Positions 1 through 64,000 of a stretch of 64,000 bases of DNA are shown here, in pieces. The DNA comes from Paenibacillus taichungensis (lineage in GTDB: Bacteria; Bacillota; Bacilli; Paenibacillales; Paenibacillaceae). The stretch covers positions 372,001 through 436,000 of the forward strand of contig NZ_QEVW01000014.1 of the NCBI RefSeq assembly GCF_003287275.1, written 5' to 3'. The notes below the pieces were generated by a model. That model was not told where the DNA came from. It searched no databases and was given only the letters and a program-made list of their open reading frames with translations. The position numbers and the translations under genes were made by a program. Positions within the stretch are counted from its first letter, which is position 1. The number at the start of each line of letters is the position of its first letter.

Positions 1-250
1 CCAAATGCTTCACAAGTTCACCCGTCTCCGTCATGCTGACAAGCTCTTTCCATATACTGCTTGGCGTTGGCAGTAGAACGGGGTTCAAATATCCCATAAC
101 CCCGGCCACCTCCCACACGAGTAGCAGAGTCACCGGAACGAAAAGCCCTAGTACCAAATTGCTAGCCCTTAAGTAAAGTTTTCGCCTCTTAACCGAGTTT
201 TTCTTTGGAATTAAAGGCGGGATAACCGCCTTTTCCGCACGCATCTGCAT
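1..250 (-). CDS. ssuC: Aliphatic sulfonate ABC transporter permease (SsuC-like), 5' part only
   Basis: Partial gene: reading the minus strand from ATG at 250 gives about 83 codons without a stop before the window edge. It begins with a basic cytoplasmic segment (KKNSVKRRK), then a first membrane helix (LVLGLFVPVTLLLVWEVAG) and the stretch LNPVLLPTPSSIWKEL, which is typical of SsuC/TauC permeases (BPD_transp_1 family). A GAGAGG ribosome site lies 10 bases before ATG 250; ATG 244 is an alternative. It is the third gene after the ATPase and binding protein, so it should form the membrane channel that brings alkanesulfonates or a related anion into the cell as a sulfur source. The substrate is inferred from family and context only. 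Confidence 0.85.
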   Translation of the reverse strand, partial: MQMRAEKAVIPPLIPKKNSVKRRKLYLRASNLVLGLFVPVTLLLVWEVAGVMGYLNPVLLPTPSSIWKELVSMTETGELVKHL

Positions 251-286
251 GTAGTGAACGCCTCTCTTCTATAGGGGTCATTATGT

Positions 287-1297
287 TTATTTCAGTGGAT
301 CTTTGAGAGCTGCGTCGATATATTGATTGTCCGTTATTGTTTTAATAACAACCTGATTCCGAATATTCTTCACTTTATATTGGAAATCCGCTGTTTGCTG
401 CATTTCTTCTACAATGTTTTCATTAACTGACGTGTTAATCATGCGGGAACGTTCGAATGTCCCACTGATTACACTGGCAGGAACATTACGTTCAGCTGCA
501 TATCTGTCGATCGCTTCGGTTTCATGCTCGCTTTCCCACTTCAATGCTTTATTAACTACCTTCAAGTACAGAGTAACAAGCTCTGGATGTTCCTCTGCAA
601 AACCAGTTCCCGCAATCGTAAATGAAGGCGACAATACACCAAGCTGCTCTCCGTCGGACAGCACTTTTCCTTTTCCCGTTAAGGTATTGAGTGTAATGTA
701 AGGGTCCCATGTCGCCCAGGCATCCACACTGCCGGTTTCAAACGCAGACTGTGTCTCATCTGGCTGTAACTGAATGATTTCAAAATCTTTATCCGTTAAA
801 CCGGATTTCTCCAAACCACGGTATAAAAAGTTGTAAGCATTGCTTCCTTTTGTAACGGCAATCTTTTTGCCTTTCAGGTCACTAAGTGACTGAGCGGTAC
901 TACCAGCAGGTACAATAATTGCAACGTTATTTTTTCCGTCCAGAACTTGCGATACGATTTTGAAAGGAATATTTGCGGCTTGTGCTGCGATAATTGGCAT
1001 GTTCCCCAGGCTGGCAATATCCAGCTTATTGGATGCAATTGCCTCTGTCATGGGCGGTCCGCTCTGAAACTCGATCCATTCCACTTTGGCACCTGTTTTT
1101 TCAAATTCTTGTTCAAACCATTTTTCTTCGCGTGCTTTACCGAATAAGCCACCGCTGCCCTGAATCCCAATTTTCACGGTTACATTTTGGCCCGTACCTG
1201 AACCACTTGCATTTTCATTTGAAGTTTTGGATGCACAAGCCATTGTCAATAAAGACAACGCGAGCACCATAACTAGAACCAGATGAGATTTTTTCAT
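287..1297 (-). CDS. ssuA: Sulfonate/nitrate/taurine-type ABC transporter substrate-binding lipoprotein (SsuA-like)
   Basis: 336 aa. Residues 1-21 form a lipoprotein signal ending in LTMAC, so Cys21 is probably lipidated and the protein anchored outside the membrane. The remainder has the SsuA/THI5/NMT1 fold signatures: KIGIQGSGGLFGKA at the start of lobe 1, ASNKLDIASLGNMPI, LKGKKIAVTKGSNAYNF and VDAWATWDPYI. These residues shape the cleft for sulfonates in SsuA and TauA. The ATG follows an AAAGGGAGAG ribosome site. It lies between the ATPase gene upstream and the permease downstream, in the order B-A-C. Choosing aliphatic sulfonate over taurine or another anion is inference. Confidence 0.88.
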   Translation of the reverse strand: MKKSHLVLVMVLALSLLTMACASKTSNENASGSGTGQNVTVKIGIQGSGGLFGKAREEKWFEQEFEKTGAKVEWIEFQSGPPMTEAIASNKLDIASLGNMPIIAAQAANIPFKIVSQVLDGKNNVAIIVPAGSTAQSLSDLKGKKIAVTKGSNAYNFLYRGLEKSGLTDKDFEIIQLQPDETQSAFETGSVDAWATWDPYITLNTLTGKGKVLSDGEQLGVLSPSFTIAGTGFAEEHPELVTLYLKVVNKALKWESEHETEAIDRYAAERNVPASVISGTFERSRMINTSVNENIVEEMQQTADFQYKVKNIRNQVVIKTITDNQYIDAALKDPLK

Positions 1298-1350
1298 ATA
1301 ATCACTCTCCCTTTAATATGCTGTACATCCTTATTCGTCTATGGATTACG

Positions 1351-2127
1351 CTATATACCGCCGCCTACGTCATATAAAGGCTCATCTACCTTTTCGAACT
1401 CATTTAATACCAGTCTGCGCATCTCCTGAAACGCACTACCTGATCTTTTTCGGGGAAAAGGCAAGTCAATCGAAAGAATACTTCGAATATGGCCTGGACG
1501 CGGATTCATAATGACGACTCGTTCCCCCAGGAAGACGGCTTCATCGAGATCATGGGTTACAAACAGCATGGTTGTTCCATTACGTTGCCAAATATCAAGC
1601 AGCACTTCCTGCAAATGAGAGCGAGTAAATGCATCGAGTGCTCCGAACGGCTCATCGAGCAGCAATACATCCGGATTACGCAGCAATGCTCTGGCAATGG
1701 AGACGCGCTGAGCCATACCACCCGATAATTCGCGAGGATATGATTTTTCAAATCCTTTTAAACGGACCAGCTCAATCAGGTCCTCCACCTTTTTGCGCAC
1801 ATTCGGATCTCTAAGAGAGAGATTAGATGCAATGTTTTTCTCCACCGTTAACCATGGGAATAGCCGGGGCTCCTGAAAAATAAATCCTTTCTCTATGCTG
1901 GGGCCTGTAATAGGTTTACCGTTGAGCAAAACGGTTCCCGTATACTGCATATCTAAGCCAGCCACAATTTTAAGCAAAGTGCTTTTACCACATCCGCTCG
2001 GACCAATGATGGTTACTAATTCACCTTTTCGAACGTTGAGCTGAATGTTGTTTAATGCAATGATTTCGCCAACAGGGGCGACAAACGTTTTGTTCAGATC
2101 GCTGATCATAAGCATATCCCCAGACAT
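1351..2127 (-). CDS. ssuB: Sulfonate ABC transporter ATP-binding protein (SsuB-like)
   Basis: 258 aa from the preferred start. Walker [10 protein letters not shown] is near residues 42-50, the ABC signature is LSGGMAQR, Walker B is [13 protein letters not shown] and the switch histidine is in [10 protein letters not shown]. The Q-loop region [14 protein letters not shown] is typical of the SsuB/TauB/NrtD group. The frame stays open up to ATG 2154, but an AAAGGGTG ribosome site sits 6 bases before ATG 2127, so the internal start is chosen. It is the first gene of the ssu operon and should power uptake through the downstream permease. Confidence 0.9.
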
Positions 2128-2160
2128 TAAAGACACCCTTTCGCATTTAATCAATAATAC

Positions 2161-2176
2161 TTACTTGTTTACTTGT
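2161..2176. repeat. Tandem 8-bp repeat upstream of the ssu operon
   Basis: TTACTTGT occurs twice head to tail, 34 bp before the ssuB start and next to the terminator of the TetR gene. It could be part of a regulator binding site for the sulfonate operon, but two copies of 8 bp may also be chance. Confidence 0.35.
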
Positions 2177-2185
2177 ATTTGATTC

Positions 2186-2241
2186 AAAAAAAAGAGATTT
2201 ACCCATTCCCACAGCGTATAAAGCGGTGCAGTGTAAATCTC
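2186..2241 (-). terminator. Terminator between the TetR gene and ssuB
   Basis: On the minus strand GAGATTTAC pairs perfectly with GTAAATCTC (arms 2233-2241 and 2194-2202) across a loop of about 30 bases, followed directly by eight T. It ends the TetR transcript. Because it lies in the leader path towards ssuB on the same strand, it could also attenuate read-through into the ssu operon. Confidence 0.7.
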
Positions 2242-2309
2242 AATGTGACCAAATCAACAAAGTGAATTTCGGTTCGTTTTGTTATACGATATATTATCAA
2301 TACCATTTC

Positions 2310-2984
2310 TTACCTGTCAAACATTTTTTTATTTATGTAACTTAAATCATTGTTTTTCTTAAACAGATCGCTTGTTGAACCCTCTTTCTCTGGTATCATA
2401 AAAAGACGAACGATTTTCTCCGGGTCAATATCTACTTGTATTTCATAACCTGGAGCGAGCTGCAAGGTCAGACCTTGAATCAGACTTACAAAATAAAACG
2501 CAAGTTGCCGAGCATCTCCTTGTATGATGCCTCCGGCGTTCTGTCCTTGGCGAAAGATCTCTGCCAAAGGTTCCAGATTGTCGGTAAATCTCTGGGTTGC
2601 AGCTTGTTTTATTTCGGTGCTGACGGCCTGATTCGTTCGTATACTTTGCAACATGATGGTGAAGGCCCAATTACTCTCGTTTGATAACCAGCCTTTACCA
2701 ATCTCAAATAGTTTTTCACGAGGGTCTATATCCAGGTCTGCTAGCAGTGCAATGGTCCTTCCATACATTGTTTGTCCTCGAAGCAGAACCTCACTGAAAA
2801 TTTCATCCTTCGATGTAAAGTAAGTATAAATATTGCCGACGCTAAGTTTTGCTTCCTTGGCAATATCTTTAATATTGGTTGAATCAATTCCACGTTTGGC
2901 CATGGTTTGTAATGCTGAATCCAAGATGTGCTCGATGCGTTCCTTTCTCATTTGTTGGTCCTTTAGTATGTTTCTGGGTGACAT
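2310..2984 (-). CDS. TetR/AcrR family transcriptional regulator
   Basis: 224 aa. The N-terminal TetR DNA-binding domain is clear: ILDSALQTMAKRGIDSTN, then the helix-turn-helix IKDIAKEAKLSVGNIYTYFTS around residues 38-58. The C-terminal ligand-binding part is divergent (residues 75-195). GAGGAGG precedes the ATG. It starts 50 bp after the aminopeptidase stop, so the two may be co-transcribed, and it ends at a terminator just before the sulfonate operon. Its target and ligand are unknown; the neighbouring aminopeptidase and ssu genes are the first candidates. Confidence 0.85.
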   Translation of the reverse strand: MSPRNILKDQQMRKERIEHILDSALQTMAKRGIDSTNIKDIAKEAKLSVGNIYTYFTSKDEIFSEVLLRGQTMYGRTIALLADLDIDPREKLFEIGKGWLSNESNWAFTIMLQSIRTNQAVSTEIKQAATQRFTDNLEPLAEIFRQGQNAGGIIQGDARQLAFYFVSLIQGLTLQLAPGYEIQVDIDPEKIVRLFMIPEKEGSTSDLFKKNNDLSYINKKMFDR

Positions 2985-3034
2985 TTGAATCCTCCTCCGC
3001 TTTATTACCAGTTATTGATCCATGAATATTAATT

Positions 3035-4264
3035 TCACGCCCAGTTACCGTGACGAAACACAGGTTCCAAATCACCATCTGCAAGTTCTCCATCAATATC
3101 CATATTAGCCGATCCAATCATAAAGTCGACATGAATTAGGCTTGAGTTCACACCGTTTGCCGCCTTTTCCGCTTCAGTCATCTCGTTCCCTCCCTCAAGA
3201 CAGAAGGAATACGCATTACCGATCGCAAGATGGTTGGATGCATTTTCGTCAAAGAGAGAGTTATAAAAAACAAGCCCTGATTCCGAAATCGGGGAATGAT
3301 GAGGTACCAGCGCAATCTCGCCCAGATACGCCGCGCCTTCATCGACGCTAATTAGTTTAATTAGCACCTCAAGCCCTTGCGCTGCTTGAATATTAATAAT
3401 TTTCCCGTTTTCAAATGTCAAGGAGAAATCATCGATTAAATATCCTTCATAACTTAACGGCTTAGTACTGCGAACCGTGCCGTTCACGCCCTGCTTTAAC
3501 GGAACAGTCCATACTTCTTCTGACGGAATGTTTGCCAAAAATGAAGCACCCTTTTCGTTGATGTTATCCGCATCACTAACCCAGATATGTTTAGGCGACA
3601 ATTCTATCCGCAGATCGGTACCAGGACCACGGTATCGCAGTGCTCGATACTTTTTACGATTAAGTTGATTCGTCTTGTTTCTAAGCAGCTCAAGATGCGT
3701 CTTCCATGCCTCAACGGGATCGTCCGAATTAATCCTCGTAACGTCAAAAATAGCTTCCCACATCGTATCGATCAAATGCTCCTCGACAACATCAGGAAAC
3801 ACCTTGGCTGCCCAAGCCATTGAGGGAACCGTAACTATAGACCAACTGACCTTGTTGGACATGCCGTAGCTGCGAAATTTGGCTAATGCCTTACCTTTGG
3901 ATGCATTCGAATTCATGATTCGCTGTGGATCTATTCCATGTAGAAGATCGGGATTGGGTGCAGTGATCGTCAGGAAAGCAGCATTATTTTCGGCAAAAGT
4001 TTCCCATCCGGCTGCCCGGAACGCAGGATATTCGTGGAACACCGAATCCGGTGCAAGTTCATACTTCAAACGCGTAATCTCATCGTCGCTCCACTCGATA
4101 TAAACATCGTAAGCGCCTGCCCCATAAGCATGTTTCACAACTAGTCGAACAAACGCCGCAGCCGCTATCGGCGCGGTTATGACAAGTATTTGTCCCCTCT
4201 GAATATGTACACCAATGTTGATCACAAGTGCTGCGTAACGCTGTAATTTTTCATGAAAATCCAA
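3035..4264 (-). CDS. M29-family aminopeptidase (AmpS/PepS type)
   Basis: About 409 aa, matching the usual 410 aa of thermophilic-type M29 metallopeptidases, which remove N-terminal residues from peptides in the cytosol using two metal ions. Likely metal and catalytic residues are visible in the C-terminal half: the Glu of LSYEGYLID, then LGEIALVPHHSPIS, the conserved LFDENASNHLAIG and HVDFMIGSANMDIDG. The first in-frame ATG is at 4270, but GGGGAGGAG almost touches it. TTG at 4264 has 7-base spacing from that site and gives the typical N-terminus (MDFHEKLQRYA), so TTG is preferred. No signal peptide. Confidence 0.9.
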   Translation of the reverse strand: MDFHEKLQRYAALVINIGVHIQRGQILVITAPIAAAAFVRLVVKHAYGAGAYDVYIEWSDDEITRLKYELAPDSVFHEYPAFRAAGWETFAENNAAFLTITAPNPDLLHGIDPQRIMNSNASKGKALAKFRSYGMSNKVSWSIVTVPSMAWAAKVFPDVVEEHLIDTMWEAIFDVTRINSDDPVEAWKTHLELLRNKTNQLNRKKYRALRYRGPGTDLRIELSPKHIWVSDADNINEKGASFLANIPSEEVWTVPLKQGVNGTVRSTKPLSYEGYLIDDFSLTFENGKIINIQAAQGLEVLIKLISVDEGAAYLGEIALVPHHSPISESGLVFYNSLFDENASNHLAIGNAYSFCLEGGNEMTEAEKAANGVNSSLIHVDFMIGSANMDIDGELADGDLEPVFRHGNWA

Positions 4265-4340
4265 TAGCATTCTCCTCCCCTACTAAAATTAATATCGCTG
4301 GTTCAATTGTTACTCTTCATACGTCCATTATATCTTGTAA

Positions 4341-4369
4341 TTGGAACTCTATGAAAATTTTGCTATACT
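4341..4369 (+). promoter_or_regulatory. Sigma-A promoter of the CuAO-N/GH18 gene
   Basis: TTGGAA at 4341-4346 and TATACT at 4364-4369 are separated by 17 bp. It lies 72 bp before the chosen start at 4442. This is a sequence match only. Confidence 0.65.
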
Positions 4370-4441
4370 AACTTATGCTAGATTTCATTTAGATGAGATG
4401 CAATTCTACTATATTTGATGAGTTGGAGGAAAGCAAAAAAC

Positions 4442-5716
4442 ATGTTACATACACGAATAGGAAAGACTGCTGCTGCCACTATTCTTGCCATATCCTTGCT
4501 CGGAACCACTGCAAACCTTAATGATGCCTATGCCGCACCGGTCATTTCGGTCTTGCTGGATGATGTTCCTCTGAAATTCGATGCAGACCCTCGGATTGAT
4601 AAAGGCGTTACCTATGTCCCGTTCCGTACCGTTGGCGAAGCCCTGGGAATTAATATTACCTGGAACAGCAAGGTACAAACCGTAAAAGCGATTGGAAAAG
4701 TAAAAGGTCAGGCGACGGAAGTTCTGCTTCAAGTGGGAAGCACTACAGCAACCGTCAACGGAGAAAAAGTGAAGCTCGCAGCGCCACCGGTTCAGCGAGA
4801 AGGTCGTGTGCTTATTCCACTCAGTTCTTTCAGTAATCAGTTCGGTGTTGGTGTAGGCTGGAACCAGTCCTCTCGCACCGTTTCTCTTGTTTCACCTCAA
4901 CGCGAAATGCATTTAAGAGCTTTCTATGCGCTGCAATCCTATAAGGAAATCGATTTGGTGTCTTCGATGAACTCTGTCTCTTTTGGCTGGAGTCGCATTG
5001 ATCGCGAAGGACAATTTACGCTTCAGGGTGATGAGTACCGCCTCCCAGCTTCTGCCGGGGACGTTACACCTCAATCCATCGTTGCCGATGCAGCGAATCA
5101 GAGTATTAAACCGTATCTTATGGTGTATGCTTTGGATGGTAATGGAGAATTGACCAAGGTGCTGAGTGATAGCAGCATGCGCCAGAAATCCATTGAGGGG
5201 ATAACTGCTGCCATAGCTGAGAATGGTTTTGGAGGCGTTGTTCTTGATTTTGAAGGACTGGGTTTTAAACTGGACGCTGTAGAGCAACAGAAACTGCTGA
5301 ACAATTACGTCAAGCAGCTGAAGGATTCTTTGCCTAAAGATATCGCTCTATCCTTGGCGGTCCCTCCATTAAATAGTGCGTATAAAGGCTATGATTACAA
5401 AACGCTCGCTTCGTTGGCAGACGACATCATCATTATGGCTTACCAATATAATCCCGTCGGCACCAAATCGCAGGTTCCCGAGCCGAACAGCCTTGTGGAT
5501 CAGGCCATCCAGCTTGCGCTGGATGCTGGCGTCTCCAAGCAAAAACTTTTGCTCGGTATCAGCTTAAATAGTGAAACTTCATCTTCCATAGATGATAAAC
5601 TGGGTCTTGCCAAGCGATATGATCTTAAGGGAGCTGCCTTCTGGCGCCTTGGATTATTCCGTACTTACAATAATCAGATGGAAGGCGCTGTCAATGCCTC
5701 TGTTATAAAAGAGTAA
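4442..5716 (+). CDS. Secreted copper-amine-oxidase N-domain / GH18 glycosidase-like protein
   Basis: 424 aa from ATG 4442, which has TGGAGGAAA nine bases upstream; a longer frame from 4415 lacks a site. Residues 1-31 form a signal peptide ending in DAYAA. Residues about 35-145 match the copper amine oxidase N-terminal domain common in Paenibacillus exoproteins (VTYVPFRTVGEALG and VLIPLSSFSNQFG). The remainder resembles a GH18 barrel of the spore-cortex/YaaH type: SFGWSRID, GFGGVVLDFEGL with the presumed catalytic Glu, IALSLAVPP and IIIMAYQYN. It probably acts on or binds cell-wall glycan outside the membrane. It is followed by a strong terminator and stands alone. Confidence 0.85.
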   Translation: MLHTRIGKTAAATILAISLLGTTANLNDAYAAPVISVLLDDVPLKFDADPRIDKGVTYVPFRTVGEALGINITWNSKVQTVKAIGKVKGQATEVLLQVGSTTATVNGEKVKLAAPPVQREGRVLIPLSSFSNQFGVGVGWNQSSRTVSLVSPQREMHLRAFYALQSYKEIDLVSSMNSVSFGWSRIDREGQFTLQGDEYRLPASAGDVTPQSIVADAANQSIKPYLMVYALDGNGELTKVLSDSSMRQKSIEGITAAIAENGFGGVVLDFEGLGFKLDAVEQQKLLNNYVKQLKDSLPKDIALSLAVPPLNSAYKGYDYKTLASLADDIIIMAYQYNPVGTKSQVPEPNSLVDQAIQLALDAGVSKQKLLLGISLNSETSSSIDDKLGLAKRYDLKGAAFWRLGLFRTYNNQMEGAVNASVIKE

Positions 5717-5754
5717 AGGATTTCTGATATTCTTGACTCCATCGGCTTCCACAC

Positions 5755-5810
5755 ACCAAAAAAACGAACCGAAATCTCTGGATGCTGACAAGAGATTTCG
5801 GTTCATTTGT
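5755..5810. terminator. Bidirectional terminator between convergent genes
   Basis: A 14-bp perfect stem, GAACCGAAATCTCT (5766-5779) with AGAGATTTCGGTTC (5791-5804), encloses an 11-base loop. The A-run on the left serves the minus-strand GNAT gene; the right side ends the GH18 transcript. Confidence 0.88.
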
Positions 5811-5822
5811 TATAGATGATAT

Positions 5823-6323
5823 CTATGCGTTCAATGAGGAAGGCTCATTTCTGTGGGTTGCGCTGAGTACCAGATCTTTTTGATAAGCAAGTACCTGATC
5901 CCAGTCCCCGTGAAAAATCGGTATCCGATAGTATCCAACTCTTTCATAAAGGGCCGCCGCCTCCGGCTGCTTGGGGCCAGTCTGCAGTTTCAAATTGGTG
6001 TAGCCAAATTCGAGCGCAAGACGTTCCGCTTCGGCCAGAATAGCCTGGGCCACACCCTTGCGACGGAAATCAGAACGTGTATACATACGCTTGACCTCCA
6101 CGGATGTGTCATCAAGGGGCCTGATGGCTCCGCAACCTACCGGATATCCATCCAAACGCGCTACAATAAAGGCTGCTCGCGGTGTCTCCACATCGGATGG
6201 CTGAAATCCCGCCGTCCCATCGCCGCCATATAACAACCCTAGTTCTTGGCTTAGCTCCTTGATTAATAGTTCCGAATCCTCGCTTCGTATATCTTCGGCA
6301 GCTGCAAGCACAATTGACGACAT
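5823..6323 (-). CDS. GNAT family N-acetyltransferase
   Basis: 166 aa. The GNAT core is recognisable: GYPVGCGAIRPL, then VEVKRMYTRSDFRRKGVAQAIL, where RRKGVA is the acetyl-CoA pyrophosphate loop, and the C-terminal LQTGPKQPEAAALYERVGYYRI. This subgroup acts on small molecules or amino groups in the cytosol; the acceptor cannot be told from sequence. It stands alone, ending at the shared bidirectional terminator. Confidence 0.85.
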   Translation of the reverse strand: MSSIVLAAAEDIRSEDSELLIKELSQELGLLYGGDGTAGFQPSDVETPRAAFIVARLDGYPVGCGAIRPLDDTSVEVKRMYTRSDFRRKGVAQAILAEAERLALEFGYTNLKLQTGPKQPEAAALYERVGYYRIPIFHGDWDQVLAYQKDLVLSATHRNEPSSLNA

Positions 6324-6455
6324 TGCGTAAAACCCCTTTCCCTCATTGGATTTATTGGATTTTGTGATTTATATAAATTATCACGAACAGGTCCTGAGCG
6401 TCAATTCCCCCATCGATTGAATATTTCAATAAGCAAATTGAAGAATAGATTCACA

Positions 6456-6482
6456 GCAAAAAAGCCGCCAGATTGGCGACTT
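6456..6482 (-). terminator. Rho-independent terminator after the aminotransferase operon
   Basis: On the minus strand GTCGCC-AATCT-GGCGGC forms a 6-bp stem with one G-T pair, followed by TTTTTT. Nearly the same GCC-rich stem recurs at 10367-10392 and 13606-13622. Confidence 0.8.
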
Positions 6483-6536
6483 TCCCGAAACTCCATAAAT
6501 ACGATTGTACAGATGCACTTCATTTCAGGCCTCTTC

Positions 6537-6845
6537 TTACCCTTCAACCACATCGGCTCGCAAATCCGTTGCAACCTCAACCATTTGCGGAACGACAGCT
6601 TCATTGACAATGGCAACATAAAGATCTCCCATATACAGGCGAAATGGAATCTGTTGGTTCTCATACGTCCACATGAAGAAATCCCCATCGATAGACATGA
6701 CGCTCTCTGGCCCCTGAACGGTAAGAACAGGTGAGTACATAAAGTCCGGTTTGGATGCAAAATACTGTTTGCATTCTTCCAAGGAAATGGATTTCTCTTC
6801 GTTATTTTCTTGCATGGATCGAGTGATTCGAAAACGTTGATTCAT
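6537..6845 (-). CDS. Conserved hypothetical protein, 102 aa
   Basis: I do not recognise a family. The start is ATG 6845 (MNQRFRITRS), with TTGGAGGC six bases upstream, rather than ATG 6860. It is a soluble, acidic, single-domain protein with no signal or membrane segment. Sequence such as MSIDGDFFMWTYENQQIPFRLYMGDLYVAI suggests a small beta-rich fold. It begins 15 bases after the aminotransferase stop on the same strand, with the shared terminator behind it, so the two are almost certainly co-transcribed. Confidence 0.75.
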   Translation of the reverse strand: MNQRFRITRSMQENNEEKSISLEECKQYFASKPDFMYSPVLTVQGPESVMSIDGDFFMWTYENQQIPFRLYMGDLYVAIVNEAVVPQMVEVATDLRADVVEG

Positions 6846-6860
6846 GAAATATGCCTCCAA

Positions 6861-8045
6861 TTAGAATTTGTGCAGAACCTGTCCCAGAATTTCAATGCCC
6901 TTCACAATTTGCTCATCGGAAGGTGTTGAGAAATTAAGTCTGATTGCATTGCAGGGTTCGTTCTCATCAACGAGAAAAGCAGTGCCCGGAACAACAGCTA
7001 CGCCTTCCGCAGCGGCTGTTTTGGCATAATCCAGCATTGGGATATGAGCCGGCAGATCACACCAGAGGAACAGCCCTCCATCCGGTTGAGTAAAGGTAAT
7101 GGACTCACCCATATGCTCCTGCAACTTGTCAATCATCAAGGCAGACTTCCTGCGGTAAATCGCACGGATACTGCTGATATGCTCTGCATAGTTATACTCA
7201 GTCATGAACTTGTGTGCCAGAATCTGCGGCAGCATGGCTGTATGTACGTCCTCTCCCTGTTTGGCAACAACCATCTTCTGCACAACCTCGGAAGGAGCCA
7301 GAACATAACCAACACGCAGGCCAGCGGACAGAATCTTGGAGAAGGAGCCTACGTAAATAACCAGACCTTCATCATCCATCGACTTAATCGTCGCTACATC
7401 TTCTCCGCTAAACCGAAGTTCTCCGTATGGGTTATCTTCCAGGATCATGACTCCATACTTCTTGGCAAGGTCGTAAATTGCCTTGCGTTTCTCCAGGCTG
7501 GTCGTAAAACCTGTAGGGTTTTGGAAACTCGGAATGACATAGATCAGTTTTACATTCTGCTCGGTTTGCAGGGCATGCTCCAGCTTCCCGATATCCATAC
7601 CGTCCGTCTCCATTGGAACGCCGACCAGGTTTGCTCCTGAAGCACGGAAAGAGTTCAGTGAACCTATAAAGCTTGGGCTCTCACAAATAATCGTATCCCC
7701 TTCATTACAGAATACTTTACAAGCGAGTTCAATTCCTTGCTGTGCTCCAGATACGATGAACAGTTCATCCGACGCTTTGCCTGTGTCAAAGCCTGTCTTC
7801 AGATGTGTAGTCAATGTATCCCGCAGCGGGGCATAACCTTCGGTAATTCCGTATTGCAGTGCTGTTACCGGATCCTGTTCCAGAATCGATTGGGTGAATG
7901 TGCGAATTGCCTCAATAGGGAAAGTCTCCGGAGCGGGATTTCCCGCAGAGAACGGAATTACATTTTGACCCGAAGAAGCCTTCAGAATCTCACGAATGAT
8001 GGATGGCTGCAATGCAGCAATCCGGTTGGAAAATGAATAGTTCAT
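6861..8045 (-). CDS. PLP-dependent aminotransferase, class I/II (2-aminoadipate / LysN-like)
   Basis: 394 aa, full length for fold-type I aminotransferases. Visible elements: IPFSAGNPAPETFP near the N-terminus, YGITEGYAPLRDTL, the PLP-ring region IVSGAQQGIEL, the N/D/Y set in YVIPSFQNPTG and ILEDNPYGELRF, the Schiff-base lysine in YVGSFSKILSAGLRVGY and the substrate-carboxylate Arg in AIRLNFSTP. The group includes 2-aminoadipate and branched/aromatic transaminases; exact substrates are not decidable. A GGGAGG site precedes ATG 8045. It heads a two-gene operon with the 102-aa protein. Confidence 0.88.
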   Translation of the reverse strand: MNYSFSNRIAALQPSIIREILKASSGQNVIPFSAGNPAPETFPIEAIRTFTQSILEQDPVTALQYGITEGYAPLRDTLTTHLKTGFDTGKASDELFIVSGAQQGIELACKVFCNEGDTIICESPSFIGSLNSFRASGANLVGVPMETDGMDIGKLEHALQTEQNVKLIYVIPSFQNPTGFTTSLEKRKAIYDLAKKYGVMILEDNPYGELRFSGEDVATIKSMDDEGLVIYVGSFSKILSAGLRVGYVLAPSEVVQKMVVAKQGEDVHTAMLPQILAHKFMTEYNYAEHISSIRAIYRRKSALMIDKLQEHMGESITFTQPDGGLFLWCDLPAHIPMLDYAKTAAAEGVAVVPGTAFLVDENEPCNAIRLNFSTPSDEQIVKGIEILGQVLHKF

Positions 8046-8165
8046 CTTAAAATAATGCCTCCCGAATTCAAATCAGACTCTTGTCTCTATAGCTACAATT
8101 AGATTCTATTATACGAGTATTTGGCAGATTTCTAAACGGTCTCGTCAAAATTGGCAGAGAAACAA

Positions 8166-8190
8166 CAAAAAGAGGCTGACATAAGCCGCC
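8166..8190 (-). terminator. Weak candidate terminator after the oxidoreductase gene
   Basis: On the minus strand GGCT-N6-AGCC is followed by TCTTTTTGTTG. The stem is only 4-5 bp. It lies just past the end of the 8237-9391 gene and is the only terminator-like element in that gap. Confidence 0.35.
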
Positions 8191-8236
8191 CCATACACCT
8201 ACGGATTTTACATTATGGATGTCACTTTGCTGCCAT

Positions 8237-9391
8237 CTATGATCGATGGACAAGATTGATTTCCGATAACCGTGTTGCCTTCACCAGATAAGTCGCCAGA
8301 CCAGGGACCATGCGGGCCAAACCAGGATAGAACTTGTTCGTTTTGGCAAAAGCCAGCTTCTGAATCCGTCGTGCACGCCGGAGCAGTCGGGCGAATTCAA
8401 GATTGGCTTCCTTCGAATACCCTAACTGCCACTGCGTAAAGCTGATCTTTCTTTGAAGATACCTGTCAGTCCATTCAGCACACAACAGTGAGGAACGAAG
8501 CGCAATAGACATTCCGTCACCACACAGAGGTGGTATCATTAGCATGGCATCCCCAATATGAGGATAATGGGACCACGGATCAGGAACATTGGATAGATGG
8601 AGTGGTGCAATCGAGACTTGTGTTCCTGGAACTGAGCTTCCCTCGGCTAGCCTCGCTGCCAATCTTTCGTTGGTCAAGGAAGCAGACTGCAAAATATCTT
8701 CTATAGACTTGCCGCTTCCCCGCACCGAATCAAGGGTCAGCAATGCAGCTACATTTGCGATACCATCCTCAATCGGCGAAATCCCGACATACCCTCCCTC
8801 GCAAAAATACAACTCTACCCTTAGGGGGATGGTGATCCCCCGATAGTGTGATTTGATACCAACATATGCTGTTTTATCCCGCAGCTCTGCTGGCGAGGTC
8901 ATCCCCCTCAGCTTCTTCGAGCCATGGGCTCCGATAACGGTTTTTGCGCTATAATGAATCCGCTCATTTCCTTTTTGGGCTTCGACTTCATAACTATAAT
9001 CATCTAACTGCTGAATGTTGGTTATCGTTGCCTTTGTAACGATCTCAACGCCTGCGGCTGTGGCCTGCTCGTGTAAAATCCGATCCAGCTCATATCTGCT
9101 AATGCCATAGGCCAATCCAGGCAAAGGTGCCACGATCTCCCCGCCCTGAGGCATAATGATCTTGGCATGATCCAGGGTACTCGGCTTTATCTTTTGTTCA
9201 CTAAGGTTGATCCCCAAATAATCCAGCATCTCCGTTGTCTCAGGCGACATAAATTCACCGCATGTTTTGTGACGTGGAAATTCTTGCCGATCCAGCAGCA
9301 GTGTCCGATGTCCTTGCCTGGCAAGTTGCAACGCGCAGGTACTGCCCGCAATTCCCGCTCCGATGACTATGGCATCCATTGGTGTAGACAC
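8237..9391 (-). CDS. FAD-dependent oxidoreductase (geranylgeranyl-reductase-like)
   Basis: About 384 aa. The Rossmann motif VIGAGIAGSTCALQLA is at the N-terminus, followed by LLDRQEFPRHKTCGEFMSPE, where the FPRxKxCG signature marks the geranylgeranyl reductase/tryptophan halogenase-like FAD family. A second FAD motif is GDAMLMIPPLCGDGMSIAL. In Gram-positive bacteria such enzymes often sit with a type III polyketide synthase and a methyltransferase and modify alkylpyrone or quinone products. GTG 9391 has a GGCGGGTG site 7 bases upstream; ATG 9412 has none and ATG 9379 is possible. It follows the methyltransferase gene as a pair. Confidence 0.8.
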   Translation of the reverse strand: MSTPMDAIVIGAGIAGSTCALQLARQGHRTLLLDRQEFPRHKTCGEFMSPETTEMLDYLGINLSEQKIKPSTLDHAKIIMPQGGEIVAPLPGLAYGISRYELDRILHEQATAAGVEIVTKATITNIQQLDDYSYEVEAQKGNERIHYSAKTVIGAHGSKKLRGMTSPAELRDKTAYVGIKSHYRGITIPLRVELYFCEGGYVGISPIEDGIANVAALLTLDSVRGSGKSIEDILQSASLTNERLAARLAEGSSVPGTQVSIAPLHLSNVPDPWSHYPHIGDAMLMIPPLCGDGMSIALRSSLLCAEWTDRYLQRKISFTQWQLGYSKEANLEFARLLRRARRIQKLAFAKTNKFYPGLARMVPGLATYLVKATRLSEINLVHRS

Positions 9392-9449
9392 GTAAGAACA
9401 CCCGCCTTTCATTGTCCATTTAAGATAACTGCCTATTGATGTAATGATG

Positions 9450-10175
9450 CTATGATAACGTCCCTTGTTGGGGTATCACGACGGAATAGCGGAACAGAGG
9501 CTTCCATTCATAGGTCAAGGTGTCATGGTTCAACTGCTGTTTCAAGTCCCGCCAATCTCTTCCCGTGAAGCCTTTTGCAACAGACAACGGTCCATCATGA
9601 CGAATATACCGATTGCGTGAGATCATTCGAGTGGTTACCCAGACAGCCGCATAGGATACAGGATGCCGATGGATATCGTTAATGACAACGCCATATTTGG
9701 AGGCACGGAGCATATGGGAGACCATCTCAACGAGCTGCTTTCCTTCAAAATGATGGACAAATTGCGAGCCAGTCACGATGTCTGCTGAGGCATCCGGTAA
9801 TTCCCTGACATCGGCACGTCGCACATTGATTCTCGGTTCATTCCGGAAAAGGTTTCTCGCTTCCTCACATGCCTCCTCTGTCAGATCTACCAGAGTAATC
9901 TCAAGCTTAACTCCTTTCTGGTCCGCCCAGCGCAATAACTTCTGGTTTACATCACCTGAACCTGCTCCCACATCAAGAAGGGTCAGCGTAGTTGGACTGC
10001 CAATCGCTTTCCATAACTTCTCCACCCCTGCACGGGTTGGACCGGGGGCAGCGAATATTTTGTTGAGGCGTCTCAAATGTTTGAGGGCTTCGCTCAACTC
10101 TTCTCCCCCCATGGAGAAATCGTCCATCAACTCGTCTTCCCTTGCCCGTACGGATAGTGTTCTAAAGAAGGACAT
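9450..10175 (-). CDS. SAM-dependent methyltransferase (UbiE/type III PKS-associated type)
   Basis: 241 aa. The class I methyltransferase motif I is LLDVGAGSGDVNQKLL, motif II-like acidic residues follow in ITLVDLTEEACEEARNL, then VRRADVRELPDASADIV and FVHHFEGKQLVEMV. AAAGGAG precedes ATG 10175. The oxidoreductase gene follows after about 60 bp, so both are likely one transcript. Homologues normally follow a chalcone-synthase-like type III PKS gene. No PKS is present upstream here, only an intergenic gap and an aldo/keto reductase, so the substrate must come from elsewhere in the genome or the role differs. Confidence 0.82.
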   Translation of the reverse strand: MSFFRTLSVRAREDELMDDFSMGGEELSEALKHLRRLNKIFAAPGPTRAGVEKLWKAIGSPTTLTLLDVGAGSGDVNQKLLRWADQKGVKLEITLVDLTEEACEEARNLFRNEPRINVRRADVRELPDASADIVTGSQFVHHFEGKQLVEMVSHMLRASKYGVVINDIHRHPVSYAAVWVTTRMISRNRYIRHDGPLSVAKGFTGRDWRDLKQQLNHDTLTYEWKPLFRYSVVIPQQGTLS

Positions 10176-10359
10176 GATCCCGCTCCTTTACAGCTATATA
10201 TTGTGAGTGAGTTTATCCAATTAACAATTATGCCCTTAACCAAGCCTTATAATCGTAAGCACTGCGATATGCTATTTTACGAAGACTTCCCCCATCTCAG
10301 AATGCTTAGTTTCATTACACTCTAAAATGAATAAATTTGATGCTGCATCGCCAGATAAA

Positions 10360-10395
10360 AACATAAAGAAGCCGCCAATTTAGGCGACTTCTATT
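10360..10395 (-). terminator. Terminator after the first aldo/keto reductase gene
   Basis: AGAAGCCGCC (10367-10376) and GGCGACTTCT (10383-10392) form a hairpin with a 6-base loop, followed on the minus strand by TTTATGTTTTTAT. Confidence 0.75.
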
Positions 10396-10414
10396 TGTAT
10401 ATGTGATGAACCTG

Positions 10415-11395
10415 TTATTGATGACCAACAATTCGGTGAGGCACATAGGGTTCTTCTAACGATGCTATTTCTTCAGGTGTTAGCTTAATCGAAAGAGCGG
10501 CTACGCCATCCTCCAGATGCGATATTTTGGTAGCGCCAATGATGGGAGCTGTGACCGGTTCCTTTTGCAGTAACCAGGCAAGTGCGATTTGTACACGAGC
10601 AACCCCTTGCTTCTCGGCAATCGCGGCAACCTGATCAATGATCAATCGGTCGGTATCTGCAGTTGCATCATATTTTTGCTTTGCAATCTGATCGGTTTCG
10701 GAACGATGTGTTTTTTCCTGAGGGTCTCTTGTCAATCGGCCTCCCGCAAGCGGACTATACGGAATCACACCGATTTTCTCAGCTTTACAGAGCGGAAGCA
10801 TCTCTCTTTCTTCCTCACGATAGATAAGATTGTAATGATCCTGCATGGATACAAAGCGGGTCCACCCATTTTGCTCGGCTACATGTAACGCTTTCAAAAA
10901 TTGCCAGGCATACATCGCAGAAGCGCCTATGTATCTTACCTTTCCTGCTTTGACCACATCATGTAAGGCTTCCATCGTTTCTTCAATGGGTGTAGTGTAA
11001 TCCCAGCGATGAATCTGATACAAATCCACATAATCTGTTTCCAGCCGCTTCAGGCTTTTATCTATCTCACTCATAATGGCCTTACGGGAAAGTCCGGCAC
11101 CATTTGGGCCTTGGTGCATACGACCATTAATTTTCGTTGCAAGCACAATTTCATCTCGATTGGCATAGTCACGTAAGGTGCGCCCAATCACTTCCTCGCT
11201 GGTTCCGGCTGAATATACATTCGCTGTATCAAAAAAATTGATGCCTAGATCCAACGCCTTTTTAATAACGGGACGACTGTTCTCTTCATTAATAACCCAT
11301 TGATGGCCTCCAGGAACGGCTGTACCAAACCCCATACAGCCCAAGCACAGACGGGACACATCCAGACCTGTATTGCCAAGCTTCACATAATCCAT
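10415..11395 (-). CDS. Aldo/keto reductase
   Basis: 326 aa from ATG 11395 (MDYVKLGNTGLDVS), which has GCGAGGAAT upstream; the frame stays open to 11560 but the extra 55 residues are not family-like. It is an NADPH-dependent carbonyl reductase of the AKR TIM-barrel family. The catalytic tetrad is visible: Asp and Tyr in FFDTANVYSAGTSEE, Lys in VLATKIN and His in QIHRWD. The cofactor region is APIIGATKISHLED. It is a close paralogue of the gene at 57282-58259. Expression might respond to the 17-bp inverted repeat upstream (11564-11614). Confidence 0.88.
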   Translation of the reverse strand: MDYVKLGNTGLDVSRLCLGCMGFGTAVPGGHQWVINEENSRPVIKKALDLGINFFDTANVYSAGTSEEVIGRTLRDYANRDEIVLATKINGRMHQGPNGAGLSRKAIMSEIDKSLKRLETDYVDLYQIHRWDYTTPIEETMEALHDVVKAGKVRYIGASAMYAWQFLKALHVAEQNGWTRFVSMQDHYNLIYREEEREMLPLCKAEKIGVIPYSPLAGGRLTRDPQEKTHRSETDQIAKQKYDATADTDRLIIDQVAAIAEKQGVARVQIALAWLLQKEPVTAPIIGATKISHLEDGVAALSIKLTPEEIASLEEPYVPHRIVGHQ

Positions 11396-11563
11396 TTGCG
11401 TATTCCTCGCTTTCGGATGGTTTTTGCTACCTTTGCAAATAGCTCTGATGCCTGAATATGATACACACGGAAGAATAAGTAGTCTTGAGTATAGTATTAA
11501 GCATGAGAAATAATCTCGCAATTCCCAAATGGCTATAAAACGTGCATTAGTAAACAACACGAT

Positions 11564-11614
11564 GGGAAATGTTCATTATTTGGTAAGCAAGAAGATGAAT
11601 AATGAACATTTCCC
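11564..11614. repeat. 17-bp perfect inverted repeat (operator or hairpin)
   Basis: GGGAAATGTTCATTATT (11564-11580) is repeated in inverted form at 11598-11614 with a 17-base spacer. It lies 26 bp after the MFS stop codon and about 170 bp before the reductase start. On the plus strand it is followed by TTTTGTG; on the minus strand there is no U-run. The core ATGTTCAT/ATGAACAT recurs upstream of the second MFS/TetR pair (51993-52096), which favours a regulator site over a simple terminator. Confidence 0.6.
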
Positions 11615-11639
11615 TTTTGTGTATGTCACTTAAGGTTAC

Positions 11640-12809
11640 TTAGCTTACATGTTTTTTTACAGGGTCAAATAAACGAATTCTCAGCAAAATGGATAGCAGA
11701 CTTAGTATCAGGAACAATACACCTCCAAGTACAATGTACTGTGTGCCAATCCCCGAAATGAACAGCCCGCCTACAGCAGTTCCTAGCGTTATTCCCAAAT
11801 TACCGCATGACAGGAACAAACCATTGGAGAAATCGGGCGCTTCTGGAGCGGCAGAGGCAATCCAATACTGACCAATCAAATTGCTTATGGCATAGCATAC
11901 TCCCCATAAAATCACCGTTAAAATCATAGGTCCAGTGGATGTGCCCGTCCAAAAAGATAACAGATATACGATCCCCAATACCACGGGAAACAGGATGACG
12001 GTTTTTCGCGTGTTTTTAGAAAGCAATCTGCCTCCCACCACATTTCCCACTAGACTTGCCAAACCATATATAAATAACACGATACTCAATGTTTTTCCTG
12101 AAATATGAGTGATAGAGCCCAAATACTCTGCGATGTAACTGTTCACACTTGCCGTTGCGGAAGCCATAAGAATCACGGCAGCAATGGCTAGCCAGGTCAT
12201 GCCTCTTTTTAAGATGCCCAATTGTGTTCCATACGAAAGCTTTTCCTTAACAGGCATAGAAGGGATAAATATCCATGTACCCACAAACGCCACTGCGTTT
12301 ACAATCGCAAAGAATAACATCGCCACCTCTACGGATGTTCCATTCGCAATATAGTTGGTGATCGGTACACCAAGTACCATTCCTGCGGTAACTCCAAACA
12401 TTACTTTAGAGACCGCTTTGGGAGCTTCTTCCCTGCTTACAGAGGTCGAAGCTACGGTCAAAGCCAATGAACAATAAATAGGATGGAAAAAGCCAGGGAT
12501 GATGCGAGCCACGAGGGCAACGGTGAACGTTGGTGCAATGATGGAAATAATATTACATGCTACAAAAATACCGAGCACGAGCAACATTACCGTTTTGCGG
12601 TTGATACCGGAGAATAATAACGGCATTGTAGGACCGGAGATCGCAACAGCGAGTGCAAAGAGACTCACGAGCAATCCAGCTTTGGAAACACTGACATGAA
12701 AATAATCAGCTATTTGAGGCAATATGCCAATGACTCCCATTTCGGTAGTCAGGATGCCGAAAACACCAACAATTAAAATATACATCAATACATGATTTGA
12801 TCTGACCAC
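11640..12809 (-). CDS. MFS transporter, DHA1 drug-efflux type
   Basis: About 389 aa with some 12 hydrophobic segments and almost no loops, as in DHA1 exporters (YdhP/AraJ/Bmr group). Recognisable parts are the first helix VGVFGILTTEMGVIGILPQIADYF and the motif C-like TAGMVLGVPITNYIA. The first in-frame start codon is TTG 12815, only 2 bases after AAGGAG; GTG 12809 is 8 bases after it and is preferred. Divergent from a TetR gene across a palindrome at 12875-12910, so it is probably repressed by that TetR and induced by a toxic or signalling compound. Substrate unknown. Confidence 0.85.
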   Translation of the reverse strand: MVRSNHVLMYILIVGVFGILTTEMGVIGILPQIADYFHVSVSKAGLLVSLFALAVAISGPTMPLLFSGINRKTVMLLVLGIFVACNIISIIAPTFTVALVARIIPGFFHPIYCSLALTVASTSVSREEAPKAVSKVMFGVTAGMVLGVPITNYIANGTSVEVAMLFFAIVNAVAFVGTWIFIPSMPVKEKLSYGTQLGILKRGMTWLAIAAVILMASATASVNSYIAEYLGSITHISGKTLSIVLFIYGLASLVGNVVGGRLLSKNTRKTVILFPVVLGIVYLLSFWTGTSTGPMILTVILWGVCYAISNLIGQYWIASAAPEAPDFSNGLFLSCGNLGITLGTAVGGLFISGIGTQYIVLGGVLFLILSLLSILLRIRLFDPVKKHVS

Positions 12810-12874
12810 GTGCAAAACTCCTTCACTATTTCTGATTCATTCTTTTAACTTACGAATGGCGTATAAATAAAATA

Positions 12875-12910
12875 AATACACAAGAATGTATTTTTGCGCT
12901 TGTGTGTATT
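12875..12910. promoter_or_regulatory. Palindromic operator between divergent MFS and TetR genes
   Basis: AATACACAAG at 12875-12884 and CTTGTGTGTATT at 12899-12910 form an inverted repeat (one 2-base insertion) with a 14-base spacer, in the gap between the exporter and the TetR gene. This is the usual place for a TetR operator. Binding is inferred. Confidence 0.6.
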
Positions 12911-13016
12911 ATTATAGAAGCACAGGTAATCTACAATGACTAATTGATGAGGATTTGTGCATTAGTGCACAGATCATGAAAATCTGGATACAAACATGGA
13001 AAGTCAGGTGCACGAA

Positions 13017-13565
13017 TTGACCAAAGTAGACCGAAGAATACTCAAATCTCAAGATGCCATTAAAAAAGCGATGATTGAACTTATGTCTCAAAAGCATTTT
13101 GACCAAATTACAATTCAGGATATTTCCGACACAGCGAACGTTAGCCGTAGAACCATCTATCTTCACTACATGGATAAGTATGATTTACTGGATAAGCTCA
13201 TCGAGGAACACATGAACGAACTACAAGTATTGTGTGAACCGGAATCTGAAATGAGCACTACAGATGGGGGAATGAGCTGGTTTGAATACTTTGAAACCAA
13301 CTATTTATTCTTCTCAGCTATGTTAACAAGTAAAGGAGCACCCTTCTTTCGCAGCCGTTTTCTCCAATTTGTCATCGAGGACATAAAGAAAGGATGGGAC
13401 ATGATTGATGGGAAAAATCGCGGGATAAGTGAAGATATTTTGCTTCAATTTTTTGCGCCAGCTTATGTGGGAATCGTGGAATGGTGGTTTATAAACAAAA
13501 TGCCCTATCCACCTCATGTCATGGAAGAGCAAGTGAATAAGATATTGGAACTGAATCTTTCATAA
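13017..13565 (+). CDS. TetR family regulator (first of a pair)
   Basis: 182 aa from TTG 13017. The frame is open from ATG 12996, but that ATG has no ribosome site, whereas TTG 13017 follows AGGTG by 6 bases and gives the same N-terminus (TKVDRR) as the paralogue at 52122. HTH: ITIQDISDTANVSRRTIYLHYMDKYDLLDKLI. The C-terminal domain (YLFFSAMLTSKGAPFFRSR) belongs to the TetR_C YerC/DhaS-like group. Divergent from the MFS exporter and probably its repressor. Confidence 0.85.
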   Translation: MTKVDRRILKSQDAIKKAMIELMSQKHFDQITIQDISDTANVSRRTIYLHYMDKYDLLDKLIEEHMNELQVLCEPESEMSTTDGGMSWFEYFETNYLFFSAMLTSKGAPFFRSRFLQFVIEDIKKGWDMIDGKNRGISEDILLQFFAPAYVGIVEWWFINKMPYPPHVMEEQVNKILELNLS

Positions 13566-13595
13566 ATAACACGTTATGCTTAACCTTGCTGATAT

Positions 13596-13623
13596 TATAA
13601 AAAAAGTCGCCACCAGGGCGACT
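13596..13623 (-). terminator. Terminator of the germination operon
   Basis: On the minus strand GTCGCC and GGCGAC pair around a short loop and are followed by seven or more T. It lies 52 bp after the gerKC-like stop codon. No T-run follows on the plus strand. Confidence 0.8.
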
Positions 13624-13674
13624 CCATAACGGTAAAGCATTTTCCTCTCTTATGGCAGGGTGAACAGTGCTACG

Positions 13675-14769
13675 CTATTTTTTTAACATTTGTCCCTGAC
13701 TCTCATTATCGTTGGCATTTTCTTTAAAATAAATTTCGTTCAGAACGTTTACACGAACGTTGATCTTTTGCTCCAACTTCGGAAACCACTTGGTTTTCCA
13801 TTCCTTTAATTTCCCTTCCGACATCTTCGGACGGAATATCATGCCTATTCCGAGTACATCTGATTTTAAGGAATGAATTTTTCTCACGGTTTCATTGAAT
13901 TGACTGCTCAATTGTTCCTTCATTTCTTTTTCAATCACCGCGTTGCCTTTTCCTTCAGGGCTTTCAGTAATGACGACGTCAAGTGTAACATCCGTCTGGA
14001 TTGAAGGTCCTTTTTCCGACCACTGGGTCCTATGTTTTGTTTTAGCATCCTGAATAAGGACACTCGTGTTTTGAGCGACTTCAATGGTTCCCCCTGAATA
14101 TTTCCCTTTAAATAAATTAAATAAAAGGGTCTCTTCCTGATTCAGCGTCCCAACCATGCGGTCCTCACGCATTACAGCCGTGCCTTTAAAAGTGAACAAG
14201 GTTCGATCGCCGTTTTTGAGCATGGGGATGGCCATGTCTTCTGTATATGAGTTTTGGTTTTGATAGGCTTCCCATATTCGGACGATGGATTGATTCGGCG
14301 TCCATCCCGCATCCTGGCTAAAAAAGTCGTAAGAAGAAATTTCAGGTGTTGGCGAGATTTGATGATACATCGTCTTCTCAAAATCACCGTCAATCACCGC
14401 CACCAAGCCCTTAATCGAAATATCGTTCGCTCTAACGGCAAAATCGATAATGTTGTCAATCCCCTTCTCTGCGACTTTCCTGTCGATTAACAACAGCCTC
14501 AAATGTACCAATTCGATGCTTTTTTCAGAATCCGTTCGTATCAAATCAATCGCTTTACTGATGGATTTCGCCTCTTTGTCAAGAATTTGGGTTTTGCCTG
14601 ATGCATCGGGGATTTGGAGAATGATCCTGTATTTCTCCGTTTTTCCCTTCCCCACACCCATGACAACAGGCAAATATTGTTTGTTAATATCTTTTGTATC
14701 CCAACATCCCGGAAGTAACATGATCATAGATAAAGTTACAATCAGAGTTTTTATGGTGCGCATGTTCAT
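13675..14769 (-). CDS. gerKC: Ger(x)C family spore germination lipoprotein
   Basis: About 364 aa. Start ATG 14769 with AAGGTG upstream; it overlaps the preceding stop in an ATGA junction. The lipoprotein signal ends in LPGC, followed by WDTKDINKQYLPVVMGVG, the hallmark of GerAC/GerBC/GerKC. C-terminal region VLGIGMIFRPKMSEGKLKEW corresponds to the conserved Ger(x)C tail. It is the third subunit of the nutrient germinant receptor in the spore inner membrane, needed for receptor assembly. Which GerA-type paralogue this is (GerK or other) is not certain, so the symbol is a best guess. Confidence 0.9.
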   Translation of the reverse strand: MNMRTIKTLIVTLSMIMLLPGCWDTKDINKQYLPVVMGVGKGKTEKYRIILQIPDASGKTQILDKEAKSISKAIDLIRTDSEKSIELVHLRLLLIDRKVAEKGIDNIIDFAVRANDISIKGLVAVIDGDFEKTMYHQISPTPEISSYDFFSQDAGWTPNQSIVRIWEAYQNQNSYTEDMAIPMLKNGDRTLFTFKGTAVMREDRMVGTLNQEETLLFNLFKGKYSGGTIEVAQNTSVLIQDAKTKHRTQWSEKGPSIQTDVTLDVVITESPEGKGNAVIEKEMKEQLSSQFNETVRKIHSLKSDVLGIGMIFRPKMSEGKLKEWKTKWFPKLEQKINVRVNVLNEIYFKENANDNESQGQMLKK

Positions 14770-15836
14770 GTACTCACCTTCTTTCGCTGCCATTGCGCGG
14801 CGAGGAATACAATGATTGGAAAACCGATAACGCTATAAACGCAAAAGAAAGAATTCAGGTACAGGTATGAATTCAAAGCGTTAACATCCGGTATCAAAAG
14901 ACTAATCACGTACAAGGTGAGGCACACCACGGAAAGAATCCATAATCGGTTGATTTTTGGCATAAAGAGCTGATGCAGCAGGGCCACCAGCATCCAGAGT
15001 AAAACGGAAACCTTCAAAACACCCAGTGCACTGGAGGCCACCACATAAAAGCTTGGAAGCCAGTCAAATACAACCCACTCCAGATCAATAGTATCCGATG
15101 CCATGAGCATCGGATATTGCAGATGGATTACCGTTTCCTGTCCGAATACAAGAAGCGGAACATATACAGATCCCAAAGCAAACAAAAATATGATACCCAC
15201 TGCACCAGCTGCTTTGCCAAAGCTAAGCCGTTGTTTGGAGGGAATCATACCAAGGAATAGAAATCCGGCTGAAATGACCGTACATACATAGAAATCCGAA
15301 TTGGAGAAAAACGACATTCCGCTATCCCAAATCGGAAAAATGTAGCTGATTCTAAAATTCTGGATGCTGATCATCATGGAAAAGAAAATGAATGGCATCA
15401 AGAGAATACATAATCCGATGCTGGCCCGAATCATTACGTTAAGTCCCTTCCAAACAGCATAGAAACAGAGAATGATAAAAAGAGCCGATGTTGCTGCTGG
15501 CGGTGTTCTCTGTAGTAATACGGCTTTAATCTCGACTGACTGAAAGTACATAAGTAATAGCAGCTCAACATACAGGAAGAAAAGCATCGGCAGAACGATC
15601 AGTCTCGTTACCCATTTGCCCAGTGATTCATTACAGATGTCCACCACTGTTTTCCCTGGAAACTGCGACAACGCTTTTAAGTACATCCAAAGAACAAGTA
15701 GCTCTGCCAAAAAGAGAATCATTATGGGTTCCCAGTGTCCTTTGGAAGTCGCAGATATGATACGTTCAGGAAAGATGGCAAAGATCGAAGCGAAGTGAAG
15801 CAGCACAAACATGGTTAGAATCTGGGCTTTATTCAT
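14766..15836 (-). CDS. gerKB: Spore germination permease (GerAB/GerKB family)
   Basis: 356 aa with about ten hydrophobic segments, in line with the GerAB family of the amino-acid/polyamine/organocation superfamily. Family features include ILTMFVLLHFASIFAIFPERIISA at the N-terminus and FPGKTVVDICNESLGKW. In characterised receptors the B subunit binds the germinant. It overlaps gerKA by 8 bases and gerKC by 4, showing translational coupling. The germinant cannot be inferred from sequence. Confidence 0.9.
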   Translation of the reverse strand: MNKAQILTMFVLLHFASIFAIFPERIISATSKGHWEPIMILFLAELLVLWMYLKALSQFPGKTVVDICNESLGKWVTRLIVLPMLFFLYVELLLLMYFQSVEIKAVLLQRTPPAATSALFIILCFYAVWKGLNVMIRASIGLCILLMPFIFFSMMISIQNFRISYIFPIWDSGMSFFSNSDFYVCTVISAGFLFLGMIPSKQRLSFGKAAGAVGIIFLFALGSVYVPLLVFGQETVIHLQYPMLMASDTIDLEWVVFDWLPSFYVVASSALGVLKVSVLLWMLVALLHQLFMPKINRLWILSVVCLTLYVISLLIPDVNALNSYLYLNSFFCVYSVIGFPIIVFLAAQWQRKKVST

Positions 15837-17175
15837 CCGAAGCCTTTCCTTTCACACTTAAACTTAAGTAGGGAACGGAGAAAGTATTCAACGTGGCAAA
15901 ATACAGTATGATCCAAATCATCGCAGCCTCAAGACCCCATATCCCGAAAAAGGAACTGATGAGCATAACAACGTATTTGTACATTCGTATGCCCGTCGTG
16001 TTCATATAGCCTGCCAATACAAAGTTGGCAATTGCCGAGGCAACCAGAATAATAATTAATAGATTACTGACGAGTTTGGCCTGAACGATGGCTTGTCCCA
16101 ACAGAATACCGCCAATCATGGTTATGGTGGGTCCGATGTTCTTTGGGAGTCGAATGGTGGCTTCGATAATCATCTCCAAAAGCAGCATAACCAGCAGCAT
16201 TTCGATCAACGAAGGATAAGGAACCCCTTCCCTGCTCTTGGCAACCGTGATGGCTAACTGGATTCGCAACAGTTCCGGATTCACCGAATTTAGCACAATA
16301 TACAGACCTGGGAGCGTAATGGCCAAAAGTGCCCCAATGGCCCGTACGGTTCGTAAAAACACTTGAAACAAATAAGGGTAGTTAACGTCCAGTGTTGTTG
16401 ACCATAGATCCGTGATGATGGCTGGAAAAGCAAAAGCAAACGAAAATTGATCAATTAGAATAACCACTTTTCCGTTCATCAGATTCTGCACCATCTCCCC
16501 AGGTAGCTCGGAAGAGATGTACGTTGGTGTTATTGAGAATTTTGGATGCCCCAGTATACGTATCAGGTCCCTTACCGTGGTCAATTCCTCGTCCTTGTTT
16601 TGTTCCAGTTTCTCGCGAATAGACTCGATGACTTTGGCTTGGGCAACTCCCTCCAAATACACCATGGCAATTTTCTTGGTAGATCGGGTCCCCGTTTCTC
16701 GTCGCTCAATAACCAAATCTTCGGAAATCATCTTTTTCCGCAGCAAACCGATGTTTTTATTAATATCTTCTGTAAAAGCATCGTACGCAGATTGAAGTGG
16801 ATTCTCACTCTCCGGTGCACTGACAGATCGCGAAATATCAGTATGCTCCGGTTCCATAACAGCTGCCATCCCTTCAGTGCTGAACAGAACAAGCTTTCCA
16901 TGCAAAATATGATTGCGTATCTCGTCCATTGACATGGAGGCCTCTTCTTCAAATGGCCTGAACATATTTTGAAATGATCCGTTATCATCGCCACTCGCCG
17001 CCTGGTTAATTGTAGACAATGTTGTTGGAAGATCGACAAGGGTCTCCATGTAATACGCTCTGAATTCCTGATCCGCGATAACCACATTCTTGCTTAAGAA
17101 ATCCGAGCTCTTTTTGAAATGATCTTTGAGTTGCTTTTCTATATTGTGAAAATCTTGTTCATGGATTTGCTGCAA
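15829..17175 (-). CDS. gerKA: Spore germination protein GerA family
   Basis: 448 aa, slightly shorter than the usual 470-500. The N-terminal hydrophilic half (about 1-230) contains the family motifs KKSSDFLSKNVVI, LHGKLVLFSTEGMAA, LRKKMISEDLVIERRETGTRS and IRILGHPKFSITPTYISSELP. The C-terminal half holds about five membrane helices (GLYIVLNSVNPELLR, IIEATIRLPKNIGPTITMIG). Start is TTG 17175 with AGAGGTGG 7 bases upstream. It heads the gerKA-KB-KC operon behind a sigma-G-type promoter and forms the receptor channel subunit. Confidence 0.9.
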   Translation of the reverse strand: MQQIHEQDFHNIEKQLKDHFKKSSDFLSKNVVIADQEFRAYYMETLVDLPTTLSTINQAASGDDNGSFQNMFRPFEEEASMSMDEIRNHILHGKLVLFSTEGMAAVMEPEHTDISRSVSAPESENPLQSAYDAFTEDINKNIGLLRKKMISEDLVIERRETGTRSTKKIAMVYLEGVAQAKVIESIREKLEQNKDEELTTVRDLIRILGHPKFSITPTYISSELPGEMVQNLMNGKVVILIDQFSFAFAFPAIITDLWSTTLDVNYPYLFQVFLRTVRAIGALLAITLPGLYIVLNSVNPELLRIQLAITVAKSREGVPYPSLIEMLLVMLLLEMIIEATIRLPKNIGPTITMIGGILLGQAIVQAKLVSNLLIIILVASAIANFVLAGYMNTTGIRMYKYVVMLISSFFGIWGLEAAMIWIILYFATLNTFSVPYLSLSVKGKASDE

Positions 17176-17196
17176 ATTTTACCACCTCTTTTGAAG

Positions 17197-17226
17197 TAGT
17201 ATGTCGTTAAGATAAAAGTTTATTCA
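17197..17226 (-). promoter_or_regulatory. Sigma-G (forespore) promoter of the germination operon
   Basis: On the minus strand TGAATA (17221-17226) and CATACTA (17197-17203) are separated by 17 bp. This matches the sigma-G pattern for the -35 and -10 elements and lies 22 bp before the operon's TTG start. Germination receptor operons of Bacillus are known sigma-G targets. Confidence 0.7.
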
Positions 17227-17313
17227 GAAAATCACCTTGAGTTATGCAGTAGCCACAAAGGCTTTTATCTCTCTTTTATCACGTACGTATCCCTACCTTA
17301 ATCATTAATACTT

Positions 17314-17342
17314 TTGAACTGGAAACCAAAATTTTATATAAT
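17314..17342 (+). promoter_or_regulatory. Sigma-A promoter of the MarR gene
   Basis: TTGAAC at 17314-17319 and TATAAT at 17337-17342 with a 17-bp spacer. The spacer includes GGAAAC, a hexamer also found twice (once inverted) at the promoter of the downstream MFS gene. Confidence 0.7.
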
Positions 17343-17375
17343 ATTGTAATGCACCAACAGGTGGGAGGATAGTCC

Positions 17376-17849
17376 ATGAACAAAGAAGAAGAGGTCCTAT
17401 TGGGTTTCAGGGACTTATATAACAAGCTGGTTTGGCTTAATAAAGATAAGATGGAAGAAAGTCTTAAGGGTTATAAGCCTTCTGAGGTACATTGCATCGA
17501 ATACATTGAAAAGAATGCAGATTCCAATGTGACAAAACTTGCGGAGTATTTTTATATGACTCGCGGTGCGATAAGTAAATTAACGAAGAAGCTCATCGAA
17601 AAAGGCCTGATCGAAAGCTACCAGAAGTCGGATAACAAGAAAGAAATCTATTTTAGGCTTACCGAGCAAGGGAAAGTCATTTATCAAATCCATGAGGACC
17701 TGCACAACGAGTTTCATGAGCGAGATAAGGCCGTATTTGAACAGATAACCGATGATCAATTTGACAGTATGCTTAAATTCGTGGATAAGTATAATCGGCA
17801 TCTCGACGCAGAAATAAAGAAACTGGGTACAGATCTGAAGTCGGAATAA
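17376..17849 (+). CDS. MarR family transcriptional regulator
   Basis: 157 aa. Winged-helix MarR core: VHCIEYIEKNADSNVTKLAEYFYMTRGAISKLTKKLIEKGLIES, with recognition helix near residues 62-78, and wing SDNKKEIYFRLTEQGKVIY. Ribosome site GGGAGGA. It is followed by its own terminator and then a TetA-like exporter on the same strand, which has a separate promoter carrying an inverted GGAAAC repeat. Probably a repressor of that exporter and of itself. Confidence 0.87.
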   Translation: MNKEEEVLLGFRDLYNKLVWLNKDKMEESLKGYKPSEVHCIEYIEKNADSNVTKLAEYFYMTRGAISKLTKKLIEKGLIESYQKSDNKKEIYFRLTEQGKVIYQIHEDLHNEFHERDKAVFEQITDDQFDSMLKFVDKYNRHLDAEIKKLGTDLKSE

Positions 17850-17875
17850 ATCTGAATTATGCAAGTTAAACTAAA

Positions 17876-17914
17876 CGCAGCCGGACTCTATTGGAGTACA
17901 GGCTGTTTTTTTAT
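17876..17914 (+). terminator. Terminator after the MarR gene
   Basis: CAGCC (17878-17882) pairs with GGCTG (17901-17905), with an inner ACTC/GAGT stem, followed by seven or more T. Confidence 0.8.
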
Positions 17915-17927
17915 CGTCATTATTTTG

Positions 17928-17976
17928 TTGACAAGGAAACAAAGTGGTTGTACGATATTAATGTTTCCAAGGAAAT
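17928..17976 (+). promoter_or_regulatory. Sigma-A promoter with inverted GGAAAC repeat, upstream of the exporter
   Basis: TTGACA (17928-17933) and TACGAT (17951-17956) with a 17-bp spacer. GGAAAC inside the spacer (17935-17940) is inverted as GTTTCC just after the -10. This arrangement fits repression by the neighbouring MarR protein; binding is inferred. Confidence 0.68.
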
Positions 17977-18005
17977 AAAATAACGGCGTTTGAGGGGAGA
18001 ATTGA

Positions 18006-19247
18006 ATGTTTAAATTACGATCACGATCACAACATACACAGAACGCTGAACAAACCATAGACAAACATGCTTTGCTATTCGGTCTAATCTCTGTGTTTCT
18101 TTGCGGAATAGGATTCAGCATCATAGCACCTGTCGTCCCATTCTTAGTACAGCCTTACACAAGCACTCCGGGAGAACAAGCTACCGTTGTTACGCTGCTG
18201 ACCTCTGTTTACGCCTTCTGCGTATTTTTTGCGTCCCCCGTGCTTGGAGCTCTGAGCGACAAATATGGCCGTCGCCCACTACTCCTGGTATGCCTTTTGG
18301 GTTCTGCAATAGGATACCTGGTTTTCGGGATAGGTGGAGCGCTATGGGTACTCTTTGCGGGGCGCATAATTGAGGGTATAACAGGCGGAAGCATAGGCAC
18401 CATCTTCGCATATTTTGCGGACATCATCCCACCCGAACAGAGAACCAAATACTTTGGATGGGTAAGTGCGGTTGTCGGTGTAGGCACCGTCATTGGCCCG
18501 ACTGTAGGCGGATTACTCGCCAAGATTGATTATTCTGCACCCATGTATTTTGGAGCAATCATCACTTTAGTGAATGTTATGTATGGATTCTTTTTTATGC
18601 CTGAGAGTCTGGACAAGAAACATAGACTGAAAGAAATTACTTTGGCGAGACTTAATCCATTCATACAGCTTGCAAACATGCTTTCCATGAAAAACTTAAA
18701 CAGACTACTGATCTCAGCGTTTTTACTTTGGATACCCAACGGATCTTTACAGGCCGTCTTTTCACAATTTTCAGTGGATACTTTCAATTGGAAGCCTGCA
18801 ATCATTGGACTTATGTTCTCGATTATGGGTGTTCAGGACATCATCTCACAAGCTTTCATCATGCCTAAGCTTCTGAAAAGATTTAGTGATAAACAGATAG
18901 CCATTCTTGGAATGATTTCAGAGATTATAGGCTACAGTTTCATCGCACTGTCTACGTTGTTCTCATTTTACCCTCTGTTTATCGCCGGCATGTTTATCTT
19001 CGGTTTTGGTGATTCGATCTTCGGGCCTTCCTTTAATGGCATGCTCTCCAAGTCTGTCGATTCTAGTGAACAAGGAAGGATTCAAGGTGGTAGTCAATCT
19101 ATACAGGCTTTAGCAAGAATGATTGGTCCTATCATTGGAGGTCAAATCTATGTATCAGTTGGTCATGCTGCACCCGCCATTATGGGCGTGATCCTTATTG
19201 CAGCGGCAATACCCGTTTTGTATAAGCGAACGCATGTAACTATTTAA
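18006..19247 (+). CDS. MFS transporter, TetA/DHA1-like exporter
   Basis: 413 aa with about 12 membrane segments. Motif A is GALSDKYGRRPLLL, the second helix pair shows LLTSVYAFCVFFASPVLG, and the motif C-like region is VVGVGTVIGPTVGGLLA, as in TetA(class B/L)-type drug/H+ antiporters. Motif B is probably FAGRIIEGITGG. Start ATG 18006 follows GAGGGGAG. It has its own promoter downstream of a MarR gene. Tetracycline itself should not be assumed as substrate; the family also exports other drugs and sugars. Confidence 0.85.
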   Translation: MFKLRSRSQHTQNAEQTIDKHALLFGLISVFLCGIGFSIIAPVVPFLVQPYTSTPGEQATVVTLLTSVYAFCVFFASPVLGALSDKYGRRPLLLVCLLGSAIGYLVFGIGGALWVLFAGRIIEGITGGSIGTIFAYFADIIPPEQRTKYFGWVSAVVGVGTVIGPTVGGLLAKIDYSAPMYFGAIITLVNVMYGFFFMPESLDKKHRLKEITLARLNPFIQLANMLSMKNLNRLLISAFLLWIPNGSLQAVFSQFSVDTFNWKPAIIGLMFSIMGVQDIISQAFIMPKLLKRFSDKQIAILGMISEIIGYSFIALSTLFSFYPLFIAGMFIFGFGDSIFGPSFNGMLSKSVDSSEQGRIQGGSQSIQALARMIGPIIGGQIYVSVGHAAPAIMGVILIAAAIPVLYKRTHVTI

Positions 19248-19283
19248 AACGCCTACTTTCATCAGGTATGCATTGAATTGATG

Positions 19284-19297
19284 GGTGCCTAGGCACC
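19284..19297. repeat. 14-bp perfect palindrome
   Basis: GGTGCCTAGGCACC reads the same on both strands. It lies between the exporter stop and the terminator at 19313. Too short for a conventional terminator hairpin loop; may be a protein site or chance. Confidence 0.4.
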
Positions 19298-19310
19298 ATA
19301 GAACAGATAA

Positions 19311-19350
19311 TAGGGTTTCAGAACTTAGGTATAAGTTCTGAAACCCTATT
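19311..19350. terminator. Bidirectional terminator between exporter and arabinofuranosidase genes
   Basis: A 15-bp perfect stem, GGGTTTCAGAACTTA (19313-19327) with TAAGTTCTGAAACCC (19332-19346), closes a 4-base loop. It serves convergent genes on both strands; the plus side continues TATTTGTC. Confidence 0.82.
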
Positions 19351-19377
19351 TGTCTCCACCCCAGAATGTCAATTCAA

Positions 19378-21396
19378 TTAGTCTGCCTTTCCCAATTCCA
19401 GTACATAGATGGATGAAGGACGTAATACGTAACCATGCTGCCACTTCTCGGTCAAAACACTCCGTTCTGTGCACTTGATAAGATCGGGTTGAAAGACGGA
19501 GTTGATGTTATGGTGCAAATCGCTGGTAATCTCATATAAGGTCCCCTCTTCGCTCGCATCGAAAGCTTGTAAATCGAGCTCAACCCGTACCTCTTCCAAG
19601 CTTCGGTTCACAATAAACATGGTGACCCTGCTGCGATCATCATTCGTTCCGGCTACAACATCCAGATTGGGAAGTGCGTCCAGCTCTACAGGCGTTTTTT
19701 TGTTGGAAATTACAGAGAATGTTCCACATTCAGCTTCTACGGGGAGGATATGACGAATATCCCGATTCGCGTAAAGCTTTAATACTTCATAGGTTGGAGT
19801 TCCATATATCGTGAGCGGGTGTCCACTCCATCCAGCCTGCTTGCCTCGATATTGATCAGCATAAAAATCTCCGACACGGATGCATCCGCCGAGCCAACCA
19901 TTGACCAGATCAGAGAAACTGCCGATGTGCACGCTATCGCTGCAACGAATCATTTCATTCAGATTGGCGGCATTCGCCACGGCTGCTCCAAGGGTATGCT
20001 CGTCTGGCAGTCCTTTTCGCACAGTGTTTGGATAATACATCGTGTTATATTCGGTGATGGCCAGCTTCACATGCTGATGTTTGATGTCGGAATGAATGAC
20101 CTCCATTGTCTGACGTATATAGTGCCGCGTCCACTCGGGATAGCTGGCCATTGCTTTATACCGATCCTCCACCGGCGTATCCCGATTCATGCCAAAGGGA
20201 CCATAGCCATGATACAAATGCAACGTTAGATAATCGATATGTTCCCCGGCGAGAGCAAGCACTGTTTTATTCCAATCCTGCTCGTAATGTCCACAGGCCA
20301 GTAATACAATGGAAGGATCTGATTCCTTCATCGTCTTCGCAAACTGTACGGTCCTCTCCGCAAATTGCTCGGCAGAGCAAGCTCCAACTTGCCATTGTCC
20401 CCACACCTCGTTGCCGATCTCCCAATACTTCACATGATATGGTTCCGGCGATCCATTCTTCGCCCGAAGAGCTCCCATTGGCGTATCTACGCTTCCATTA
20501 CAATATTCAATCCATTGGGCGGCCTCTTCAGGTGTACCCGATCCATCGTTCACACAAATCAGAGGTTCCACTTGCAGCTCGTGGCAAAAGCGGATAAATT
20601 CATCCGTTCCGAAATACTTGCTGGTCCATCCTCCCCATGCCTCGTTGTACATAACAGGTCTCTCCAGCATCGGGCCGATGCCTTGCTCCCAGTGATAGGC
20701 GCTAATGTAGTTCCCTGCAAGTCTCATCATGCCTGCGTTTAACGCTCTGGTCATCTCTACAACTTCACGTTTTACCAGGGCAATATGATCGACAGGCAAT
20801 AAAGACGCATGATCCAGCCAGATCATTCCCGTGGAGACATGATCGATCCATCTTGGATGCTCTGCCGGAATATACACCCTGACCTCCGCATCGGGACAAG
20901 CTCGTAACATCGTCAGCTGTGCTTCATAAGCCTGCCAATTATGGCTGTTTAATTCGACTTTCAACTGACCAAGCACTTCTTCTGTACGTCTATCGACGGC
21001 TTCCACCATCAAATATCGGAGTTCGATAGAGGCTCGCGCAACGATACGTACGGTGTAATCCATGGGCCCTTTCAATGCGCAGCTTTGTGCAATTCCGGCA
21101 TGCGCTTCATCATCACTAAAGATACGAATACGCTGAGCGCGGCCCGAATGTCTCGGGGCTGGAGCTTCCATCGCATATTGCGTATTTCTCCCATTGGTGT
21201 AGGCGTACCAGCTTCCTGATACAGAAATGCTTGATTCGGCCTCGCTTTCAAAGTCCATATCCTTCAATGGAAAGGCAAGCATCGCCTCCATGTGATCCCG
21301 GATGTCTTCCACAAAATGCCCAAACAAATACGGGTTGACCTTATGCTCACTTACGCGACTACAATCTACACTAATTCTGGCGTTTGATTTCAACAT
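19378..21396 (-). CDS. Alpha-L-arabinofuranosidase, GH51 family
   Basis: 672 aa. Domain order: N-terminal YLFGHFVEDIRDHM, a carbohydrate-binding-like insertion (about 60-230), the catalytic barrel, and a C-terminal beta domain (about 500-670). The acid/base Glu lies in KYWEIGNEVWG and the nucleophile Glu in AITEYNTMYYP, both GH51 hallmarks; RLAGNYISAYHWEQGIGP corresponds to the family's RYPGGNF-like region, here altered. No signal peptide, so it acts in the cytosol on imported arabino-oligosaccharides. GGAGGAG precedes the ATG. Last gene of the lplA-lplB-lplC-like operon, which probably supplies its substrate. Confidence 0.87.
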   Translation of the reverse strand: MLKSNARISVDCSRVSEHKVNPYLFGHFVEDIRDHMEAMLAFPLKDMDFESEAESSISVSGSWYAYTNGRNTQYAMEAPAPRHSGRAQRIRIFSDDEAHAGIAQSCALKGPMDYTVRIVARASIELRYLMVEAVDRRTEEVLGQLKVELNSHNWQAYEAQLTMLRACPDAEVRVYIPAEHPRWIDHVSTGMIWLDHASLLPVDHIALVKREVVEMTRALNAGMMRLAGNYISAYHWEQGIGPMLERPVMYNEAWGGWTSKYFGTDEFIRFCHELQVEPLICVNDGSGTPEEAAQWIEYCNGSVDTPMGALRAKNGSPEPYHVKYWEIGNEVWGQWQVGACSAEQFAERTVQFAKTMKESDPSIVLLACGHYEQDWNKTVLALAGEHIDYLTLHLYHGYGPFGMNRDTPVEDRYKAMASYPEWTRHYIRQTMEVIHSDIKHQHVKLAITEYNTMYYPNTVRKGLPDEHTLGAAVANAANLNEMIRCSDSVHIGSFSDLVNGWLGGCIRVGDFYADQYRGKQAGWSGHPLTIYGTPTYEVLKLYANRDIRHILPVEAECGTFSVISNKKTPVELDALPNLDVVAGTNDDRSRVTMFIVNRSLEEVRVELDLQAFDASEEGTLYEITSDLHHNINSVFQPDLIKCTERSVLTEKWQHGYVLRPSSIYVLELGKAD

Positions 21397-21426
21397 AACT
21401 CCTCCATCATTGTGGTTGATATGGAT

Positions 21427-22320
21427 TTAACCTTTGATCGATCCAATCATGACCCCTTTAACAAAATGCCGCTGCACAAAAGGATACATCAACAGTACAG
21501 GCAAGCTGGAGACGATAATTACCGCATACTTGATGCTCTCCGCAAGCAGGATTTTGTCTTCCAATCCAAGGCTGCCGTCCACGGCATCGGATTGGCTGAT
21601 CAGCAGAATTTCGCGCAGTATCAACTGAAGCGGATGCAGATTTTCGTTACGAATATAGATGAGTGCGTTAAAAAATGAATTCCAGTGGCCTACGGCATAG
21701 AACAGCACCATCACGGCAAGAATCGGCTTGGACAAGGGCAGGATAATGCTCACAAGCAGCCGCCAATTAGAGCACCCGTCCATGTGGGCAGCTTCTTGCA
21801 ACTCCCAGGGAATACTCGACTGAAAATACGTTCTCATCACGATCAGATTGTACGTGGCGATCGCGCCGGGAATGATCAGAGCCCACATCGTATCCACCAT
21901 GCCCAAATTTTTGACCAATAGATACGTTGGAATTAATCCGCCACTGAAAAACATCGTTAGCGTGATGAACACCATGATTACATTACGTCCAGGAAGGTCG
22001 GGTCTGGAAAGAGGGTATGCGGCCAACACGGTCATGATAATGTTAATCACCGTGCCCACGACCGTATAAAATATCGTATTACGGTATCCCAGCCAAATCT
22101 TTTCGTTGTGCAAAATATTCGTATAGGCGTCCAACGTCAGTCCTTTGGGCAATAACCAGACTTCTCCATTCAATACTTTCGTGGGATCACTGAATGAAGC
22201 ACTCACGATAAAAATCAACGGGTACAACACAGCGATGATAATAATTGAGGCTATGACGTATATGATTACATCGAAAATCCGTTCATTGGAACTGGTTTGT
22301 AATGTCGCCTGCTTGGACAT
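21427..22320 (-). CDS. Carbohydrate ABC transporter permease (LplC/YtcP-like)
   Basis: About 297 aa from ATG 22320 (MSKQATLQTS), which follows GGAGGG; the longer frame from 22476 overlaps the preceding permease gene and is rejected. Six membrane segments, with the EAA loop EAAHMDGCSNWRLLVSIILPLSKPILAVM and the typical C-terminus YPFVQRHFVKGVMIGSIKG of CUT1 group permeases. Pairs with the permease encoded at 22337-23299. These importers lack their own ATPase gene and normally share MsmX encoded elsewhere. Confidence 0.88.
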   Translation of the reverse strand: MSKQATLQTSSNERIFDVIIYVIASIIIIAVLYPLIFIVSASFSDPTKVLNGEVWLLPKGLTLDAYTNILHNEKIWLGYRNTIFYTVVGTVINIIMTVLAAYPLSRPDLPGRNVIMVFITLTMFFSGGLIPTYLLVKNLGMVDTMWALIIPGAIATYNLIVMRTYFQSSIPWELQEAAHMDGCSNWRLLVSIILPLSKPILAVMVLFYAVGHWNSFFNALIYIRNENLHPLQLILREILLISQSDAVDGSLGLEDKILLAESIKYAVIIVSSLPVLLMYPFVQRHFVKGVMIGSIKG

Positions 22321-22336
22321 GGCTTCTTGCCCTCCT

Positions 22337-23299
22337 TCACCATAAGCTCGTCTCAGACGTCTTACGTGCAATCCGATTGACCAGTAAAAGTAACACCAGA
22401 TTAATGATTGAATTAAAGAGCCCGATAGCAGCTGTATAGCTGTATTCTCCCTTGAGGATACCTGTCGTATAGACAAAGGTTGAAATGACGTCGCTAGATT
22501 CCAGATTGAGATTGTTTTGCATCAGCAAAATTTTCTCAAACCCTATGTTCATGAAATGACCGATATCCAAAATGAGCAAAATGATGACGACCGGAGCGAT
22601 GCCGGGTAGCGATATATGCCATATACGCCGCAGCCTTGATGCCCCATCCATTTTGGCAGCTTCATACAGATGCGGGTTCACTCCGCTCAAGGCTGCAATA
22701 TAGATGATGGATTGCCAGCCCATGTTCTGCCATATATTCGAACTGATAAAAATAGTCTTAAACCAACCGGCTTCTTCAAGAAAACGGATCGGTGTACCTC
22801 CGAATGCCTCGATCAGCAGGTTGACTGGACCCGTATGGGGTGAGAGAAACACATTCAGTATGCCAACGATAACGACTACTGAAATAAAGTGGGGAATATA
22901 CGTAATATTTTGCAGCCATTTGCTGAAGGTTTTATTGCGAATTTCATTAATGATTAATGCCAGCAGAATCGGAATTGGAAAGGCGATCAATAAGGAGAAC
23001 AAGTTAATGGAAAGTGTATTCCATAGAAGTCTCCAGAAATAATAGGAATCAAAAAATCGTTCGAAGTGGCCAAAACCCTCCCAGCTGCTGCCCTGAATCC
23101 CTTTGGCTGGATTGAAATTTTTGAACGCAATTTGCAGTCCATACAACGGGGCATAGTGGAATACCACATACCAAGTGACTGGCAGAAGCAGCATAAGGTA
23201 CAGGTCCAATCTTTTGCCCATTTGCCTTAACAGGCCTGAACTCTTTTTCGGATGGCTTCGTGGCATCGTAATCGTTGTATCGGTTTTGACGCTTTTCAT
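22337..23299 (-). CDS. Carbohydrate ABC transporter permease (LplB/YteP-like)
   Basis: 320 aa from ATG 23299, with AAGGAG 9 bases upstream; ATG 23320 lacks a site. The N-terminus has LDLYLMLLLPVTWYVVFHYAPLYGLQIAFKNF, typical of LplB/YteP permeases, and the EAA loop is EAAKMDGASRLRRIWHISLPGI. About six membrane helices. Forms the heterodimeric channel with the next gene product for import of oligosaccharides delivered by the downstream-listed binding lipoprotein. Confidence 0.88.
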   Translation of the reverse strand: MKSVKTDTTITMPRSHPKKSSGLLRQMGKRLDLYLMLLLPVTWYVVFHYAPLYGLQIAFKNFNPAKGIQGSSWEGFGHFERFFDSYYFWRLLWNTLSINLFSLLIAFPIPILLALIINEIRNKTFSKWLQNITYIPHFISVVVIVGILNVFLSPHTGPVNLLIEAFGGTPIRFLEEAGWFKTIFISSNIWQNMGWQSIIYIAALSGVNPHLYEAAKMDGASRLRRIWHISLPGIAPVVIILLILDIGHFMNIGFEKILLMQNNLNLESSDVISTFVYTTGILKGEYSYTAAIGLFNSIINLVLLLLVNRIARKTSETSLW

Positions 23300-23332
23300 A
23301 GGCAACTGCTCCTTATCCATGATGTTTCAGCA

Positions 23333-24901
23333 TTATTTCTGCATCTTGTCAAAGGCATCCTGATACAACTTCTCCAGTTCCTCAACTCTCATCTTTTTGA
23401 GCGTCGCCTGGAATTGCTCCCACTTGTCAAAACCGATTGCACCCACAATAAATTTTGTACTCTGTTCTTCGTAATATTTATCGATATCATTTCGCAGAAT
23501 GTTGACTTCCTGGGCAGTTTGCTCATCAAACATTGGAGCCGCATAGCGGACTTTTGGCATGAACGGATCGAGCTTTTGCTGCGCCTCCTGCACTTGAGGC
23601 GGGTTGATAAAAGAAGCAACCTGTTCGCTAATGAGATGTGGCGCGCCTCCGCCGGCATAAGGGGTAATTTTGGCCTGGTTACTGATTTCTTTCAGGAAGT
23701 CCTCTTTATAATAAGGAATACCATCTTTCATCTCGTAGTGCTCGCCTTCTCTTCCGAATCGGAGCAGGGTGGAACCCTCATCACTGTAGAAATAATCAAT
23801 CCAGCGCATCGTCACTTCCGGATATTGATTGACGGATGTGATTGCAAAGGCTCCAAAATCTCTGGCAATTGGCAGAGCCTGACTCTGCAATCGGTCACCT
23901 TGGGGACCTTCCAGTGGGGCAATACCGGTATATTGGTCTTTGATCGACAAGAAGTTATTGTTCGTCTGGTCAAAGAAAAAACCTGTATTTCCCGATCCCT
24001 GCTTGGCCAGGTATTGCGCCTCTGTGTGTGAAAATATTTCCGGGTCCAGCAGCTTTTCCTTGTACAGCTTATTTAAATACATCAGCATTTCTTTGTTCTG
24101 GTCACTGCCCATCCAGATGTGTACTTTGTCATTTTCAATATTGATGTTATATCCAAGCTGCGAATCCAATCCGAATGAGCCGCTCATCGCACTTACAACA
24201 GCCAATCCCACGCGTGCAGTCATCGGAATTTCATCCTGTTTGCCGTTTCCATTCGGATCACCATCACGGAAGGCAAGCAACACGTTGTACAGTTCCTCTG
24301 TAGTTTCCGGCACTTCCAGATTCAGCTTGTCAAGCCACATCTGATTGATCCATTTCTTATCTGTACGCGCCGCACTTAGCGTAACAATACCCGGGATCGC
24401 ATAAATGTGGCCTTCTGGTGTAGTAATGCCTGAGCGGATTTCGGGATATTGATCCATTAATTTCTTCAAATTCGGAGCATATTCATCGATAAGACCTTCC
24501 AGTGGGATCAATTGGCCGGCAGAGCCATATCGGATGGCTTCAAGTGGGGAAATACCTGAACGGAACAAGGCATCCGGCAGCTCATTCGAAGCAAACAACA
24601 GATTTTTTTTCTCTTGGAAACCATCTGTCTGAGCTTCAATAAATTCCACTTTCACTTGGCTTAATTTCTCGTAATCCTGGAAAACCGGCATTTCTTTGAA
24701 AGGGCCATTTACAGGTGCAATTCGGGTAAACATCTTGAGATTTACCGGTTGGTCCACAATCGGAAACCCGGTCGTATGAACATCGTTCTTCGAAACCTCC
24801 GGTGCAGCTTCGTTATTGGTTCCACCGGAATTGCATCCAGCCAGCATCAAACTGGAAGCGATCATCATCATGATCATCTTTCTTCCCCAGCGTTTGCGCA
24901 T
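23333..24901 (-). CDS. Extracellular sugar-binding lipoprotein (LplA-like)
   Basis: About 522 aa from ATG 24901 (MRKRWGRKM), which follows a G-rich ribosome site. Lipoprotein signal ends LMLAGC. It belongs to the large family 1 solute-binding proteins (around 500-550 aa) that partner LplB/LplC permeases: early segment NLKMFTRIAPVNGPF, then FASNELPDALFRSG, DEIPMTARVG and the aromatic-rich RWIDYFYSDEGSTLLRFGREGEHYE. Captures oligosaccharide outside the membrane. First gene of the four-gene operon ending with the arabinofuranosidase. A cre-like sequence lies upstream at 24942-24955. Confidence 0.88.
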   Translation of the reverse strand: MRKRWGRKMIMMMIASSLMLAGCNSGGTNNEAAPEVSKNDVHTTGFPIVDQPVNLKMFTRIAPVNGPFKEMPVFQDYEKLSQVKVEFIEAQTDGFQEKKNLLFASNELPDALFRSGISPLEAIRYGSAGQLIPLEGLIDEYAPNLKKLMDQYPEIRSGITTPEGHIYAIPGIVTLSAARTDKKWINQMWLDKLNLEVPETTEELYNVLLAFRDGDPNGNGKQDEIPMTARVGLAVVSAMSGSFGLDSQLGYNINIENDKVHIWMGSDQNKEMLMYLNKLYKEKLLDPEIFSHTEAQYLAKQGSGNTGFFFDQTNNNFLSIKDQYTGIAPLEGPQGDRLQSQALPIARDFGAFAITSVNQYPEVTMRWIDYFYSDEGSTLLRFGREGEHYEMKDGIPYYKEDFLKEISNQAKITPYAGGGAPHLISEQVASFINPPQVQEAQQKLDPFMPKVRYAAPMFDEQTAQEVNILRNDIDKYYEEQSTKFIVGAIGFDKWEQFQATLKKMRVEELEKLYQDAFDKMQK

Positions 24902-24941
24902 AAAGTTGTGCCCCCCACAATTCTTTATCACCAACGTAACT

Positions 24942-24955
24942 TGTAAGCGTTTCCG
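24942..24955. promoter_or_regulatory. Imperfect CcpA cre-like site upstream of the LplA-like gene
   Basis: TGTAAGCGTTTCCG matches the cre consensus TGWAANCGNTNNCA at 13 of 14 positions. It sits 41 bp before the start of the binding-protein gene, between it and the response-regulator gene, a position suited to catabolite repression. Confidence 0.55.
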
Positions 24956-25059
24956 ATTGGTGTGTGCTCATTATAATTCACCGGTCATGGAAGGTAATTA
25001 CAATAATATGACCCTTTACTCCACATATTTTACGAGTTTAGAGTTCTGCCCTTATCGGC

Positions 25060-26751
25060 CTAGTCCCCCAAGTGCAAAGAAGTCAGCTTCGTGGCGTTCT
25101 TCCTTTTTCCCGGATCGCTCAAATATGCTTGCGGTGTTAAACCCGTTATTTCTTTGAATACTTTAAAAAAATAGTTGTGTGTCGTAAATCCCACTTGCAT
25201 GCTTATTTCCTTGATTGAATATCGGCCGCTGTCCAACAGCTTGCAGCCTGCATCAATCCGAACCTGATTCAGATATTCCGAAAAAGTCCGCTGCGTCTCC
25301 TCCTTGAATATTCTGCTTAAGTAGGATGCGTTCAGACCAATTACGCTTGCTGCAAGCTCCAATGTGACATAACCGGAATACCTCTCCAGTATGAAATGGA
25401 TCGTCTGCGTGACATGGCGAGAATAGGACCCAATAACACGATGCTGACGCAACAAATGAAACAGGCCGGAGAAGAAGGATTGCAGGCCTCGCTCCAATTC
25501 CCTTATATTTTTCATCCGCCCAAGTTCGCTTCTTGAAGGCAGATTAGCTACCGCTGGATCTGTGGAAGGCAAGAAGGTTCTCCATGCTTTATCGCCCGTT
25601 TGCATGAGCTCGCTGACAATCATCTGAACGGTATGTGAATGGATAGGCAGGTGGTCGATCGAAGCAAAAATGGAGGAAATCAATTGATGCACACCTTGCT
25701 TGTCAAACCTTTCTATGGATAACAGAAGCTGCTTGTGCTCCTCAATGGTCAGAGAAACACGCGGAGGCTCATCATTTTCTTCGGAATGCTTGTCCGAGCA
25801 TGGGGCTTCCACTTGGGAGATATGGCTTCTGAGCGTTTTTGCAGAAGAAGATTTATCAAGTTCATATTCGGCTGAGCAATAGCTGGAGGCCAGTTGTGAC
25901 AGACTGGTGCATATAGGTCCTACAGCGGTTACGCTTTGCAGATTCAGGAACAGTTCCAATGCATGCTGAATCTTGCGCAGTTGTCCGTCTACCTCACGCT
26001 GCATAATGTGCTCGCTTCGTTCCCTGAAGGAAAACACGATGACAAATCGCCCTTCCTCAACGTACACCGCTGTCCGCTCATGGATATCACCCAGGCTCTG
26101 CTGCATCATATCAACAACCTGTTGAACCAGACCATTCGTCTGCACGTCACTGTATGACTCTGTCAGCAGCAGGAACGGAACAATCTGTAAAGCTGCTGTT
26201 ACATATCTGGACGCATGCAGATACAGATTGTCTCTCCGGGAGAAGTCTTCAAATCTGTAGGCTGCCTTCGTCTGTCTTTTGAGCAAGTACAGTAAGTAAT
26301 CGCGTATAGCCTCTGAACTCAATTTCTCGACCATGCCGCTCTCGGTGACGTGTTTCACACGCATCTGATCTTCCTGCTGCAATTCCGATACGGCTTTATT
26401 CAGGATGTTGAGCAGTGTTGACTCGTCCAATCGATGCTTGAGCAAATAATCCATGGAGCCATTGTTCAGGCAGTCCCGCACATAGTCATAATCGTCATAG
26501 CTGCTAAGTATAATCGTCTTAATCCACGGAAAACGTTCCTTGATTGCTCGATTGAGCTCTACACCGTTCATTTCAGGCATATCTACATCAATAATGACCA
26601 TATGCGGTGGCGACTGCTCAATCATTCTTAAAGCAATTAACCCATTATGCGCCTGACCGCATAATTCGAACCCATAGTTAGCCCAGTCCAATAACGTCCA
26701 TAAATTATGGTATACTAACGGCTCATCATCGACGAGTAGCACCTGAAACAT
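25060..26751 (-). CDS. YesN-type response regulator (REC plus AraC DNA-binding domain)
   Basis: 563 aa. Receiver domain at residues 1-120 with the acidic pocket LLVDDEP, phospho-acceptor Asp in VIIDVDMPEMNG and Lys in YLLKHR. A long middle region (about 130-440) is divergent. The C-terminal double HTH of AraC type is ERYSGYVTLELAASVIG and the partner SIKEISMQVGFTTHNYFFKVFKEITGLTPQAY. Its ATG lies 3 bases after the histidine kinase stop, with GAGAGGTG inside the kinase gene. It probably activates the adjacent lplA-like sugar operon. Confidence 0.9.
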   Translation of the reverse strand: MFQVLLVDDEPLVYHNLWTLLDWANYGFELCGQAHNGLIALRMIEQSPPHMVIIDVDMPEMNGVELNRAIKERFPWIKTIILSSYDDYDYVRDCLNNGSMDYLLKHRLDESTLLNILNKAVSELQQEDQMRVKHVTESGMVEKLSSEAIRDYLLYLLKRQTKAAYRFEDFSRRDNLYLHASRYVTAALQIVPFLLLTESYSDVQTNGLVQQVVDMMQQSLGDIHERTAVYVEEGRFVIVFSFRERSEHIMQREVDGQLRKIQHALELFLNLQSVTAVGPICTSLSQLASSYCSAEYELDKSSSAKTLRSHISQVEAPCSDKHSEENDEPPRVSLTIEEHKQLLLSIERFDKQGVHQLISSIFASIDHLPIHSHTVQMIVSELMQTGDKAWRTFLPSTDPAVANLPSRSELGRMKNIRELERGLQSFFSGLFHLLRQHRVIGSYSRHVTQTIHFILERYSGYVTLELAASVIGLNASYLSRIFKEETQRTFSEYLNQVRIDAGCKLLDSGRYSIKEISMQVGFTTHNYFFKVFKEITGLTPQAYLSDPGKRKNATKLTSLHLGD

Positions 26752-26754
26752 GGC

Positions 26755-28554
26755 TTATATCACCTCTCGTTTGGTATTTTCCACACTTTTCTCCATTTTG
26801 GGGAGCCGAACCTCGGCTTTGGTGTACAATCCCGGTTCACTGCACAAATGAACCCCATACGGTGCGCCATACGTGCGAACGATTCGTTCGTGTACATTAC
26901 GTACACCCATTCCACTAAAACGTGATGTATCGCCGTTTGTACCCGTACCTTTCAGTAAATACTCCCGCTGCTTCTCCGTGATCCCCTTACCGTTGTCCAC
27001 CACATCAATATTGAGATTATTTCCTTCTTCATACACCCGTATCAATATGAAGCCATCCTGTTCGAGTGGTCCGATTCCATGAATAATTGCATTTTCAACC
27101 AGGGGCTGCAGCATCAGCTTCAACACCAGGCAATCCAATAAGGTTTCATCCTCAATTTCGGTAATCATCCTAATTGGCTTCATATACCTGTACTTCATGA
27201 TTGAAATATAATGTTCAACATATGCCAATTCTTCACGTACCGTAAGAAATTCATTAGAATTACCAAGGACACTCCGCATGAGCTCAATTAATGAACCCGA
27301 GACCTCTTCAATGTTTGGCACTCCGTTCAGCTTGGCTAGATACTTGATTGTATTGAGAGAATTGTATAAAAAATGAGGATGGATTTGTGCCTGGAGCGCA
27401 GTTAGCTCAGCTTCCCGCTTTTCTTTCTCGCTGACGCGGATTCCTTCGAGCAGATCTTTCAATTCTTCCACCATTCCGTTAAAGACATGGTACAGTTGTC
27501 CTGTTTCATCTTCAGTTTTAATCTCATTTTGGGGGAGTGTCAGATTACCGTCCTTCACCAACATCATCAGTGATTTTAGTTTCCGGATATTTAGGGTAAT
27601 TCGGGAAGAGACTTGAAGTGAAACGATCAGAACAACGACAAACACAATAATGGACACCTCTGCGAGCAGGTTGCGCAGCTTCACAGATTCGGTCAGAAGA
27701 GAATCCATCGGAACCAAAGAAATAGTACTCCACCCAGTATAGTCGGATTGACGACAAACAACGATATATTCTTTTCCATCAATGTACCGCCTGACCGCTT
27801 CACCATCCGTCTTAAATTGCTGATTGATCTCCTTAATTTGCTGGTAAGATGGAGTAAGAGGTGAGGCAGATCGGGTTTCATAGATGAATTGATTCCCCTT
27901 GTCCAGCACATAGATCATGCTGTCTGTAGTTGGTCTCACGTCGTATGTTTTCTGGATAAACTCATAATTAAGATCCACCATGACAAACCCAATAGTCGCA
28001 CGGTTATAACGAATCTCCCGACCAATGGTAACCGCATCTGACACTCCTGTCTGTTTGAAATATGCGTGCCTTGATCCATTTTGAAGCATATAGTTCATCA
28101 ATGGCGTGCCCAAGATGGTTCTGTCCAGCCAAGGTCCACCTGAGAAAAAAACTTTCCCGCTCAGGCCCACAACGGCTATCCGTGAAATGTAAGCCTTATA
28201 ATCGATGAGGGAAGATAGAAATTCATCCATTCGCTTCTGCTCCTGAAACCACTCATAGCTGATCTCCTCATTTGGACTGAGCAAAGTGTCAATGACCGTG
28301 TTCTTGTTAGTCACCACGACCGTATTCAGCCGGTCGATCTCTTCCAGCATTCTGTTCAATGATTCATCTGCCTGCCTTATGCTGTCTGATACAGACGTAA
28401 TGGCATTTTGCGTAATTGTCTCACGCATACTCATATAAACAATGACCGTAATCGAAACGATGGATACTAGCGTAACTGCAATAAAAGCGATAAAAATTTT
28501 GCCCTGAATGCTGCGTTTCGGTGATATCCATCTCTGCAATGTAGAGAGTTTCAT
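26755..28554 (-). CDS. YesM-type sensor histidine kinase
   Basis: 599 aa from ATG 28554, with AAAGGAG nine bases upstream; ATG 28575 is less likely. Membrane helix near residues 20-42 (IFIAFIAVTLVSIVSITVIVY), an external dCache-like sensor to about 295, second helix in SIIVFVVVLIVSLQV, HAMP, then the HisKA_7TM/His_kinase domain with phospho-acceptor in LQAQIHPHFLYNSLN and ATPase boxes NAIIHG, DNGKGI and GMGVRNVHERI. Pairs with the YesN-type regulator. Senses an extracellular sugar or binding-protein state. Confidence 0.9.
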   Translation of the reverse strand: MKLSTLQRWISPKRSIQGKIFIAFIAVTLVSIVSITVIVYMSMRETITQNAITSVSDSIRQADESLNRMLEEIDRLNTVVVTNKNTVIDTLLSPNEEISYEWFQEQKRMDEFLSSLIDYKAYISRIAVVGLSGKVFFSGGPWLDRTILGTPLMNYMLQNGSRHAYFKQTGVSDAVTIGREIRYNRATIGFVMVDLNYEFIQKTYDVRPTTDSMIYVLDKGNQFIYETRSASPLTPSYQQIKEINQQFKTDGEAVRRYIDGKEYIVVCRQSDYTGWSTISLVPMDSLLTESVKLRNLLAEVSIIVFVVVLIVSLQVSSRITLNIRKLKSLMMLVKDGNLTLPQNEIKTEDETGQLYHVFNGMVEELKDLLEGIRVSEKEKREAELTALQAQIHPHFLYNSLNTIKYLAKLNGVPNIEEVSGSLIELMRSVLGNSNEFLTVREELAYVEHYISIMKYRYMKPIRMITEIEDETLLDCLVLKLMLQPLVENAIIHGIGPLEQDGFILIRVYEEGNNLNIDVVDNGKGITEKQREYLLKGTGTNGDTSRFSGMGVRNVHERIVRTYGAPYGVHLCSEPGLYTKAEVRLPKMEKSVENTKREVI

Positions 28555-28627
28555 TGTGGAAGTCTCCTTTTTCATGATCCAATAAAAAAGTAAGCGTTCT
28601 CCATACTGGACATCGGTATCTTCAGGA

Positions 28628-29482
28628 TCAGCTTGAGGTTCTCCGCATCATGATAGGAGGTACTTTATAGTAGATTTTGAATGCTCTGGTAAATGAATAT
28701 AAATTGGGATAACCGAGTGATAGAGCAATCTCCGTAACGGTAGCATCCGTATCTTTAAGCAGCTGTTTGGCCTTATCCATACGTATTTTCTGCATGAATT
28801 TTAACGGAGGCAGACCAACCTGACTGGTGAACATATTGGAGAAGTATGAACGATGCACCCCTGCGAAGTCAGCAACCTGCTGCACCGAAATGCCCTCTGT
28901 TGCATGCAATTCCATGTAATCCATGCACTCATGTATCCAGCCCGCCAGTTCTGTAGGCTGTGCATTGTTGGTGTCCGGAACAAGACTGGCCAACAAGCCA
29001 TATACCAGCCCGTGCAACTCCAGCGATACTGCTGGCTTCCATCGTTCCACACATGCCAATGCATGAATCAGACGTTCAGACGTTTGCTGGACCTGTGGAG
29101 AACACATCTGTTTGCCAAACGGACTTTCCGGAGTCAAGCCAGCCAGCTCCAATAAAGGTTTGACTTTAGACCCATCCAATGCCAGCCAGTTCATTTGCAG
29201 TGGAGATTCCGAGGGAAGCATGTGATAGTAATAGGTTCTGCCGGGAAAAAGACAAAACAGATCATTCTTCTGCAGGTCCACTCGCTTGCCATCAAACTCA
29301 AGCCTGACCATACCTTCACGCACAAAATGAAGACTGTAACACTCGATACGTTTGGGGCCAACCCTGTAATTGGATTTGGCTATACTTCTCCCTGCCCGGA
29401 CTGGCCAGATGTGTTCCTCTTTATCCAAATATCCTGGCTTATAGTAGATGAATTCTGCATACTCGTACTCATATTCCTGCAT
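28628..29482 (-). CDS. AraC family transcriptional regulator with cupin-like sensor
   Basis: 284 aa. N-terminal residues 30-120 resemble the AraC-binding cupin (YSLHFVREGMVRLEFDGKRVDLQKNDLFCLFPG). C-terminal double HTH: ISVQQVADFAGVHRSYFSNMFTSQVGLPPLKFMQKIRM and ATVTEIALSLGYPNLYSFTRAFKIYY. It starts after AAGGAGGG. Divergent from the sulfatase gene and followed in the same direction by the YesM kinase gene, so it probably controls the sulfatase operon and perhaps the sensor system. Confidence 0.87.
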   Translation of the reverse strand: MQEYEYEYAEFIYYKPGYLDKEEHIWPVRAGRSIAKSNYRVGPKRIECYSLHFVREGMVRLEFDGKRVDLQKNDLFCLFPGRTYYYHMLPSESPLQMNWLALDGSKVKPLLELAGLTPESPFGKQMCSPQVQQTSERLIHALACVERWKPAVSLELHGLVYGLLASLVPDTNNAQPTELAGWIHECMDYMELHATEGISVQQVADFAGVHRSYFSNMFTSQVGLPPLKFMQKIRMDKAKQLLKDTDATVTEIALSLGYPNLYSFTRAFKIYYKVPPIMMRRTSS

Positions 29483-29605
29483 CGTAGGGAGTTCCCTCCT
29501 TCACCAATTTTGTTTGATCATAACAAAATGACAATAAAAATATAACACCGGGCTATTTTGATAACTCGTTTTTTTCAATATCATCTTACTAGGAGGCGAT
29601 TACAC

Positions 29606-31144
29606 TTGTCGAGAACACCTAACATTTTGCTAATCACTAGCGACCAGCAGCACTGGAACACAATCGGAGCTTTTCAGTCTGAAATTTCCACGCCCAATCT
29701 GGACCGGCTCGCCCATCAAGGAACAACGTTTGATCGGGCCTATTGCCCGAACCCTACCTGTACCCCGAGCCGTGCTTCTATTATTACAGGTATGTACCCC
29801 AGTCAGCATGGAGCCTGGACATTAGGCACAAAACTGCTTGAAGATCGTCATACCGTCGGGGAAAGTTTCAAAGAGGCAGGCTACCGCACTGCCCTAGTAG
29901 GTAAAGCACATTTTCAGCCTCTAAAATCTACAGAGGAATACCCGTCGTCTGAAGCGTATCCCATCCTGCAGGATTTGGAGTACTGGAGACATTTCCACGG
30001 TCCATTTTACGGCTTTGACCACGTAGAGTTAACACGTAATCATACGAATGAAGCGCATGTCGGTCAGCATTACGCGTTATGGTTGGAAGAACAGGGATGT
30101 ACGAATTGGAGAGATTACTTCCTTCCCCCAACCGGAACGATGGATCCATCTTCAACCTATACATGGCCCATCCCTGAGAAATATCACTACAACACCTGGA
30201 TCGCCGAACGAACCAATTCCCTTTTGGAGCAGTACACCCATGCTGATGATCCATTTTTTCTGTGGGCCAGCTTTTTCGATCCGCATCCTGAATATCTGGT
30301 ACCGGAACCTTGGGATTCCATGTATGACCCCGATGATCTGACAATTCCCTCTATAACACCTGGAGAGCATGATCGTAACCCACCACATTTTCAACTGACC
30401 CAGGAGGAGAATCCGAATTTTGAGCATCTGGTTGAAACCGGCTTCGGCATCCACGGTTACCGTTCGCATCATTATTATGAATATGGCGACAAATTCCGGT
30501 TAACGGCGTATGACAAGAAAAAACTGGTCGGCGTGTATTATGGAATGATCAGCATGATGGATAAATATATTGGCAAAATCCTCGATAAGTTGGATGAGTT
30601 GGGTATTGCAGACGATACGATCGTCGTTTTCACTACCGATCACGGTCATTTCTTCGGACAGCATGGTCTTCAGGCCAAGGGTGGATTCCATTACGAAGAT
30701 CTTATCAAAGTCCCATTTATCGTAAGATATCCTGGTGAGGTGCCTGCTGCGAAAAAGTCAAATGCCATACAATCGCTGGTCGATCTGGCTCCTACCTTCT
30801 TGTCCTTTTGCAACATTGCAATTCCGCACGCCATGACGGGAATCGATCAGAAAAAAGTGTGGCTGGGCGCCAAGGAAGCCGTTCGTAATCATGCTCTCTG
30901 CGAATTTCGACACGAACCCACGACGATTCATCAAAAAACCTATGTCGAACAGCGGTATAAAATCACCGTCTATTACAATCAAACCTATGGTGAACTTTTC
31001 GATCTTGAACAGGATCCAGATGAACGTTTTAACTTGTGGAATGAACCTGAGTACACCGGGCTCAAGTCTGAGCTTCTGCTCAAATACATCTGGGCTGAGC
31101 TTGGCAAGGAGTCCATGCCGATGCCTCGAATTCATCATGCGTGA
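29606..31144 (+). CDS. Cys-type sulfatase (formylglycine-dependent)
   Basis: 512 aa from TTG 29606, which has AGGAGG nine bases upstream; the ORF from 29558 adds residues with no site. Family S1 sulfatase signatures: metal-binding NILLITSDQQ near the N-terminus, the CTPSR maturation motif (Cys becomes formylglycine) in CPNPTCTPSRASIITGMYP, ALVGKAHF, VFTTDHGHFFGQHGL and KGGFHYEDLIKVPFI. No signal peptide, so the enzyme acts in the cytosol on imported sulfated oligosaccharides. It overlaps the downstream CHR transporter gene by 8 bases. Exact sugar and sulfate position unknown; a formylglycine-generating enzyme must be encoded elsewhere. Confidence 0.9.
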   Translation: MSRTPNILLITSDQQHWNTIGAFQSEISTPNLDRLAHQGTTFDRAYCPNPTCTPSRASIITGMYPSQHGAWTLGTKLLEDRHTVGESFKEAGYRTALVGKAHFQPLKSTEEYPSSEAYPILQDLEYWRHFHGPFYGFDHVELTRNHTNEAHVGQHYALWLEEQGCTNWRDYFLPPTGTMDPSSTYTWPIPEKYHYNTWIAERTNSLLEQYTHADDPFFLWASFFDPHPEYLVPEPWDSMYDPDDLTIPSITPGEHDRNPPHFQLTQEENPNFEHLVETGFGIHGYRSHHYYEYGDKFRLTAYDKKKLVGVYYGMISMMDKYIGKILDKLDELGIADDTIVVFTTDHGHFFGQHGLQAKGGFHYEDLIKVPFIVRYPGEVPAAKKSNAIQSLVDLAPTFLSFCNIAIPHAMTGIDQKKVWLGAKEAVRNHALCEFRHEPTTIHQKTYVEQRYKITVYYNQTYGELFDLEQDPDERFNLWNEPEYTGLKSELLLKYIWAELGKESMPMPRIHHA

Positions 31145-31790
31145 TGGAAAGGTTGAGGGTAGCATCAAGAACCTGAATGAACAATTTATGTTACTGATCC
31201 AGCTTTTTTGGACTTTCTTTCGCATCGGTCCTTCCACCTTCGGAGGCGGATATGCGATGCTGCCAATTATCGAACGCGAAGTGGTGCACAAGAAAAAATG
31301 GATGCAAGAGGACGAGATCGGTGAGCTTATATCGCTTGCCGGCTCGACTCCCGGAGGAGTTGGCGTTAATGCCGCTGCGATGATCGGACATCGCCAGGCA
31401 GGAATTATGGGAGCTGTGTCTGCCGTCATCGGCGTGACATGTCCCACGTTTTTGATTGTGATCCTGATCAGCGTGTTCGCCATCCTATTTCGTAACCAAC
31501 CCAAAGTTGAGGCTGCTTTAAAAGGAATGAACGGTGGCATTATTGCACTAATTAGCATGGCAGCTTATCGGACGGCCAGGTATTCCATCTTTGATACAAC
31601 AACAGCGATAGCTGCCATTGTGACCGTAGCTGTGCTTCTGTTTGCAGGAATCCACCCCCTCTATCTTATTATTTCAGGATTGATATGCGGTATGGCCGTG
31701 ATTCGGATCAAAAACCGGCTGGGCCTTCAAGTGAAAATGGAGAAGAAGTCTGGAACAGGAAGCTACCCCGAACTGGAATATTACATTTAA
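31137..31790 (+). CDS. Chromate transporter family protein (half-size CHR domain), first subunit
   Basis: About 217 aa. A single CHR domain: FFRIGPSTFGGGYAMLPIIEREVV, then SLAGSTPGGVGVNAAAMIGHRQAG, with about six hydrophobic segments. The frame is open far upstream inside the sulfatase gene, but ATG 31137 overlaps the sulfatase stop and is the likely start; ATG 31188 (MLLIQLFW) is an alternative. Pairs with the next gene, as in short-chain CHR systems such as B. subtilis YwrA/YwrB. Here the link to the sulfatase suggests sulfate or another oxyanion as substrate; that is inference. Confidence 0.83.
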   Translation: MRDGKVEGSIKNLNEQFMLLIQLFWTFFRIGPSTFGGGYAMLPIIEREVVHKKKWMQEDEIGELISLAGSTPGGVGVNAAAMIGHRQAGIMGAVSAVIGVTCPTFLIVILISVFAILFRNQPKVEAALKGMNGGIIALISMAAYRTARYSIFDTTTAIAAIVTVAVLLFAGIHPLYLIISGLICGMAVIRIKNRLGLQVKMEKKSGTGSYPELEYYI

Positions 31791-31814
31791 GCAAGAAGAA
31801 TCGGAGCGATTGAG

Positions 31815-32345
31815 ATGTACTGGGACCTGTTCATGATGTTTATACGTGTAGGCCTCGTTTCATTTGGTGGCGGTTACGCCGTTATACCGATCATTCAACA
31901 CGAGGTAACAGAAAAAGGATGGCTGACAAGCGCTGAATTCCAACAAACCGTAGCACTGGCCGGTATGGCGCCCGGCTCGATTGCAACCAATGCCGCAACG
32001 TTGATTGGTTATCGGACGGAAGGTTATATCGGAGCCGCTGTCTCTACTGCAGGTATGATATTACCTTCACTCGTTGTAATTGTCCTGCTCTCCGCTTTAT
32101 TTTACCGGATACACGACAATTCATGGGTAAAGTCCTCTTTATATGGCTTGCGCCCCGTAACGACGGGACTCATTATCTATGCTGCCATTCATTTCGGCTA
32201 TCCATCTGAAGACACAGGCATAAGCTGGCTATGGATTGCGACACTGCTGATTAGCGGAGTTTGTTTGTTTCTTCTGCTCAAATACAAGCTTCATCCCCTT
32301 CTGATTCTCACTGTCGCTGGAGCAGCAGGCATTATTTTATTTTAA
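31815..32345 (+). CDS. Chromate transporter family protein (half-size CHR domain), second subunit
   Basis: 176 aa, the usual size for a half CHR protein. Motifs FIRVGLVSFGGGYAVIPIIQHEV and ALAGMAPGSIATNAATLIGYRTEG mirror those of the first subunit. Start ATG 31815 follows CGGAGCG. The two half-size proteins are expected to make one membrane transporter with opposite topologies. Last gene of the sulfatase operon, which ends at a strong bidirectional terminator. Confidence 0.87.
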   Translation: MYWDLFMMFIRVGLVSFGGGYAVIPIIQHEVTEKGWLTSAEFQQTVALAGMAPGSIATNAATLIGYRTEGYIGAAVSTAGMILPSLVVIVLLSALFYRIHDNSWVKSSLYGLRPVTTGLIIYAAIHFGYPSEDTGISWLWIATLLISGVCLFLLLKYKLHPLLILTVAGAAGIILF

Positions 32346-32396
32346 ATTCAGCGTGGCGACCGACAGGCAGTAGCCACTTCCTTGATTGGTTTTTAA

Positions 32397-32455
32397 AAGG
32401 AGCAGCGCGATCACAGCATTAGCTGTCCTGGCTGCTCCCTTCATCTTTATTTTTA
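32397..32455. terminator. Bidirectional terminator between convergent operons
   Basis: GGAGCAGC (32399-32406) pairs with GCTGCTCC (32431-32438); an inner ACAGC/GCTGT hairpin strengthens it. The plus side runs into CTTTATTTTTAC and the minus side into TTTTAAAAACC. Confidence 0.82.
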
Positions 32456-33460
32456 CGATTGACGCAGATATAATCTGCTCGTTTCTTCCCAGATCTCTCC
32501 CGGCTGCAAACTGAATAATCCAGCTTCCTCGGCCTGCATATCCAGATTAGGTGCATTCACGAGATTAATCTGCGGTTCGGGGCAGAAAAAACCTTCTTCC
32601 GCGTTATTGTTCCAGATCATCCATTGTTTATAGGACGTTCCCACATCGTAGATCAGTGTCATTCCATTCTTCGTATCCTGAAGCTCCATCCGGTTTCTCC
32701 CGTTTTGCGGTACAGCAGTGTAGTGATTATCCATTGCTGCAAAGAACGGATATACCCCTGAGTCTCGCATATGCTCTTCCTCCTGAATCAGCGGCTGAAA
32801 ACATGTCGTTGGCAGCATACGTTGATCCAATTCCCATCTGTCTCCAATGGTCAGCTTGAGCTTGTAATCCCGAGCTGATCCTCCCGAAGTAAAGGGAGCG
32901 TTAATGGAGGTATGAAAAGCGATCAGGCATGGCATGCAGGAGCTTCCATGATTGCGAATGCGGACATGCTGCATTAATCCATCACTGCTCAGCGAGTAGC
33001 GTAATGTAATACTGAATTGAAAAGGAAAGGATACGTATGCGGGATGAGTTTCATCAACGGTAATGGACACCGAGACATAGCTTTCCTTCTCGGTATGTCC
33101 ATACTCATCCACAACCCAGGGCGTATTATACAAAAAACCATGCAAATGATTGCCTGTTGCTTCCTCATTGACCGGAAACTGAAGTGTCTGCCCGTTCCAG
33201 GCAAACCGCCCGTCTTCATAGCGATTCGGCGGAAACAAAACGGGAATCCCGTGAATCATGGGTCTAGCTTTAAATGATTGCATTTCTTCGGGTGACGGTT
33301 CATGAAGGAAGTGAAGCCCTCGCTCAAGATCACGATACGCGACCAGATTTCCACCAATATTCGGCAGCATCACAGCCTCACTGGAGCCAAAGCGAAGGTA
33401 AATAGCCTTTTCCCCTAGAAAATCGCCTTCCCAGGATCTACTTGTCTTCTTTGTATTCAA
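32453..33460 (-). CDS. Aldose 1-epimerase family protein
   Basis: 335 aa. Galactose mutarotase-like fold: EAVMLPNIGGNLVAYRD near the N-terminus, then HGIPVLFPPNRYEDGRF with the substrate-binding Arg, HLHGFLYNTPWVV with a catalytic-type His, and the C-terminal ICPEP-like FFCPEPQINLVNAPN. It interconverts anomers of sugar released by the GH enzymes encoded just upstream. Start ATG 33460 with AAGGAGGGG upstream. Last gene of the six-gene sugar operon, 16 bp after a GH2 gene. Cytosolic. Confidence 0.85.
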   Translation of the reverse strand: MNTKKTSRSWEGDFLGEKAIYLRFGSSEAVMLPNIGGNLVAYRDLERGLHFLHEPSPEEMQSFKARPMIHGIPVLFPPNRYEDGRFAWNGQTLQFPVNEEATGNHLHGFLYNTPWVVDEYGHTEKESYVSVSITVDETHPAYVSFPFQFSITLRYSLSSDGLMQHVRIRNHGSSCMPCLIAFHTSINAPFTSGGSARDYKLKLTIGDRWELDQRMLPTTCFQPLIQEEEHMRDSGVYPFFAAMDNHYTAVPQNGRNRMELQDTKNGMTLIYDVGTSYKQWMIWNNNAEEGFFCPEPQINLVNAPNLDMQAEEAGLFSLQPGEIWEETSRLYLRQS

Positions 33461-33475
33461 CAGGTATTCCCCTCC

Positions 33476-35260
33476 TTATTCGCAGGCGGACGATAGATAA
33501 TGTCCTTCGATAATGGCCCGAATCTGTTCCATCGGCATCTTGGGTTGTCTGTCATACGTCAGCAGACCGTTAATCTCCTGTTCCACGTCCGTCAGCTGTG
33601 TGTAACAAAATCCTTCTACTACTGGAGAATCCAATAGCGGCTGTACTACGGCATGCAATCGATGTGCGAAATCTTCGTCATTTTCCGCTCCAGAGTAACC
33701 CCAGCCTTCCCAGTCACTTTTCTTATACCCGATTCCACCGAATTCGGTAATTAAAATGGGCTGTCCTTCATAACGATAGTCACCCACGCTAAGCTTTCGA
33801 CTACCCGGAAGGGCGTTTACCGCATTTTCACGAGTGCGATAGCGTTCCTCCAGAACCTCTCTTCTCCATTCATAATCATGGATGTTATACAAGTCGGTCT
33901 GAACCATCTCCCAGCCATCATTGGAAATGACCGGACGAGTGGAATCCAGCGACTTGGTCAAATAATACATCGACAAGGCGTGATACTGCTGCTCCTTGCT
34001 GGTCAGGATGTTGGGAACACCCCAGCTTTCATTAAGAGGTACCCAGACCACAATACATGGATGGTTGTAGTCCCTTTCCAGCGCGTCCTGCCATTCCCGT
34101 GTTACCTGGGCGACATATTGTTCTGAGAAATCGTAAGCATTCGCCATCTCTCCCCACACCAGCAGTCCCAGCTTATCACACCAGTACAGATATCTCGGAT
34201 CTTCAATCTTCTGGTGTTTTCTGGCGCCGTTAAACCCCAGTTCCTTCGTTAATTCCACATCACGCCGGATGGCCTCGTCACTCGGCGGAGTCAGATTCCC
34301 ATCCGGGAAATACCCTTGATCCAGAACGAGCTTCATATAGTAAGGACGGTTATTCAGAAACAGCTTGCCTTGTTCAATGGAGATTTTGCGCATACCGAAA
34401 TAGCTGTCGACTTCATCGACGGACACACCATCCACCAATACAGTGAAATGAATATCATACAGATTGGGGTGCTCTGGTGACCAGAGCCTGCCAAGGCCAT
34501 GCTCGTTAAAGGTGTGAAGCCCGATGGTACGGGTCTCTGTCCTGCCGCTGATTCGATATTCATCTTCAGACAGCTGCTCTCCCTGATAGGCAATTTGTAC
34601 TCGTAGTCTGATATCTTGCACTTCCCAATCCCTTGGTTCTGTTTGATTCCTTTGAAGATGCGCTGTAACTTCGATTTCGTTGCGATCGACATCAGGAGTC
34701 AGACGCACCTTCTGTAGATGAACGGGTGCGACAGCTTCAAGCCACACCGATTGCCATATTCCAGTCGTGCGGGTATAGAAAATTTGGGCAGATTGCTCCT
34801 GCCAGAACTGCTTCCCTCGTGGTAACGTTACATCCCTGCTATAATCTATCGCTTGTACGGTCAGCACATTATTTCCTTCGAGCAAAGAATCCGTAATGTC
34901 GGCATGAAAAGGGGTGTGTCCCCCTTCATGCCGAACCACAAGCTGTCCATTGACCCAGACAGAGGCTTCATAGTCCACAGCTCCGAAGTGCAGCAGTAGA
35001 CGTTTGCCAGTGAAGTTCTCCGGAATGTCAAAAGTCCGTTTGTACCATACATTATCGTGAAAATCCGGATCTGCAATGCCACTCAGTTGACTTTGAAAAG
35101 CAAAGGGCACCTGGATTCGGCGGCTGAATACTCGCTTGCCCTCACTCCATTTTTCCGAACGTCCCTTGTTATCATCATCGAATTCAAATTCCCATTCCCC
35201 ATTCAAACTCAACCAATCTTTACGTACAAATTGAGGCCTTGGATAATCCTGTCGCAGCAT
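33476..35260 (-). CDS. Glycoside hydrolase family 2 enzyme (second of tandem pair)
   Basis: 594 aa from ATG 35260 (MLRQDYPRPQFVRKDW), preceded by CAGGAGAG; GTG 35281 overlaps the upstream stop but has no site. Domain order: sugar-binding jelly roll (1-170), Ig-like domain (175-285), catalytic barrel (about 290-590). Acid/base Glu in VVWVPLNESWGVP and nucleophile Glu in ILITEFGGIGY. The relevant activity could be beta-galactosidase, beta-glucuronidase or mannosidase-like; the sequence does not decide. No signal peptide. A tandem paralogue follows upstream in transcription order. Confidence 0.88.
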   Translation of the reverse strand: MLRQDYPRPQFVRKDWLSLNGEWEFEFDDDNKGRSEKWSEGKRVFSRRIQVPFAFQSQLSGIADPDFHDNVWYKRTFDIPENFTGKRLLLHFGAVDYEASVWVNGQLVVRHEGGHTPFHADITDSLLEGNNVLTVQAIDYSRDVTLPRGKQFWQEQSAQIFYTRTTGIWQSVWLEAVAPVHLQKVRLTPDVDRNEIEVTAHLQRNQTEPRDWEVQDIRLRVQIAYQGEQLSEDEYRISGRTETRTIGLHTFNEHGLGRLWSPEHPNLYDIHFTVLVDGVSVDEVDSYFGMRKISIEQGKLFLNNRPYYMKLVLDQGYFPDGNLTPPSDEAIRRDVELTKELGFNGARKHQKIEDPRYLYWCDKLGLLVWGEMANAYDFSEQYVAQVTREWQDALERDYNHPCIVVWVPLNESWGVPNILTSKEQQYHALSMYYLTKSLDSTRPVISNDGWEMVQTDLYNIHDYEWRREVLEERYRTRENAVNALPGSRKLSVGDYRYEGQPILITEFGGIGYKKSDWEGWGYSGAENDEDFAHRLHAVVQPLLDSPVVEGFCYTQLTDVEQEINGLLTYDRQPKMPMEQIRAIIEGHYLSSACE

Positions 35261-35277
35261 GATGTTCAGCTCTCCTG

Positions 35278-37044
35278 TCACCCTAGATTGATTTTCCGAA
35301 TCACTTCCAGTGGCACTTTCGGTTTACGGTCTTCCGTCAACAGACCATTAATCTCCTGCTGCACATCAGTGACTTGTGTATAACAATAGCCCGAGATATA
35401 GGGAATGGCTTTGATCGCTTCGGTGATGGAACGGAAACGTTCAATAAAGGCTTCAACCGAGTCCACCTGATTGCCATAACCCCAGCCTTTATCCGATTGA
35501 AAAGCAATACCGCCGAATTCACTGATGATAATGGGTTGTCCTTTATAGTGGTAACCTTCCGCAAAAGCAAACTTCCATCGATTGGAAGCAATCTTGTTAC
35601 TTACGATTAAGTCCTTATCCTGATACCGTTCCAGAAAAGCTTCTCCCGTCTCCACATAATCATGGATTGTCAAAATATCCGAAACTGTATGCTCCCATCC
35701 ATCGTTGGTAATGACCGGACGATACGGATCAATGGCTTTGGTCAGATGGTATATGGATTGCGTGAATTGCTGCTGCCTTACCTCGTGACCAATTGTCGGT
35801 ATTCCCCACGATTCATTAAATGGCACCCAGGTAATGATGCTGGGATGATTGTATTGCTGGGGAACAATTTCAAGCCATTCTTTGGTGAATCGGCTCACTG
35901 CCTCATCATTAAACTCGAAGGTTGCTGCCATCTCTGACCAGACCAACATGCCTTTCACATCACACCAATACAAAAAGCGTGGATCTTCCAGTTTCATATG
36001 TTTACGGATTCCGTTATATCCCATCTCGGTAATTTTATCGATATCCTCAATCAGTGCTTCCACTGAAGGTGGAGTCAAATGGCTCTCCGTCCAATAGCCC
36101 TGATCCAGAATCATTCTTTGGTACAATGGAGCATTGTTCAGCAGAATCTGCCCATTTTCAATCGATATTTTTCGCATACCAAAATAGGAATGAACCCGAT
36201 CGATTTCTTTCTCATCTTCGTACATCACAAACTCGATATCGTACAGGTTCGGTGAGTCCGGTGACCATAACGACTGTTTCCACGGACCGCCTGCTTCATG
36301 TTTAACACTGGCTTCCACGGTCATCCAGGGTCTGTCTGGAGATAGGCTGATGGTTTGCACATGCTGACCCTTCAGCTCAATCCGTGTCTCCAAACGCAAG
36401 TTGTTCTTGCCTTCGATCCCATTCAATTGAAAGTCCAAACGAATCATATGACGATCGATATCCGGTGTCATCTTAACTGCTTCAACCCTTGCTTCACTCA
36501 CATGCTCCAGCCAGACACTTTTCCATATCCCGGTGCTCTGCACATAAAAACATTCAAAATTGTCATCCACCCAGCGTTGTTTCCCCCGAGGCTGCATCGC
36601 GCTCTGACTGTCTTCTACTTCAAGAACAATATTGTTCTCCGAGCCGTAAGTGATATAAGGGGTAATGTCGAATGAAAACGCTGCATACCCTCCCTCATGT
36701 TCACCAACAACCGTTCCGTTCACCCAACATTTTGCGCGATAATCCACTCCCTGAAAATGCAGAATGCTCCGTTTTCCTTTTGCTTCTTCGGGAATCTGAA
36801 CACTTCTGCGGTACCAGACTAGAGGATGAAATGTCTCGATTCCGATACCGCTCGCTTGGGTCTCATACGTGAAGGGAACCTTGATTTTGGTCCCTTCCGG
36901 AAACTGATTCTGATCGTACCACTGCTCGCTTTCACCCGCCTGATTGTCATCAAAACTAAAATCCCATTCTCCATTCAAATCCAACCACTCATTGCGTACA
37001 AATTGCGGTCTTGGATAATCCTTGTTGTAAAATTTAGTTGTCAT
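35278..37044 (-). CDS. Glycoside hydrolase family 2 enzyme (first of tandem pair)
   Basis: 588 aa from ATG 37044 (MTTKFYNKDYPRPQF), with GGAGAG upstream; the frame from 37080 is longer but lacks a site. Same three-domain layout as its neighbour, with acid/base Glu in ITWVPFNESWGIP and nucleophile Glu in IIISEFGGIAF. The two proteins align along their length but clearly differ, so they have probably diverged to different linkages or sugars. Cytosolic, encoded between the permease genes and the second GH2. Confidence 0.88.
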   Translation of the reverse strand: MTTKFYNKDYPRPQFVRNEWLDLNGEWDFSFDDNQAGESEQWYDQNQFPEGTKIKVPFTYETQASGIGIETFHPLVWYRRSVQIPEEAKGKRSILHFQGVDYRAKCWVNGTVVGEHEGGYAAFSFDITPYITYGSENNIVLEVEDSQSAMQPRGKQRWVDDNFECFYVQSTGIWKSVWLEHVSEARVEAVKMTPDIDRHMIRLDFQLNGIEGKNNLRLETRIELKGQHVQTISLSPDRPWMTVEASVKHEAGGPWKQSLWSPDSPNLYDIEFVMYEDEKEIDRVHSYFGMRKISIENGQILLNNAPLYQRMILDQGYWTESHLTPPSVEALIEDIDKITEMGYNGIRKHMKLEDPRFLYWCDVKGMLVWSEMAATFEFNDEAVSRFTKEWLEIVPQQYNHPSIITWVPFNESWGIPTIGHEVRQQQFTQSIYHLTKAIDPYRPVITNDGWEHTVSDILTIHDYVETGEAFLERYQDKDLIVSNKIASNRWKFAFAEGYHYKGQPIIISEFGGIAFQSDKGWGYGNQVDSVEAFIERFRSITEAIKAIPYISGYCYTQVTDVQQEINGLLTEDRKPKVPLEVIRKINLG

Positions 37045-37095
37045 CTTGTTTCTCTCCGATCTCCTCTGTATTTGGCTCATAGGCCTGAAAAAGTG

Positions 37096-37902
37096 TTAAC
37101 CCTTAATACCGGACATGCTGATGCCTTTAACAATCTGTTTCTCAAAAATGATAAACAATATAATGATGGGAACAGAAGCCACGGCATTGATAACCATTGG
37201 TTTAACGTAATCTTCTGAATACTGGCCCATTAGCGTTGGGATCCCCATTGGCAGCGTAAACAGATTATCATCGGTTATGGATAGGAATGGCCATAGGAAA
37301 TTGTTCCACGAACCGATAAATGTAAGAATTGCCATGGATGCCATGGCCGGACGTGTCAAAGGCAGCATGATGCTGGTAAAGATTCGCCAAAAGCCTCCAC
37401 CGTCAATTTGCACACTCTCCAGCAGATCATTGGGAACGCCATCGAAGAAGCTTTTGAGTACTATGACAGCTACAGGTGAAGCCAATGCAGGAATAATCAA
37501 CCCACTGTATGAGTTCAGCAAATGCAAATCCTTGGCTACCTGATAGAGTGGAATAATGGTAGCTTCTCCGGGGATAAGTAATCCACCAAGAATAAAAAAG
37601 AATACAAAGGTACGGAAACGGAACGGCACTTTGGAGAGAGCGAATCCGGCCATCGCCGCGAAAATAACAGTCAATACAGTCACAACCACTGCGACAAACA
37701 AACTGTTAACCACCCACTGTGACAGCTTTGTCGTTGTCAGAATTTCGTTATAGACGGCAAGTGAGTATGGCGGTTTAAACCAGTCAAGGACCGTAATAAT
37801 CTTCATGCCTTCTTCTTTGATGGAGACCATCAGCATCCACACAAGTGGGGCCGCAAACATAACCGCCATCAACGCAGAACCGGTGCGATATAACCATTTC
37901 AT
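37096..37902 (-). CDS. Carbohydrate ABC transporter permease (MalG/MsmG-like)
   Basis: 268 aa with six membrane segments. The EAA-like loop is ESVQIDGGGFWRIFTSIMLPLTRPAMASM, where the canonical EAA is replaced by ESV, and the C-terminus is FEKQIVKGISMSGIKG, typical of CUT1 MalG-type permeases. The start codon shares one base with the stop of the preceding permease gene, so the two are coupled. Its ATPase is not encoded here, probably MsmX. Confidence 0.88.
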   Translation of the reverse strand: MKWLYRTGSALMAVMFAAPLVWMLMVSIKEEGMKIITVLDWFKPPYSLAVYNEILTTTKLSQWVVNSLFVAVVVTVLTVIFAAMAGFALSKVPFRFRTFVFFFILGGLLIPGEATIIPLYQVAKDLHLLNSYSGLIIPALASPVAVIVLKSFFDGVPNDLLESVQIDGGGFWRIFTSIMLPLTRPAMASMAILTFIGSWNNFLWPFLSITDDNLFTLPMGIPTLMGQYSEDYVKPMVINAVASVPIIILFIIFEKQIVKGISMSGIKG

Positions 37903-38792
37903 CAGTATTCCGCCCCTTTCCGGTTAGTCATCCAGTATTGCAGCGCCGACAGCACCAGCAGGATCACGAATAAAATATAGGACATCGTTGCGGCATAACC
38001 CAGGTTGTTGTTCTTGAATCCGGTCTGATAGATTAACTGAATAATCGGACGTGTCTGATCCAGGGGTCCCCCGCCTGTAATGACATAAATCTGCATAAAG
38101 ACCTTGTAAGAAGCGATGATCTGCAACATGGTAATGGTTTTGGTCAGTGGTTTCAGATAAGGAAGAGTAATCCTCCAAAATATTTGTGTGTCACTCGCAC
38201 CATCCAGCCTTGCTGCTTCATAAATTTCATCCGGTATTTCCTGCATGGCGGAAAGATACAAAATAAAGTTAAATCCGACTGTCCACCACAAGGTAATTAC
38301 GGTAATAACGACCCATGCGAGCCCTGTTTCCGTCAACCAGAAAATCTCGGCATTTTGAGGCAATAACCTGACAAGGTGCAGGACGGAATTGACAAATCCC
38401 GTATAAGGCTGAAATACGAATAAACCCAGATAAGCTGCGACGGCGACGGAGAGTACGCTAGGTATAAAGAAGATGATACGGTAGAACTTTTGTAATGACG
38501 ATTTTCGGTTAGCTATCAAAGCCAGCAGAATCGCGAGGATAATCATGGTCGGTGTACTCAAGAAAACAAAGAAGGTTGAATGCCAGATTGCTTCCCATAC
38601 CTCTCTGTCCTGAAAAACCTTTCGGAAGTTATCCAGGCCAACAAAATCCATTTTCTTGATCAGCGTCCATTTGTAGAACGTCATCTCCACACCTTTAATC
38701 ATGGGCCAGATCGTAAATAAACCATAAATAATTAAGAATGGAAGCAGAAATACCAGCGCTTGCATATCCGCTCTCATTTTTTTGATCTTCAT
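37902..38792 (-). CDS. Sugar ABC transporter permease (MalF/UgpA-like)
   Basis: About 296 aa from ATG 38792 (MKIKKMRADMQ), with AAGGGGAG upstream. N-terminal helix FLLPFLIIYGLFTIWPMIKGVEMTFYKW is characteristic of MalF/UgpA/MsmF permeases, and the EAA loop is EAARLDGASDTQIFWRITLPYLKPLT. About six helices. Forms the import channel with the downstream MalG-type permease. Confidence 0.88.
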   Translation of the reverse strand: MKIKKMRADMQALVFLLPFLIIYGLFTIWPMIKGVEMTFYKWTLIKKMDFVGLDNFRKVFQDREVWEAIWHSTFFVFLSTPTMIILAILLALIANRKSSLQKFYRIIFFIPSVLSVAVAAYLGLFVFQPYTGFVNSVLHLVRLLPQNAEIFWLTETGLAWVVITVITLWWTVGFNFILYLSAMQEIPDEIYEAARLDGASDTQIFWRITLPYLKPLTKTITMLQIIASYKVFMQIYVITGGGPLDQTRPIIQLIYQTGFKNNNLGYAATMSYILFVILLVLSALQYWMTNRKGAEY

Positions 38793-38811
38793 ATGCGTCT
38801 CCCCTTTGATT

Positions 38812-38868
38812 GGCACGCAAGCCGGCGATTTCTTATTTAGAGATGGTGAATACGCAGGCTTGCGTGAC
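38812..38868 (-). other. Intercistronic stem-loop after the binding-protein gene
   Basis: CACGCAAGCC (38814-38823) and GGCTTGCGTG (38857-38866) form a perfect 10-bp stem between the solute-binding-protein gene and the first permease gene. It has no T-run. Such stems usually stabilise the upstream binding-protein mRNA and lower permease expression. Confidence 0.6.
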
Positions 38869-38879
38869 CCGTCTTCCTT

Positions 38880-40172
38880 CTATTCGCTCACTATTTTCTG
38901 AATGGCGGTCTCCATGTTGTTCATGGCATCTGCTGGGGTCATTTTGTTCATCCATACTTCATTCAGAAATTTAAAGGCAGCTTCATCGCGGATTTGTGCA
39001 TTTTTGGTAGAATGTTTGCTGAATTTAACTACACTTGCAACTTCGGAATAATCACTGCGGTATGGCAGATCCTTGAATTCCTGTTTTTCCAGCACGGATG
39101 GCTTGGAAGGGATATGTCCGGCCTTCGCCCAGACCTGACCATTGTCAGCAACCCAGTCGGCAAAAACCATCGCGGCTTTGCGCTTAGCCGGGTCTTCATC
39201 CTTAGTCAGTGGCAAAACAATGGTATGGGAATCTCCCCACGTAGCTTCCTGGTCGTAGAATTTTGGGATAGGCATAGCTCCAAACTCAAGTCCTTTGGTG
39301 GATTCCCACGTTCCTGTCGTCCAGACCCCTGTCATGATAATAGCGGCTGTTCCACTTTGAAAATTTTTATAGAAGTCCGGATCATTTTTCTTGATATAAC
39401 CTTCGGTATAGAGCTTCTGGATATAGTCAGCAGCTTTGATGCCTTTCTCTTTGTCAATGGCTGCGGACTTCAGATCATCCGACACCACATCGTTGCCACC
39501 CAACTGGGAGTACAGCGACCACCACAAGCGGTAAGGGTCATCATTATTATTGGATAATGCAAACGGGGTTGTTTTAGCAGGCAGCTTCTCTTTTAAAGTT
39601 TGAAGAAAACTCATAAACCCGTCAGCAGATTGCTCCAAAATCGGTTTTCCGTCTTCACCAAGCAAGCCTGCATCTTTCAAAAGTTTTTTGTTGTAGAACA
39701 TGATAAAGGGATGTGTATCAATGGGGACTGCATAATGTTGACCTTCTACGGTAACCGCATCCAAAAGATTCTGGTTATAGGTGCTCCAGTCCACACCTGC
39801 ATCCGTAGCCGGAGTATCAAGTTCTGTGACAACCCCCTGATTGATCAGGTCGGGAAGTCTGGAGGAATGGGAAATCCCAATGTCCGGTCCATTGCCGTTA
39901 CCCACAGCAGTTACGAGCTTCGTATAATACTCACCCCAGGCCAATTTGGTATTTTTGACTTCAATGTCCGGATGGCTTTTGTTGAATTCATCGACTAGAG
40001 TCTGCATGTTGGCACCATCACCGCCATCGAACAATGTCCAGAAGGACAATGTCACTTTTCCTTCACCGGAGCCATTATCAACCGCCTCGTTACTGCCTCC
40101 GCTACATGCACTTAAAACGGTTGAGAATGAGAGCAATAATGTCAGTGCTAACCTACAGATCTTTTTTTTCAT
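38880..40172 (-). CDS. Extracellular sugar-binding lipoprotein (MsmE-type)
   Basis: 430 aa. Lipoprotein signal ends TVLSAC near residue 22. Family 1 extracellular solute-binding features: VTLSFWTLFDGGDGANMQTLVDEFNKSHPDIEV, IGISHSSRLPDL and the C-terminal FLNEVWMNKMTPADAM. It binds oligosaccharide outside the cell for the MalF/MalG-type permeases encoded downstream. AAAGGGG precedes the ATG. First gene of the six-gene operon, behind a sigma-A promoter that overlaps a perfect cre site. Confidence 0.9.
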   Translation of the reverse strand: MKKKICRLALTLLLSFSTVLSACSGGSNEAVDNGSGEGKVTLSFWTLFDGGDGANMQTLVDEFNKSHPDIEVKNTKLAWGEYYTKLVTAVGNGNGPDIGISHSSRLPDLINQGVVTELDTPATDAGVDWSTYNQNLLDAVTVEGQHYAVPIDTHPFIMFYNKKLLKDAGLLGEDGKPILEQSADGFMSFLQTLKEKLPAKTTPFALSNNNDDPYRLWWSLYSQLGGNDVVSDDLKSAAIDKEKGIKAADYIQKLYTEGYIKKNDPDFYKNFQSGTAAIIMTGVWTTGTWESTKGLEFGAMPIPKFYDQEATWGDSHTIVLPLTKDEDPAKRKAAMVFADWVADNGQVWAKAGHIPSKPSVLEKQEFKDLPYRSDYSEVASVVKFSKHSTKNAQIRDEAAFKFLNEVWMNKMTPADAMNNMETAIQKIVSE

Positions 40173-40250
40173 GCGAGTATCCCCTTTACTCTAATTTGTA
40201 GATACAAACGATATAATTGTTTTATTACATTATTACTGTATCTATAGGGG

Positions 40251-40287
40251 ATTATATAAGGGTAATCACCTCTTGTCAACGCTTTCA
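40251..40287 (-). promoter_or_regulatory. Sigma-A promoter with overlapping perfect CcpA cre site
   Basis: On the minus strand TTGACA (40274-40279) and TATAAT (40251-40256) are spaced 17 bp. TGAAAGCGTTGACA (40274-40287) matches the cre consensus TGWAANCGNTNNCA at all constrained positions and covers the -35. CcpA binding here should block transcription of the whole sugar operon when a preferred sugar is present. Confidence 0.85.
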
Positions 40288-40370
40288 AACATATTTAATG
40301 TAATTATCAAATAAAAAAAGACCTTAGTTACATAATATCTGCAACCAAGATCTTTCTTCCTCATTTCATT

Positions 40371-41300
40371 CTAATGAATGGCATAATGTACAGTCATCTT
40401 AATATTTTGGTCATAATCTCCAAATTGTCGACCAAATAGATTTACGCCACCTTGATGAACCGCATCCGGTTTGATACCGATTCGCACCCTTAACTTATGG
40501 CTGTTTTGAAGATTAAGCTGAGCCAGATCAACTGCTGAAATTTTCTCCATATCCAGCGTCGTCTTGTTTTTGTCCACTCTCCATGTCTTTAATAAACCAT
40601 ACTGTGTTGACCATTCAAACCACCACGCTGGGTTGAGCTTTCCGCGCCGATCTCCAAAGTCACCAGGACATGTCCACATACCAATTTCCACACCGTTAAT
40701 CCATACAGAGATATCGGAAGGCCAATTATGATCATAGTTTGGTGCTTCAGAACATATTTCCATGGACAGTTCCAATGATTCGATTACCGCTTCTGCCGGA
40801 ATCTCCAGTGGCATCAAATATTCGACATAACCCTTACGAAACCACATAATTTGCGCTCCCACATGCTTCGGATGATAAAAACTGGCGGGTTCATCTTCAC
40901 GAATGATCATGCCCTCACCATTCGCCATGCCGCAAGTGGGTGACACTTCACAATCACTATAATGACCGATAGGCATATCCACTTCGTACACCTGGATATC
41001 GCCTTTGGGAATTGCTTTCTCCAGGTTAAGAGCAATATGAATATCATCGTAATTGCGGCTGCATACCTTCATCGCCCCTCGAGAGGCAGGCAGCAATTCC
41101 GTATTGATCAGCCTTGCAGCTTCCAACACCTTGATGTTGCTGGCTACCGTGGATACTGGAAGTTTGAGAGCTTCCGCGATTTCAACGATATTCAGGTTTT
41201 GGGAGATCAGCAGTCGTAGAATATCCACTCTGGATCGAGTCGACAACGCATGCGTGACCATGACCAGCTCATCCGGATTATCAAAACTCAGCTCAAGCAT
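40371..41300 (-). CDS. ArsR-type HTH regulator with large C-terminal domain
   Basis: 309 aa, far longer than plain ArsR proteins. Winged helix at residues about 10-90: VTHALSTRSRVDILRLLISQNLNIVEIAEALKLPVSTVASNIKVLEAARLI. Residues 100-305 form an unrecognised beta-rich domain with a repeated Trp/His pattern (PASFYHPKHVGAQIMWF, ISVWINGVEIGMWTCPGDFGD), perhaps a carbohydrate-sensing sandwich. GAGGTGG precedes ATG 41300. A TTAAAC-N5-GTTTAA palindrome lies upstream. It directly precedes the sugar operon on the same strand and may regulate it. Confidence 0.82.
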   Translation of the reverse strand: MLELSFDNPDELVMVTHALSTRSRVDILRLLISQNLNIVEIAEALKLPVSTVASNIKVLEAARLINTELLPASRGAMKVCSRNYDDIHIALNLEKAIPKGDIQVYEVDMPIGHYSDCEVSPTCGMANGEGMIIREDEPASFYHPKHVGAQIMWFRKGYVEYLMPLEIPAEAVIESLELSMEICSEAPNYDHNWPSDISVWINGVEIGMWTCPGDFGDRRGKLNPAWWFEWSTQYGLLKTWRVDKNKTTLDMEKISAVDLAQLNLQNSHKLRVRIGIKPDAVHQGGVNLFGRQFGDYDQNIKMTVHYAIH

Positions 41301-41338
41301 TCGTTCACCACCTCTTATGTATTTATGAAACAGGAAAT

Positions 41339-41355
41339 TTAAACGTAAAGTTTAA
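41339..41355. promoter_or_regulatory. Palindromic candidate operator upstream of the ArsR-type gene
   Basis: TTAAAC (41339-41344) and GTTTAA (41350-41355) form a 6-bp inverted repeat with 5-base spacer, 39 bp before the ArsR-type start. Autoregulation is inferred. Confidence 0.5.
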
Positions 41356-41413
41356 TTCAGTCGATAATATTGTAACAAAACATTTATTTTGTATCAAATT
41401 GCTTTTTACTTCA

Positions 41414-42877
41414 TCATTCTTCTTCATTTTTCCCGATCAGATCCTGCAAACGATTACTGGAATGGTTGATTTCTCCCATTAATGCATACATGATATCCAT
41501 ATTGCTTTCCTGCTCCTGCGTTGTTGCCAGCACATCCTCCGTCGCTGCTGCATGCTTCTGCGAGATAGCTGATATATGATCCACTTGTTGGCGGACTCGA
41601 TTAAAAATCAGACTCATCTGATCGGTCATATCCATTTCCTTCGCTATGTATTGATCAATATGCTCAAACGTAGACTTGATATGGTCAAAGCTCTCAAGTA
41701 CCTGACTGGAGATGGCTTTACCTTCTTGTACTGCTTCACTTCCGTTAGTCGCTTTTTCAACTACAAGCTGTGTCTTACGCTTGATATTATGAATAATTTC
41801 GTCGATCTGTTTAACCGTGTTGGAGCACTCCTGCGCGAGCTTTTTGACCTCATTGGCTACGACGGCAAACCCCGCTCCTGTTTCCCCTGCTCTGGAGGCT
41901 TCAATATTTGCGTTTAAGGCTAGCAGGTTGGTCTGATCAGAGATTTGGTTGATGGCTGTCAGGAAGGTATTCACTTCATCCATGCTTTTGTTCAATTCCT
42001 CAACGGTCGTCATTGACTCTGTAACTGTGACATTAATAATAGTCATCTGATTGCCCATTTGAACAATTCGATCCGAGCTTTGGCGAACAACCAGACCATT
42101 TTGTTCTGAGATGTCGGCGAGCCGATGTGACATTTGGTTGATTTCGGACATTTTCCCATCAGCTTTGTTTACCTCCTCACTAATTTGTGCAATGCTCCCG
42201 GATTGATCGCGTATGCCTTCCGTCACTTCCTGAATATTCGCGGTTATCGTATTACTCATGTTTTTCAACATTTGAATATCGTTATTGCAGCTGGCAATAT
42301 CCGTGTTCAGCATAGATGTATTTTCGCGAACGGCTCTTACCATAGTATCCAGTGCTATCACAAGCTCTCTCGCTTCCGCTTCCTTGTTAAGAGCCACCTG
42401 AATCAGATCTCTGCCACGTTTGCAGACAAAATATAGAGCAACGATCGTCAGTTCGATAAACCCAATCGTCATGAAAAAAGTCGAATCATATTGCTGATGG
42501 CCTGAATAATAAATCACAATATAAGCAATGTTGTACATCGCCCCAAACCCGTATAGCAGAACTCTATTCAAATAAAGAGAGATCACACAGAGAACAACCA
42601 TAATGAGCATGCCTGCAGCAGGTGATTCAATATATGGCGTCGTACAGGTCAGTATGGCAATCATCAGAACGACCATCGTCAAGACTGTTTTTTTGCGAAT
42701 AATCAATACAGTAGCAATAGACAGCTCAATTAACAGTGAGAACACGACTTCGAGTTGAACCTTATTGCTCGCAATGAAGAAACAGAATGATAACAGGGTT
42801 AACCATAAAATCGTAACGATAATTTTGTTTATTTTGATTGTATTGCTTCTAAAAAAGCTGTTGTGCATGATGCTCAT
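41414..42877 (-). CDS. Methyl-accepting chemotaxis protein without external sensor domain
   Basis: 487 aa. About six membrane segments occupy residues 18-165, with no sizeable extracellular loop. There is no clear HAMP domain; the cytoplasmic part starts with a coiled coil. The signalling tip is unmistakable: [40 protein letters not shown]. The protein should relay a membrane-sensed cue to CheA/CheW. It is translated after a 26-aa peptide whose stop codon overlaps its ribosome site region (GAGGGGGAG), and two membrane-protein genes lie upstream in the same operon. Confidence 0.85.
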
Positions 42878-42890
42878 GTTTTGCTCCCCC

Positions 42891-42971
42891 TCAGCGACTT
42901 GTGAACTTCTCTTTGATGATTTTTATCAGAATTAGACAGATATTAAGCAGGATTACATACCATAGTTCCAT
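42891..42971 (-). CDS. 26-aa hydrophobic small protein, upstream of the chemoreceptor gene
   Basis: Minus-strand ATG 42971 to TGA 42891-42893 encodes [20 protein letters not shown] followed by EKFTSR. A strong ribosome site, GGAGGG, lies 6 bases before the ATG, within the last codons of the 237-aa gene; the stop touches the ribosome site of the chemoreceptor gene. Residues 4-19 form one membrane helix, with a basic C-terminal tail. A start six bases earlier (ATG 42977) is in frame but too close to the site. No family is recognised. It could be a small membrane regulator or signal peptide of the operon. Confidence 0.6.
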
Positions 42972-42973
42972 GT

Positions 42974-43648
42974 TCATCCCTCCGTTACAGGCTCTTTTTT
43001 CTTATGAAGCATCATCCATACCCCGATAAGACAAAACAATACACTGCACCCCATGCCAAAGCAGGCACTCGTGTTTATTGCATGAGGTGAGCCTTCCATC
43101 GTCAGCAACGTGGCTTGAGTAACAACAATGGATACCATGGCATCGGTAAAGTTAATCATTTTTAATGTGGAGATCAAGGGATTTTTCAAATGCCGGTTAG
43201 CTATTGTTCCGGAAATACCAAAAGCCAGTTTGGTAAAAGCAACGGCGGCTACAAGGTACACGATGTAACCTTTAAATACAAAAGTGTCACCAAGCAGATA
43301 CATCCTTAGACAAACCAACAGATAGGAAACGCCCAGTATGCATAACAGAATTCCTCCACGTTTATAGACTTGAATCTCCAATATATACCTTTCCTGCGGG
43401 GATTCGATTCTTTTGGCTACGTTATATTGATGAAGTACTTGTGCTCTGGCGACACAAAGGATCAGATAATATACCGCATTCGTAATAAACCATCCGGAAA
43501 AGAGATATAAACCAAGGGTTAACTTGCCTATGCCGATCAATGCGTTGATGACAAGAGATGCAGCGTTAGACATGGCAGCTCGATCTTGCTTGTTTCCGAG
43601 GTAATGAACAAAGATTGCCTTAATATATATCTTCCTTTCCGAATGCAT
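42974..43648 (-). CDS. Conserved membrane protein, CDF-like N-terminus
   Basis: 224 aa from ATG 43648 (MHSERKIYIKAIF), five bases after the upstream stop; a longer frame from 43687 overlaps the preceding gene. About six hydrophobic segments. The first, NAASLVINALIGIGKLTLGLYLFSGW, resembles the first helix of cation diffusion facilitators, but the HxxxD metal sites are not seen, so zinc transport is not supported. Function unknown. Its last codons contain the ribosome site of the 26-aa peptide. Confidence 0.7.
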   Translation of the reverse strand: MHSERKIYIKAIFVHYLGNKQDRAAMSNAASLVINALIGIGKLTLGLYLFSGWFITNAVYYLILCVARAQVLHQYNVAKRIESPQERYILEIQVYKRGGILLCILGVSYLLVCLRMYLLGDTFVFKGYIVYLVAAVAFTKLAFGISGTIANRHLKNPLISTLKMINFTDAMVSIVVTQATLLTMEGSPHAINTSACFGMGCSVLFCLIGVWMMLHKKKEPVTEG

Positions 43649-43653
43649 TTTTC

Positions 43654-44187
43654 TTACTTGGCCAGCAAACCATTGGCCTTCTCGCATACTTCATAGATTT
43701 CGTCGTATTTCTTGTCAATAAAAGGTGTTACTTTATCTGTCTTTTTCCGTCGAATACCATTGAAACTGAAATACGGAATGATCCAGCCCGCAAAACCGGG
43801 AATGGCAAGAATGACAGACAGTGGCAGCATATTGTCCAGATAGGCAAACACGGAACCAGCCATACATGCCGTTCCCAAGAGACCGATCCCATAGGCAACG
43901 ATAGAAGCACTCGTAAGCTTCGAGCGTTCCAACGTTTCAATGTCAGTCACACAGGCTTCAAACTGCCGCTGAAGACGAGTCAGCTCCGCTTTATTGCGGA
44001 TTTTGCGATCACGCTTGAATTTCATTGTTACAGAACCCACATTCTGAAACGGCGTCGAGGTTCCTTCCAACATCCAGCCAAAATGGGTATAGCCATCGGC
44101 ATAGACGGACTCGGAGTCCTGTTTTACCGTAATGTCCTTGTATTCATAGCCTATAAAGTTATGTTCATTTTTCGTTAGCTCTTTCAT
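43654..44187 (-). CDS. Conserved membrane protein, 177 aa, unknown function
   Basis: Residues 1-85 are hydrophilic with a beta-rich start (FIGYEYKDITVKQDSESVYADGY) and a helix ELTRLQRQFEACVTDIETLERSK. Two membrane helices follow near 94-115 and 118-140, then a charged tail. Similar proteins occur beside the CDF-like protein in other Firmicutes, as far as I recall. It is the first gene of the operon ending with the chemoreceptor, and three 11-bp boxes lie upstream at 44251-44283. I do not know its function. Confidence 0.72.
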   Translation of the reverse strand: MKELTKNEHNFIGYEYKDITVKQDSESVYADGYTHFGWMLEGTSTPFQNVGSVTMKFKRDRKIRNKAELTRLQRQFEACVTDIETLERSKLTSASIVAYGIGLLGTACMAGSVFAYLDNMLPLSVILAIPGFAGWIIPYFSFNGIRRKKTDKVTPFIDKKYDEIYEVCEKANGLLAK

Positions 44188-44239
44188 GGCTTTTCAACAC
44201 TCCTTCAACTTTTTTCTTCACCCTGTATTGGATGTTCCT

Positions 44240-44283
44240 ATCGTAGTGGTAAATTGTTTATAAGTTGCTTATAAAATGTTAAC
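44240..44283 (-). promoter_or_regulatory. Promoter region with three tandem 11-bp boxes (response-regulator site candidate)
   Basis: On the plus strand three 11-mers stand end to end: AAATTGTTTAT (44251-44261), AAGTTGCTTAT (44262-44272) and AAAATGTTAAC (44273-44283). Reading minus, a TACGAT -10 (44240-44245) lies such that the boxes overlap the -35. The first box is identical to one at 46145-46155 upstream of the adjacent response-regulator gene. Tandem 11-bp spacing is typical of OmpR/PhoB-family binding. Confidence 0.68.
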
Positions 44284-44290
44284 GAAATAT

Positions 44291-44342
44291 TAATAAGGAC
44301 AGCCTGAATTCGAAATAATCCGAATTCAGGCTGTCCTTATGC
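44291..44342 (-). terminator. Terminator of the HK/RR operon
   Basis: A 20-bp perfect stem, ATAAGGACAGCCTGAATTCG (44293-44312) with its complement at 44321-44340, and an 8-base loop. It ends the kinase/regulator transcript, just before the boxes for the neighbouring operon. Confidence 0.82.
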
Positions 44343-44350
44343 ATTGCATA

Positions 44351-45418
44351 TCAACGTTTAACTTGTAACTGGACTGTAAATGTCGTGCCCTTATTAGGCT
44401 CACTTTTTACCGATATGACGCCACCTACCAGCTCAATAACGCGGAGCGAAAGAGCAAGCCCCAGACCGTTCCCCTCCGCATGGTGGGAAGCATCGCCCTG
44501 ATAGAATTTATCGAAGATATGCCTCATCGTTTCCTCATCCATCCCACAGCCTGTATCGGATACCATAACCGTGATCGTATCGTCATCCGAACTTTGCTTC
44601 AAGGTAATTGTTCCACCGGAGGGTGTGAATTTAAGCGCATTGGAGATCAGGTTGTGCCATACGATCTCCAGCATACTCTCTTCAGCTTGAATCATCGCGC
44701 GATCCTCAATATCGACCACAAATTCAATATTTTTTTCTTCCCATGTATTTTCAAAATATATCGCGCAATCCACGAGCTGCCTACATAAATCATACGGATC
44801 GGCAACAGGCAGAATCTCCTGGTTCTCCAGCTTGTTCAGCTTGAGGATGTTGACGACGAGCGTCGCCAGCTTATTGGTAGAGGAAATAATAGTATCCGTA
44901 TATTCCTTTCGAAGATCGGGTTCCAAATCATCCTGCTGTAGGGCCGTGGCGTAGCCATGAATGACAGACAGTGGTGTCTTGATTTCATGGGATACATTCG
45001 AAATAAAGTCGTTTTTCAACGTCTCAATGCTGTTCAATTCCTCCACCATCTTGTTAAAGTCCTCAAACATGACATCCACATAGTTCAGCTTGTCCGCTCT
45101 ATGAATCGGTTCGAGATATACCGAGAAGTCACCTTCTGCTACCTGCTTTGCAGCCTCACTGAGTTTTCGCATAGGCTTATCAAACGTTTTGTACCTTTGT
45201 CGTGCGGTGACCAGGCAAAAAATGAGACTCACAATGCTCCAATATCCCGAGATTCCAAAAATGTACTGCCACGGCACAACTTCCACCGGTAAATACGCAT
45301 CATAGATTAGGGCTTGACCCGCCGTCAGGATCGACAGCAAAAGGTAGGTAAGCAAGAACTCTTTCCAAGAAAAAAGGTGGGACTTGATTCGTGCATCAGG
45401 TTTCTGCTTCTTGTTCAT
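44351..45418 (-). CDS. Sensor histidine kinase, HAMP/HisKA/HATPase
   Basis: 355 aa. Two membrane helices near residues 18-38 and 50-70 with a very short outside loop, so signal sensing is probably in the membrane. HAMP about 72-125; phospho-acceptor His in SNVSHEIKTPLSVIHGY; N box NLISNALKFTPSG, G1 DTGCGMD, F box FDKFYQGD and G2 GNGLGLAL. The start overlaps the response-regulator stop as ATGA. The short-loop topology recalls intramembrane-sensing kinases that partner membrane transporters in Firmicutes. Its likely target is the neighbouring membrane-protein operon. Confidence 0.9.
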   Translation of the reverse strand: MNKKQKPDARIKSHLFSWKEFLLTYLLLSILTAGQALIYDAYLPVEVVPWQYIFGISGYWSIVSLIFCLVTARQRYKTFDKPMRKLSEAAKQVAEGDFSVYLEPIHRADKLNYVDVMFEDFNKMVEELNSIETLKNDFISNVSHEIKTPLSVIHGYATALQQDDLEPDLRKEYTDTIISSTNKLATLVVNILKLNKLENQEILPVADPYDLCRQLVDCAIYFENTWEEKNIEFVVDIEDRAMIQAEESMLEIVWHNLISNALKFTPSGGTITLKQSSDDDTITVMVSDTGCGMDEETMRHIFDKFYQGDASHHAEGNGLGLALSLRVIELVGGVISVKSEPNKGTTFTVQLQVKR

Positions 45419-46086
45419 TGCAGTACAGCCTTATAACCCAGACCATGTACCGTCATGATTTTGAAATCCTCACAACAGGAGAACTTATCGCGAAGTTTGA
45501 CAATGTATACATCCACGGCACGCAAGCTCGTCTGACTTTCGATACCCCAGAACTCATCCATAAGCTGAGCTCTTGAAAAGGTATGTTTCGGATAGGATAA
45601 CAGTTTGTAAAGAATGTTGAATTCCCGGACTGTCACAGGAATATCTATGCCATCCACCGTAGTCGTCATATCATTGGCGTCCATGAGCAGACTGCCTACA
45701 ATCAATTTCTTCTCATGGGCGATATTGGCCCGCCGCAGGAGAGCACCCACGCGCAGGACCAGTTCGTCCAGATCCGCCGGTTTGACCATGTAATCATCGA
45801 TGCCTGCAAGAAAACCTCTTTGTTTGGAGGAAATATCATCACGGGCGGTAATAAAAAGAATGGGAATCGTCTTATTGATGCCTCTTACGGTCTCGGCAAA
45901 TTCAAAACCATCAATCTCTGGCATCATCACATCGGAAATGAGAAGATCGTACATCTGGTTATACATCAAATCATAAGCCTCACGCGGATTAAAGCACCCT
46001 TTGGCCTCATACCCATTATTCGATAGATAGGTGCAAATAATTCGATTGAGCTTGGTATCGTCTTCCACAACAAGTATATGGATCAT
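45415..46086 (-). CDS. OmpR/PhoB family response regulator
   Basis: 223 aa from ATG 46086 with GGAAAGGATG upstream; the frame from 46167 is too long for the family. Receiver domain at 1-118: acidic pair in HILVVEDDTKL, phospho-acceptor Asp in LLISDVMMPEIDG, Thr in FITARDD and Lys in YMVKPADLDEL. Winged-helix C-terminus: PVTVREFNILYKLLSYPKHTFSRAQLMDEFWG and RAVDVYIVKLRDKF. Two tandem 11-bp boxes at 46134-46155 overlap its own -35, suggesting autoregulation. Confidence 0.9.
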   Translation of the reverse strand: MIHILVVEDDTKLNRIICTYLSNNGYEAKGCFNPREAYDLMYNQMYDLLISDVMMPEIDGFEFAETVRGINKTIPILFITARDDISSKQRGFLAGIDDYMVKPADLDELVLRVGALLRRANIAHEKKLIVGSLLMDANDMTTTVDGIDIPVTVREFNILYKLLSYPKHTFSRAQLMDEFWGIESQTSLRAVDVYIVKLRDKFSCCEDFKIMTVHGLGYKAVLQ

Positions 46087-46122
46087 ATAAAAAACATCCT
46101 TTCCGGCTGACTGAATGGGGTC

Positions 46123-46155
46123 ATTATAATAAAAAGTTGTTAACAAATTGTTTAT
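46123..46155 (-). promoter_or_regulatory. Response-regulator promoter with two tandem 11-bp boxes
   Basis: TATAAT on the minus strand at 46123-46128. AAGTTGTTAAC (46134-46144) and AAATTGTTTAT (46145-46155) abut on the plus strand and overlap the expected -35, whose own sequence (ACAATT) is poor, as in activated promoters. Same boxes as at 44251-44283. Confidence 0.68.
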
Positions 46156-46319
46156 GGCGGCGCACACCGATCTATTATTCTCAATTCATAATTTAAATTC
46201 ATATCTCTCAAACATCTTGCTAACAACTTGGAAACATCAGTACTTCATGATTGCCCTATCGAATCGTTCATAGGCAGCACCTGCAAATGGGCGATAATCA
46301 GTCATAAGGAGTGAAAGGC

Positions 46320-47339
46320 ATGATGAAAGCAGCCATCTATTACGGTAAAAATGATATTCGTGTTGAAGAAAGATCAACCCCGGTCGTAGGTCCCCGAGAT
46401 GTACTGGTCAGAAATGTACGGGCTGGCATCTGTGGCACTGATATTAATATTGTGAAGGCTGGCAACGGTAACATGGGCATCAGCCTTGGTTCGGAATTTG
46501 GACATGAAATGGTCGGCGATATTGTCGAAATTGGATCAGAAGTTTCTGCGATGATCAAAATTGGAATGCGCGTTGGGATTAATCCCATCACTGCTAAAAA
46601 AGCAGGAAGACGCAAATCCCTGGAATGCTCCGGGTTTTCCCAGTATGTATTAATCGAAGACGCCAAGCTTGATTATAATCTGTACCAAATGGATAAAACG
46701 GTATCCGCAGAAGTCGCTTCACTGATTGAACCAATGAGTGTTGGGCGACATGGCGCTTTCAGTGCCAACCCTGAGACCGAAGACCACATTGTTGTAATGG
46801 GGGCTGGTCCAATCGGCTTGCTGGCCGCTGCCAGTTTGATTGCCGAAGGCATGAAACATGTCTGCGTGGTGGACATGGATGAATGGCGTTTGACAAAAGC
46901 TGCGGGACTTGGGGCGTTAACCGTGAATACAGGTGAAACCACTCTTGAAGAAGGATTGACCCGGCATTACGGTTCTGTGAACGTATACGGTGTTGACGTC
47001 CCGGATGTCGATGTGTTTATTGATGCGGCAGGTGCTCCGGTTTTGTTTGAGAACATGATGAAGATCGTTAAACCTAAAGCTAGAATTTCAATTATCGCCG
47101 TATATAAATCTGAAGTACCAATCAGTTTACAACAGATTATGTCCAAAGAAGTTCAGGTCAAAGGCTCCAGCGGCTATACGCACGAGGATTTTGCCAAGGT
47201 GGTGGAGCATCTGATCAGCTTCCAAGAAGAACTGTCCACACTGGTCACCCATGTATTTAAACTGGATGATATTCAGAAAGCCTTTACTACAGCCATTGAA
47301 GCCAAGGGAACCGTTAAAGTGGTCATTGATCTGACATAA
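46320..47339 (+). CDS. Zinc-type alcohol/polyol dehydrogenase (MDR family)
   Basis: 339 aa from ATG 46320 with AAGGAG eight bases upstream. Medium-chain dehydrogenase: catalytic-zinc Cys in RAGICGTDI, His-Glu in EFGHEMVGDIVEIG, and NAD(P)-binding VVMGAGPIGLLAAA. The four-Cys structural-zinc lobe normally near residue 95-115 is missing: only one Cys (LECSGFSQYV) is there, and the loop is short. Related to threonine/sorbitol dehydrogenases; the substrate is not predictable. Divergent from the two-component system and ends at a bidirectional terminator. Confidence 0.85.
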   Translation: MMKAAIYYGKNDIRVEERSTPVVGPRDVLVRNVRAGICGTDINIVKAGNGNMGISLGSEFGHEMVGDIVEIGSEVSAMIKIGMRVGINPITAKKAGRRKSLECSGFSQYVLIEDAKLDYNLYQMDKTVSAEVASLIEPMSVGRHGAFSANPETEDHIVVMGAGPIGLLAAASLIAEGMKHVCVVDMDEWRLTKAAGLGALTVNTGETTLEEGLTRHYGSVNVYGVDVPDVDVFIDAAGAPVLFENMMKIVKPKARISIIAVYKSEVPISLQQIMSKEVQVKGSSGYTHEDFAKVVEHLISFQEELSTLVTHVFKLDDIQKAFTTAIEAKGTVKVVIDLT

Positions 47340-47406
47340 TATTGAAATGAAACAGCTATATTTCTGGAGTGTTGCCATTCGTCATGAAACTTATAGCCCA
47401 AAACAA

Positions 47407-47436
47407 GAAATCCGCCAAACATGGCGGATTTTTTGA
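47407..47436. terminator. Bidirectional terminator between dehydrogenase and P450 genes
   Basis: AATCCGCC (47409-47416) and GGCGGATT (47423-47430) with a 6-base loop, then TTTT on the plus strand. The minus strand continues TTTCTTGTTTT. Confidence 0.85.
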
Positions 47437-47487
47437 ATTATACATTTCTTCTTGCCGCAAGAAAAAACGTAACGCTAACTCTTGCTG

Positions 47488-48750
47488 CTAAAATGCGACA
47501 GGTAAGGCAGCCAAGCTCTGCGAACTTAGCGCCAAATGCCACTCAATGTTTTCCCGAGGAATATTAAGTCGCAAATTAGGCATGCGTTTTAACAACGTTG
47601 TAAAGGCGATATCTCCCTCCACACGAGCAAGTGGAGCTCCCAAGCAGGAATGAATGCCATGACCAAAAGCCAGATGACGATTAATATGACGGGCAACATC
47701 CAGATCCTCTGACTGTTCAAATTGAAGTTCATCCCGATTGGCTGATTTCAGTACGGGGATGACCATATCTCCCTTTTTGATCTGTTGCCCTGCTAGCTCT
47801 AAATCCTCAGTTGCAAAACGAGGTCCGGCAATGGTTGCTGGCCCGTTAAAACGCAGCAATTCCTCTACAGCAGAAGGTGCCAGACTAAGATCAGCCTTGA
47901 GCTTCTCCAATTGTTCAGGATGATCCAATAACATCATTGCACCCGTAGCAATCAGATTGGATGTTGTCTCATGCCCAGCAAAAATCAATAACGTAATCAT
48001 GGATAACAGTTCCGGTTCACTGAGTCGATCGCCCTCTTCTTCTATGGCAATCAATTGGCTGATCAAATCATCCGCAGGATATTTGCGTTTTTCAGCTACC
48101 AGCTGCGCAGTATAGTCTCCGAAAGCTCGGAGGTGTTCCTCCACTCCCGGTTCACGCACTCCGAGGCCCAGACCATGTGCAATTGCGGAGGACCAGGTCT
48201 GGATCTGTGGGCGATCCGCTTTAGGTACTCCCAGCATGTCGGATATCACATGAATCGGTAAGGGATAGGCGTAGTCCTTGACCAAATCCATCTCGCCCTG
48301 GGATTGAACCTGATCCAGTAATTCATCAGCGATCTGCTGCACACGCGGGCGAAGACTTTCCATATATTTTGGGGTAAAAGCTTTGGAGACCAGTCGGCGC
48401 AATCGTCGATGATCAGGCTCATCTACAGAGAGCATTGATTTCCCGGTGAAGAACGTTGGAGGAGCATCTGGATCGATATTCTCCACATAGGCTTTCAGGA
48501 CATTCTCATTGCCGTCGATGGATAATGGGTCAACTGTGAAGTGGGCATGATCTTTAAGCACCTGTGAAGCTTCTTCCATTCGTGTGACCAACCACTGCCC
48601 GCGATCTGTACCACCCATTGGCAAAGATGCCGGAATAACAGGACCTGTATCACGCAACTGCTTGATCAGTGAAAACGGGTTTTCACCACTATCCCCACTA
48701 AACAGACTCAGCGCTGCTTGTTGTGAAGCATTAGGATCTAGCTCGCTCAT
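47488..48750 (-). CDS. Cytochrome P450
   Basis: 420 aa from ATG 48750, preceded by AAAGGGTGG. Bacterial class I P450 (CYP107-like): oxygen-activation motif FAGHETTSNL, ExxR in AVEELLRFNGP, and heme Cys in AFGHGIHSCLGAPLAR. Soluble, so it needs a ferredoxin partner that is not encoded here. Encoded after the isochorismatase-like gene in one operon that diverges from a TetR gene across a double operator; it may hydroxylate a xenobiotic or secondary metabolite. Substrate unknown. Confidence 0.9.
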   Translation of the reverse strand: MSELDPNASQQAALSLFSGDSGENPFSLIKQLRDTGPVIPASLPMGGTDRGQWLVTRMEEASQVLKDHAHFTVDPLSIDGNENVLKAYVENIDPDAPPTFFTGKSMLSVDEPDHRRLRRLVSKAFTPKYMESLRPRVQQIADELLDQVQSQGEMDLVKDYAYPLPIHVISDMLGVPKADRPQIQTWSSAIAHGLGLGVREPGVEEHLRAFGDYTAQLVAEKRKYPADDLISQLIAIEEEGDRLSEPELLSMITLLIFAGHETTSNLIATGAMMLLDHPEQLEKLKADLSLAPSAVEELLRFNGPATIAGPRFATEDLELAGQQIKKGDMVIPVLKSANRDELQFEQSEDLDVARHINRHLAFGHGIHSCLGAPLARVEGDIAFTTLLKRMPNLRLNIPRENIEWHLALSSQSLAALPVAF

Positions 48751-48786
48751 TATAACCACCCTTTCACTTCGAAAATTATATTAGGT

Positions 48787-49368
48787 TCAAATTAATGCTT
48801 TTATCCAATCATCTACAGTCAGCACATCGGCATGTTGGGGGAATACACTCTCGATGAGAACACGATGAACTTCAGGGTCTCTGTCCAGACAGGCATCAGA
48901 AAGTACGGTCAGCGCGTAGTCCTTATCCGCCGCTTCACATAATGTAGAAAGAACTACTCCGCTGGTTGCGATACCACTGAGGACCAGTGTATTGATGCCA
49001 TGGGATTGAAGGAGATTTTCCAATTCACTTCCCGAGAATCCACTGACGCGGAACTTGTCCACAATGAGCTCGCCTGGGAGTGGCTGCACCGACTCATGGA
49101 TGTCCATTGCCACTTTCATCGCCGGATTGGGTTCGCTCACATCGCCGCGGCTAGACTTTTTTCCAAATAACTTGTTGCGCTCACTTATTGGAGGGACTTC
49201 CTGGCGATGACCAACCTTCACAAAAATCACGGGTACGTTATGTCTGCGAGCTGCTTCTACCGCTTTCTGAAACGGGAACAGTGCATCCTCGTGCTTCACA
49301 TATTGCGATACAATGATGTTCTGCATATCCATGACCAGAAGTGCAGCTTGGTTATGATGACTTTCCAT
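48787..49368 (-). CDS. Isochorismatase-like cysteine-hydrolase family protein
   Basis: 193 aa from ATG 49368 (MESHHNQAA); the frame is open to GTG 49377. The fold's catalytic Asp is in ALLVMDMQN and Lys in IVDKFRVSGFSGS. The segment where hydrolases carry the nucleophilic Cys reads SGIATSGVVLSTL, with Val-Val instead of Cys, as in the isochorismatase-like subset that does not use a thiol. So amidase activity should not be assumed. First gene of the operon with P450. Confidence 0.83.
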   Translation of the reverse strand: MESHHNQAALLVMDMQNIIVSQYVKHEDALFPFQKAVEAARRHNVPVIFVKVGHRQEVPPISERNKLFGKKSSRGDVSEPNPAMKVAMDIHESVQPLPGELIVDKFRVSGFSGSELENLLQSHGINTLVLSGIATSGVVLSTLCEAADKDYALTVLSDACLDRDPEVHRVLIESVFPQHADVLTVDDWIKALI

Positions 49369-49401
49369 GGGTTGCACATCCCTCTCATTTTGATTAAGAT
49401 T

Positions 49402-49464
49402 AAGAGGAGAACTCTCCGCTTAACCTCTTCTTGATATTAAACGGAGGGTTCTCCTCTTGTCAAA
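49402..49464. promoter_or_regulatory. Double TetR operator and promoter for the P450 operon
   Basis: AAGAGGAGAACTCTCCG (49402-49418) and CGGAGGGTTCTCCTCTT (49442-49458) are inverted copies with one mismatch, and each half is itself a near-palindrome. On the minus strand TTGACA (49459-49464) and TTTAAT (49436-49441) are spaced exactly 17 bp, with the second copy filling the spacer. This layout predicts direct repression by the divergent TetR. Confidence 0.75.
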
Positions 49465-49497
49465 TTTTGGACGTCGAAGGATAGGAAGTGACAGACA

Positions 49498-50094
49498 GTG
49501 GATATAACCAATACCACCTCTCGTTCGGAGCGACGGGATGCCGCCGAGAATCGCCAACGTATCTTGGATGTGGCTAGCAAATTATTCGAGCTGCACGGCG
49601 TTGAGCGGGTCAGCATGAATCAGATCGCTTCCGCAGCGCAGATTGGAGCGGGTACCTTATACCGCCGATACCGTAATAAGAGTGAGTTATGCATGGACTT
49701 GATCAAAGATAATGCAGCGCTGTTCTTCGATGATGTGGAGATATACTTGCAGGAGAATGTACAGCGTCCACCATCTGAGCGATTGCGGGGTCTGCTTACG
49801 TTATTTATCCAATTTAGAGAGAAAAATGCGGAATTGCTCTCGGGTATTGAGAATGCAGTATATCAAGGATCAGAGTCCAGAACCTCAAGTCCTCTTTATG
49901 ACCAATTGCATCAGCAGCTATTTGAACTATTCGAAGAGATGGCAACAGAGAGTAACGAATCACAGGCCATCAGTTTGTTCAAAACGGACATGCTTCTGAC
50001 GGCCATGAGCAATGACTCGTATCTTTTTCAAAAAAACGTGCGCGGTAACTCTCCCGACCGCATTGTGGAGCAGCTTTGTTTGACCTTTCTTTAA
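49498..50094 (+). CDS. TetR family transcriptional regulator of the P450 operon
   Basis: 198 aa, GTG start at 49498 with AGGAAG nine bases upstream. HTH: ILDVASKLFELHGVERVSMNQIASAAQIGAGTLYRRYRNKSELC, with YRRYRNK as the recognition-helix end. C-terminal domain typical of TetR, about 80-195. Divergent from the isochorismatase-like/P450 operon, whose promoter is filled with inverted repeats, so it most likely represses that operon until a ligand binds. Confidence 0.87.
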   Translation: MDITNTTSRSERRDAAENRQRILDVASKLFELHGVERVSMNQIASAAQIGAGTLYRRYRNKSELCMDLIKDNAALFFDDVEIYLQENVQRPPSERLRGLLTLFIQFREKNAELLSGIENAVYQGSESRTSSPLYDQLHQQLFELFEEMATESNESQAISLFKTDMLLTAMSNDSYLFQKNVRGNSPDRIVEQLCLTFL

Positions 50095-50116
50095 CGTATA
50101 TGGGTATATAAAAATG

Positions 50117-50167
50117 CAAAAAAGCCTAATTCATCGTCGACAATCTGACGCTTGAACTAGGCTTTTG
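50117..50167. terminator. Bidirectional terminator between TetR and GNAT genes
   Basis: AGCCTAATTCA (50123-50133) and TGAACTAGGCT (50153-50163) form an 11-bp stem with one mismatch. The minus strand follows with TTTTTT, the plus with TTTT. Confidence 0.78.
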
Positions 50168-50184
50168 GAGCTTGAGGTGTGAAT

Positions 50185-50655
50185 TTATAATGTTTTGATA
50201 TACCATGCATCACAAGCGAAATGCTCCGTAGCATTTAACGGTTCGTCCAATGCTATAAAACCGTTCTTGATATAGAACTTGTTAGCTGCGACCATGCTGC
50301 TCAACGTTTCAAGATAACATTGTTCATAGTGGTCTTTGGCATATTCCAGCGAAATCTGAAGCAATTCATATGAGATTCCGGTGCCTCGTGCTTCTTTTAA
50401 TGCATACATCTTCTGCAATTCACAAATATGTGAAAATCCCTCCACGGGTCCGATTCCGCAGCCGGCTACAATGGTTGAGTTATGCTCCACCACCCAATAC
50501 CTGGAGCCCTCCCGTTGATAAAGATGATAAAAATCGCCCAGATTCGGATCAGCCCAGGCCGTTCCTGACTTATTGGCCCCGAATTCAATCAAACAGCTTC
50601 GAATCAGAGACTCTACTTCTTGATTATCTTTTTCCTCTATCTCTCTAATGAACAT
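50185..50655 (-). CDS. GNAT family N-acetyltransferase
   Basis: 156 aa from ATG 50655 (MFIREIEEKDNQEV), preceded by TGGAGGC. The acetyl-CoA loop is YALKEARGTGISYELL (ARGTGI matching R/Q-x-x-G-x-G), with the preceding beta strand CELQKMY and the C-terminal TLSSMVAANKFYIKNGFIAL. Cytosolic; the acceptor substrate is unknown. Transcribed alone towards the bidirectional terminator. Confidence 0.85.
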   Translation of the reverse strand: MFIREIEEKDNQEVESLIRSCLIEFGANKSGTAWADPNLGDFYHLYQREGSRYWVVEHNSTIVAGCGIGPVEGFSHICELQKMYALKEARGTGISYELLQISLEYAKDHYEQCYLETLSSMVAANKFYIKNGFIALDEPLNATEHFACDAWYIKTL

Positions 50656-50741
50656 GCAGTAAGCCTCCACATCATGAAATAATTGCTGCTCTTAACTGCA
50701 CAAATTATACTACAATTTGGATGTAACACACTACCATTCAA

Positions 50742-51920
50742 CTACAATGAAACGGAATCACTCGTATCGGAAGGCTGTGTCTGCTTGATTTTCAACAACC
50801 GTCTTACGTAGATTATGAAAAGCAAAAAAGAAACCATCACCGACAAGGCACTAACCATAAACAAGATGTGATAACTCATGTATTCGGATACCAGCCCCAG
50901 GACCATGGCACCCAGTCCGATACCGAGATCAGTCGCCGTTGAAAAGAAAGCATTGGCTGCCCCTTTCCGATCCTCGGGGGCAAGGCGAAGCGTTATGGCC
51001 TGAAGAGCTGGCTGAGCGGAACCAAAGCCGATCCCGTACAGAACTGCTGAAGCGAGCACGCCAAGCAAATTGGTTGCGAAGCTAAGCACAATCAAAGCAA
51101 CGATCGTAATGATGAGGGCCGGGACAATGACTGCTGTTTCTCCTTTCTTATCGGACAGCTTTCCGGCAATGGGCCTGGATAGCGCAAGTGTTGCGGCATA
51201 GACCAGAAAGAATGTGCCGGAATTGACTTTAATCTGCTCCGCAAACAAGGGTACAAATGTAGTAATTCCGCCATATGCAATGAAAAGAAAAAAGATTGGC
51301 GCCATCACAGGCAAGACTGATTTTTCGAAGATTTGGATTTTCTTTCTGTCCGTATGTGGTTGAAATGGCATTTTGGCTCCCAGCGTCAAAAGCAGGGCCA
51401 CGACGGACAAACCAACAGCAAAGAGAAACATCGTCTGATATGATGTGCCTTGCATAATCCCTAGACCAATCATGGGGCCAACCGCCATCGCCAGCGTCAT
51501 GGAGGTGCTAAACCACCCCATACCTTCCCCGCGCCGTGCGGAGGGAATCATGTCAGTCACAGCTGTCATCATGGAAGTTGTGGATATAGCCCAGCTCATT
51601 CCATGCACAATACGAAGTCCGATCAGCATGATGATCCCACCAACCCAGTTATACATGTACATCACCAATATAAATAAAAGCAACCCCCCGATCATAAACG
51701 GACGTCTGCCGAATCGATCCAATAGTCCACCGACAAAAGGACGAATGATGACGGAAGATAACATTAATGCACCCATGGCGAAGCCCACCTGTTTTTCATT
51801 GCCACCCATCTCTTTAATGAAAAGCGGCAGTGTAGGATACAGCATATAAAATGCAGTAAATAAAAAAAGCAAACCCAGCGTCATTAAAATAAATGACTTT
51901 GTCCATAAACGCTGCATCAT
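50742..51920 (-). CDS. MFS transporter, drug-efflux type
   Basis: 392 aa, about 12 hydrophobic segments. Motif A is GGLLDRFGRRPFMIGG, and motif C-like STSMTLAMAVGPMIGLGIM is typical of DHA1 exporters (YwoG/YfkF group). GAGGGGG precedes the tandem ATGs 51920/51917. It diverges from a TetR gene in the same way as the exporter at 11640. Between them lie several TGAACA-type inverted motifs. Substrate unknown. Confidence 0.86.
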   Translation of the reverse strand: MMQRLWTKSFILMTLGLLFLFTAFYMLYPTLPLFIKEMGGNEKQVGFAMGALMLSSVIIRPFVGGLLDRFGRRPFMIGGLLLFILVMYMYNWVGGIIMLIGLRIVHGMSWAISTTSMMTAVTDMIPSARRGEGMGWFSTSMTLAMAVGPMIGLGIMQGTSYQTMFLFAVGLSVVALLLTLGAKMPFQPHTDRKKIQIFEKSVLPVMAPIFFLFIAYGGITTFVPLFAEQIKVNSGTFFLVYAATLALSRPIAGKLSDKKGETAVIVPALIITIVALIVLSFATNLLGVLASAVLYGIGFGSAQPALQAITLRLAPEDRKGAANAFFSTATDLGIGLGAMVLGLVSEYMSYHILFMVSALSVMVSFLLFIIYVRRLLKIKQTQPSDTSDSVSL

Positions 51921-51992
51921 TCATCCCCCTCATTTTTATTATGATATCTATAACTTGATCTGTTCTTGTACAAAAACAAATATTGATATATT

Positions 51993-52096
51993 AATGAACA
52001 TCTGTTAATAATTATAGACAGAATAAGAAAGCTTACCATTGTTAATTGAACGCATTTTGTTAATTACTGAACATGAATCATAAAAATGTTCATTAT
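51993..52096. promoter_or_regulatory. Candidate TetR operator cluster between divergent MFS and TetR genes
   Basis: AATGAACAT (51993-52001) and the inverted pair TGAACAT (52068-52074) / ATGTTCA (52086-52092, within AAATGTTCATTAT) lie in the 200-bp gap. The latter 13-mer also forms the core of the inverted repeat at 11564-11614. Binding by the adjacent TetR is inferred. Confidence 0.6.
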
Positions 52097-52121
52097 CTAT
52101 AGAAAGTTTGGTGAGAATCAT

Positions 52122-52670
52122 ATGACCAAAGTGGATCGAAGAATTCGAAAATCACAAGAAGCCATCAAGGCAGCAGTAATTGAATTGATGGCTGAAAAAA
52201 ATTTTGATGATATTACCCTACAAGATATTTCCGATAGGGCAGACGTAAGCAGAGGCACCATTTATCTTCACTACGTCGATAAGTATGATCTGCTGGACAA
52301 GCTGATTGACGGGCATATCAAAGAATTAAGTGAAATTTGCCATTCGGTTGCCGACTTGGATTGGAAAGAATCCATTATTCCCTGGTTTACCTATTTGGAA
52401 CAGAATTACTTGTTCTTCTCGACGATGCTGGCCAGTAAGGGAGCGGCACAATTCCGCAACCGGCTGGTTGAGTTTCTGAATGAGGATTTCAAGGAGGAAG
52501 TACAGTTATCTCAGGCCAGAAAATCCGGATTAAGTGAGGATATTATTCGCCAATATGTGGTTATGTCTTATGTAGGGGTCGTTGAGTGGTGGATCAAGAA
52601 CGAAATGCCACATCCACCTGAGGTCATGTCTGAGCAATTAGGAGAATTAATTAAAATGAATTTGGGATAA
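52122..52670 (+). CDS. TetR family regulator (second of a pair)
   Basis: 182 aa from ATG 52122 (MTKVDRRIRKSQEAIK); the frame is open from 52086 without a ribosome site. HTH: ITLQDISDRADVSRGTIYLHYVDKYDLLDKLI. Close paralogue of the regulator at 13017, matching along the whole length including NYLFFSTMLASKGAAQFRNR. Divergent from an MFS exporter in the same arrangement. Likely local repressor; ligand unknown. Confidence 0.87.
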   Translation: MTKVDRRIRKSQEAIKAAVIELMAEKNFDDITLQDISDRADVSRGTIYLHYVDKYDLLDKLIDGHIKELSEICHSVADLDWKESIIPWFTYLEQNYLFFSTMLASKGAAQFRNRLVEFLNEDFKEEVQLSQARKSGLSEDIIRQYVVMSYVGVVEWWIKNEMPHPPEVMSEQLGELIKMNLG

Positions 52671-52687
52671 CATGCAAAGTGCACGTA

Positions 52688-52752
52688 ACCAAAATAGCGG
52701 TAGTCTCAGGATACGAAGTTAACATCCCAGGACTACCGCTATTACTTTTCAA
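52688..52752 (+). terminator. Terminator after the second TetR gene
   Basis: AATAGCGGTAGTC (52693-52705) pairs with GACTACCGCTATT (52731-52743), extended by a partly matched inner stem, and is followed by ACTTTTC. Confidence 0.75.
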
Positions 52753-52819
52753 AAAAACTGATCTTTCTGCACTTGGAGCCAACTACCTGCTATCTAAATT
52801 GTTATTGCATGTGGACTAG

Positions 52820-53170
52820 TTACGATATGGATTCCAAAAGACTCTTGGACAGGGTTTTGACCACCAAATCATACGAATGATCAATCATCACAAAGATATC
52901 CTGCTCGGACAAGGAACCATCTATAACAATGGTATTCCAATGCTTTTTGTTCATATGGTACCCCGGTTGAACGGCTTCATGCTGCTCTCTGAGGTTTTCC
53001 GCAATGATCGGATCACATTTTAAGTTCAAGCGAACGTTATCCGCCTTGTCCTCAAAAATAAGCGCAAACATTTTCCCTGCAATTTTCATAGCAACAGGAT
53101 CGGCTCCGAAGGGATAATCCTTCGTTGCACCCTTTTTTTTCAAACAGTACTCGATAATCTTATTCTTCAA
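52820..53170 (-). CDS. MmcQ/YjbR family protein
   Basis: 116 aa from TTG 53170 (MKNKIIEYCLKKKGATKDYPFG), which has AAAGGAG ten bases upstream; the frame is open to 53203. YjbR-like fold with family motifs YPFGADPVAMKIAGKMFAL, RLNLKCDPIIAENLR and HMNKKHWNTIVIDGSL. The family has a CyaY/MmcQ-like DNA-binding-type fold but no established biochemical role. Soluble. Stands alone. Confidence 0.87.
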   Translation of the reverse strand: MKNKIIEYCLKKKGATKDYPFGADPVAMKIAGKMFALIFEDKADNVRLNLKCDPIIAENLREQHEAVQPGYHMNKKHWNTIVIDGSLSEQDIFVMIDHSYDLVVKTLSKSLLESIS

Positions 53171-53300
53171 TTCAGTATCTCTCCTTTGCGCAGAAGACAA
53201 CAACTTCCTTACCCAATCTAATGATACCGAATGTACGTTTGCATGTAAATATCAAGCATTTCATTTCAACTATTCTTCCAGTAATACAGGAATTATCTTC

Positions 53301-53450
53301 TCAGACAGATTCTTTAATCGCTACGATACGTAATCGGGTAGTGTCGAGAAACCATTGACCTTCGCGCAGGGCCAACCAGATGGATCGGGTTGTAGATTTA
53401 CAATGTACCTCTACATAGAATGATGCGACAAAGCTTCTATGGACATACAA
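53301..53450 (-). pseudogene. Possible remnant of a protein C-terminus (49 codons)
   Basis: A minus-strand frame from TTG 53450 to TGA 53301-53303 reads like real protein: SFYVEVHCKSTTRS, then IWLALREGQWFLDTTRLRIV and AIKESV. It has no good ribosome site and butts against the terminator at 53452. It may be the tail of a lost gene. No parent family is recognised. The rest of the gap 53171-53505 holds only this frame and the terminator. Confidence 0.3.
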
Positions 53451-53451
53451 A

Positions 53452-53498
53452 CAAAAAAACCGACCCCATGAAATAATTCATGAGATCGGTTTTTCATC
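53452..53498. terminator. Terminator after the heme monooxygenase gene
   Basis: AAACCGA...CATGAA and TTCATGAGATCGGTTTTT form a long, slightly mismatched hairpin around ATAA. The minus strand continues TTTTTTTG, the plus strand TTTTT. Confidence 0.85.
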
Positions 53499-53505
53499 AT
53501 TCAAA

Positions 53506-53835
53506 TTAAGCATTCGATACTCTAGCTGTCTTTACTTTCTGTACTTCGTACATATTCACCGTAGTGCTAATCAGATACTCGGGTTTCTCCTGTCCTCTTT
53601 TCTCCCGATGACCTTTAATATGCACATCACTCTTCTCCCAATTCTTCCATGCTTCTTCTGATTCCCAACGAATCAGCACCATTACTTCTTCGTGTTCTTT
53701 ACTCTTTTTGTTAACCATTACACTGAAATCAATCAGTCCCGGCATTTCTTCTACAGGGCTAGGGGCACTGAAACGTTCCACCAGTTTATGACTGTGACCC
53801 TTTTCGACTACCATAATACGAGTTTGAATGAACAT
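53506..53835 (-). CDS. hmoA: Heme-degrading monooxygenase, ABM/IsdG-like (HmoA type)
   Basis: 109 aa. ABM fold with N-terminal MFIQTRIMVVEKGHSHKLVERF and the region VMVLIRWESEEAWKNWEKSDVHIKGH, which holds the Trp and the proximal heme His of the IsdG/HmoA group. The Asn near residue 6-7 of IsdG is Thr here by alignment. The enzyme opens heme to release iron in the cytosol. AGGAGG precedes the ATG. A Fur box lies over the -35 of its promoter. In B. subtilis HmoA is Fur-regulated, in line with this. Confidence 0.83.
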   Translation of the reverse strand: MFIQTRIMVVEKGHSHKLVERFSAPSPVEEMPGLIDFSVMVNKKSKEHEEVMVLIRWESEEAWKNWEKSDVHIKGHREKRGQEKPEYLISTTVNMYEVQKVKTARVSNA

Positions 53836-53913
53836 GAATTACGCCTCCTAATCGCCACAAGTCACTGCTTGAATACAATGGCCTTGGGACATTTGCTAAT
53901 TTCCCTCTCTCTT

Positions 53914-53942
53914 ATTCTATTCTTATTGAAAATGATTATCAA
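53914..53942 (-). promoter_or_regulatory. Fur-box promoter of hmoA
   Basis: On the minus strand TTGATA (53937-53942) and TAGAAT (53914-53919) are spaced 17 bp. TGAAAATGATTATCA on the plus strand (53927-53941) matches the 7-1-7 Fur consensus TGATAATNATTATCA with one mismatch and covers the -35. Iron repression is predicted. Confidence 0.82.
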
Positions 53943-53963
53943 TATCGCATCGATTTTGTGTCC

Positions 53964-53998
53964 ATAAAAAAACCTCCTCCACGAAATGGAGAAGGCAT
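53964..53998 (-). terminator. Terminator after the DEAD-box helicase gene
   Basis: On the minus strand CCTTCTCCA and TGGAGGAGG pair around a 5-base loop, followed by seven T. Confidence 0.85.
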
Positions 53999-54024
53999 TT
54001 TACTCGTTATTTAAAGAGCTTTAT

Positions 54025-55389
54025 TCACTTTGCTGCTCTTTGTTTACTGTGAGTTGTACTATTGTGGTTTGGTTTCCCGCTGTTAGGCTTACTACTGTTT
54101 GGCTTACTGTGATTAGCTTTACCGCTCTTTTTAAACCACTCGGATTTAGGCTTGCGAGCCGGATTCGCTTTTGACTTCCCTGGTTTATCGGCTGCAGATT
54201 TATGGGGAGCGGACTTTGATGTTTGATTCGATTTTACAAACGCAGGCACACTTGTCATCGGATAAGGATGATTTTTCACTTCAGGAATGGTCTTCTTGAT
54301 TACTTTCTCAATATCCTTCAGGAATGGAAGCTCTTCCTTTTCACAAAACGAAATCGCCATTCCGCTATGCCCTGCTCTGCCCGTACGGCCAATTCGGTGG
54401 ACATACGTTTCTGGAATATTAGGAAGGTTGAAGTTGATTACATGTGACAGCTCTTCAACATCAATGCCCCTTGCCGCTATATCCGTCGCCACCAGCACTC
54501 GAGTAACTCCGCTTTTGAAATTATTTAGAGCTCTTTGACGCTCATTTTGAGATTTGTTGCCATGAATGGCCTGAGCCGTAATATTTACTTTGGACAAATC
54601 GCGAGTTACACGGTCAGCTCCACGCTTTGTACGAGTGAACACCAGTGCTGAAACAATAGATTTATCCTGCAAAATATGATTCAACAGACTCTGTTTCTTG
54701 CCATTTTCCAATAGATACACAGACTGTTCAATTCGATCCACTGTGGAGGAGACGGGCGTAATTTCTACTCTTACCGGATCAACCAACAGCGTTTTTACCA
54801 TTTTTGTAATTTCCGGAGGCATTGTAGCTGAGAAGAACAACGTCTGTTTCTTGCTCGGCATCTTGGCGATGATCCGTTTCACATCATGAATGAAGCCCAT
54901 ATCCAGCATACGGTCTGCTTCATCAAGAACCAGTATTTGTACATGTTTAAGATCAATGCGCTTTTGATTAACCAAGTCAATCAGTCTACCGGGCGTTGCA
55001 ATAATAATATCTGCACCTTGATTGAGCGCACGCTCCTGGACTTTTTGTGAAACGCCACCCACGATTGCGGCACAACGAATATCGGTAAAACGGCTATATG
55101 CCTTAATATTATCTGAAATCTGAATCGCAAGTTCTCTTGTAGGTGTTAAAATCAATGAGCGAATATGACGTGCAGCTTTGGGGCCGTTCGACTTTTCAAT
55201 TAATAACTGAATGATAGGAACAGAAAATGCTGCTGTCTTTCCTGTACCTGTTTGTGCACAGCCAAGCAAATCTCTGCCTGCCAATACGGCTGGAATCGCC
55301 TGTTCCTGTATAGGTGTTGGGGCAGTATAGTTTGCTTTGCTTAAGCCTTCCAAAATTGCGGGTATAATATTCAAGTCTTTAAATGTCAT
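54025..55389 (-). CDS. DEAD-box RNA helicase (RhlE/CshA-like)
   Basis: 454 aa. Motifs in order: Q motif APTPIQEQAIP, I AQTGTGKTAAF, Ib TPGRLIDL, II VLDEADRMLDMGF, III FFSATMP, V ATDIAARGID, VI HRIGRTGRAG. Residues about 385-454 form a basic low-complexity tail with SKPNSGKPN-type repeats, as in RhlE-like and cold-adapted helicases; it probably binds RNA non-specifically. AAGGAG precedes the ATG. A 10-bp inverted repeat (55466-55496) lies in the likely leader. Acts in RNA remodelling and decay or ribosome assembly. Confidence 0.92.
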   Translation of the reverse strand: MTFKDLNIIPAILEGLSKANYTAPTPIQEQAIPAVLAGRDLLGCAQTGTGKTAAFSVPIIQLLIEKSNGPKAARHIRSLILTPTRELAIQISDNIKAYSRFTDIRCAAIVGGVSQKVQERALNQGADIIIATPGRLIDLVNQKRIDLKHVQILVLDEADRMLDMGFIHDVKRIIAKMPSKKQTLFFSATMPPEITKMVKTLLVDPVRVEITPVSSTVDRIEQSVYLLENGKKQSLLNHILQDKSIVSALVFTRTKRGADRVTRDLSKVNITAQAIHGNKSQNERQRALNNFKSGVTRVLVATDIAARGIDVEELSHVINFNLPNIPETYVHRIGRTGRAGHSGMAISFCEKEELPFLKDIEKVIKKTIPEVKNHPYPMTSVPAFVKSNQTSKSAPHKSAADKPGKSKANPARKPKSEWFKKSGKANHSKPNSSKPNSGKPNHNSTTHSKQRAAK

Positions 55390-55886
55390 TAGGTCTCCTT
55401 AATTTACGCAACAAATATTCATTTGACGTATATCTCATTTCAAAACGTAACACATAAGGATAACATTAAAAGAGCTATCTGTATATGTTCTTTTAAAAGT
55501 TTCTTAACAATTCCTTTTAATAAACTTATGCGGCTTCACCTTGGCATTATTAATTTTTATTTGGACTAATACCCTATGTATTATTCTTTATATCAGCTCA
55601 TCACTATGAAATAAGTCACTTTCTCATAAATTGTACTCAATTTATTATTCCAAATGACATAAATATTTCAAACATTTTCCATTACAAAATATGGTATATT
55701 ATACATGTTCACAGGTGCATATAGAGTGAATAGTACACAGAAAGGAGTATATATATTTAATTTTATTCAATAAAATATCACTCCATCTCAATGTTAGAGA
55801 AGATCCATTTTTTTAACATCATCTAGAGATTATTAATACTTAAAAAGGTGACGTATTCTAATCCTAATGAAAAAGGAGACTTTCAA
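55390..55886. other. 497-bp AT-rich intergenic region
   Basis: No gene seen. It holds the leader of the helicase gene (minus) and of the SH3-like gene (plus). An imperfect inverted repeat, TTAAAAGAGC (55466-55475) / GTTCTTTTAA (55487-55496), and ATTTTATT-C-AATAAAAT near 55759-55775 could form hairpins. A free-standing GAAAGGAG at about 55740 has no following ORF that I can support. The helicase leader may respond to cold, which is inference. Confidence 0.5.
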
Positions 55887-56264
55887 ATGTTAAAAAAATT
55901 CATTGCAGCTTCTCTTTTGGCCACGACGTTAATTCCCGCTTCGGGAGCTTTTGCAGCTCAAGCTGTAAGTGATACAGCCATCATTCCATCTTCCACACCA
56001 GTCGTTGTTCAGGAGTCACCTAATTCAGAAGTTAGCATAATGGCTTTGTCTTCCTACTATAAAGTAAATGATTATTCTAATTTCCGGAAAACCCCGTCAC
56101 CTACTGGCGTGAATATTGGCTCACATGTTTACGGCGATTTGGTTTATGGTGGGACTGAGAGCGTTCTTGTAGATGGGATGACTTACTTATATGTCTACAG
56201 TTACAAATATCAGGCGTGGGGATGGATACAGAATTACTATCTCGATAAAATAGTTCAACCTTAA
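55887..56264 (+). CDS. Small secreted SH3-like protein
   Basis: 125 aa from ATG 55887, with AAAAGGAG upstream; the longer frame from 55848 lacks a site. Signal peptide ends ASGAFAA at about residue 24. The mature part, about 100 aa, has the bacterial SH3 pattern SNFRKTPSPTGVNIGSHVYGDLVYGGTESV and a C-terminal YLYVYSYKYQAWGWIQNYYLDK. It may bind peptidoglycan or other surface polymers outside the cell; there is no catalytic domain. Followed by a strong terminator, so it is monocistronic. Confidence 0.8.
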   Translation: MLKKFIAASLLATTLIPASGAFAAQAVSDTAIIPSSTPVVVQESPNSEVSIMALSSYYKVNDYSNFRKTPSPTGVNIGSHVYGDLVYGGTESVLVDGMTYLYVYSYKYQAWGWIQNYYLDKIVQP

Positions 56265-56282
56265 ACTAAACCTTTTAAATTT

Positions 56283-56336
56283 GAGAAAAGCGTTAAGTTC
56301 AGAATACAATCTGAACATCAACGCTTTTCTTTTTTC
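56283..56336 (+). terminator. Terminator after the SH3-like gene
   Basis: GAAAAGCGTT (56285-56294) pairs with AACGCTTTTC (56320-56329), with an inner GTTCAGA/TCTGAAC stem, followed by TTTTTT. Confidence 0.88.
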
Positions 56337-56355
56337 GTTCATATCAATCAGTCCA

Positions 56356-56670
56356 TTAACTCACCAATTTCAACCCTACTGCTGATCCAAGCACCATGGC
56401 AATAAACAGAATTCTTAACGCATTTCGTGGTTCCCCATAAAATATCATGCCGAGAATGGCTCCCCCGGAAGCGCCGATTCCCGTCCATACGGCGTATGCC
56501 GTCCCCATCGGAAGAGTCTTCATCGCAAGCGATAGGAACAGAAAGCTTAGTCCAAAACCCGCAACCAGCAGTATGATTGACATCAAGTTACGATCTTTGT
56601 GCAATTTATTAATCATCAGAACCCCAATCATTTCAAAGACACCTGCCAAAATAAGATATACCCAGTTCAT
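56356..56670 (-). CDS. SMR-family guanidinium exporter subunit (YkkD/Gdx partner)
   Basis: 104 aa, four membrane helices. The essential Glu of SMR proteins is in [16 protein letters not shown], followed by [19 protein letters not shown]. The start overlaps the first subunit stop by 4 bases (ATGA), so both are translated together. With the guanidine-I riboswitch upstream, this pair most likely forms a heterodimer of the YkkC/YkkD type that exports guanidinium in exchange for protons. Confidence 0.87.
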
Positions 56671-57008
56671 GATTCATTTACCTCCTTTGTTTTTCCTTTG
56701 CTGAGCATTTTAAGACCGATTACGCCCAATAAAAGAACCCCAATGAGCAGCATTTTCCCAGATTGAATTGCCGCATCAAACAATATAATCTCTGCCAGTA
56801 CAGTCCCTGCTGTACCCAGTCCAACGAATACTGCATAAACAGTTCCTACATCAAGTGAGCGGGATGCCGCAATCATCAAGGTGAAGCTGACAATAATGGC
56901 GATCACTGTAACCCCCCACTCCAGAAAACCACTGGCATGTTTCAATCCAATGACCCAACCGACTTCAAATAAAGCTGCAATAACGACGGACAACCATGTT
57001 TTGTTCAT
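56667..57008 (-). CDS. SMR-family guanidinium exporter subunit (YkkC/Gdx type)
   Basis: 113 aa from ATG 57008 with AAGGGGTG upstream; ATG 57029 is upstream but less well placed. Four helices. [19 protein letters not shown] carries the SMR Glu and the Gdx signature (W-x-x-GLKHASG) that marks guanidinium exporters rather than Qac/Emr drug exporters; [21 protein letters not shown] follows. Directly downstream of a guanidine-I riboswitch with intrinsic terminator, so it is switched on by guanidine. Confidence 0.9.
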
Positions 57009-57070
57009 TTCTGTCACACCCCTTATCAAATTTTGCTACGTGTATTATTAGTTACATGAAGCCAAAATAA

Positions 57071-57195
57071 AAAAGCCCGGGAAACAAACTGCATTAAGCA
57101 GTTCATCTCCCAGGCTTTTGTCCCTCCGTGACACAACCAACAGGCTGTGAGTTTCCTCTCGGACCAGACCGACATAACTGTCGCGGAACCCTAGA
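57071..57195 (-). ncRNA. Guanidine-I riboswitch (ykkC class) with terminator
   Basis: Minus-strand leader of the SMR pair. It starts CTAGGGTTCCGCGAC (from 57194), continues with GGTCTGGTCCGAGAGG and ends CACGGAGGGACAAAAGCC, all conserved blocks of the ykkC/guanidine-I aptamer. The 3' part AAAAGCCTGGGAG can pair with CTTCCCGGGCT-type sequence (57072-57085) to make a terminator with a T-run. Guanidine binding is known to favour read-through, so the exporter is made only when guanidine accumulates. Confidence 0.93.
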
Positions 57196-57281
57196 AAACA
57201 TTTGAATATTTTGATGTGACTCCAATTATACACAATTCTTTTAGATTGGCAACCCTTTTTCTCTACTAGGGCAAGAGGATC

Positions 57282-58259
57282 TTACATGCCGTATATTTTG
57301 TGCGGTACGTAGAATTCCTCCAAGCTTGCAATCTCCTGCGGATCCAGCTTGACGGACAAGGCAGATACGGCATCCTCCAGATGATGTTCTTTCGTTGCAC
57401 CCACAATTGGTGCGGTGACACCTTCTTTTTGCAATACCCATGCCAGTGCAACGGTCGCTCTGGAAACACCTCGTTTGTTCGCAATATCAGCGACAGTCTC
57501 CACAATTTTACGATCGGCATCAACCATTCCCGCAGCGAGTCGGTCTCCTGCTTCGTCGTTCGATGAACGCGCAGTCTTCTCATCCCAATCTCGGGTAAGA
57601 CGCCCCTTGGCAAGAGGACTCCACGGAATGATCCCAACCCCCTCTTCACGACAGAGAGGCAGCATTTCCCGCTCTTCTTCCCGATACATCAGATTCAACA
57701 GATTCTGCATGGAGACAAATGGGGTCCATCCATTGCGTTCCGCCGTATGCTGAGCCTTCATAAATTGCCAGGCGTACATTGAAGAAGCTCCAATATATCG
57801 GACTTTTCCCGCCTTAACGACATCATGAAGCGCCTCCATCGTTTCTTCAATTGGAGTACTGCTGTCCCATCGATGGATCTGATACAGATCCACATAATCG
57901 GTCCCAAGGCGCTTCAAACTGTTATCAATCTCATTCATAATGGCTTTTCTGGACAAACCTGCACCATTCGGCCCCGGCTTCATGCGAAAATAAACCTTTG
58001 TTGCAATAACAACCTCATCACGACGAGCAAAATCCTTCAACGCTCGACCCACGATTTCTTCGCTTGTACCATCCGAATAGACGTTGGCTGTATCAAAGAA
58101 GTTAATACCCAAGTCCAGCGCTTTTTGGATAAAAGGACGACTCTCTTCCTCGTTCAACGACCATGGAGCGATTCCGCGTTCAGGGACACCATAGCTCATG
58201 CAACCAAGACATAATCTCGATACGTCCAGTCCGGTACGACCCAGTTTTACATATTCCAA
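57282..58259 (-). CDS. Aldo/keto reductase
   Basis: 325 aa from TTG 58259 (MEYVKLGRTGLDVS), with AAAGGGGTG seven bases upstream; the frame stays open to 58337 but the extension is not family-like. Catalytic tetrad: Asp and Tyr in FFDTANVYSDGTSEE, Lys in VIATKVY, His in QIHRWD. Cofactor region APIVGATKEHHLED. It is very similar to the 10415-11395 enzyme along the whole length, so the two are paralogues. NADPH-dependent carbonyl reduction; substrate unknown. Confidence 0.88.
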   Translation of the reverse strand: MEYVKLGRTGLDVSRLCLGCMSYGVPERGIAPWSLNEEESRPFIQKALDLGINFFDTANVYSDGTSEEIVGRALKDFARRDEVVIATKVYFRMKPGPNGAGLSRKAIMNEIDNSLKRLGTDYVDLYQIHRWDSSTPIEETMEALHDVVKAGKVRYIGASSMYAWQFMKAQHTAERNGWTPFVSMQNLLNLMYREEEREMLPLCREEGVGIIPWSPLAKGRLTRDWDEKTARSSNDEAGDRLAAGMVDADRKIVETVADIANKRGVSRATVALAWVLQKEGVTAPIVGATKEHHLEDAVSALSVKLDPQEIASLEEFYVPHKIYGM

Positions 58260-58437
58260 AATCAAACACCCCTTTATGAAGTTAATTTTATCCAATAAAT
58301 GAGATACAATTCTTTGAAAATCGGATTTTCTTCCCATCTGATCTGGGACTCCAATCTCTCGATTACAATTTGCTTCATTTGGTTCGATAAGCGTTTACTC
58401 AACCTTTCCACCCATCTTTCTGGCATACTAAAATGGA

Positions 58438-59445
<1,008 letters not shown>

Positions 59446-59509
59446 TCAAATGATGTGAATGTGAACTAACGTACATGAATTTATTATCTCCATTTAGGAG
59501 TACACTGAA

Positions 59510-60097
59510 TTAATGGGGTTTACTCACACCTATACTGCGACGTATTTCCAGTTCTGGTGACTCTGACAACTTAACAACCAAAGCGGCCACGCTTTTGCAG
59601 GATACTTCGCTGCCTCTGAATGGTTCGCCTTTCTGGGTTATTTCATAATCAATCTCGTTAGATCTGGTAAACCACGCCGGCCGTAAGATTGTATAATCTA
59701 GATCTGAAGCTTCAACAATGGAAGCAGCTTTACGATAAGGGTCCAATATGCTGCTGTACTTCTGTCCAGGCACTTCATCATAGATCCCCATGGAACTGAT
59801 AAAAATCAGACGTTTCACTCCTGCAGATTTCATTGTTTCCACGATGGTTCTGGCATACTGTTCCAGGTCACCTGCAAGATTGACATAGACAACGTCCACG
59901 CCGTTCATGGCGTCTTTCAATTTGACTTGATCCATCACGTCACCGTCGATCACACGCGCACGATTCGAATCGATATTTCCAAGCCTGCTGGATTTCCGCA
60001 AATAAAGTGTTAGCCTGACATCGGTTTCATTTAGAAACAAGTCTATCGCTTCACGGGCGATTTGACCGTTGGCACCCAAAACTAATATGTGACTCAT
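59510..60097 (-). CDS. NAD(P)-binding reductase (NmrA/YhfK-like, atypical SDR)
   Basis: 195 aa. Rossmann start HILVLGANGQIAREAIDLFL, cofactor-dependent region LYLRKSSRLG, VIDGDVMDQVKLKDAM, and LIFISSMGIYDE, followed by YTILRPAWFTRSNEIDY. It belongs to the atypical short-chain dehydrogenases that bind NADPH (YhfK, YwnB type). The usual YxxxK pair is not evident; catalytic role is uncertain. GGAGG lies before the ATG. Divergent from the AraC regulator, which may control it. Confidence 0.85.
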   Translation of the reverse strand: MSHILVLGANGQIAREAIDLFLNETDVRLTLYLRKSSRLGNIDSNRARVIDGDVMDQVKLKDAMNGVDVVYVNLAGDLEQYARTIVETMKSAGVKRLIFISSMGIYDEVPGQKYSSILDPYRKAASIVEASDLDYTILRPAWFTRSNEIDYEITQKGEPFRGSEVSCKSVAALVVKLSESPELEIRRSIGVSKPH

Positions 60098-60257
60098 TTC
60101 CTTACCTCCTTTTGTTCAGGATAAAGTTGCTATTTTCGTAGAGGTACTACAGCTATGCTGTCTGATTGCCTTTTCGGTCCTCTTGCTTGATTCTGCGAGC
60201 CTAATATTATTATGCCGAACTGAAGAAGCGAAGCGGTATATCATTTGTCTTAATTGA

Positions 60258-60288
60258 TTGCCTGATCCTCTCAGGCCCACTTTTTTCT
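60258..60288 (+). terminator. Terminator-like hairpin in the AraC-gene upstream region
   Basis: GCCTGA (60260-60265) pairs with TCAGGC (60271-60276), loop TCCTC, followed by CCACTTTTTT. No plus-strand gene lies just upstream, so if real it acts in a leader or ends antisense transcription from the reductase region. Confidence 0.4.
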
Positions 60289-60340
60289 AAAGTCGTTAAG
60301 TCTTATAATGAAGCAAGAACAACTCGCAAGGAGGATATGT

Positions 60341-61258
60341 ATGTCCGATAATGCAGTGCAGCAGAAACAGGAACTCACCGAACTAATCCAACGTCACTCC
60401 ATTCATAACAGCTCTAAGGAAACAGCAATCCCTTCCCTTTATGTCTATCAGCATTCCAGCATAAGTGAGCCTGCTTACCGGGTTTACAAGCCTTCCTTTT
60501 GTGTGATCGTTCAAGGCTTGAAAGAAATCTTGCTGGCACAGGAAAGATTCGAATACGGACCATCCAATTATCTGATTGCTTCCATGAACCTTCCAGTGAT
60601 TGGTCAGATTATAAAAGCATCCACTGATACGCCTTACTTAAGTCTGAAGCTTGAGTTTACACAGAACCAGATTCTTGAAGTACTGAATGATTGTAATATT
60701 AAGGTCACCTCTAAAGAAAACGCCAGACGCGCCCTATTTGTTGGACAGATGGAGCCCTCCATTCAAGATGCTGTACTTCGATTGGTTCGGCTGCTGGATA
60801 CGCCGGGAGAAATCCCGTTCCTTGCCCCACTCTATACGCGGGAGATACTGTATCGCCTTTTGCAGGGACCTTATGGAGCTGAATTGGCACAGATTGCAGT
60901 GGAAGGCAGCAGCAGCTACCGGATTCGGGAAGCCATTGAGCATATTGTTCGACATTGGGAGCAACCATTTCGAATTGAAGATCTTGCGGAGACAGCCAAC
61001 ATGAGTGTGTCCTCATTCCATCGACATTTCAAAGAAATTACCGCCATGAGCCCACTTCAGTTTCAGAAGCAGCTTAGGCTTCAGGAAGCACGTCGACTCC
61101 TCATGGCTGAGTCAGCTGATGCTGCGGATGTAGCCTTCCGGGTTGGTTACGAGAGTGCGTCCCAATTCAGCCGGGAGTACTCCCGCATGTTCGGCGCGCC
61201 GCCGAGAGCAGATATCAAACGGTTGAAAGAAAAATACGATCATGTTATGAGCGAATAA
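60341..61258 (+). CDS. AraC family regulator with AraC_N domain
   Basis: 305 aa from ATG 60341, with AAGGAGG upstream; the frame from 60308 lacks a site. N-terminal AraC_N domain: AIPSLYVYQHSSISEPAYRVYKPSFCVIVQGLKEILLAQERFEYGPSNYLIASMNLPVIG, in separate conserved blocks. C-terminal double HTH: FRIEDLAETANMSVSSFHRHFKEITAMSPLQFQKQLRLQEAR and AADVAFRVGYESASQFSREY. A close neighbour type is found beside SDR/AKR genes; it probably regulates the divergent reductase. Ends at a strong terminator. Confidence 0.88.
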   Translation: MSDNAVQQKQELTELIQRHSIHNSSKETAIPSLYVYQHSSISEPAYRVYKPSFCVIVQGLKEILLAQERFEYGPSNYLIASMNLPVIGQIIKASTDTPYLSLKLEFTQNQILEVLNDCNIKVTSKENARRALFVGQMEPSIQDAVLRLVRLLDTPGEIPFLAPLYTREILYRLLQGPYGAELAQIAVEGSSSYRIREAIEHIVRHWEQPFRIEDLAETANMSVSSFHRHFKEITAMSPLQFQKQLRLQEARRLLMAESADAADVAFRVGYESASQFSREYSRMFGAPPRADIKRLKEKYDHVMSE

Positions 61259-61288
61259 GTACATCGGCTGAGAAATGGAAATGTTAGA

Positions 61289-61325
61289 GAAATGGATAGC
61301 CATTGGGCTATCCATTTTTTAATTT
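61289..61325. terminator. Terminator after the AraC gene
   Basis: AATGGATAGCC (61291-61301) pairs with GGCTATCCATT (61306-61316) around a 4-base loop, followed by TTTT. Confidence 0.88.
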
Positions 61326-61440
61326 AAAGAGTGAATATCTAATTCTATTCCCATCCTTATATTGACAGCATATGATTCATGGAACTATAATCCTTACTAA
61401 ACCAAGTTACATACAATGTTTTATAAAGGAGAGGGATCAG

Positions 61441-61899
61441 ATGGCTAATGTTCAGACTTTCAAAGCTACTGCCCATCTACAAGATGGGGTTAAAGTGATC
61501 ACCAAAGCAAGACAATTCGAACTGATCATCGATGAGCCAACAAACCTTGGTGGTACGGATACGGGAATGAATCCTGTAGAAGCTTTACTCGCCTCACTTG
61601 GCGCATGTCAATCCATTGTGGCCCGGGTATATGCCTCCAAATTCGATGTTATCCTTGATGATTTCAGAGTTGAAGTTGAAGGTGATCTGGATCTTGACGG
61701 ATTTTTTAACCGATCTGATGTACGTCCCGGTTATTCCGATATTCGGTACACATTTTATATTAAAACCAGCTCATCTGAAGAAAAAGTTGAATCATTTGTA
61801 AAATTTTTAGAAAGTAAATGTCCTGTGGGTGATACGATCTCCAACCCAGTGAATACCAAGCTCAATCGTGTCATTATCGAAAATGGGATATCGTTGTAA
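61441..61899 (+). CDS. OsmC/Ohr family peroxiredoxin-like protein
   Basis: 152 aa from ATG 61441, with AAAGGAGAGGG upstream; the frame from 61372 lacks a site. OsmC fold: TNLGGTDTGMNPVEALLASLGACQSIVARVYA with the first redox Cys, and LESKCPVGDTISNPVNTKL with the second. The paired cysteines reduce organic hydroperoxides in the cytosol, usually with lipoyl or thiol donors. It stands alone before a bidirectional terminator. Confidence 0.87.
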   Translation: MANVQTFKATAHLQDGVKVITKARQFELIIDEPTNLGGTDTGMNPVEALLASLGACQSIVARVYASKFDVILDDFRVEVEGDLDLDGFFNRSDVRPGYSDIRYTFYIKTSSSEEKVESFVKFLESKCPVGDTISNPVNTKLNRVIIENGISL

Positions 61900-61939
61900 C
61901 AAAACGAATGATCCAGATACAAAAATATACAAAGAATAC

Positions 61940-61988
61940 AAAAAGGCTGCTTCCCAACAAGTTAAACTTGCTGGAGAGCAGCCTTTCT
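61940..61988. terminator. Bidirectional terminator between OsmC and SLH genes
   Basis: AAAGGCTGCT (61942-61951) pairs with AGCAGCCTTT (61977-61986), with an inner CAAGTT/ACTTG stem. The minus strand follows with TTTTTG, ending the SLH transcript. Confidence 0.85.
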
Positions 61989-62000
61989 GAAATCTATGAT

Positions 62001-64000
62001 TTATTTTGCGAATTGTTTTGTCAATTGAATAGTTCTTTCGATGAGTGTAGCAGCTTCTGCGCGAGTTGTATTCCCTTTCGGTTTCAATGTTCCGTCTGGA
62101 TAACCGTTAACGAGCCCATTGGTAATGGCCACAGCAAGTGCAGAACGTGCCCAACCGGATATTTCAGCTCCATCGGAGAAGCTGATATTACTATCTGAAT
62201 CCGCGATCTGCGCTGCACGAACGACCATAGTCGCAATTTGCTCGCGGGTCACCAATTCATCTGGACCGAAGGTGTTATCACTATATCCATTCACAATGCC
62301 CAGACCTGCCGCAGTGGAAATTGCGTCTTGCGCCCAATGCGTCGCAGTATCCGCAAATCCTTTGTCAGAAGAGCCTTGCAGATGTAAAGCCTTAATGATA
62401 AGAGTGATAAATTCGGCTCTGGTAATTTTTTTATCCGGTCTGAAACTGTTGTCCAGATAACCCTGGATTACCCCGAGTTCAACCAAATCCATAATACTGC
62501 CGGAAGCCCAATGTCCTACGAGATCCGTGAAATTCTTGCTTCCTTCCGGAGTTGGCGTTATGGTCTTATCGGATACCAGAACAGCAAACTTGGTAAAATG
62601 ATTAATGGTCCCCGATACCGTTCCATTCATTTGATCCACTTTCATATTATCGAGTGAAACCCACTTTTGGACTTGCTCATTGAACCAATACAATCCCACT
62701 ATTGATTTGTCAAAGTCTACATTGTTCTTGTCAAATGGCAAAGTGACAGTTACCGGCTTGCTGAAATCCCCACTCTTGCTTGAAGTAATCTCATAGACAT
62801 CCCCGAGCAGTTTCAATGTGGAATTGGTGAACAGACTCGCCGTTTGGCTTACTTTATTTACGGAAATGACGATACTGCTATCCGTCGATCCAGCTGGCAC
62901 ATTGATATTGACCCCGCCCAGGCTCAACAATCCACCATTCACAGTAATCGTTCCACTGTTGGCAGTGGTACCCGTTTGATCACCATTCGTTCCTCCAGTT
63001 GGAGTTGAAGGATTCGAAGGCGTTGGTGGAACGGAGGTGGATTCTCCGGCTCTAACAACAGTTACACTGTAAGTCTTGCTTGATCCATTACGTGCTTGCA
63101 CCGTAATTGGAATTACATTTTTCCCAACGGACAGCCCGAACGATTGGTTTATTCCGTTTGGATAAGGTTCACCTTTGGCAGACAAGGCAGCCTGGCTATC
63201 CGTAGCCTTCGCCGTAATGTTGATGGAGTCTGTTGCTTGTTCAACATTCAGAGTATACGCCGTAATTGCAGGATTGAATGCTGGAGTCAAAGAACCTTGA
63301 TCAACGGATATATCATCCAATGTGGAAACGTCAATCAGCTTCCCGTTTCGCATATCTTCCTTTACAAGCGCAAAATCCGCTGCGACCTGGTGGGAGTAAT
63401 CCTCCGCTGCATTAAGAATAAAGTTCTGCAAATCATCCCAGATGGGTACGATATTCGTTACAAAACGTTCCTCAAAACGATAGTCCAACTCATCGGATAC
63501 CTTGTCCAAGCGTGAACTTGCATAAGCATAAGCCTTGGCCGCATCGACCAAATACTGCTCCAGCTCTTGTTTGTTCTTAAATGGCTTATCTGTGTAATCA
63601 CCTTTAAAAGGTGAGACTTCCTTGATCAGATATGAGCGATTCATTGCTTCAAGTACACCCAGATAAGAATCGGGATCAACTGAAGTTTTAAGATAAGCAT
63701 CTTTCGATACATTGGCGTCCCGAGTCTGCTCTTTCACATCAAGCAGAATATCATCCGTATTGGCCTCACTTGCTCCTTCGATTAACACATTGTACCGTTC
63801 AACTCCAATGCTGCCAATTCCCTGATGAATACGGCGTACAATATCCTTGATCTTAAAATAGGCATCGAACTCATCGTCACTCAGGTTCGGGAAATTGCTT
63901 CTGACTTGTAATTTGTATGCTTCCCAAGCGGCTTGCAGGGAAGATTTCTCTGCATCTGTAGCGGATTCAAACTTATCGGAGTTGCCAGCAATGTTCAATT
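62001..64000 (-). CDS. SLH-domain surface protein with cadherin-like beta-sandwich (5' end missing)
   Basis: At least 665 aa; the frame continues past the right edge, so the N-terminus and signal peptide are not seen. Order from the edge: an alpha-helical part (about 1-235), a cadherin-like beta-sandwich near 240-320 (FNPAITAYTLNVEQATDSI, SSKTYSVTVVR), a Ser/Thr/Pro/Gly linker, a ZU5-like beta domain (about 345-480), and three SLH repeats at the C-terminus (HWASGSIMDLVELGVIQGYLD, HWAQDAISTAAGLGIVNGYSD, WARSALAVAITNGLVNGYPDG). SLH repeats anchor proteins to pyruvylated cell-wall polymer. Ligand or enzyme role not visible. Confidence 0.88.
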   Translation of the reverse strand, partial: LNIAGNSDKFESATDAEKSSLQAAWEAYKLQVRSNFPNLSDDEFDAYFKIKDIVRRIHQGIGSIGVERYNVLIEGASEANTDDILLDVKEQTRDANVSKDAYLKTSVDPDSYLGVLEAMNRSYLIKEVSPFKGDYTDKPFKNKQELEQYLVDAAKAYAYASSRLDKVSDELDYRFEERFVTNIVPIWDDLQNFILNAAEDYSHQVAADFALVKEDMRNGKLIDVSTLDDISVDQGSLTPAFNPAITAYTLNVEQATDSINITAKATDSQAALSAKGEPYPNGINQSFGLSVGKNVIPITVQARNGSSKTYSVTVVRAGESTSVPPTPSNPSTPTGGTNGDQTGTTANSGTITVNGGLLSLGGVNINVPAGSTDSSIVISVNKVSQTASLFTNSTLKLLGDVYEITSSKSGDFSKPVTVTLPFDKNNVDFDKSIVGLYWFNEQVQKWVSLDNMKVDQMNGTVSGTINHFTKFAVLVSDKTITPTPEGSKNFTDLVGHWASGSIMDLVELGVIQGYLDNSFRPDKKITRAEFITLIIKALHLQGSSDKGFADTATHWAQDAISTAAGLGIVNGYSDNTFGPDELVTREQIATMVVRAAQIADSDSNISFSDGAEISGWARSALAVAITNGLVNGYPDGTLKPKGNTTRAEAATLIERTIQLTKQFAK

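Follow-up and report, generated by a model that had tools for sequence, protein, structure and literature searches.

The window, i.e. the whole 64,000-nucleotide stretch of DNA analysed here, contains an operon encoding two membrane proteins (A177 and B237), a short peptide and a chemoreceptor (MCP), adjoined by an OmpR-type kinase/regulator pair. All of these parts were found where a preliminary description of this DNA had placed them. A zinc-dependent dehydrogenase gene (ADH), divergent from the kinase/regulator side and preceded by its own operator, had been missed. The features are:

41414..42877, minus strand: MCP (P0003), 487-aa chemoreceptor with a polytopic N-domain and a canonical signalling tip (Pfam, alignment)
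42891..42971, minus strand: open reading frame of a 26-aa hydrophobic peptide, behind GGAGGG; 28 aa if read from the upstream ATG
42974..43687, minus strand: B237 (P0002), CDF-fold membrane protein (Foldseek, model)
43654..44187, minus strand: A177 (P0001), protein of 177 aa whose prediction shows a small N-domain borne on a hydrophobic helical hairpin
44250..44293, minus strand: four-box operator of the A177 operon, with -10 TACGAT at 44240-44245
44293..44340, minus strand: terminator-like hairpin with 20-bp perfect arms, between the kinase gene and A177
44351..45418, minus strand: HK (P0004), histidine kinase, 355 aa (Pfam, hydropathy)
45415..46086, minus strand: RR (P0005), OmpR/PhoB-type response regulator, 223 aa (Pfam)
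46133..46154, minus strand: two-box operator of the RR-HK promoter, with TATAAT 4 nt further on
46198..46241, plus strand: four-box operator of the zinc ADH, with CATGAT 4 nt further on
46311..47339, plus strand: zinc-dependent medium-chain dehydrogenase (ADH), starting probably at 46320 or 46323

RR combines a receiver (Response_reg, 1.5e-24) with a winged-helix domain (Trans_reg_C, 8.2e-17), and the neighbouring HK gene encodes HisKA (2.1e-16) and HATPase_c (3.6e-28) domains, as is typical of an OmpR/PhoB-type two-component system. A HAMP-like segment in HK scored 2e-4, under the cut-off. By crude hydropathy, the N-terminal part of HK has two membrane segments (residues 21-39 and 53-71) joined by a loop of about 13 aa. 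The inverted repeat at 44293-44340 divides the HK gene from the A177 operon.

Neither A177 nor B237 reached a Pfam cut-off or matched an NCBIfam model. In A177 a crude hydropathy plot places the hydrophobic hairpin at residues 91-138, and the structure model has a pLDDT of 79.7. DUF2541 (19 bits, cut-off 28.2) and DUF2207_C (17 bits, cut-off 33) were rejected as family assignments; a weak DUF2207_C match is found in 52 of 63 A177 relatives, the best at 6.1e-5. A likeness of the N-domain to DUF4177 (PF13783) was considered but not confirmed, this family giving no match in the whole genome including A177 at E up to 1. A search of PDB sequences with the single protein returned nothing at E up to 1, the A177 profile nothing credible, and Foldseek with the model 0 matches at E up to 0.001. 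VIA-align matched coiled-coil proteins (PspA, chemoreceptor tails) and elongation-factor domains with Z of 6.7-8.8, matches that the program itself rates as possibly a mere common arrangement and which were not accepted. No match was obtained in either the plasmid or the phage collection, and such an origin of A177 was dismissed.

The first Met of B237 overlaps A177; homologues suggest a start near Met14, just past the A177 stop codon. The best Foldseek matches are ZnT1 and ZnT7 (E 9.2e-5, TM 0.59-0.61), and PF01545 is matched by nine of the 28 B237 family members, P0002 itself not among them. The model shows seven helices, six of which are read as membrane-spanning. In TM2 (65-93) there is no well-filled column with D, E, H or C in half or more of the sequences, and in TM5 (170-197) the sole candidate ligand is D182, present in 14 of 28 rows. 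We infer that B237 is a CDF-fold membrane adaptor which has lost its metal site. The gene is decayed in L015 and L141, which are one genome, and absent from L022 and L028; judged by its sequence distribution, B237 is dispensable to the system. Twelve genus genomes carry B237 without A177, and none of the seven of these that were inspected has boxes. Therefore, some function of B237 outside the system is to be assumed.

The peptide reading frame is conserved in all nine genus genomes with A177 and in G680. Between three lineages pS is 0.41-0.61 and pN 0.16-0.22; on these comparisons of sequence, the peptide is under purifying selection. It was seen only in part of the Paenibacillaceae and does not precede MCP in any of five other loci inspected, two of which are also named Paenibacillus. 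Although the preliminary description lists it in the set, the peptide does not belong to the core.

The two promoter regions of the locus had been described as carrying the same tandem 11-bp boxes. This is confirmed, and the boxes are specific to genomes with the system. The operator consists of tandem repeats of about TAAACATTTCT just upstream of the -10 element, which usually lies 4 nt downstream of a four-box operator. With thresholds unchanged, ten single-base shuffles of the window yielded no four-box site and a single two-box site. In the 7-Mb genome, where four-box sites alone were counted, exactly two are present at up to three mismatches, both of them perfect (reversed control: 0), and they precede the A177 operon and the divergent zinc ADH. 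In the genus sample, each of the nine genomes with A177 carries two four-box sites, and one of 66 genomes without A177 has one weak site (control 0/75; Fisher 8e-11, with genomes treated as independent of kinship). An operator-like site in G054 with three mismatches has no system genes within 8 kb and was discarded as a chance match.

Among promoters passing the threshold, TANNNT stands exactly 4 nt past the last box in 35 of 45 A177 promoters, 4/4 C10, 3/3 C21 and 3/4 C8 promoters, as well as in 21 of 27 RR promoters scoring above the two-box threshold. At this place it is found in none of five ADH promoters, which have CATGAT instead. For A177 the operator score is circular, as its own promoters served to train the box model. 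For genes outside the training set, four-box sites were found before ADH in 5/14 cases (the five Paenibacillus loci), SDR-epimerase in 4/7, DHA2 efflux genes in 2/4, B237 in 3/23 and MCP in 2/15, against a background of 10/536 other genes and 0/44 HK genes, in a count that took in upstream stretches of at least 120 bases and used shuffles preserving base composition only. The 13 of 15 MCP genes without their own site are expected from their position downstream in the operon. Own sites are likewise absent for nine of 14 ADH and 11 of 12 radical SAM genes, many of which sit downstream of A177 on the same strand. In the reshuffled loci L138, L143 and L144, separate boxes precede several of the genes for MCP, efflux pump, B237, A177 and RR. 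In G645 some 150 kb separate the A177-B237-MCP operon from RR-HK-ADH, with four-box sites at both places. In L142, MCP has no box on its own strand, and among the 61 A177 loci seven lack a four-box site upstream of any system gene or recurrent gene.

The TTAACA-N5 repeats resemble PhoP/PhoB boxes, and the best NCBIfam scores of RR include PhoB models, all below cut-off. The boxes might thus be sites of the Pho type, recognised by PhoP or by a different regulator of the OmpR family, with the local RR being incidental. This is extremely improbable, since the four-box site tracks the system (9/9 versus 1/66 genomes in one genus) and the genome has only two such sites.

In total, 61 A177-related loci were found, including many in distant bacteria, although several of the farthest come from metagenome bins and could be misclassified. 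The open reading frame caller found A177 in 58 of them (missing L065, L070 and L074). L033 and L143 are one genome, and the pairs L014/G016, L016/G040, L017/G001 and L018/G050 are likewise each from the same genome. Both RR and HK are present in 38 of the 61 loci, mostly in Firmicutes, and at least one of the pair in 47; an RR of 60% identity or more occurs in 40. Neither was found in 14 loci, 11 of which are under 12 kb (the exceptions being L045, L052 and L070). RR, HK, A177, B237 and an MCP with this N-domain occur together in seven of the 61 loci, so that the co-occurrence proposed as a check by the preliminary description does exist. Partner distances correlate in all six pairs tested (r 0.65-0.88, 0/500 permutations each) in an analysis that treats loci as independent of species relatedness and whose MCP row comprises 12 loci, with L046 and L062 matching only in the signalling domain. 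A literature search returned no paper describing this gene set among the matches listed, in agreement with the earlier statement that no such system had been described.

The most constant of the partners is A177, whose probable role is to act back on the kinase or to tie it to the membrane. A stronger role has to be considered. Many short-loop kinases rely on membrane proteins as partners, A177 and HK co-vary (r 0.67) and two or more A177 copies are found in 17 of 61 loci. A177, B237 and/or the peptide could hence be the primary sensors, passing a signal to the short-loop kinase and the chemoreceptor, much as was originally suggested. We regard this as unlikely: the genes of all three themselves look like RR targets, and many loci with an RR-HK pair lack B237 and the peptide. 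Because A177, B237 and MCP are apparent targets of RR, the first cue more likely reaches the kinase itself. From their promoters, the membrane proteins are more likely effectors or feedback partners than primary sensors.

The chemoreceptor is recognized by MCPsignal (PF00015, 1.3e-33). It had been described as a six-helix receptor without a sensor. Crude hydropathy reveals no extracellular domain and six partly overlapping peaks within residues 19-152, which upholds the absence of an external sensor and may correspond to six helices. The N-domain is conserved in the alignment, for which seven of 12 named loci passed the filter. Paenibacillus genomes carry many MCP genes, and a receptor with this N-domain is found in only ten of 61 A177 loci. 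This could indicate an ordinary two-component system with a passenger MCP that is functionally untied to the other genes. Such a reading is very improbable given that, across 295 family genomes, all 14 strong N-domain matches (leaving out two weak MCP-domain matches, G500 and G611) lie beside A177/B237, in several gene orders and sometimes under their own operator. MCP does belong to the gene set, as first proposed. Furthermore, a second, unrelated receptor without a sensor domain occurs in two Clostridia loci, L062 with its own four-box site and L052, where A177 and MCP are present but neither four boxes nor RR/HK in the flanks. In L046 and L047 the similarity of the MCP genes (554 aa) is confined to the signalling domain, and these genes are excluded from the tally of system receptors.

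A chemoreceptor without external sensor that is co-encoded with a kinase might also modulate an output, for example that of the kinase or biofilm formation, rather than serve as a taxis receptor. This is quite improbable, as the hairpin tip (residues 300-360) is canonical and 61-98% conserved in the seven relatives aligned, and a CheA dimerisation domain is encoded in the genome.

The remaining genes vary. The nearest NCBIfam model of ADH is L-threonine 3-dehydrogenase (7.8e-44, below its cut-off), and ADH relatives occur in 14 of 61 A177 loci. Other exchangeable cargo, likewise overlooked in the preliminary description, comprises radical SAM, SDR and DHA2 efflux genes; that the radical SAM protein might be a membrane-lipid enzyme was considered and not adopted. 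A common theme of detoxification is weak, since the cargo varies between lineages and the ADH family is broad.

Taken together, the locus is probably a local, self-contained two-component regulon in which signalling by the kinase switches on membrane proteins, exchangeable cargo for detoxification or efflux, and a taxis receptor dedicated to the system. HK would sense some alteration within or at the membrane, a cue guessed from its short loop. Phosphorylated RR would then bind the two boxes of its own promoter and raise its own transcription, and, from the four-box sites, switch on the A177-B237-peptide-MCP operon and the zinc ADH, presumably touching polymerase in the manner of PhoB. Production of MCP would require an active kinase, and the receptor would convert either this membrane state or an input from A177/B237 into biased swimming via CheA. 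ADH, SDR, radical SAM or DHA2 efflux proteins would serve as exchangeable cargo that detoxifies or expels the agent. The overall logic would be to sense, detoxify and move, and the swimming response may be built only on need. More specifically, and as a tentative proposal that we hold to be possible, the two-component system builds on demand a sensor-less MCP which reads the bilayer or the co-induced A177/B237. If true, taxis would be gated by gene induction, the cell would swim by its own membrane state while the regulon supplies detoxification or efflux, and two unrelated types of sensor-less receptor would have been recruited independently to one regulon.

The regulon is sharply defined, with an operator known from sequence, few genes and several natural rearrangements, and at its centre stand two families of membrane proteins, both uncharacterised, and a chemoreceptor lacking a ligand-binding domain. 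It thus opens the questions of what drives a sensor-less receptor and whether bacteria link envelope-stress signalling directly to taxis. The operator can be used to find further members in other genomes.

Among known systems, SaePQRS of S. aureus offers several parallels. Its HAMP-containing kinase has about 350 aa and is termed intramembrane-sensing, the regulator site is an 11-bp-period direct repeat (GTTAA-N6-GTTAA), and auto-induced small membrane proteins act back on the kinase, namely SaeQ with four predicted membrane helices and the lipoprotein SaeP (PMC5083920). Here, too, an 11-bp-period direct repeat precedes putatively auto-induced membrane-protein genes. Compared by description with SaePQ, A177 differs in having one hydrophobic hairpin and B237 in having six helices read as membrane-spanning. 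The Sae box differs in sequence and number, and the more than 20 virulence factors of the Sae regulon contrast with a handful of local genes including a chemoreceptor; with two four-box sites in the genome, no large regulon of secreted factors as in Sae was found.

HK shares two membrane helices and a very short loop with BceRS/GraRS-type kinases, but differs from them in its HAMP-like segment. No BceAB-type ABC transporter was found among the five system proteins by Pfam or, by eye, among the flanking genes. LiaFSR is similarly an envelope-stress system with an accessory membrane protein. LiaR is NarL-type, in contrast to the OmpR-type regulator here, and no LiaF-like family match was obtained among the five proteins scanned with Pfam. 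With cation diffusion facilitators (ZnT, YiiP) B237 shares the fold, but it has no metal site and, by its model, is too short for the usual cytoplasmic domain. HtrII with sensory rhodopsin II is also a transducer driven by a partner membrane protein. HtrII is an archaeal, light-driven, two-helix transducer not known to belong to a two-component regulon. By analogy, the likeness illustrates how MCP might work, rather than its descent.

The preliminary description had suggested a possible undescribed membrane-signalling system, consisting of an operon and an adjoining kinase/regulator pair with common boxes. This system is real; its gene set, operator, operator specificity and co-occurrence are all supported by sequence. 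In the window, taken from a Paenibacillus-like genome of 7.0 Mb, it comprises the following features.

45415-46086, minus strand: RR, OmpR/PhoB-type regulator
44351-45418, minus strand: HK, short-loop histidine kinase
44293-44340, minus strand: terminator-like hairpin (20-bp perfect) between HK and A177
43654-44187, minus strand: A177, 177-aa protein
42974-43687, minus strand: B237, CDF-fold membrane protein
42891-42971, minus strand: 26-aa ORF (the peptide)
41414-42877, minus strand: MCP, 487-aa chemoreceptor
46311-47339, divergent from RR: ADH, zinc dehydrogenase

RR, HK and MCP are clearly identified by Pfam; A177 and B237 reached no family cut-off in Pfam or NCBIfam. Beyond ADH (47488-50094) lie cytochrome P450-like, isochorismatase-like and TetR-like genes, as read from their protein sequences, and P450- and TetR-like genes again adjoin the system in loci L146, L141 and L157. 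An ArsR-like HTH regulator, likewise read from sequence, at 40371-41300 adjoins a sugar ABC transporter operon.

Four tandem 11-bp boxes occur in the A177 promoters of related loci. A box model was trained on A177 promoters; its threshold was set from 904 base-shuffled upstream regions, at their 99.5th percentile. Four boxes precede 45 of 74 A177 genes, a circular count since the model was trained on these promoters. They also precede 19/41 RR genes (two boxes: 27/41), 5/14 ADH, 4/7 SDR-epimerase (C8) and 2/4 DHA2 efflux (C12) genes, as well as members of further recurrent gene groups (C10 4/6, C21 3/4, C9 3/6, C34 2/3, C17 2/4, C11 1/5). Own four-box sites were found for 2/15 MCP, 3/23 B237, 1/12 radical SAM and 0/44 HK genes. 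The background was 10 of 536 other genes, with about 3 expected from the threshold. At least one four-box site stands before a system or recurrent gene in 54 of the 61 A177 loci. Among promoters passing the threshold, TANNNT lies exactly 4 nt past the last box in 35/45 for A177 and 21/27 for RR, at a chance rate of about 1 in 28 under the assumed base composition; in the ADH promoters it was found at this place in 0/5, where CATGAT stands instead. This is how an activator of the PhoB type sits beside the -35 region. A short stretch just past the -10, like ACATCAAA, recurs in the A177 promoters of many loci, distant ones included; the window copy is ACATCCAA (44228-44235, minus strand). It may mark the transcript start.

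A genome-wide search with a degenerate pattern (up to 3 mismatches) yielded two four-box sites in the whole source genome, one upstream of A177 and one upstream of ADH, neither with a mismatch; the reversed pattern used as control gave none. In the 64-kb window the box-model scan recovered this pair of sites, with an additional overlapping register, together with the two-box site of RR; ten window shuffles gave no four-box site and one two-box site. Operator sites occur in 10 of 75 genus genomes. Every one of the nine A177-bearing genomes is among them, each having two sites; the remaining genome, G054, has a single weak site with no system genes in the surrounding 8 kb. Fisher P for the association is 8e-11, kinship ignored.

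A177 was found in 9/75 genus genomes, in 5/398 phylum genomes (one, G418, a broken fragment without RR) and, at 34-95% identity, in 61 loci of an 84,980-species collection, with no match among the plasmid or phage records searched. Its range covers Clostridia, Listeria, Sporolactobacillus, Enterococcus, Cellulomonas, and Spirochaete and Anaerolineaceae bins, which are possibly misassigned. The RR-HK pair is complete in 38 of the 61 loci, and 47 have at least one of the two genes; in the 41 loci of at least 12 kb, HK was found in 37 and RR in 35. In the reverse test, RR at E ≤ 1e-70 was detected in 5/398 phylum genomes, four of which have A177. The fifth, G360 (locus L139, C253), has an RR relative with internal stops and a truncated HK, without A177: a decayed copy of the RR-HK pair. 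Pairwise distances of the system partners correlate. The module thus seems to travel as one unit, by descent or by transfer, with a patchy distribution. At least two A177 copies occur in 17/61 loci; in the examples L036, L042, L048 and L062 one copy comes directly after HK, the other is located farther along, and the copies fall into diverged subtypes.

The MCP N-domain (residues 1-166) occurs once in the source genome and in 16/295 family genomes, the window's own included. All 14 strong matches adjoin A177 and/or B237; the remaining two are weak (22-29%). RR was found in 9/9 other MCP-bearing genomes tested. In seven relatives the N-domain is 43-94% identical, vs 44-93% for the rest; it diverges about as fast and is therefore under constraint. 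Gene order is A177-B237-peptide-MCP in the window, A177-B237-MCP in L029 and L032, and A177-MCP in L022 and L028. MCP is divergent from RR with its own four boxes in L143 and L144, and opposite an efflux gene in L138 (two boxes) and L142 (without own box). In genome G645 some 150 kb separate the MCP operon from RR-HK-ADH, and each of the two places has a four-box site. A second receptor type is found in two clostridial loci, L062 (1416-2714) and L052 (8624-9949), 65% identical to each other. It carries two hydrophobic segments with hardly any extracellular loop, plus a segment judged HAMP-like by eye, and its N-terminus has no significant match to that of the window MCP. It adjoins B237 or A177, and has its own four-box site in L062. 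The strangest fact is that two unrelated receptors without external sensor share the same gene company.

The predicted B237 structure (pLDDT 81.9) matches CDF-fold zinc transporters (E 9.2e-5), and PF01545 matches 9/28 relatives. In the family alignment no metal ligand is conserved in TM2, and the only candidate in TM5 is one Asp, found in half of the rows. B237 is present in 29/75 genus genomes, 21 close and 8 only as a 27-28% paralogue. A177 is absent from 12 of the 21; in seven of these inspected, no boxes or other system genes were found around B237. In P. algorifonticola B237 is decayed and the peptide kept. The source genome has a B237 paralogue (26-27%; L103:4003-4695, C6:506002-506694) adjoining a TetR-like gene, read from sequence, and a DHA2/LmrB-like efflux gene, with no two-component system in the surrounding 9 kb. 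In L103 and L104, a gene similar to the window's ArsR-like regulator is found close to the B237 paralogue.

A177 is modelled (pLDDT 79.7) as a long hairpin of helices carrying a small beta-alpha-beta-beta domain, with no significant structural match. All nine A177-bearing genus genomes, and G680, preserve the reading frame of the peptide; between three lineages pS is 0.41-0.61 vs pN 0.16-0.22 (small sample). G645 has a peptide-related stretch without clear start codon, and no peptide was seen before MCP in L022, L028, L029, L032 and L033.

The cargo differs by lineage: ADH accompanies the module in Listeria and the window's group, genes for radical SAM and SDR proteins do so mostly in Clostridia, and DHA2 efflux mostly in other Paenibacillaceae (4/5 loci) and in L138, L142 and L144; the L032 efflux protein scores above the TIGR00711 cut-off. 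The clostridial genes encode a radical SAM/SPASM protein, roughly 455 aa long (12/61 loci), and a 3-beta-HSD/HpnA-like epimerase (7/61); L034, L020, L022, L026 and L028 are examples of this association.

As is usual in these families, HK would transfer phosphate to RR, and transcription would be activated from boxes abutting the -35 region; RR is the probable box-binding protein. Given its short loop, HK may read the membrane. A177 could feed back or tether, B237 may be an adaptor, MCP may read the membrane state or a partner, and the cargo would detoxify. The known part is a two-component regulon and the new part a dedicated, apparently inducible, sensor-less chemoreceptor arm. The regulatory part has its best described parallel in SaePQRS (PMC5083920). 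HtrII with its rhodopsin is the comparable case of a transducer that a partner drives.
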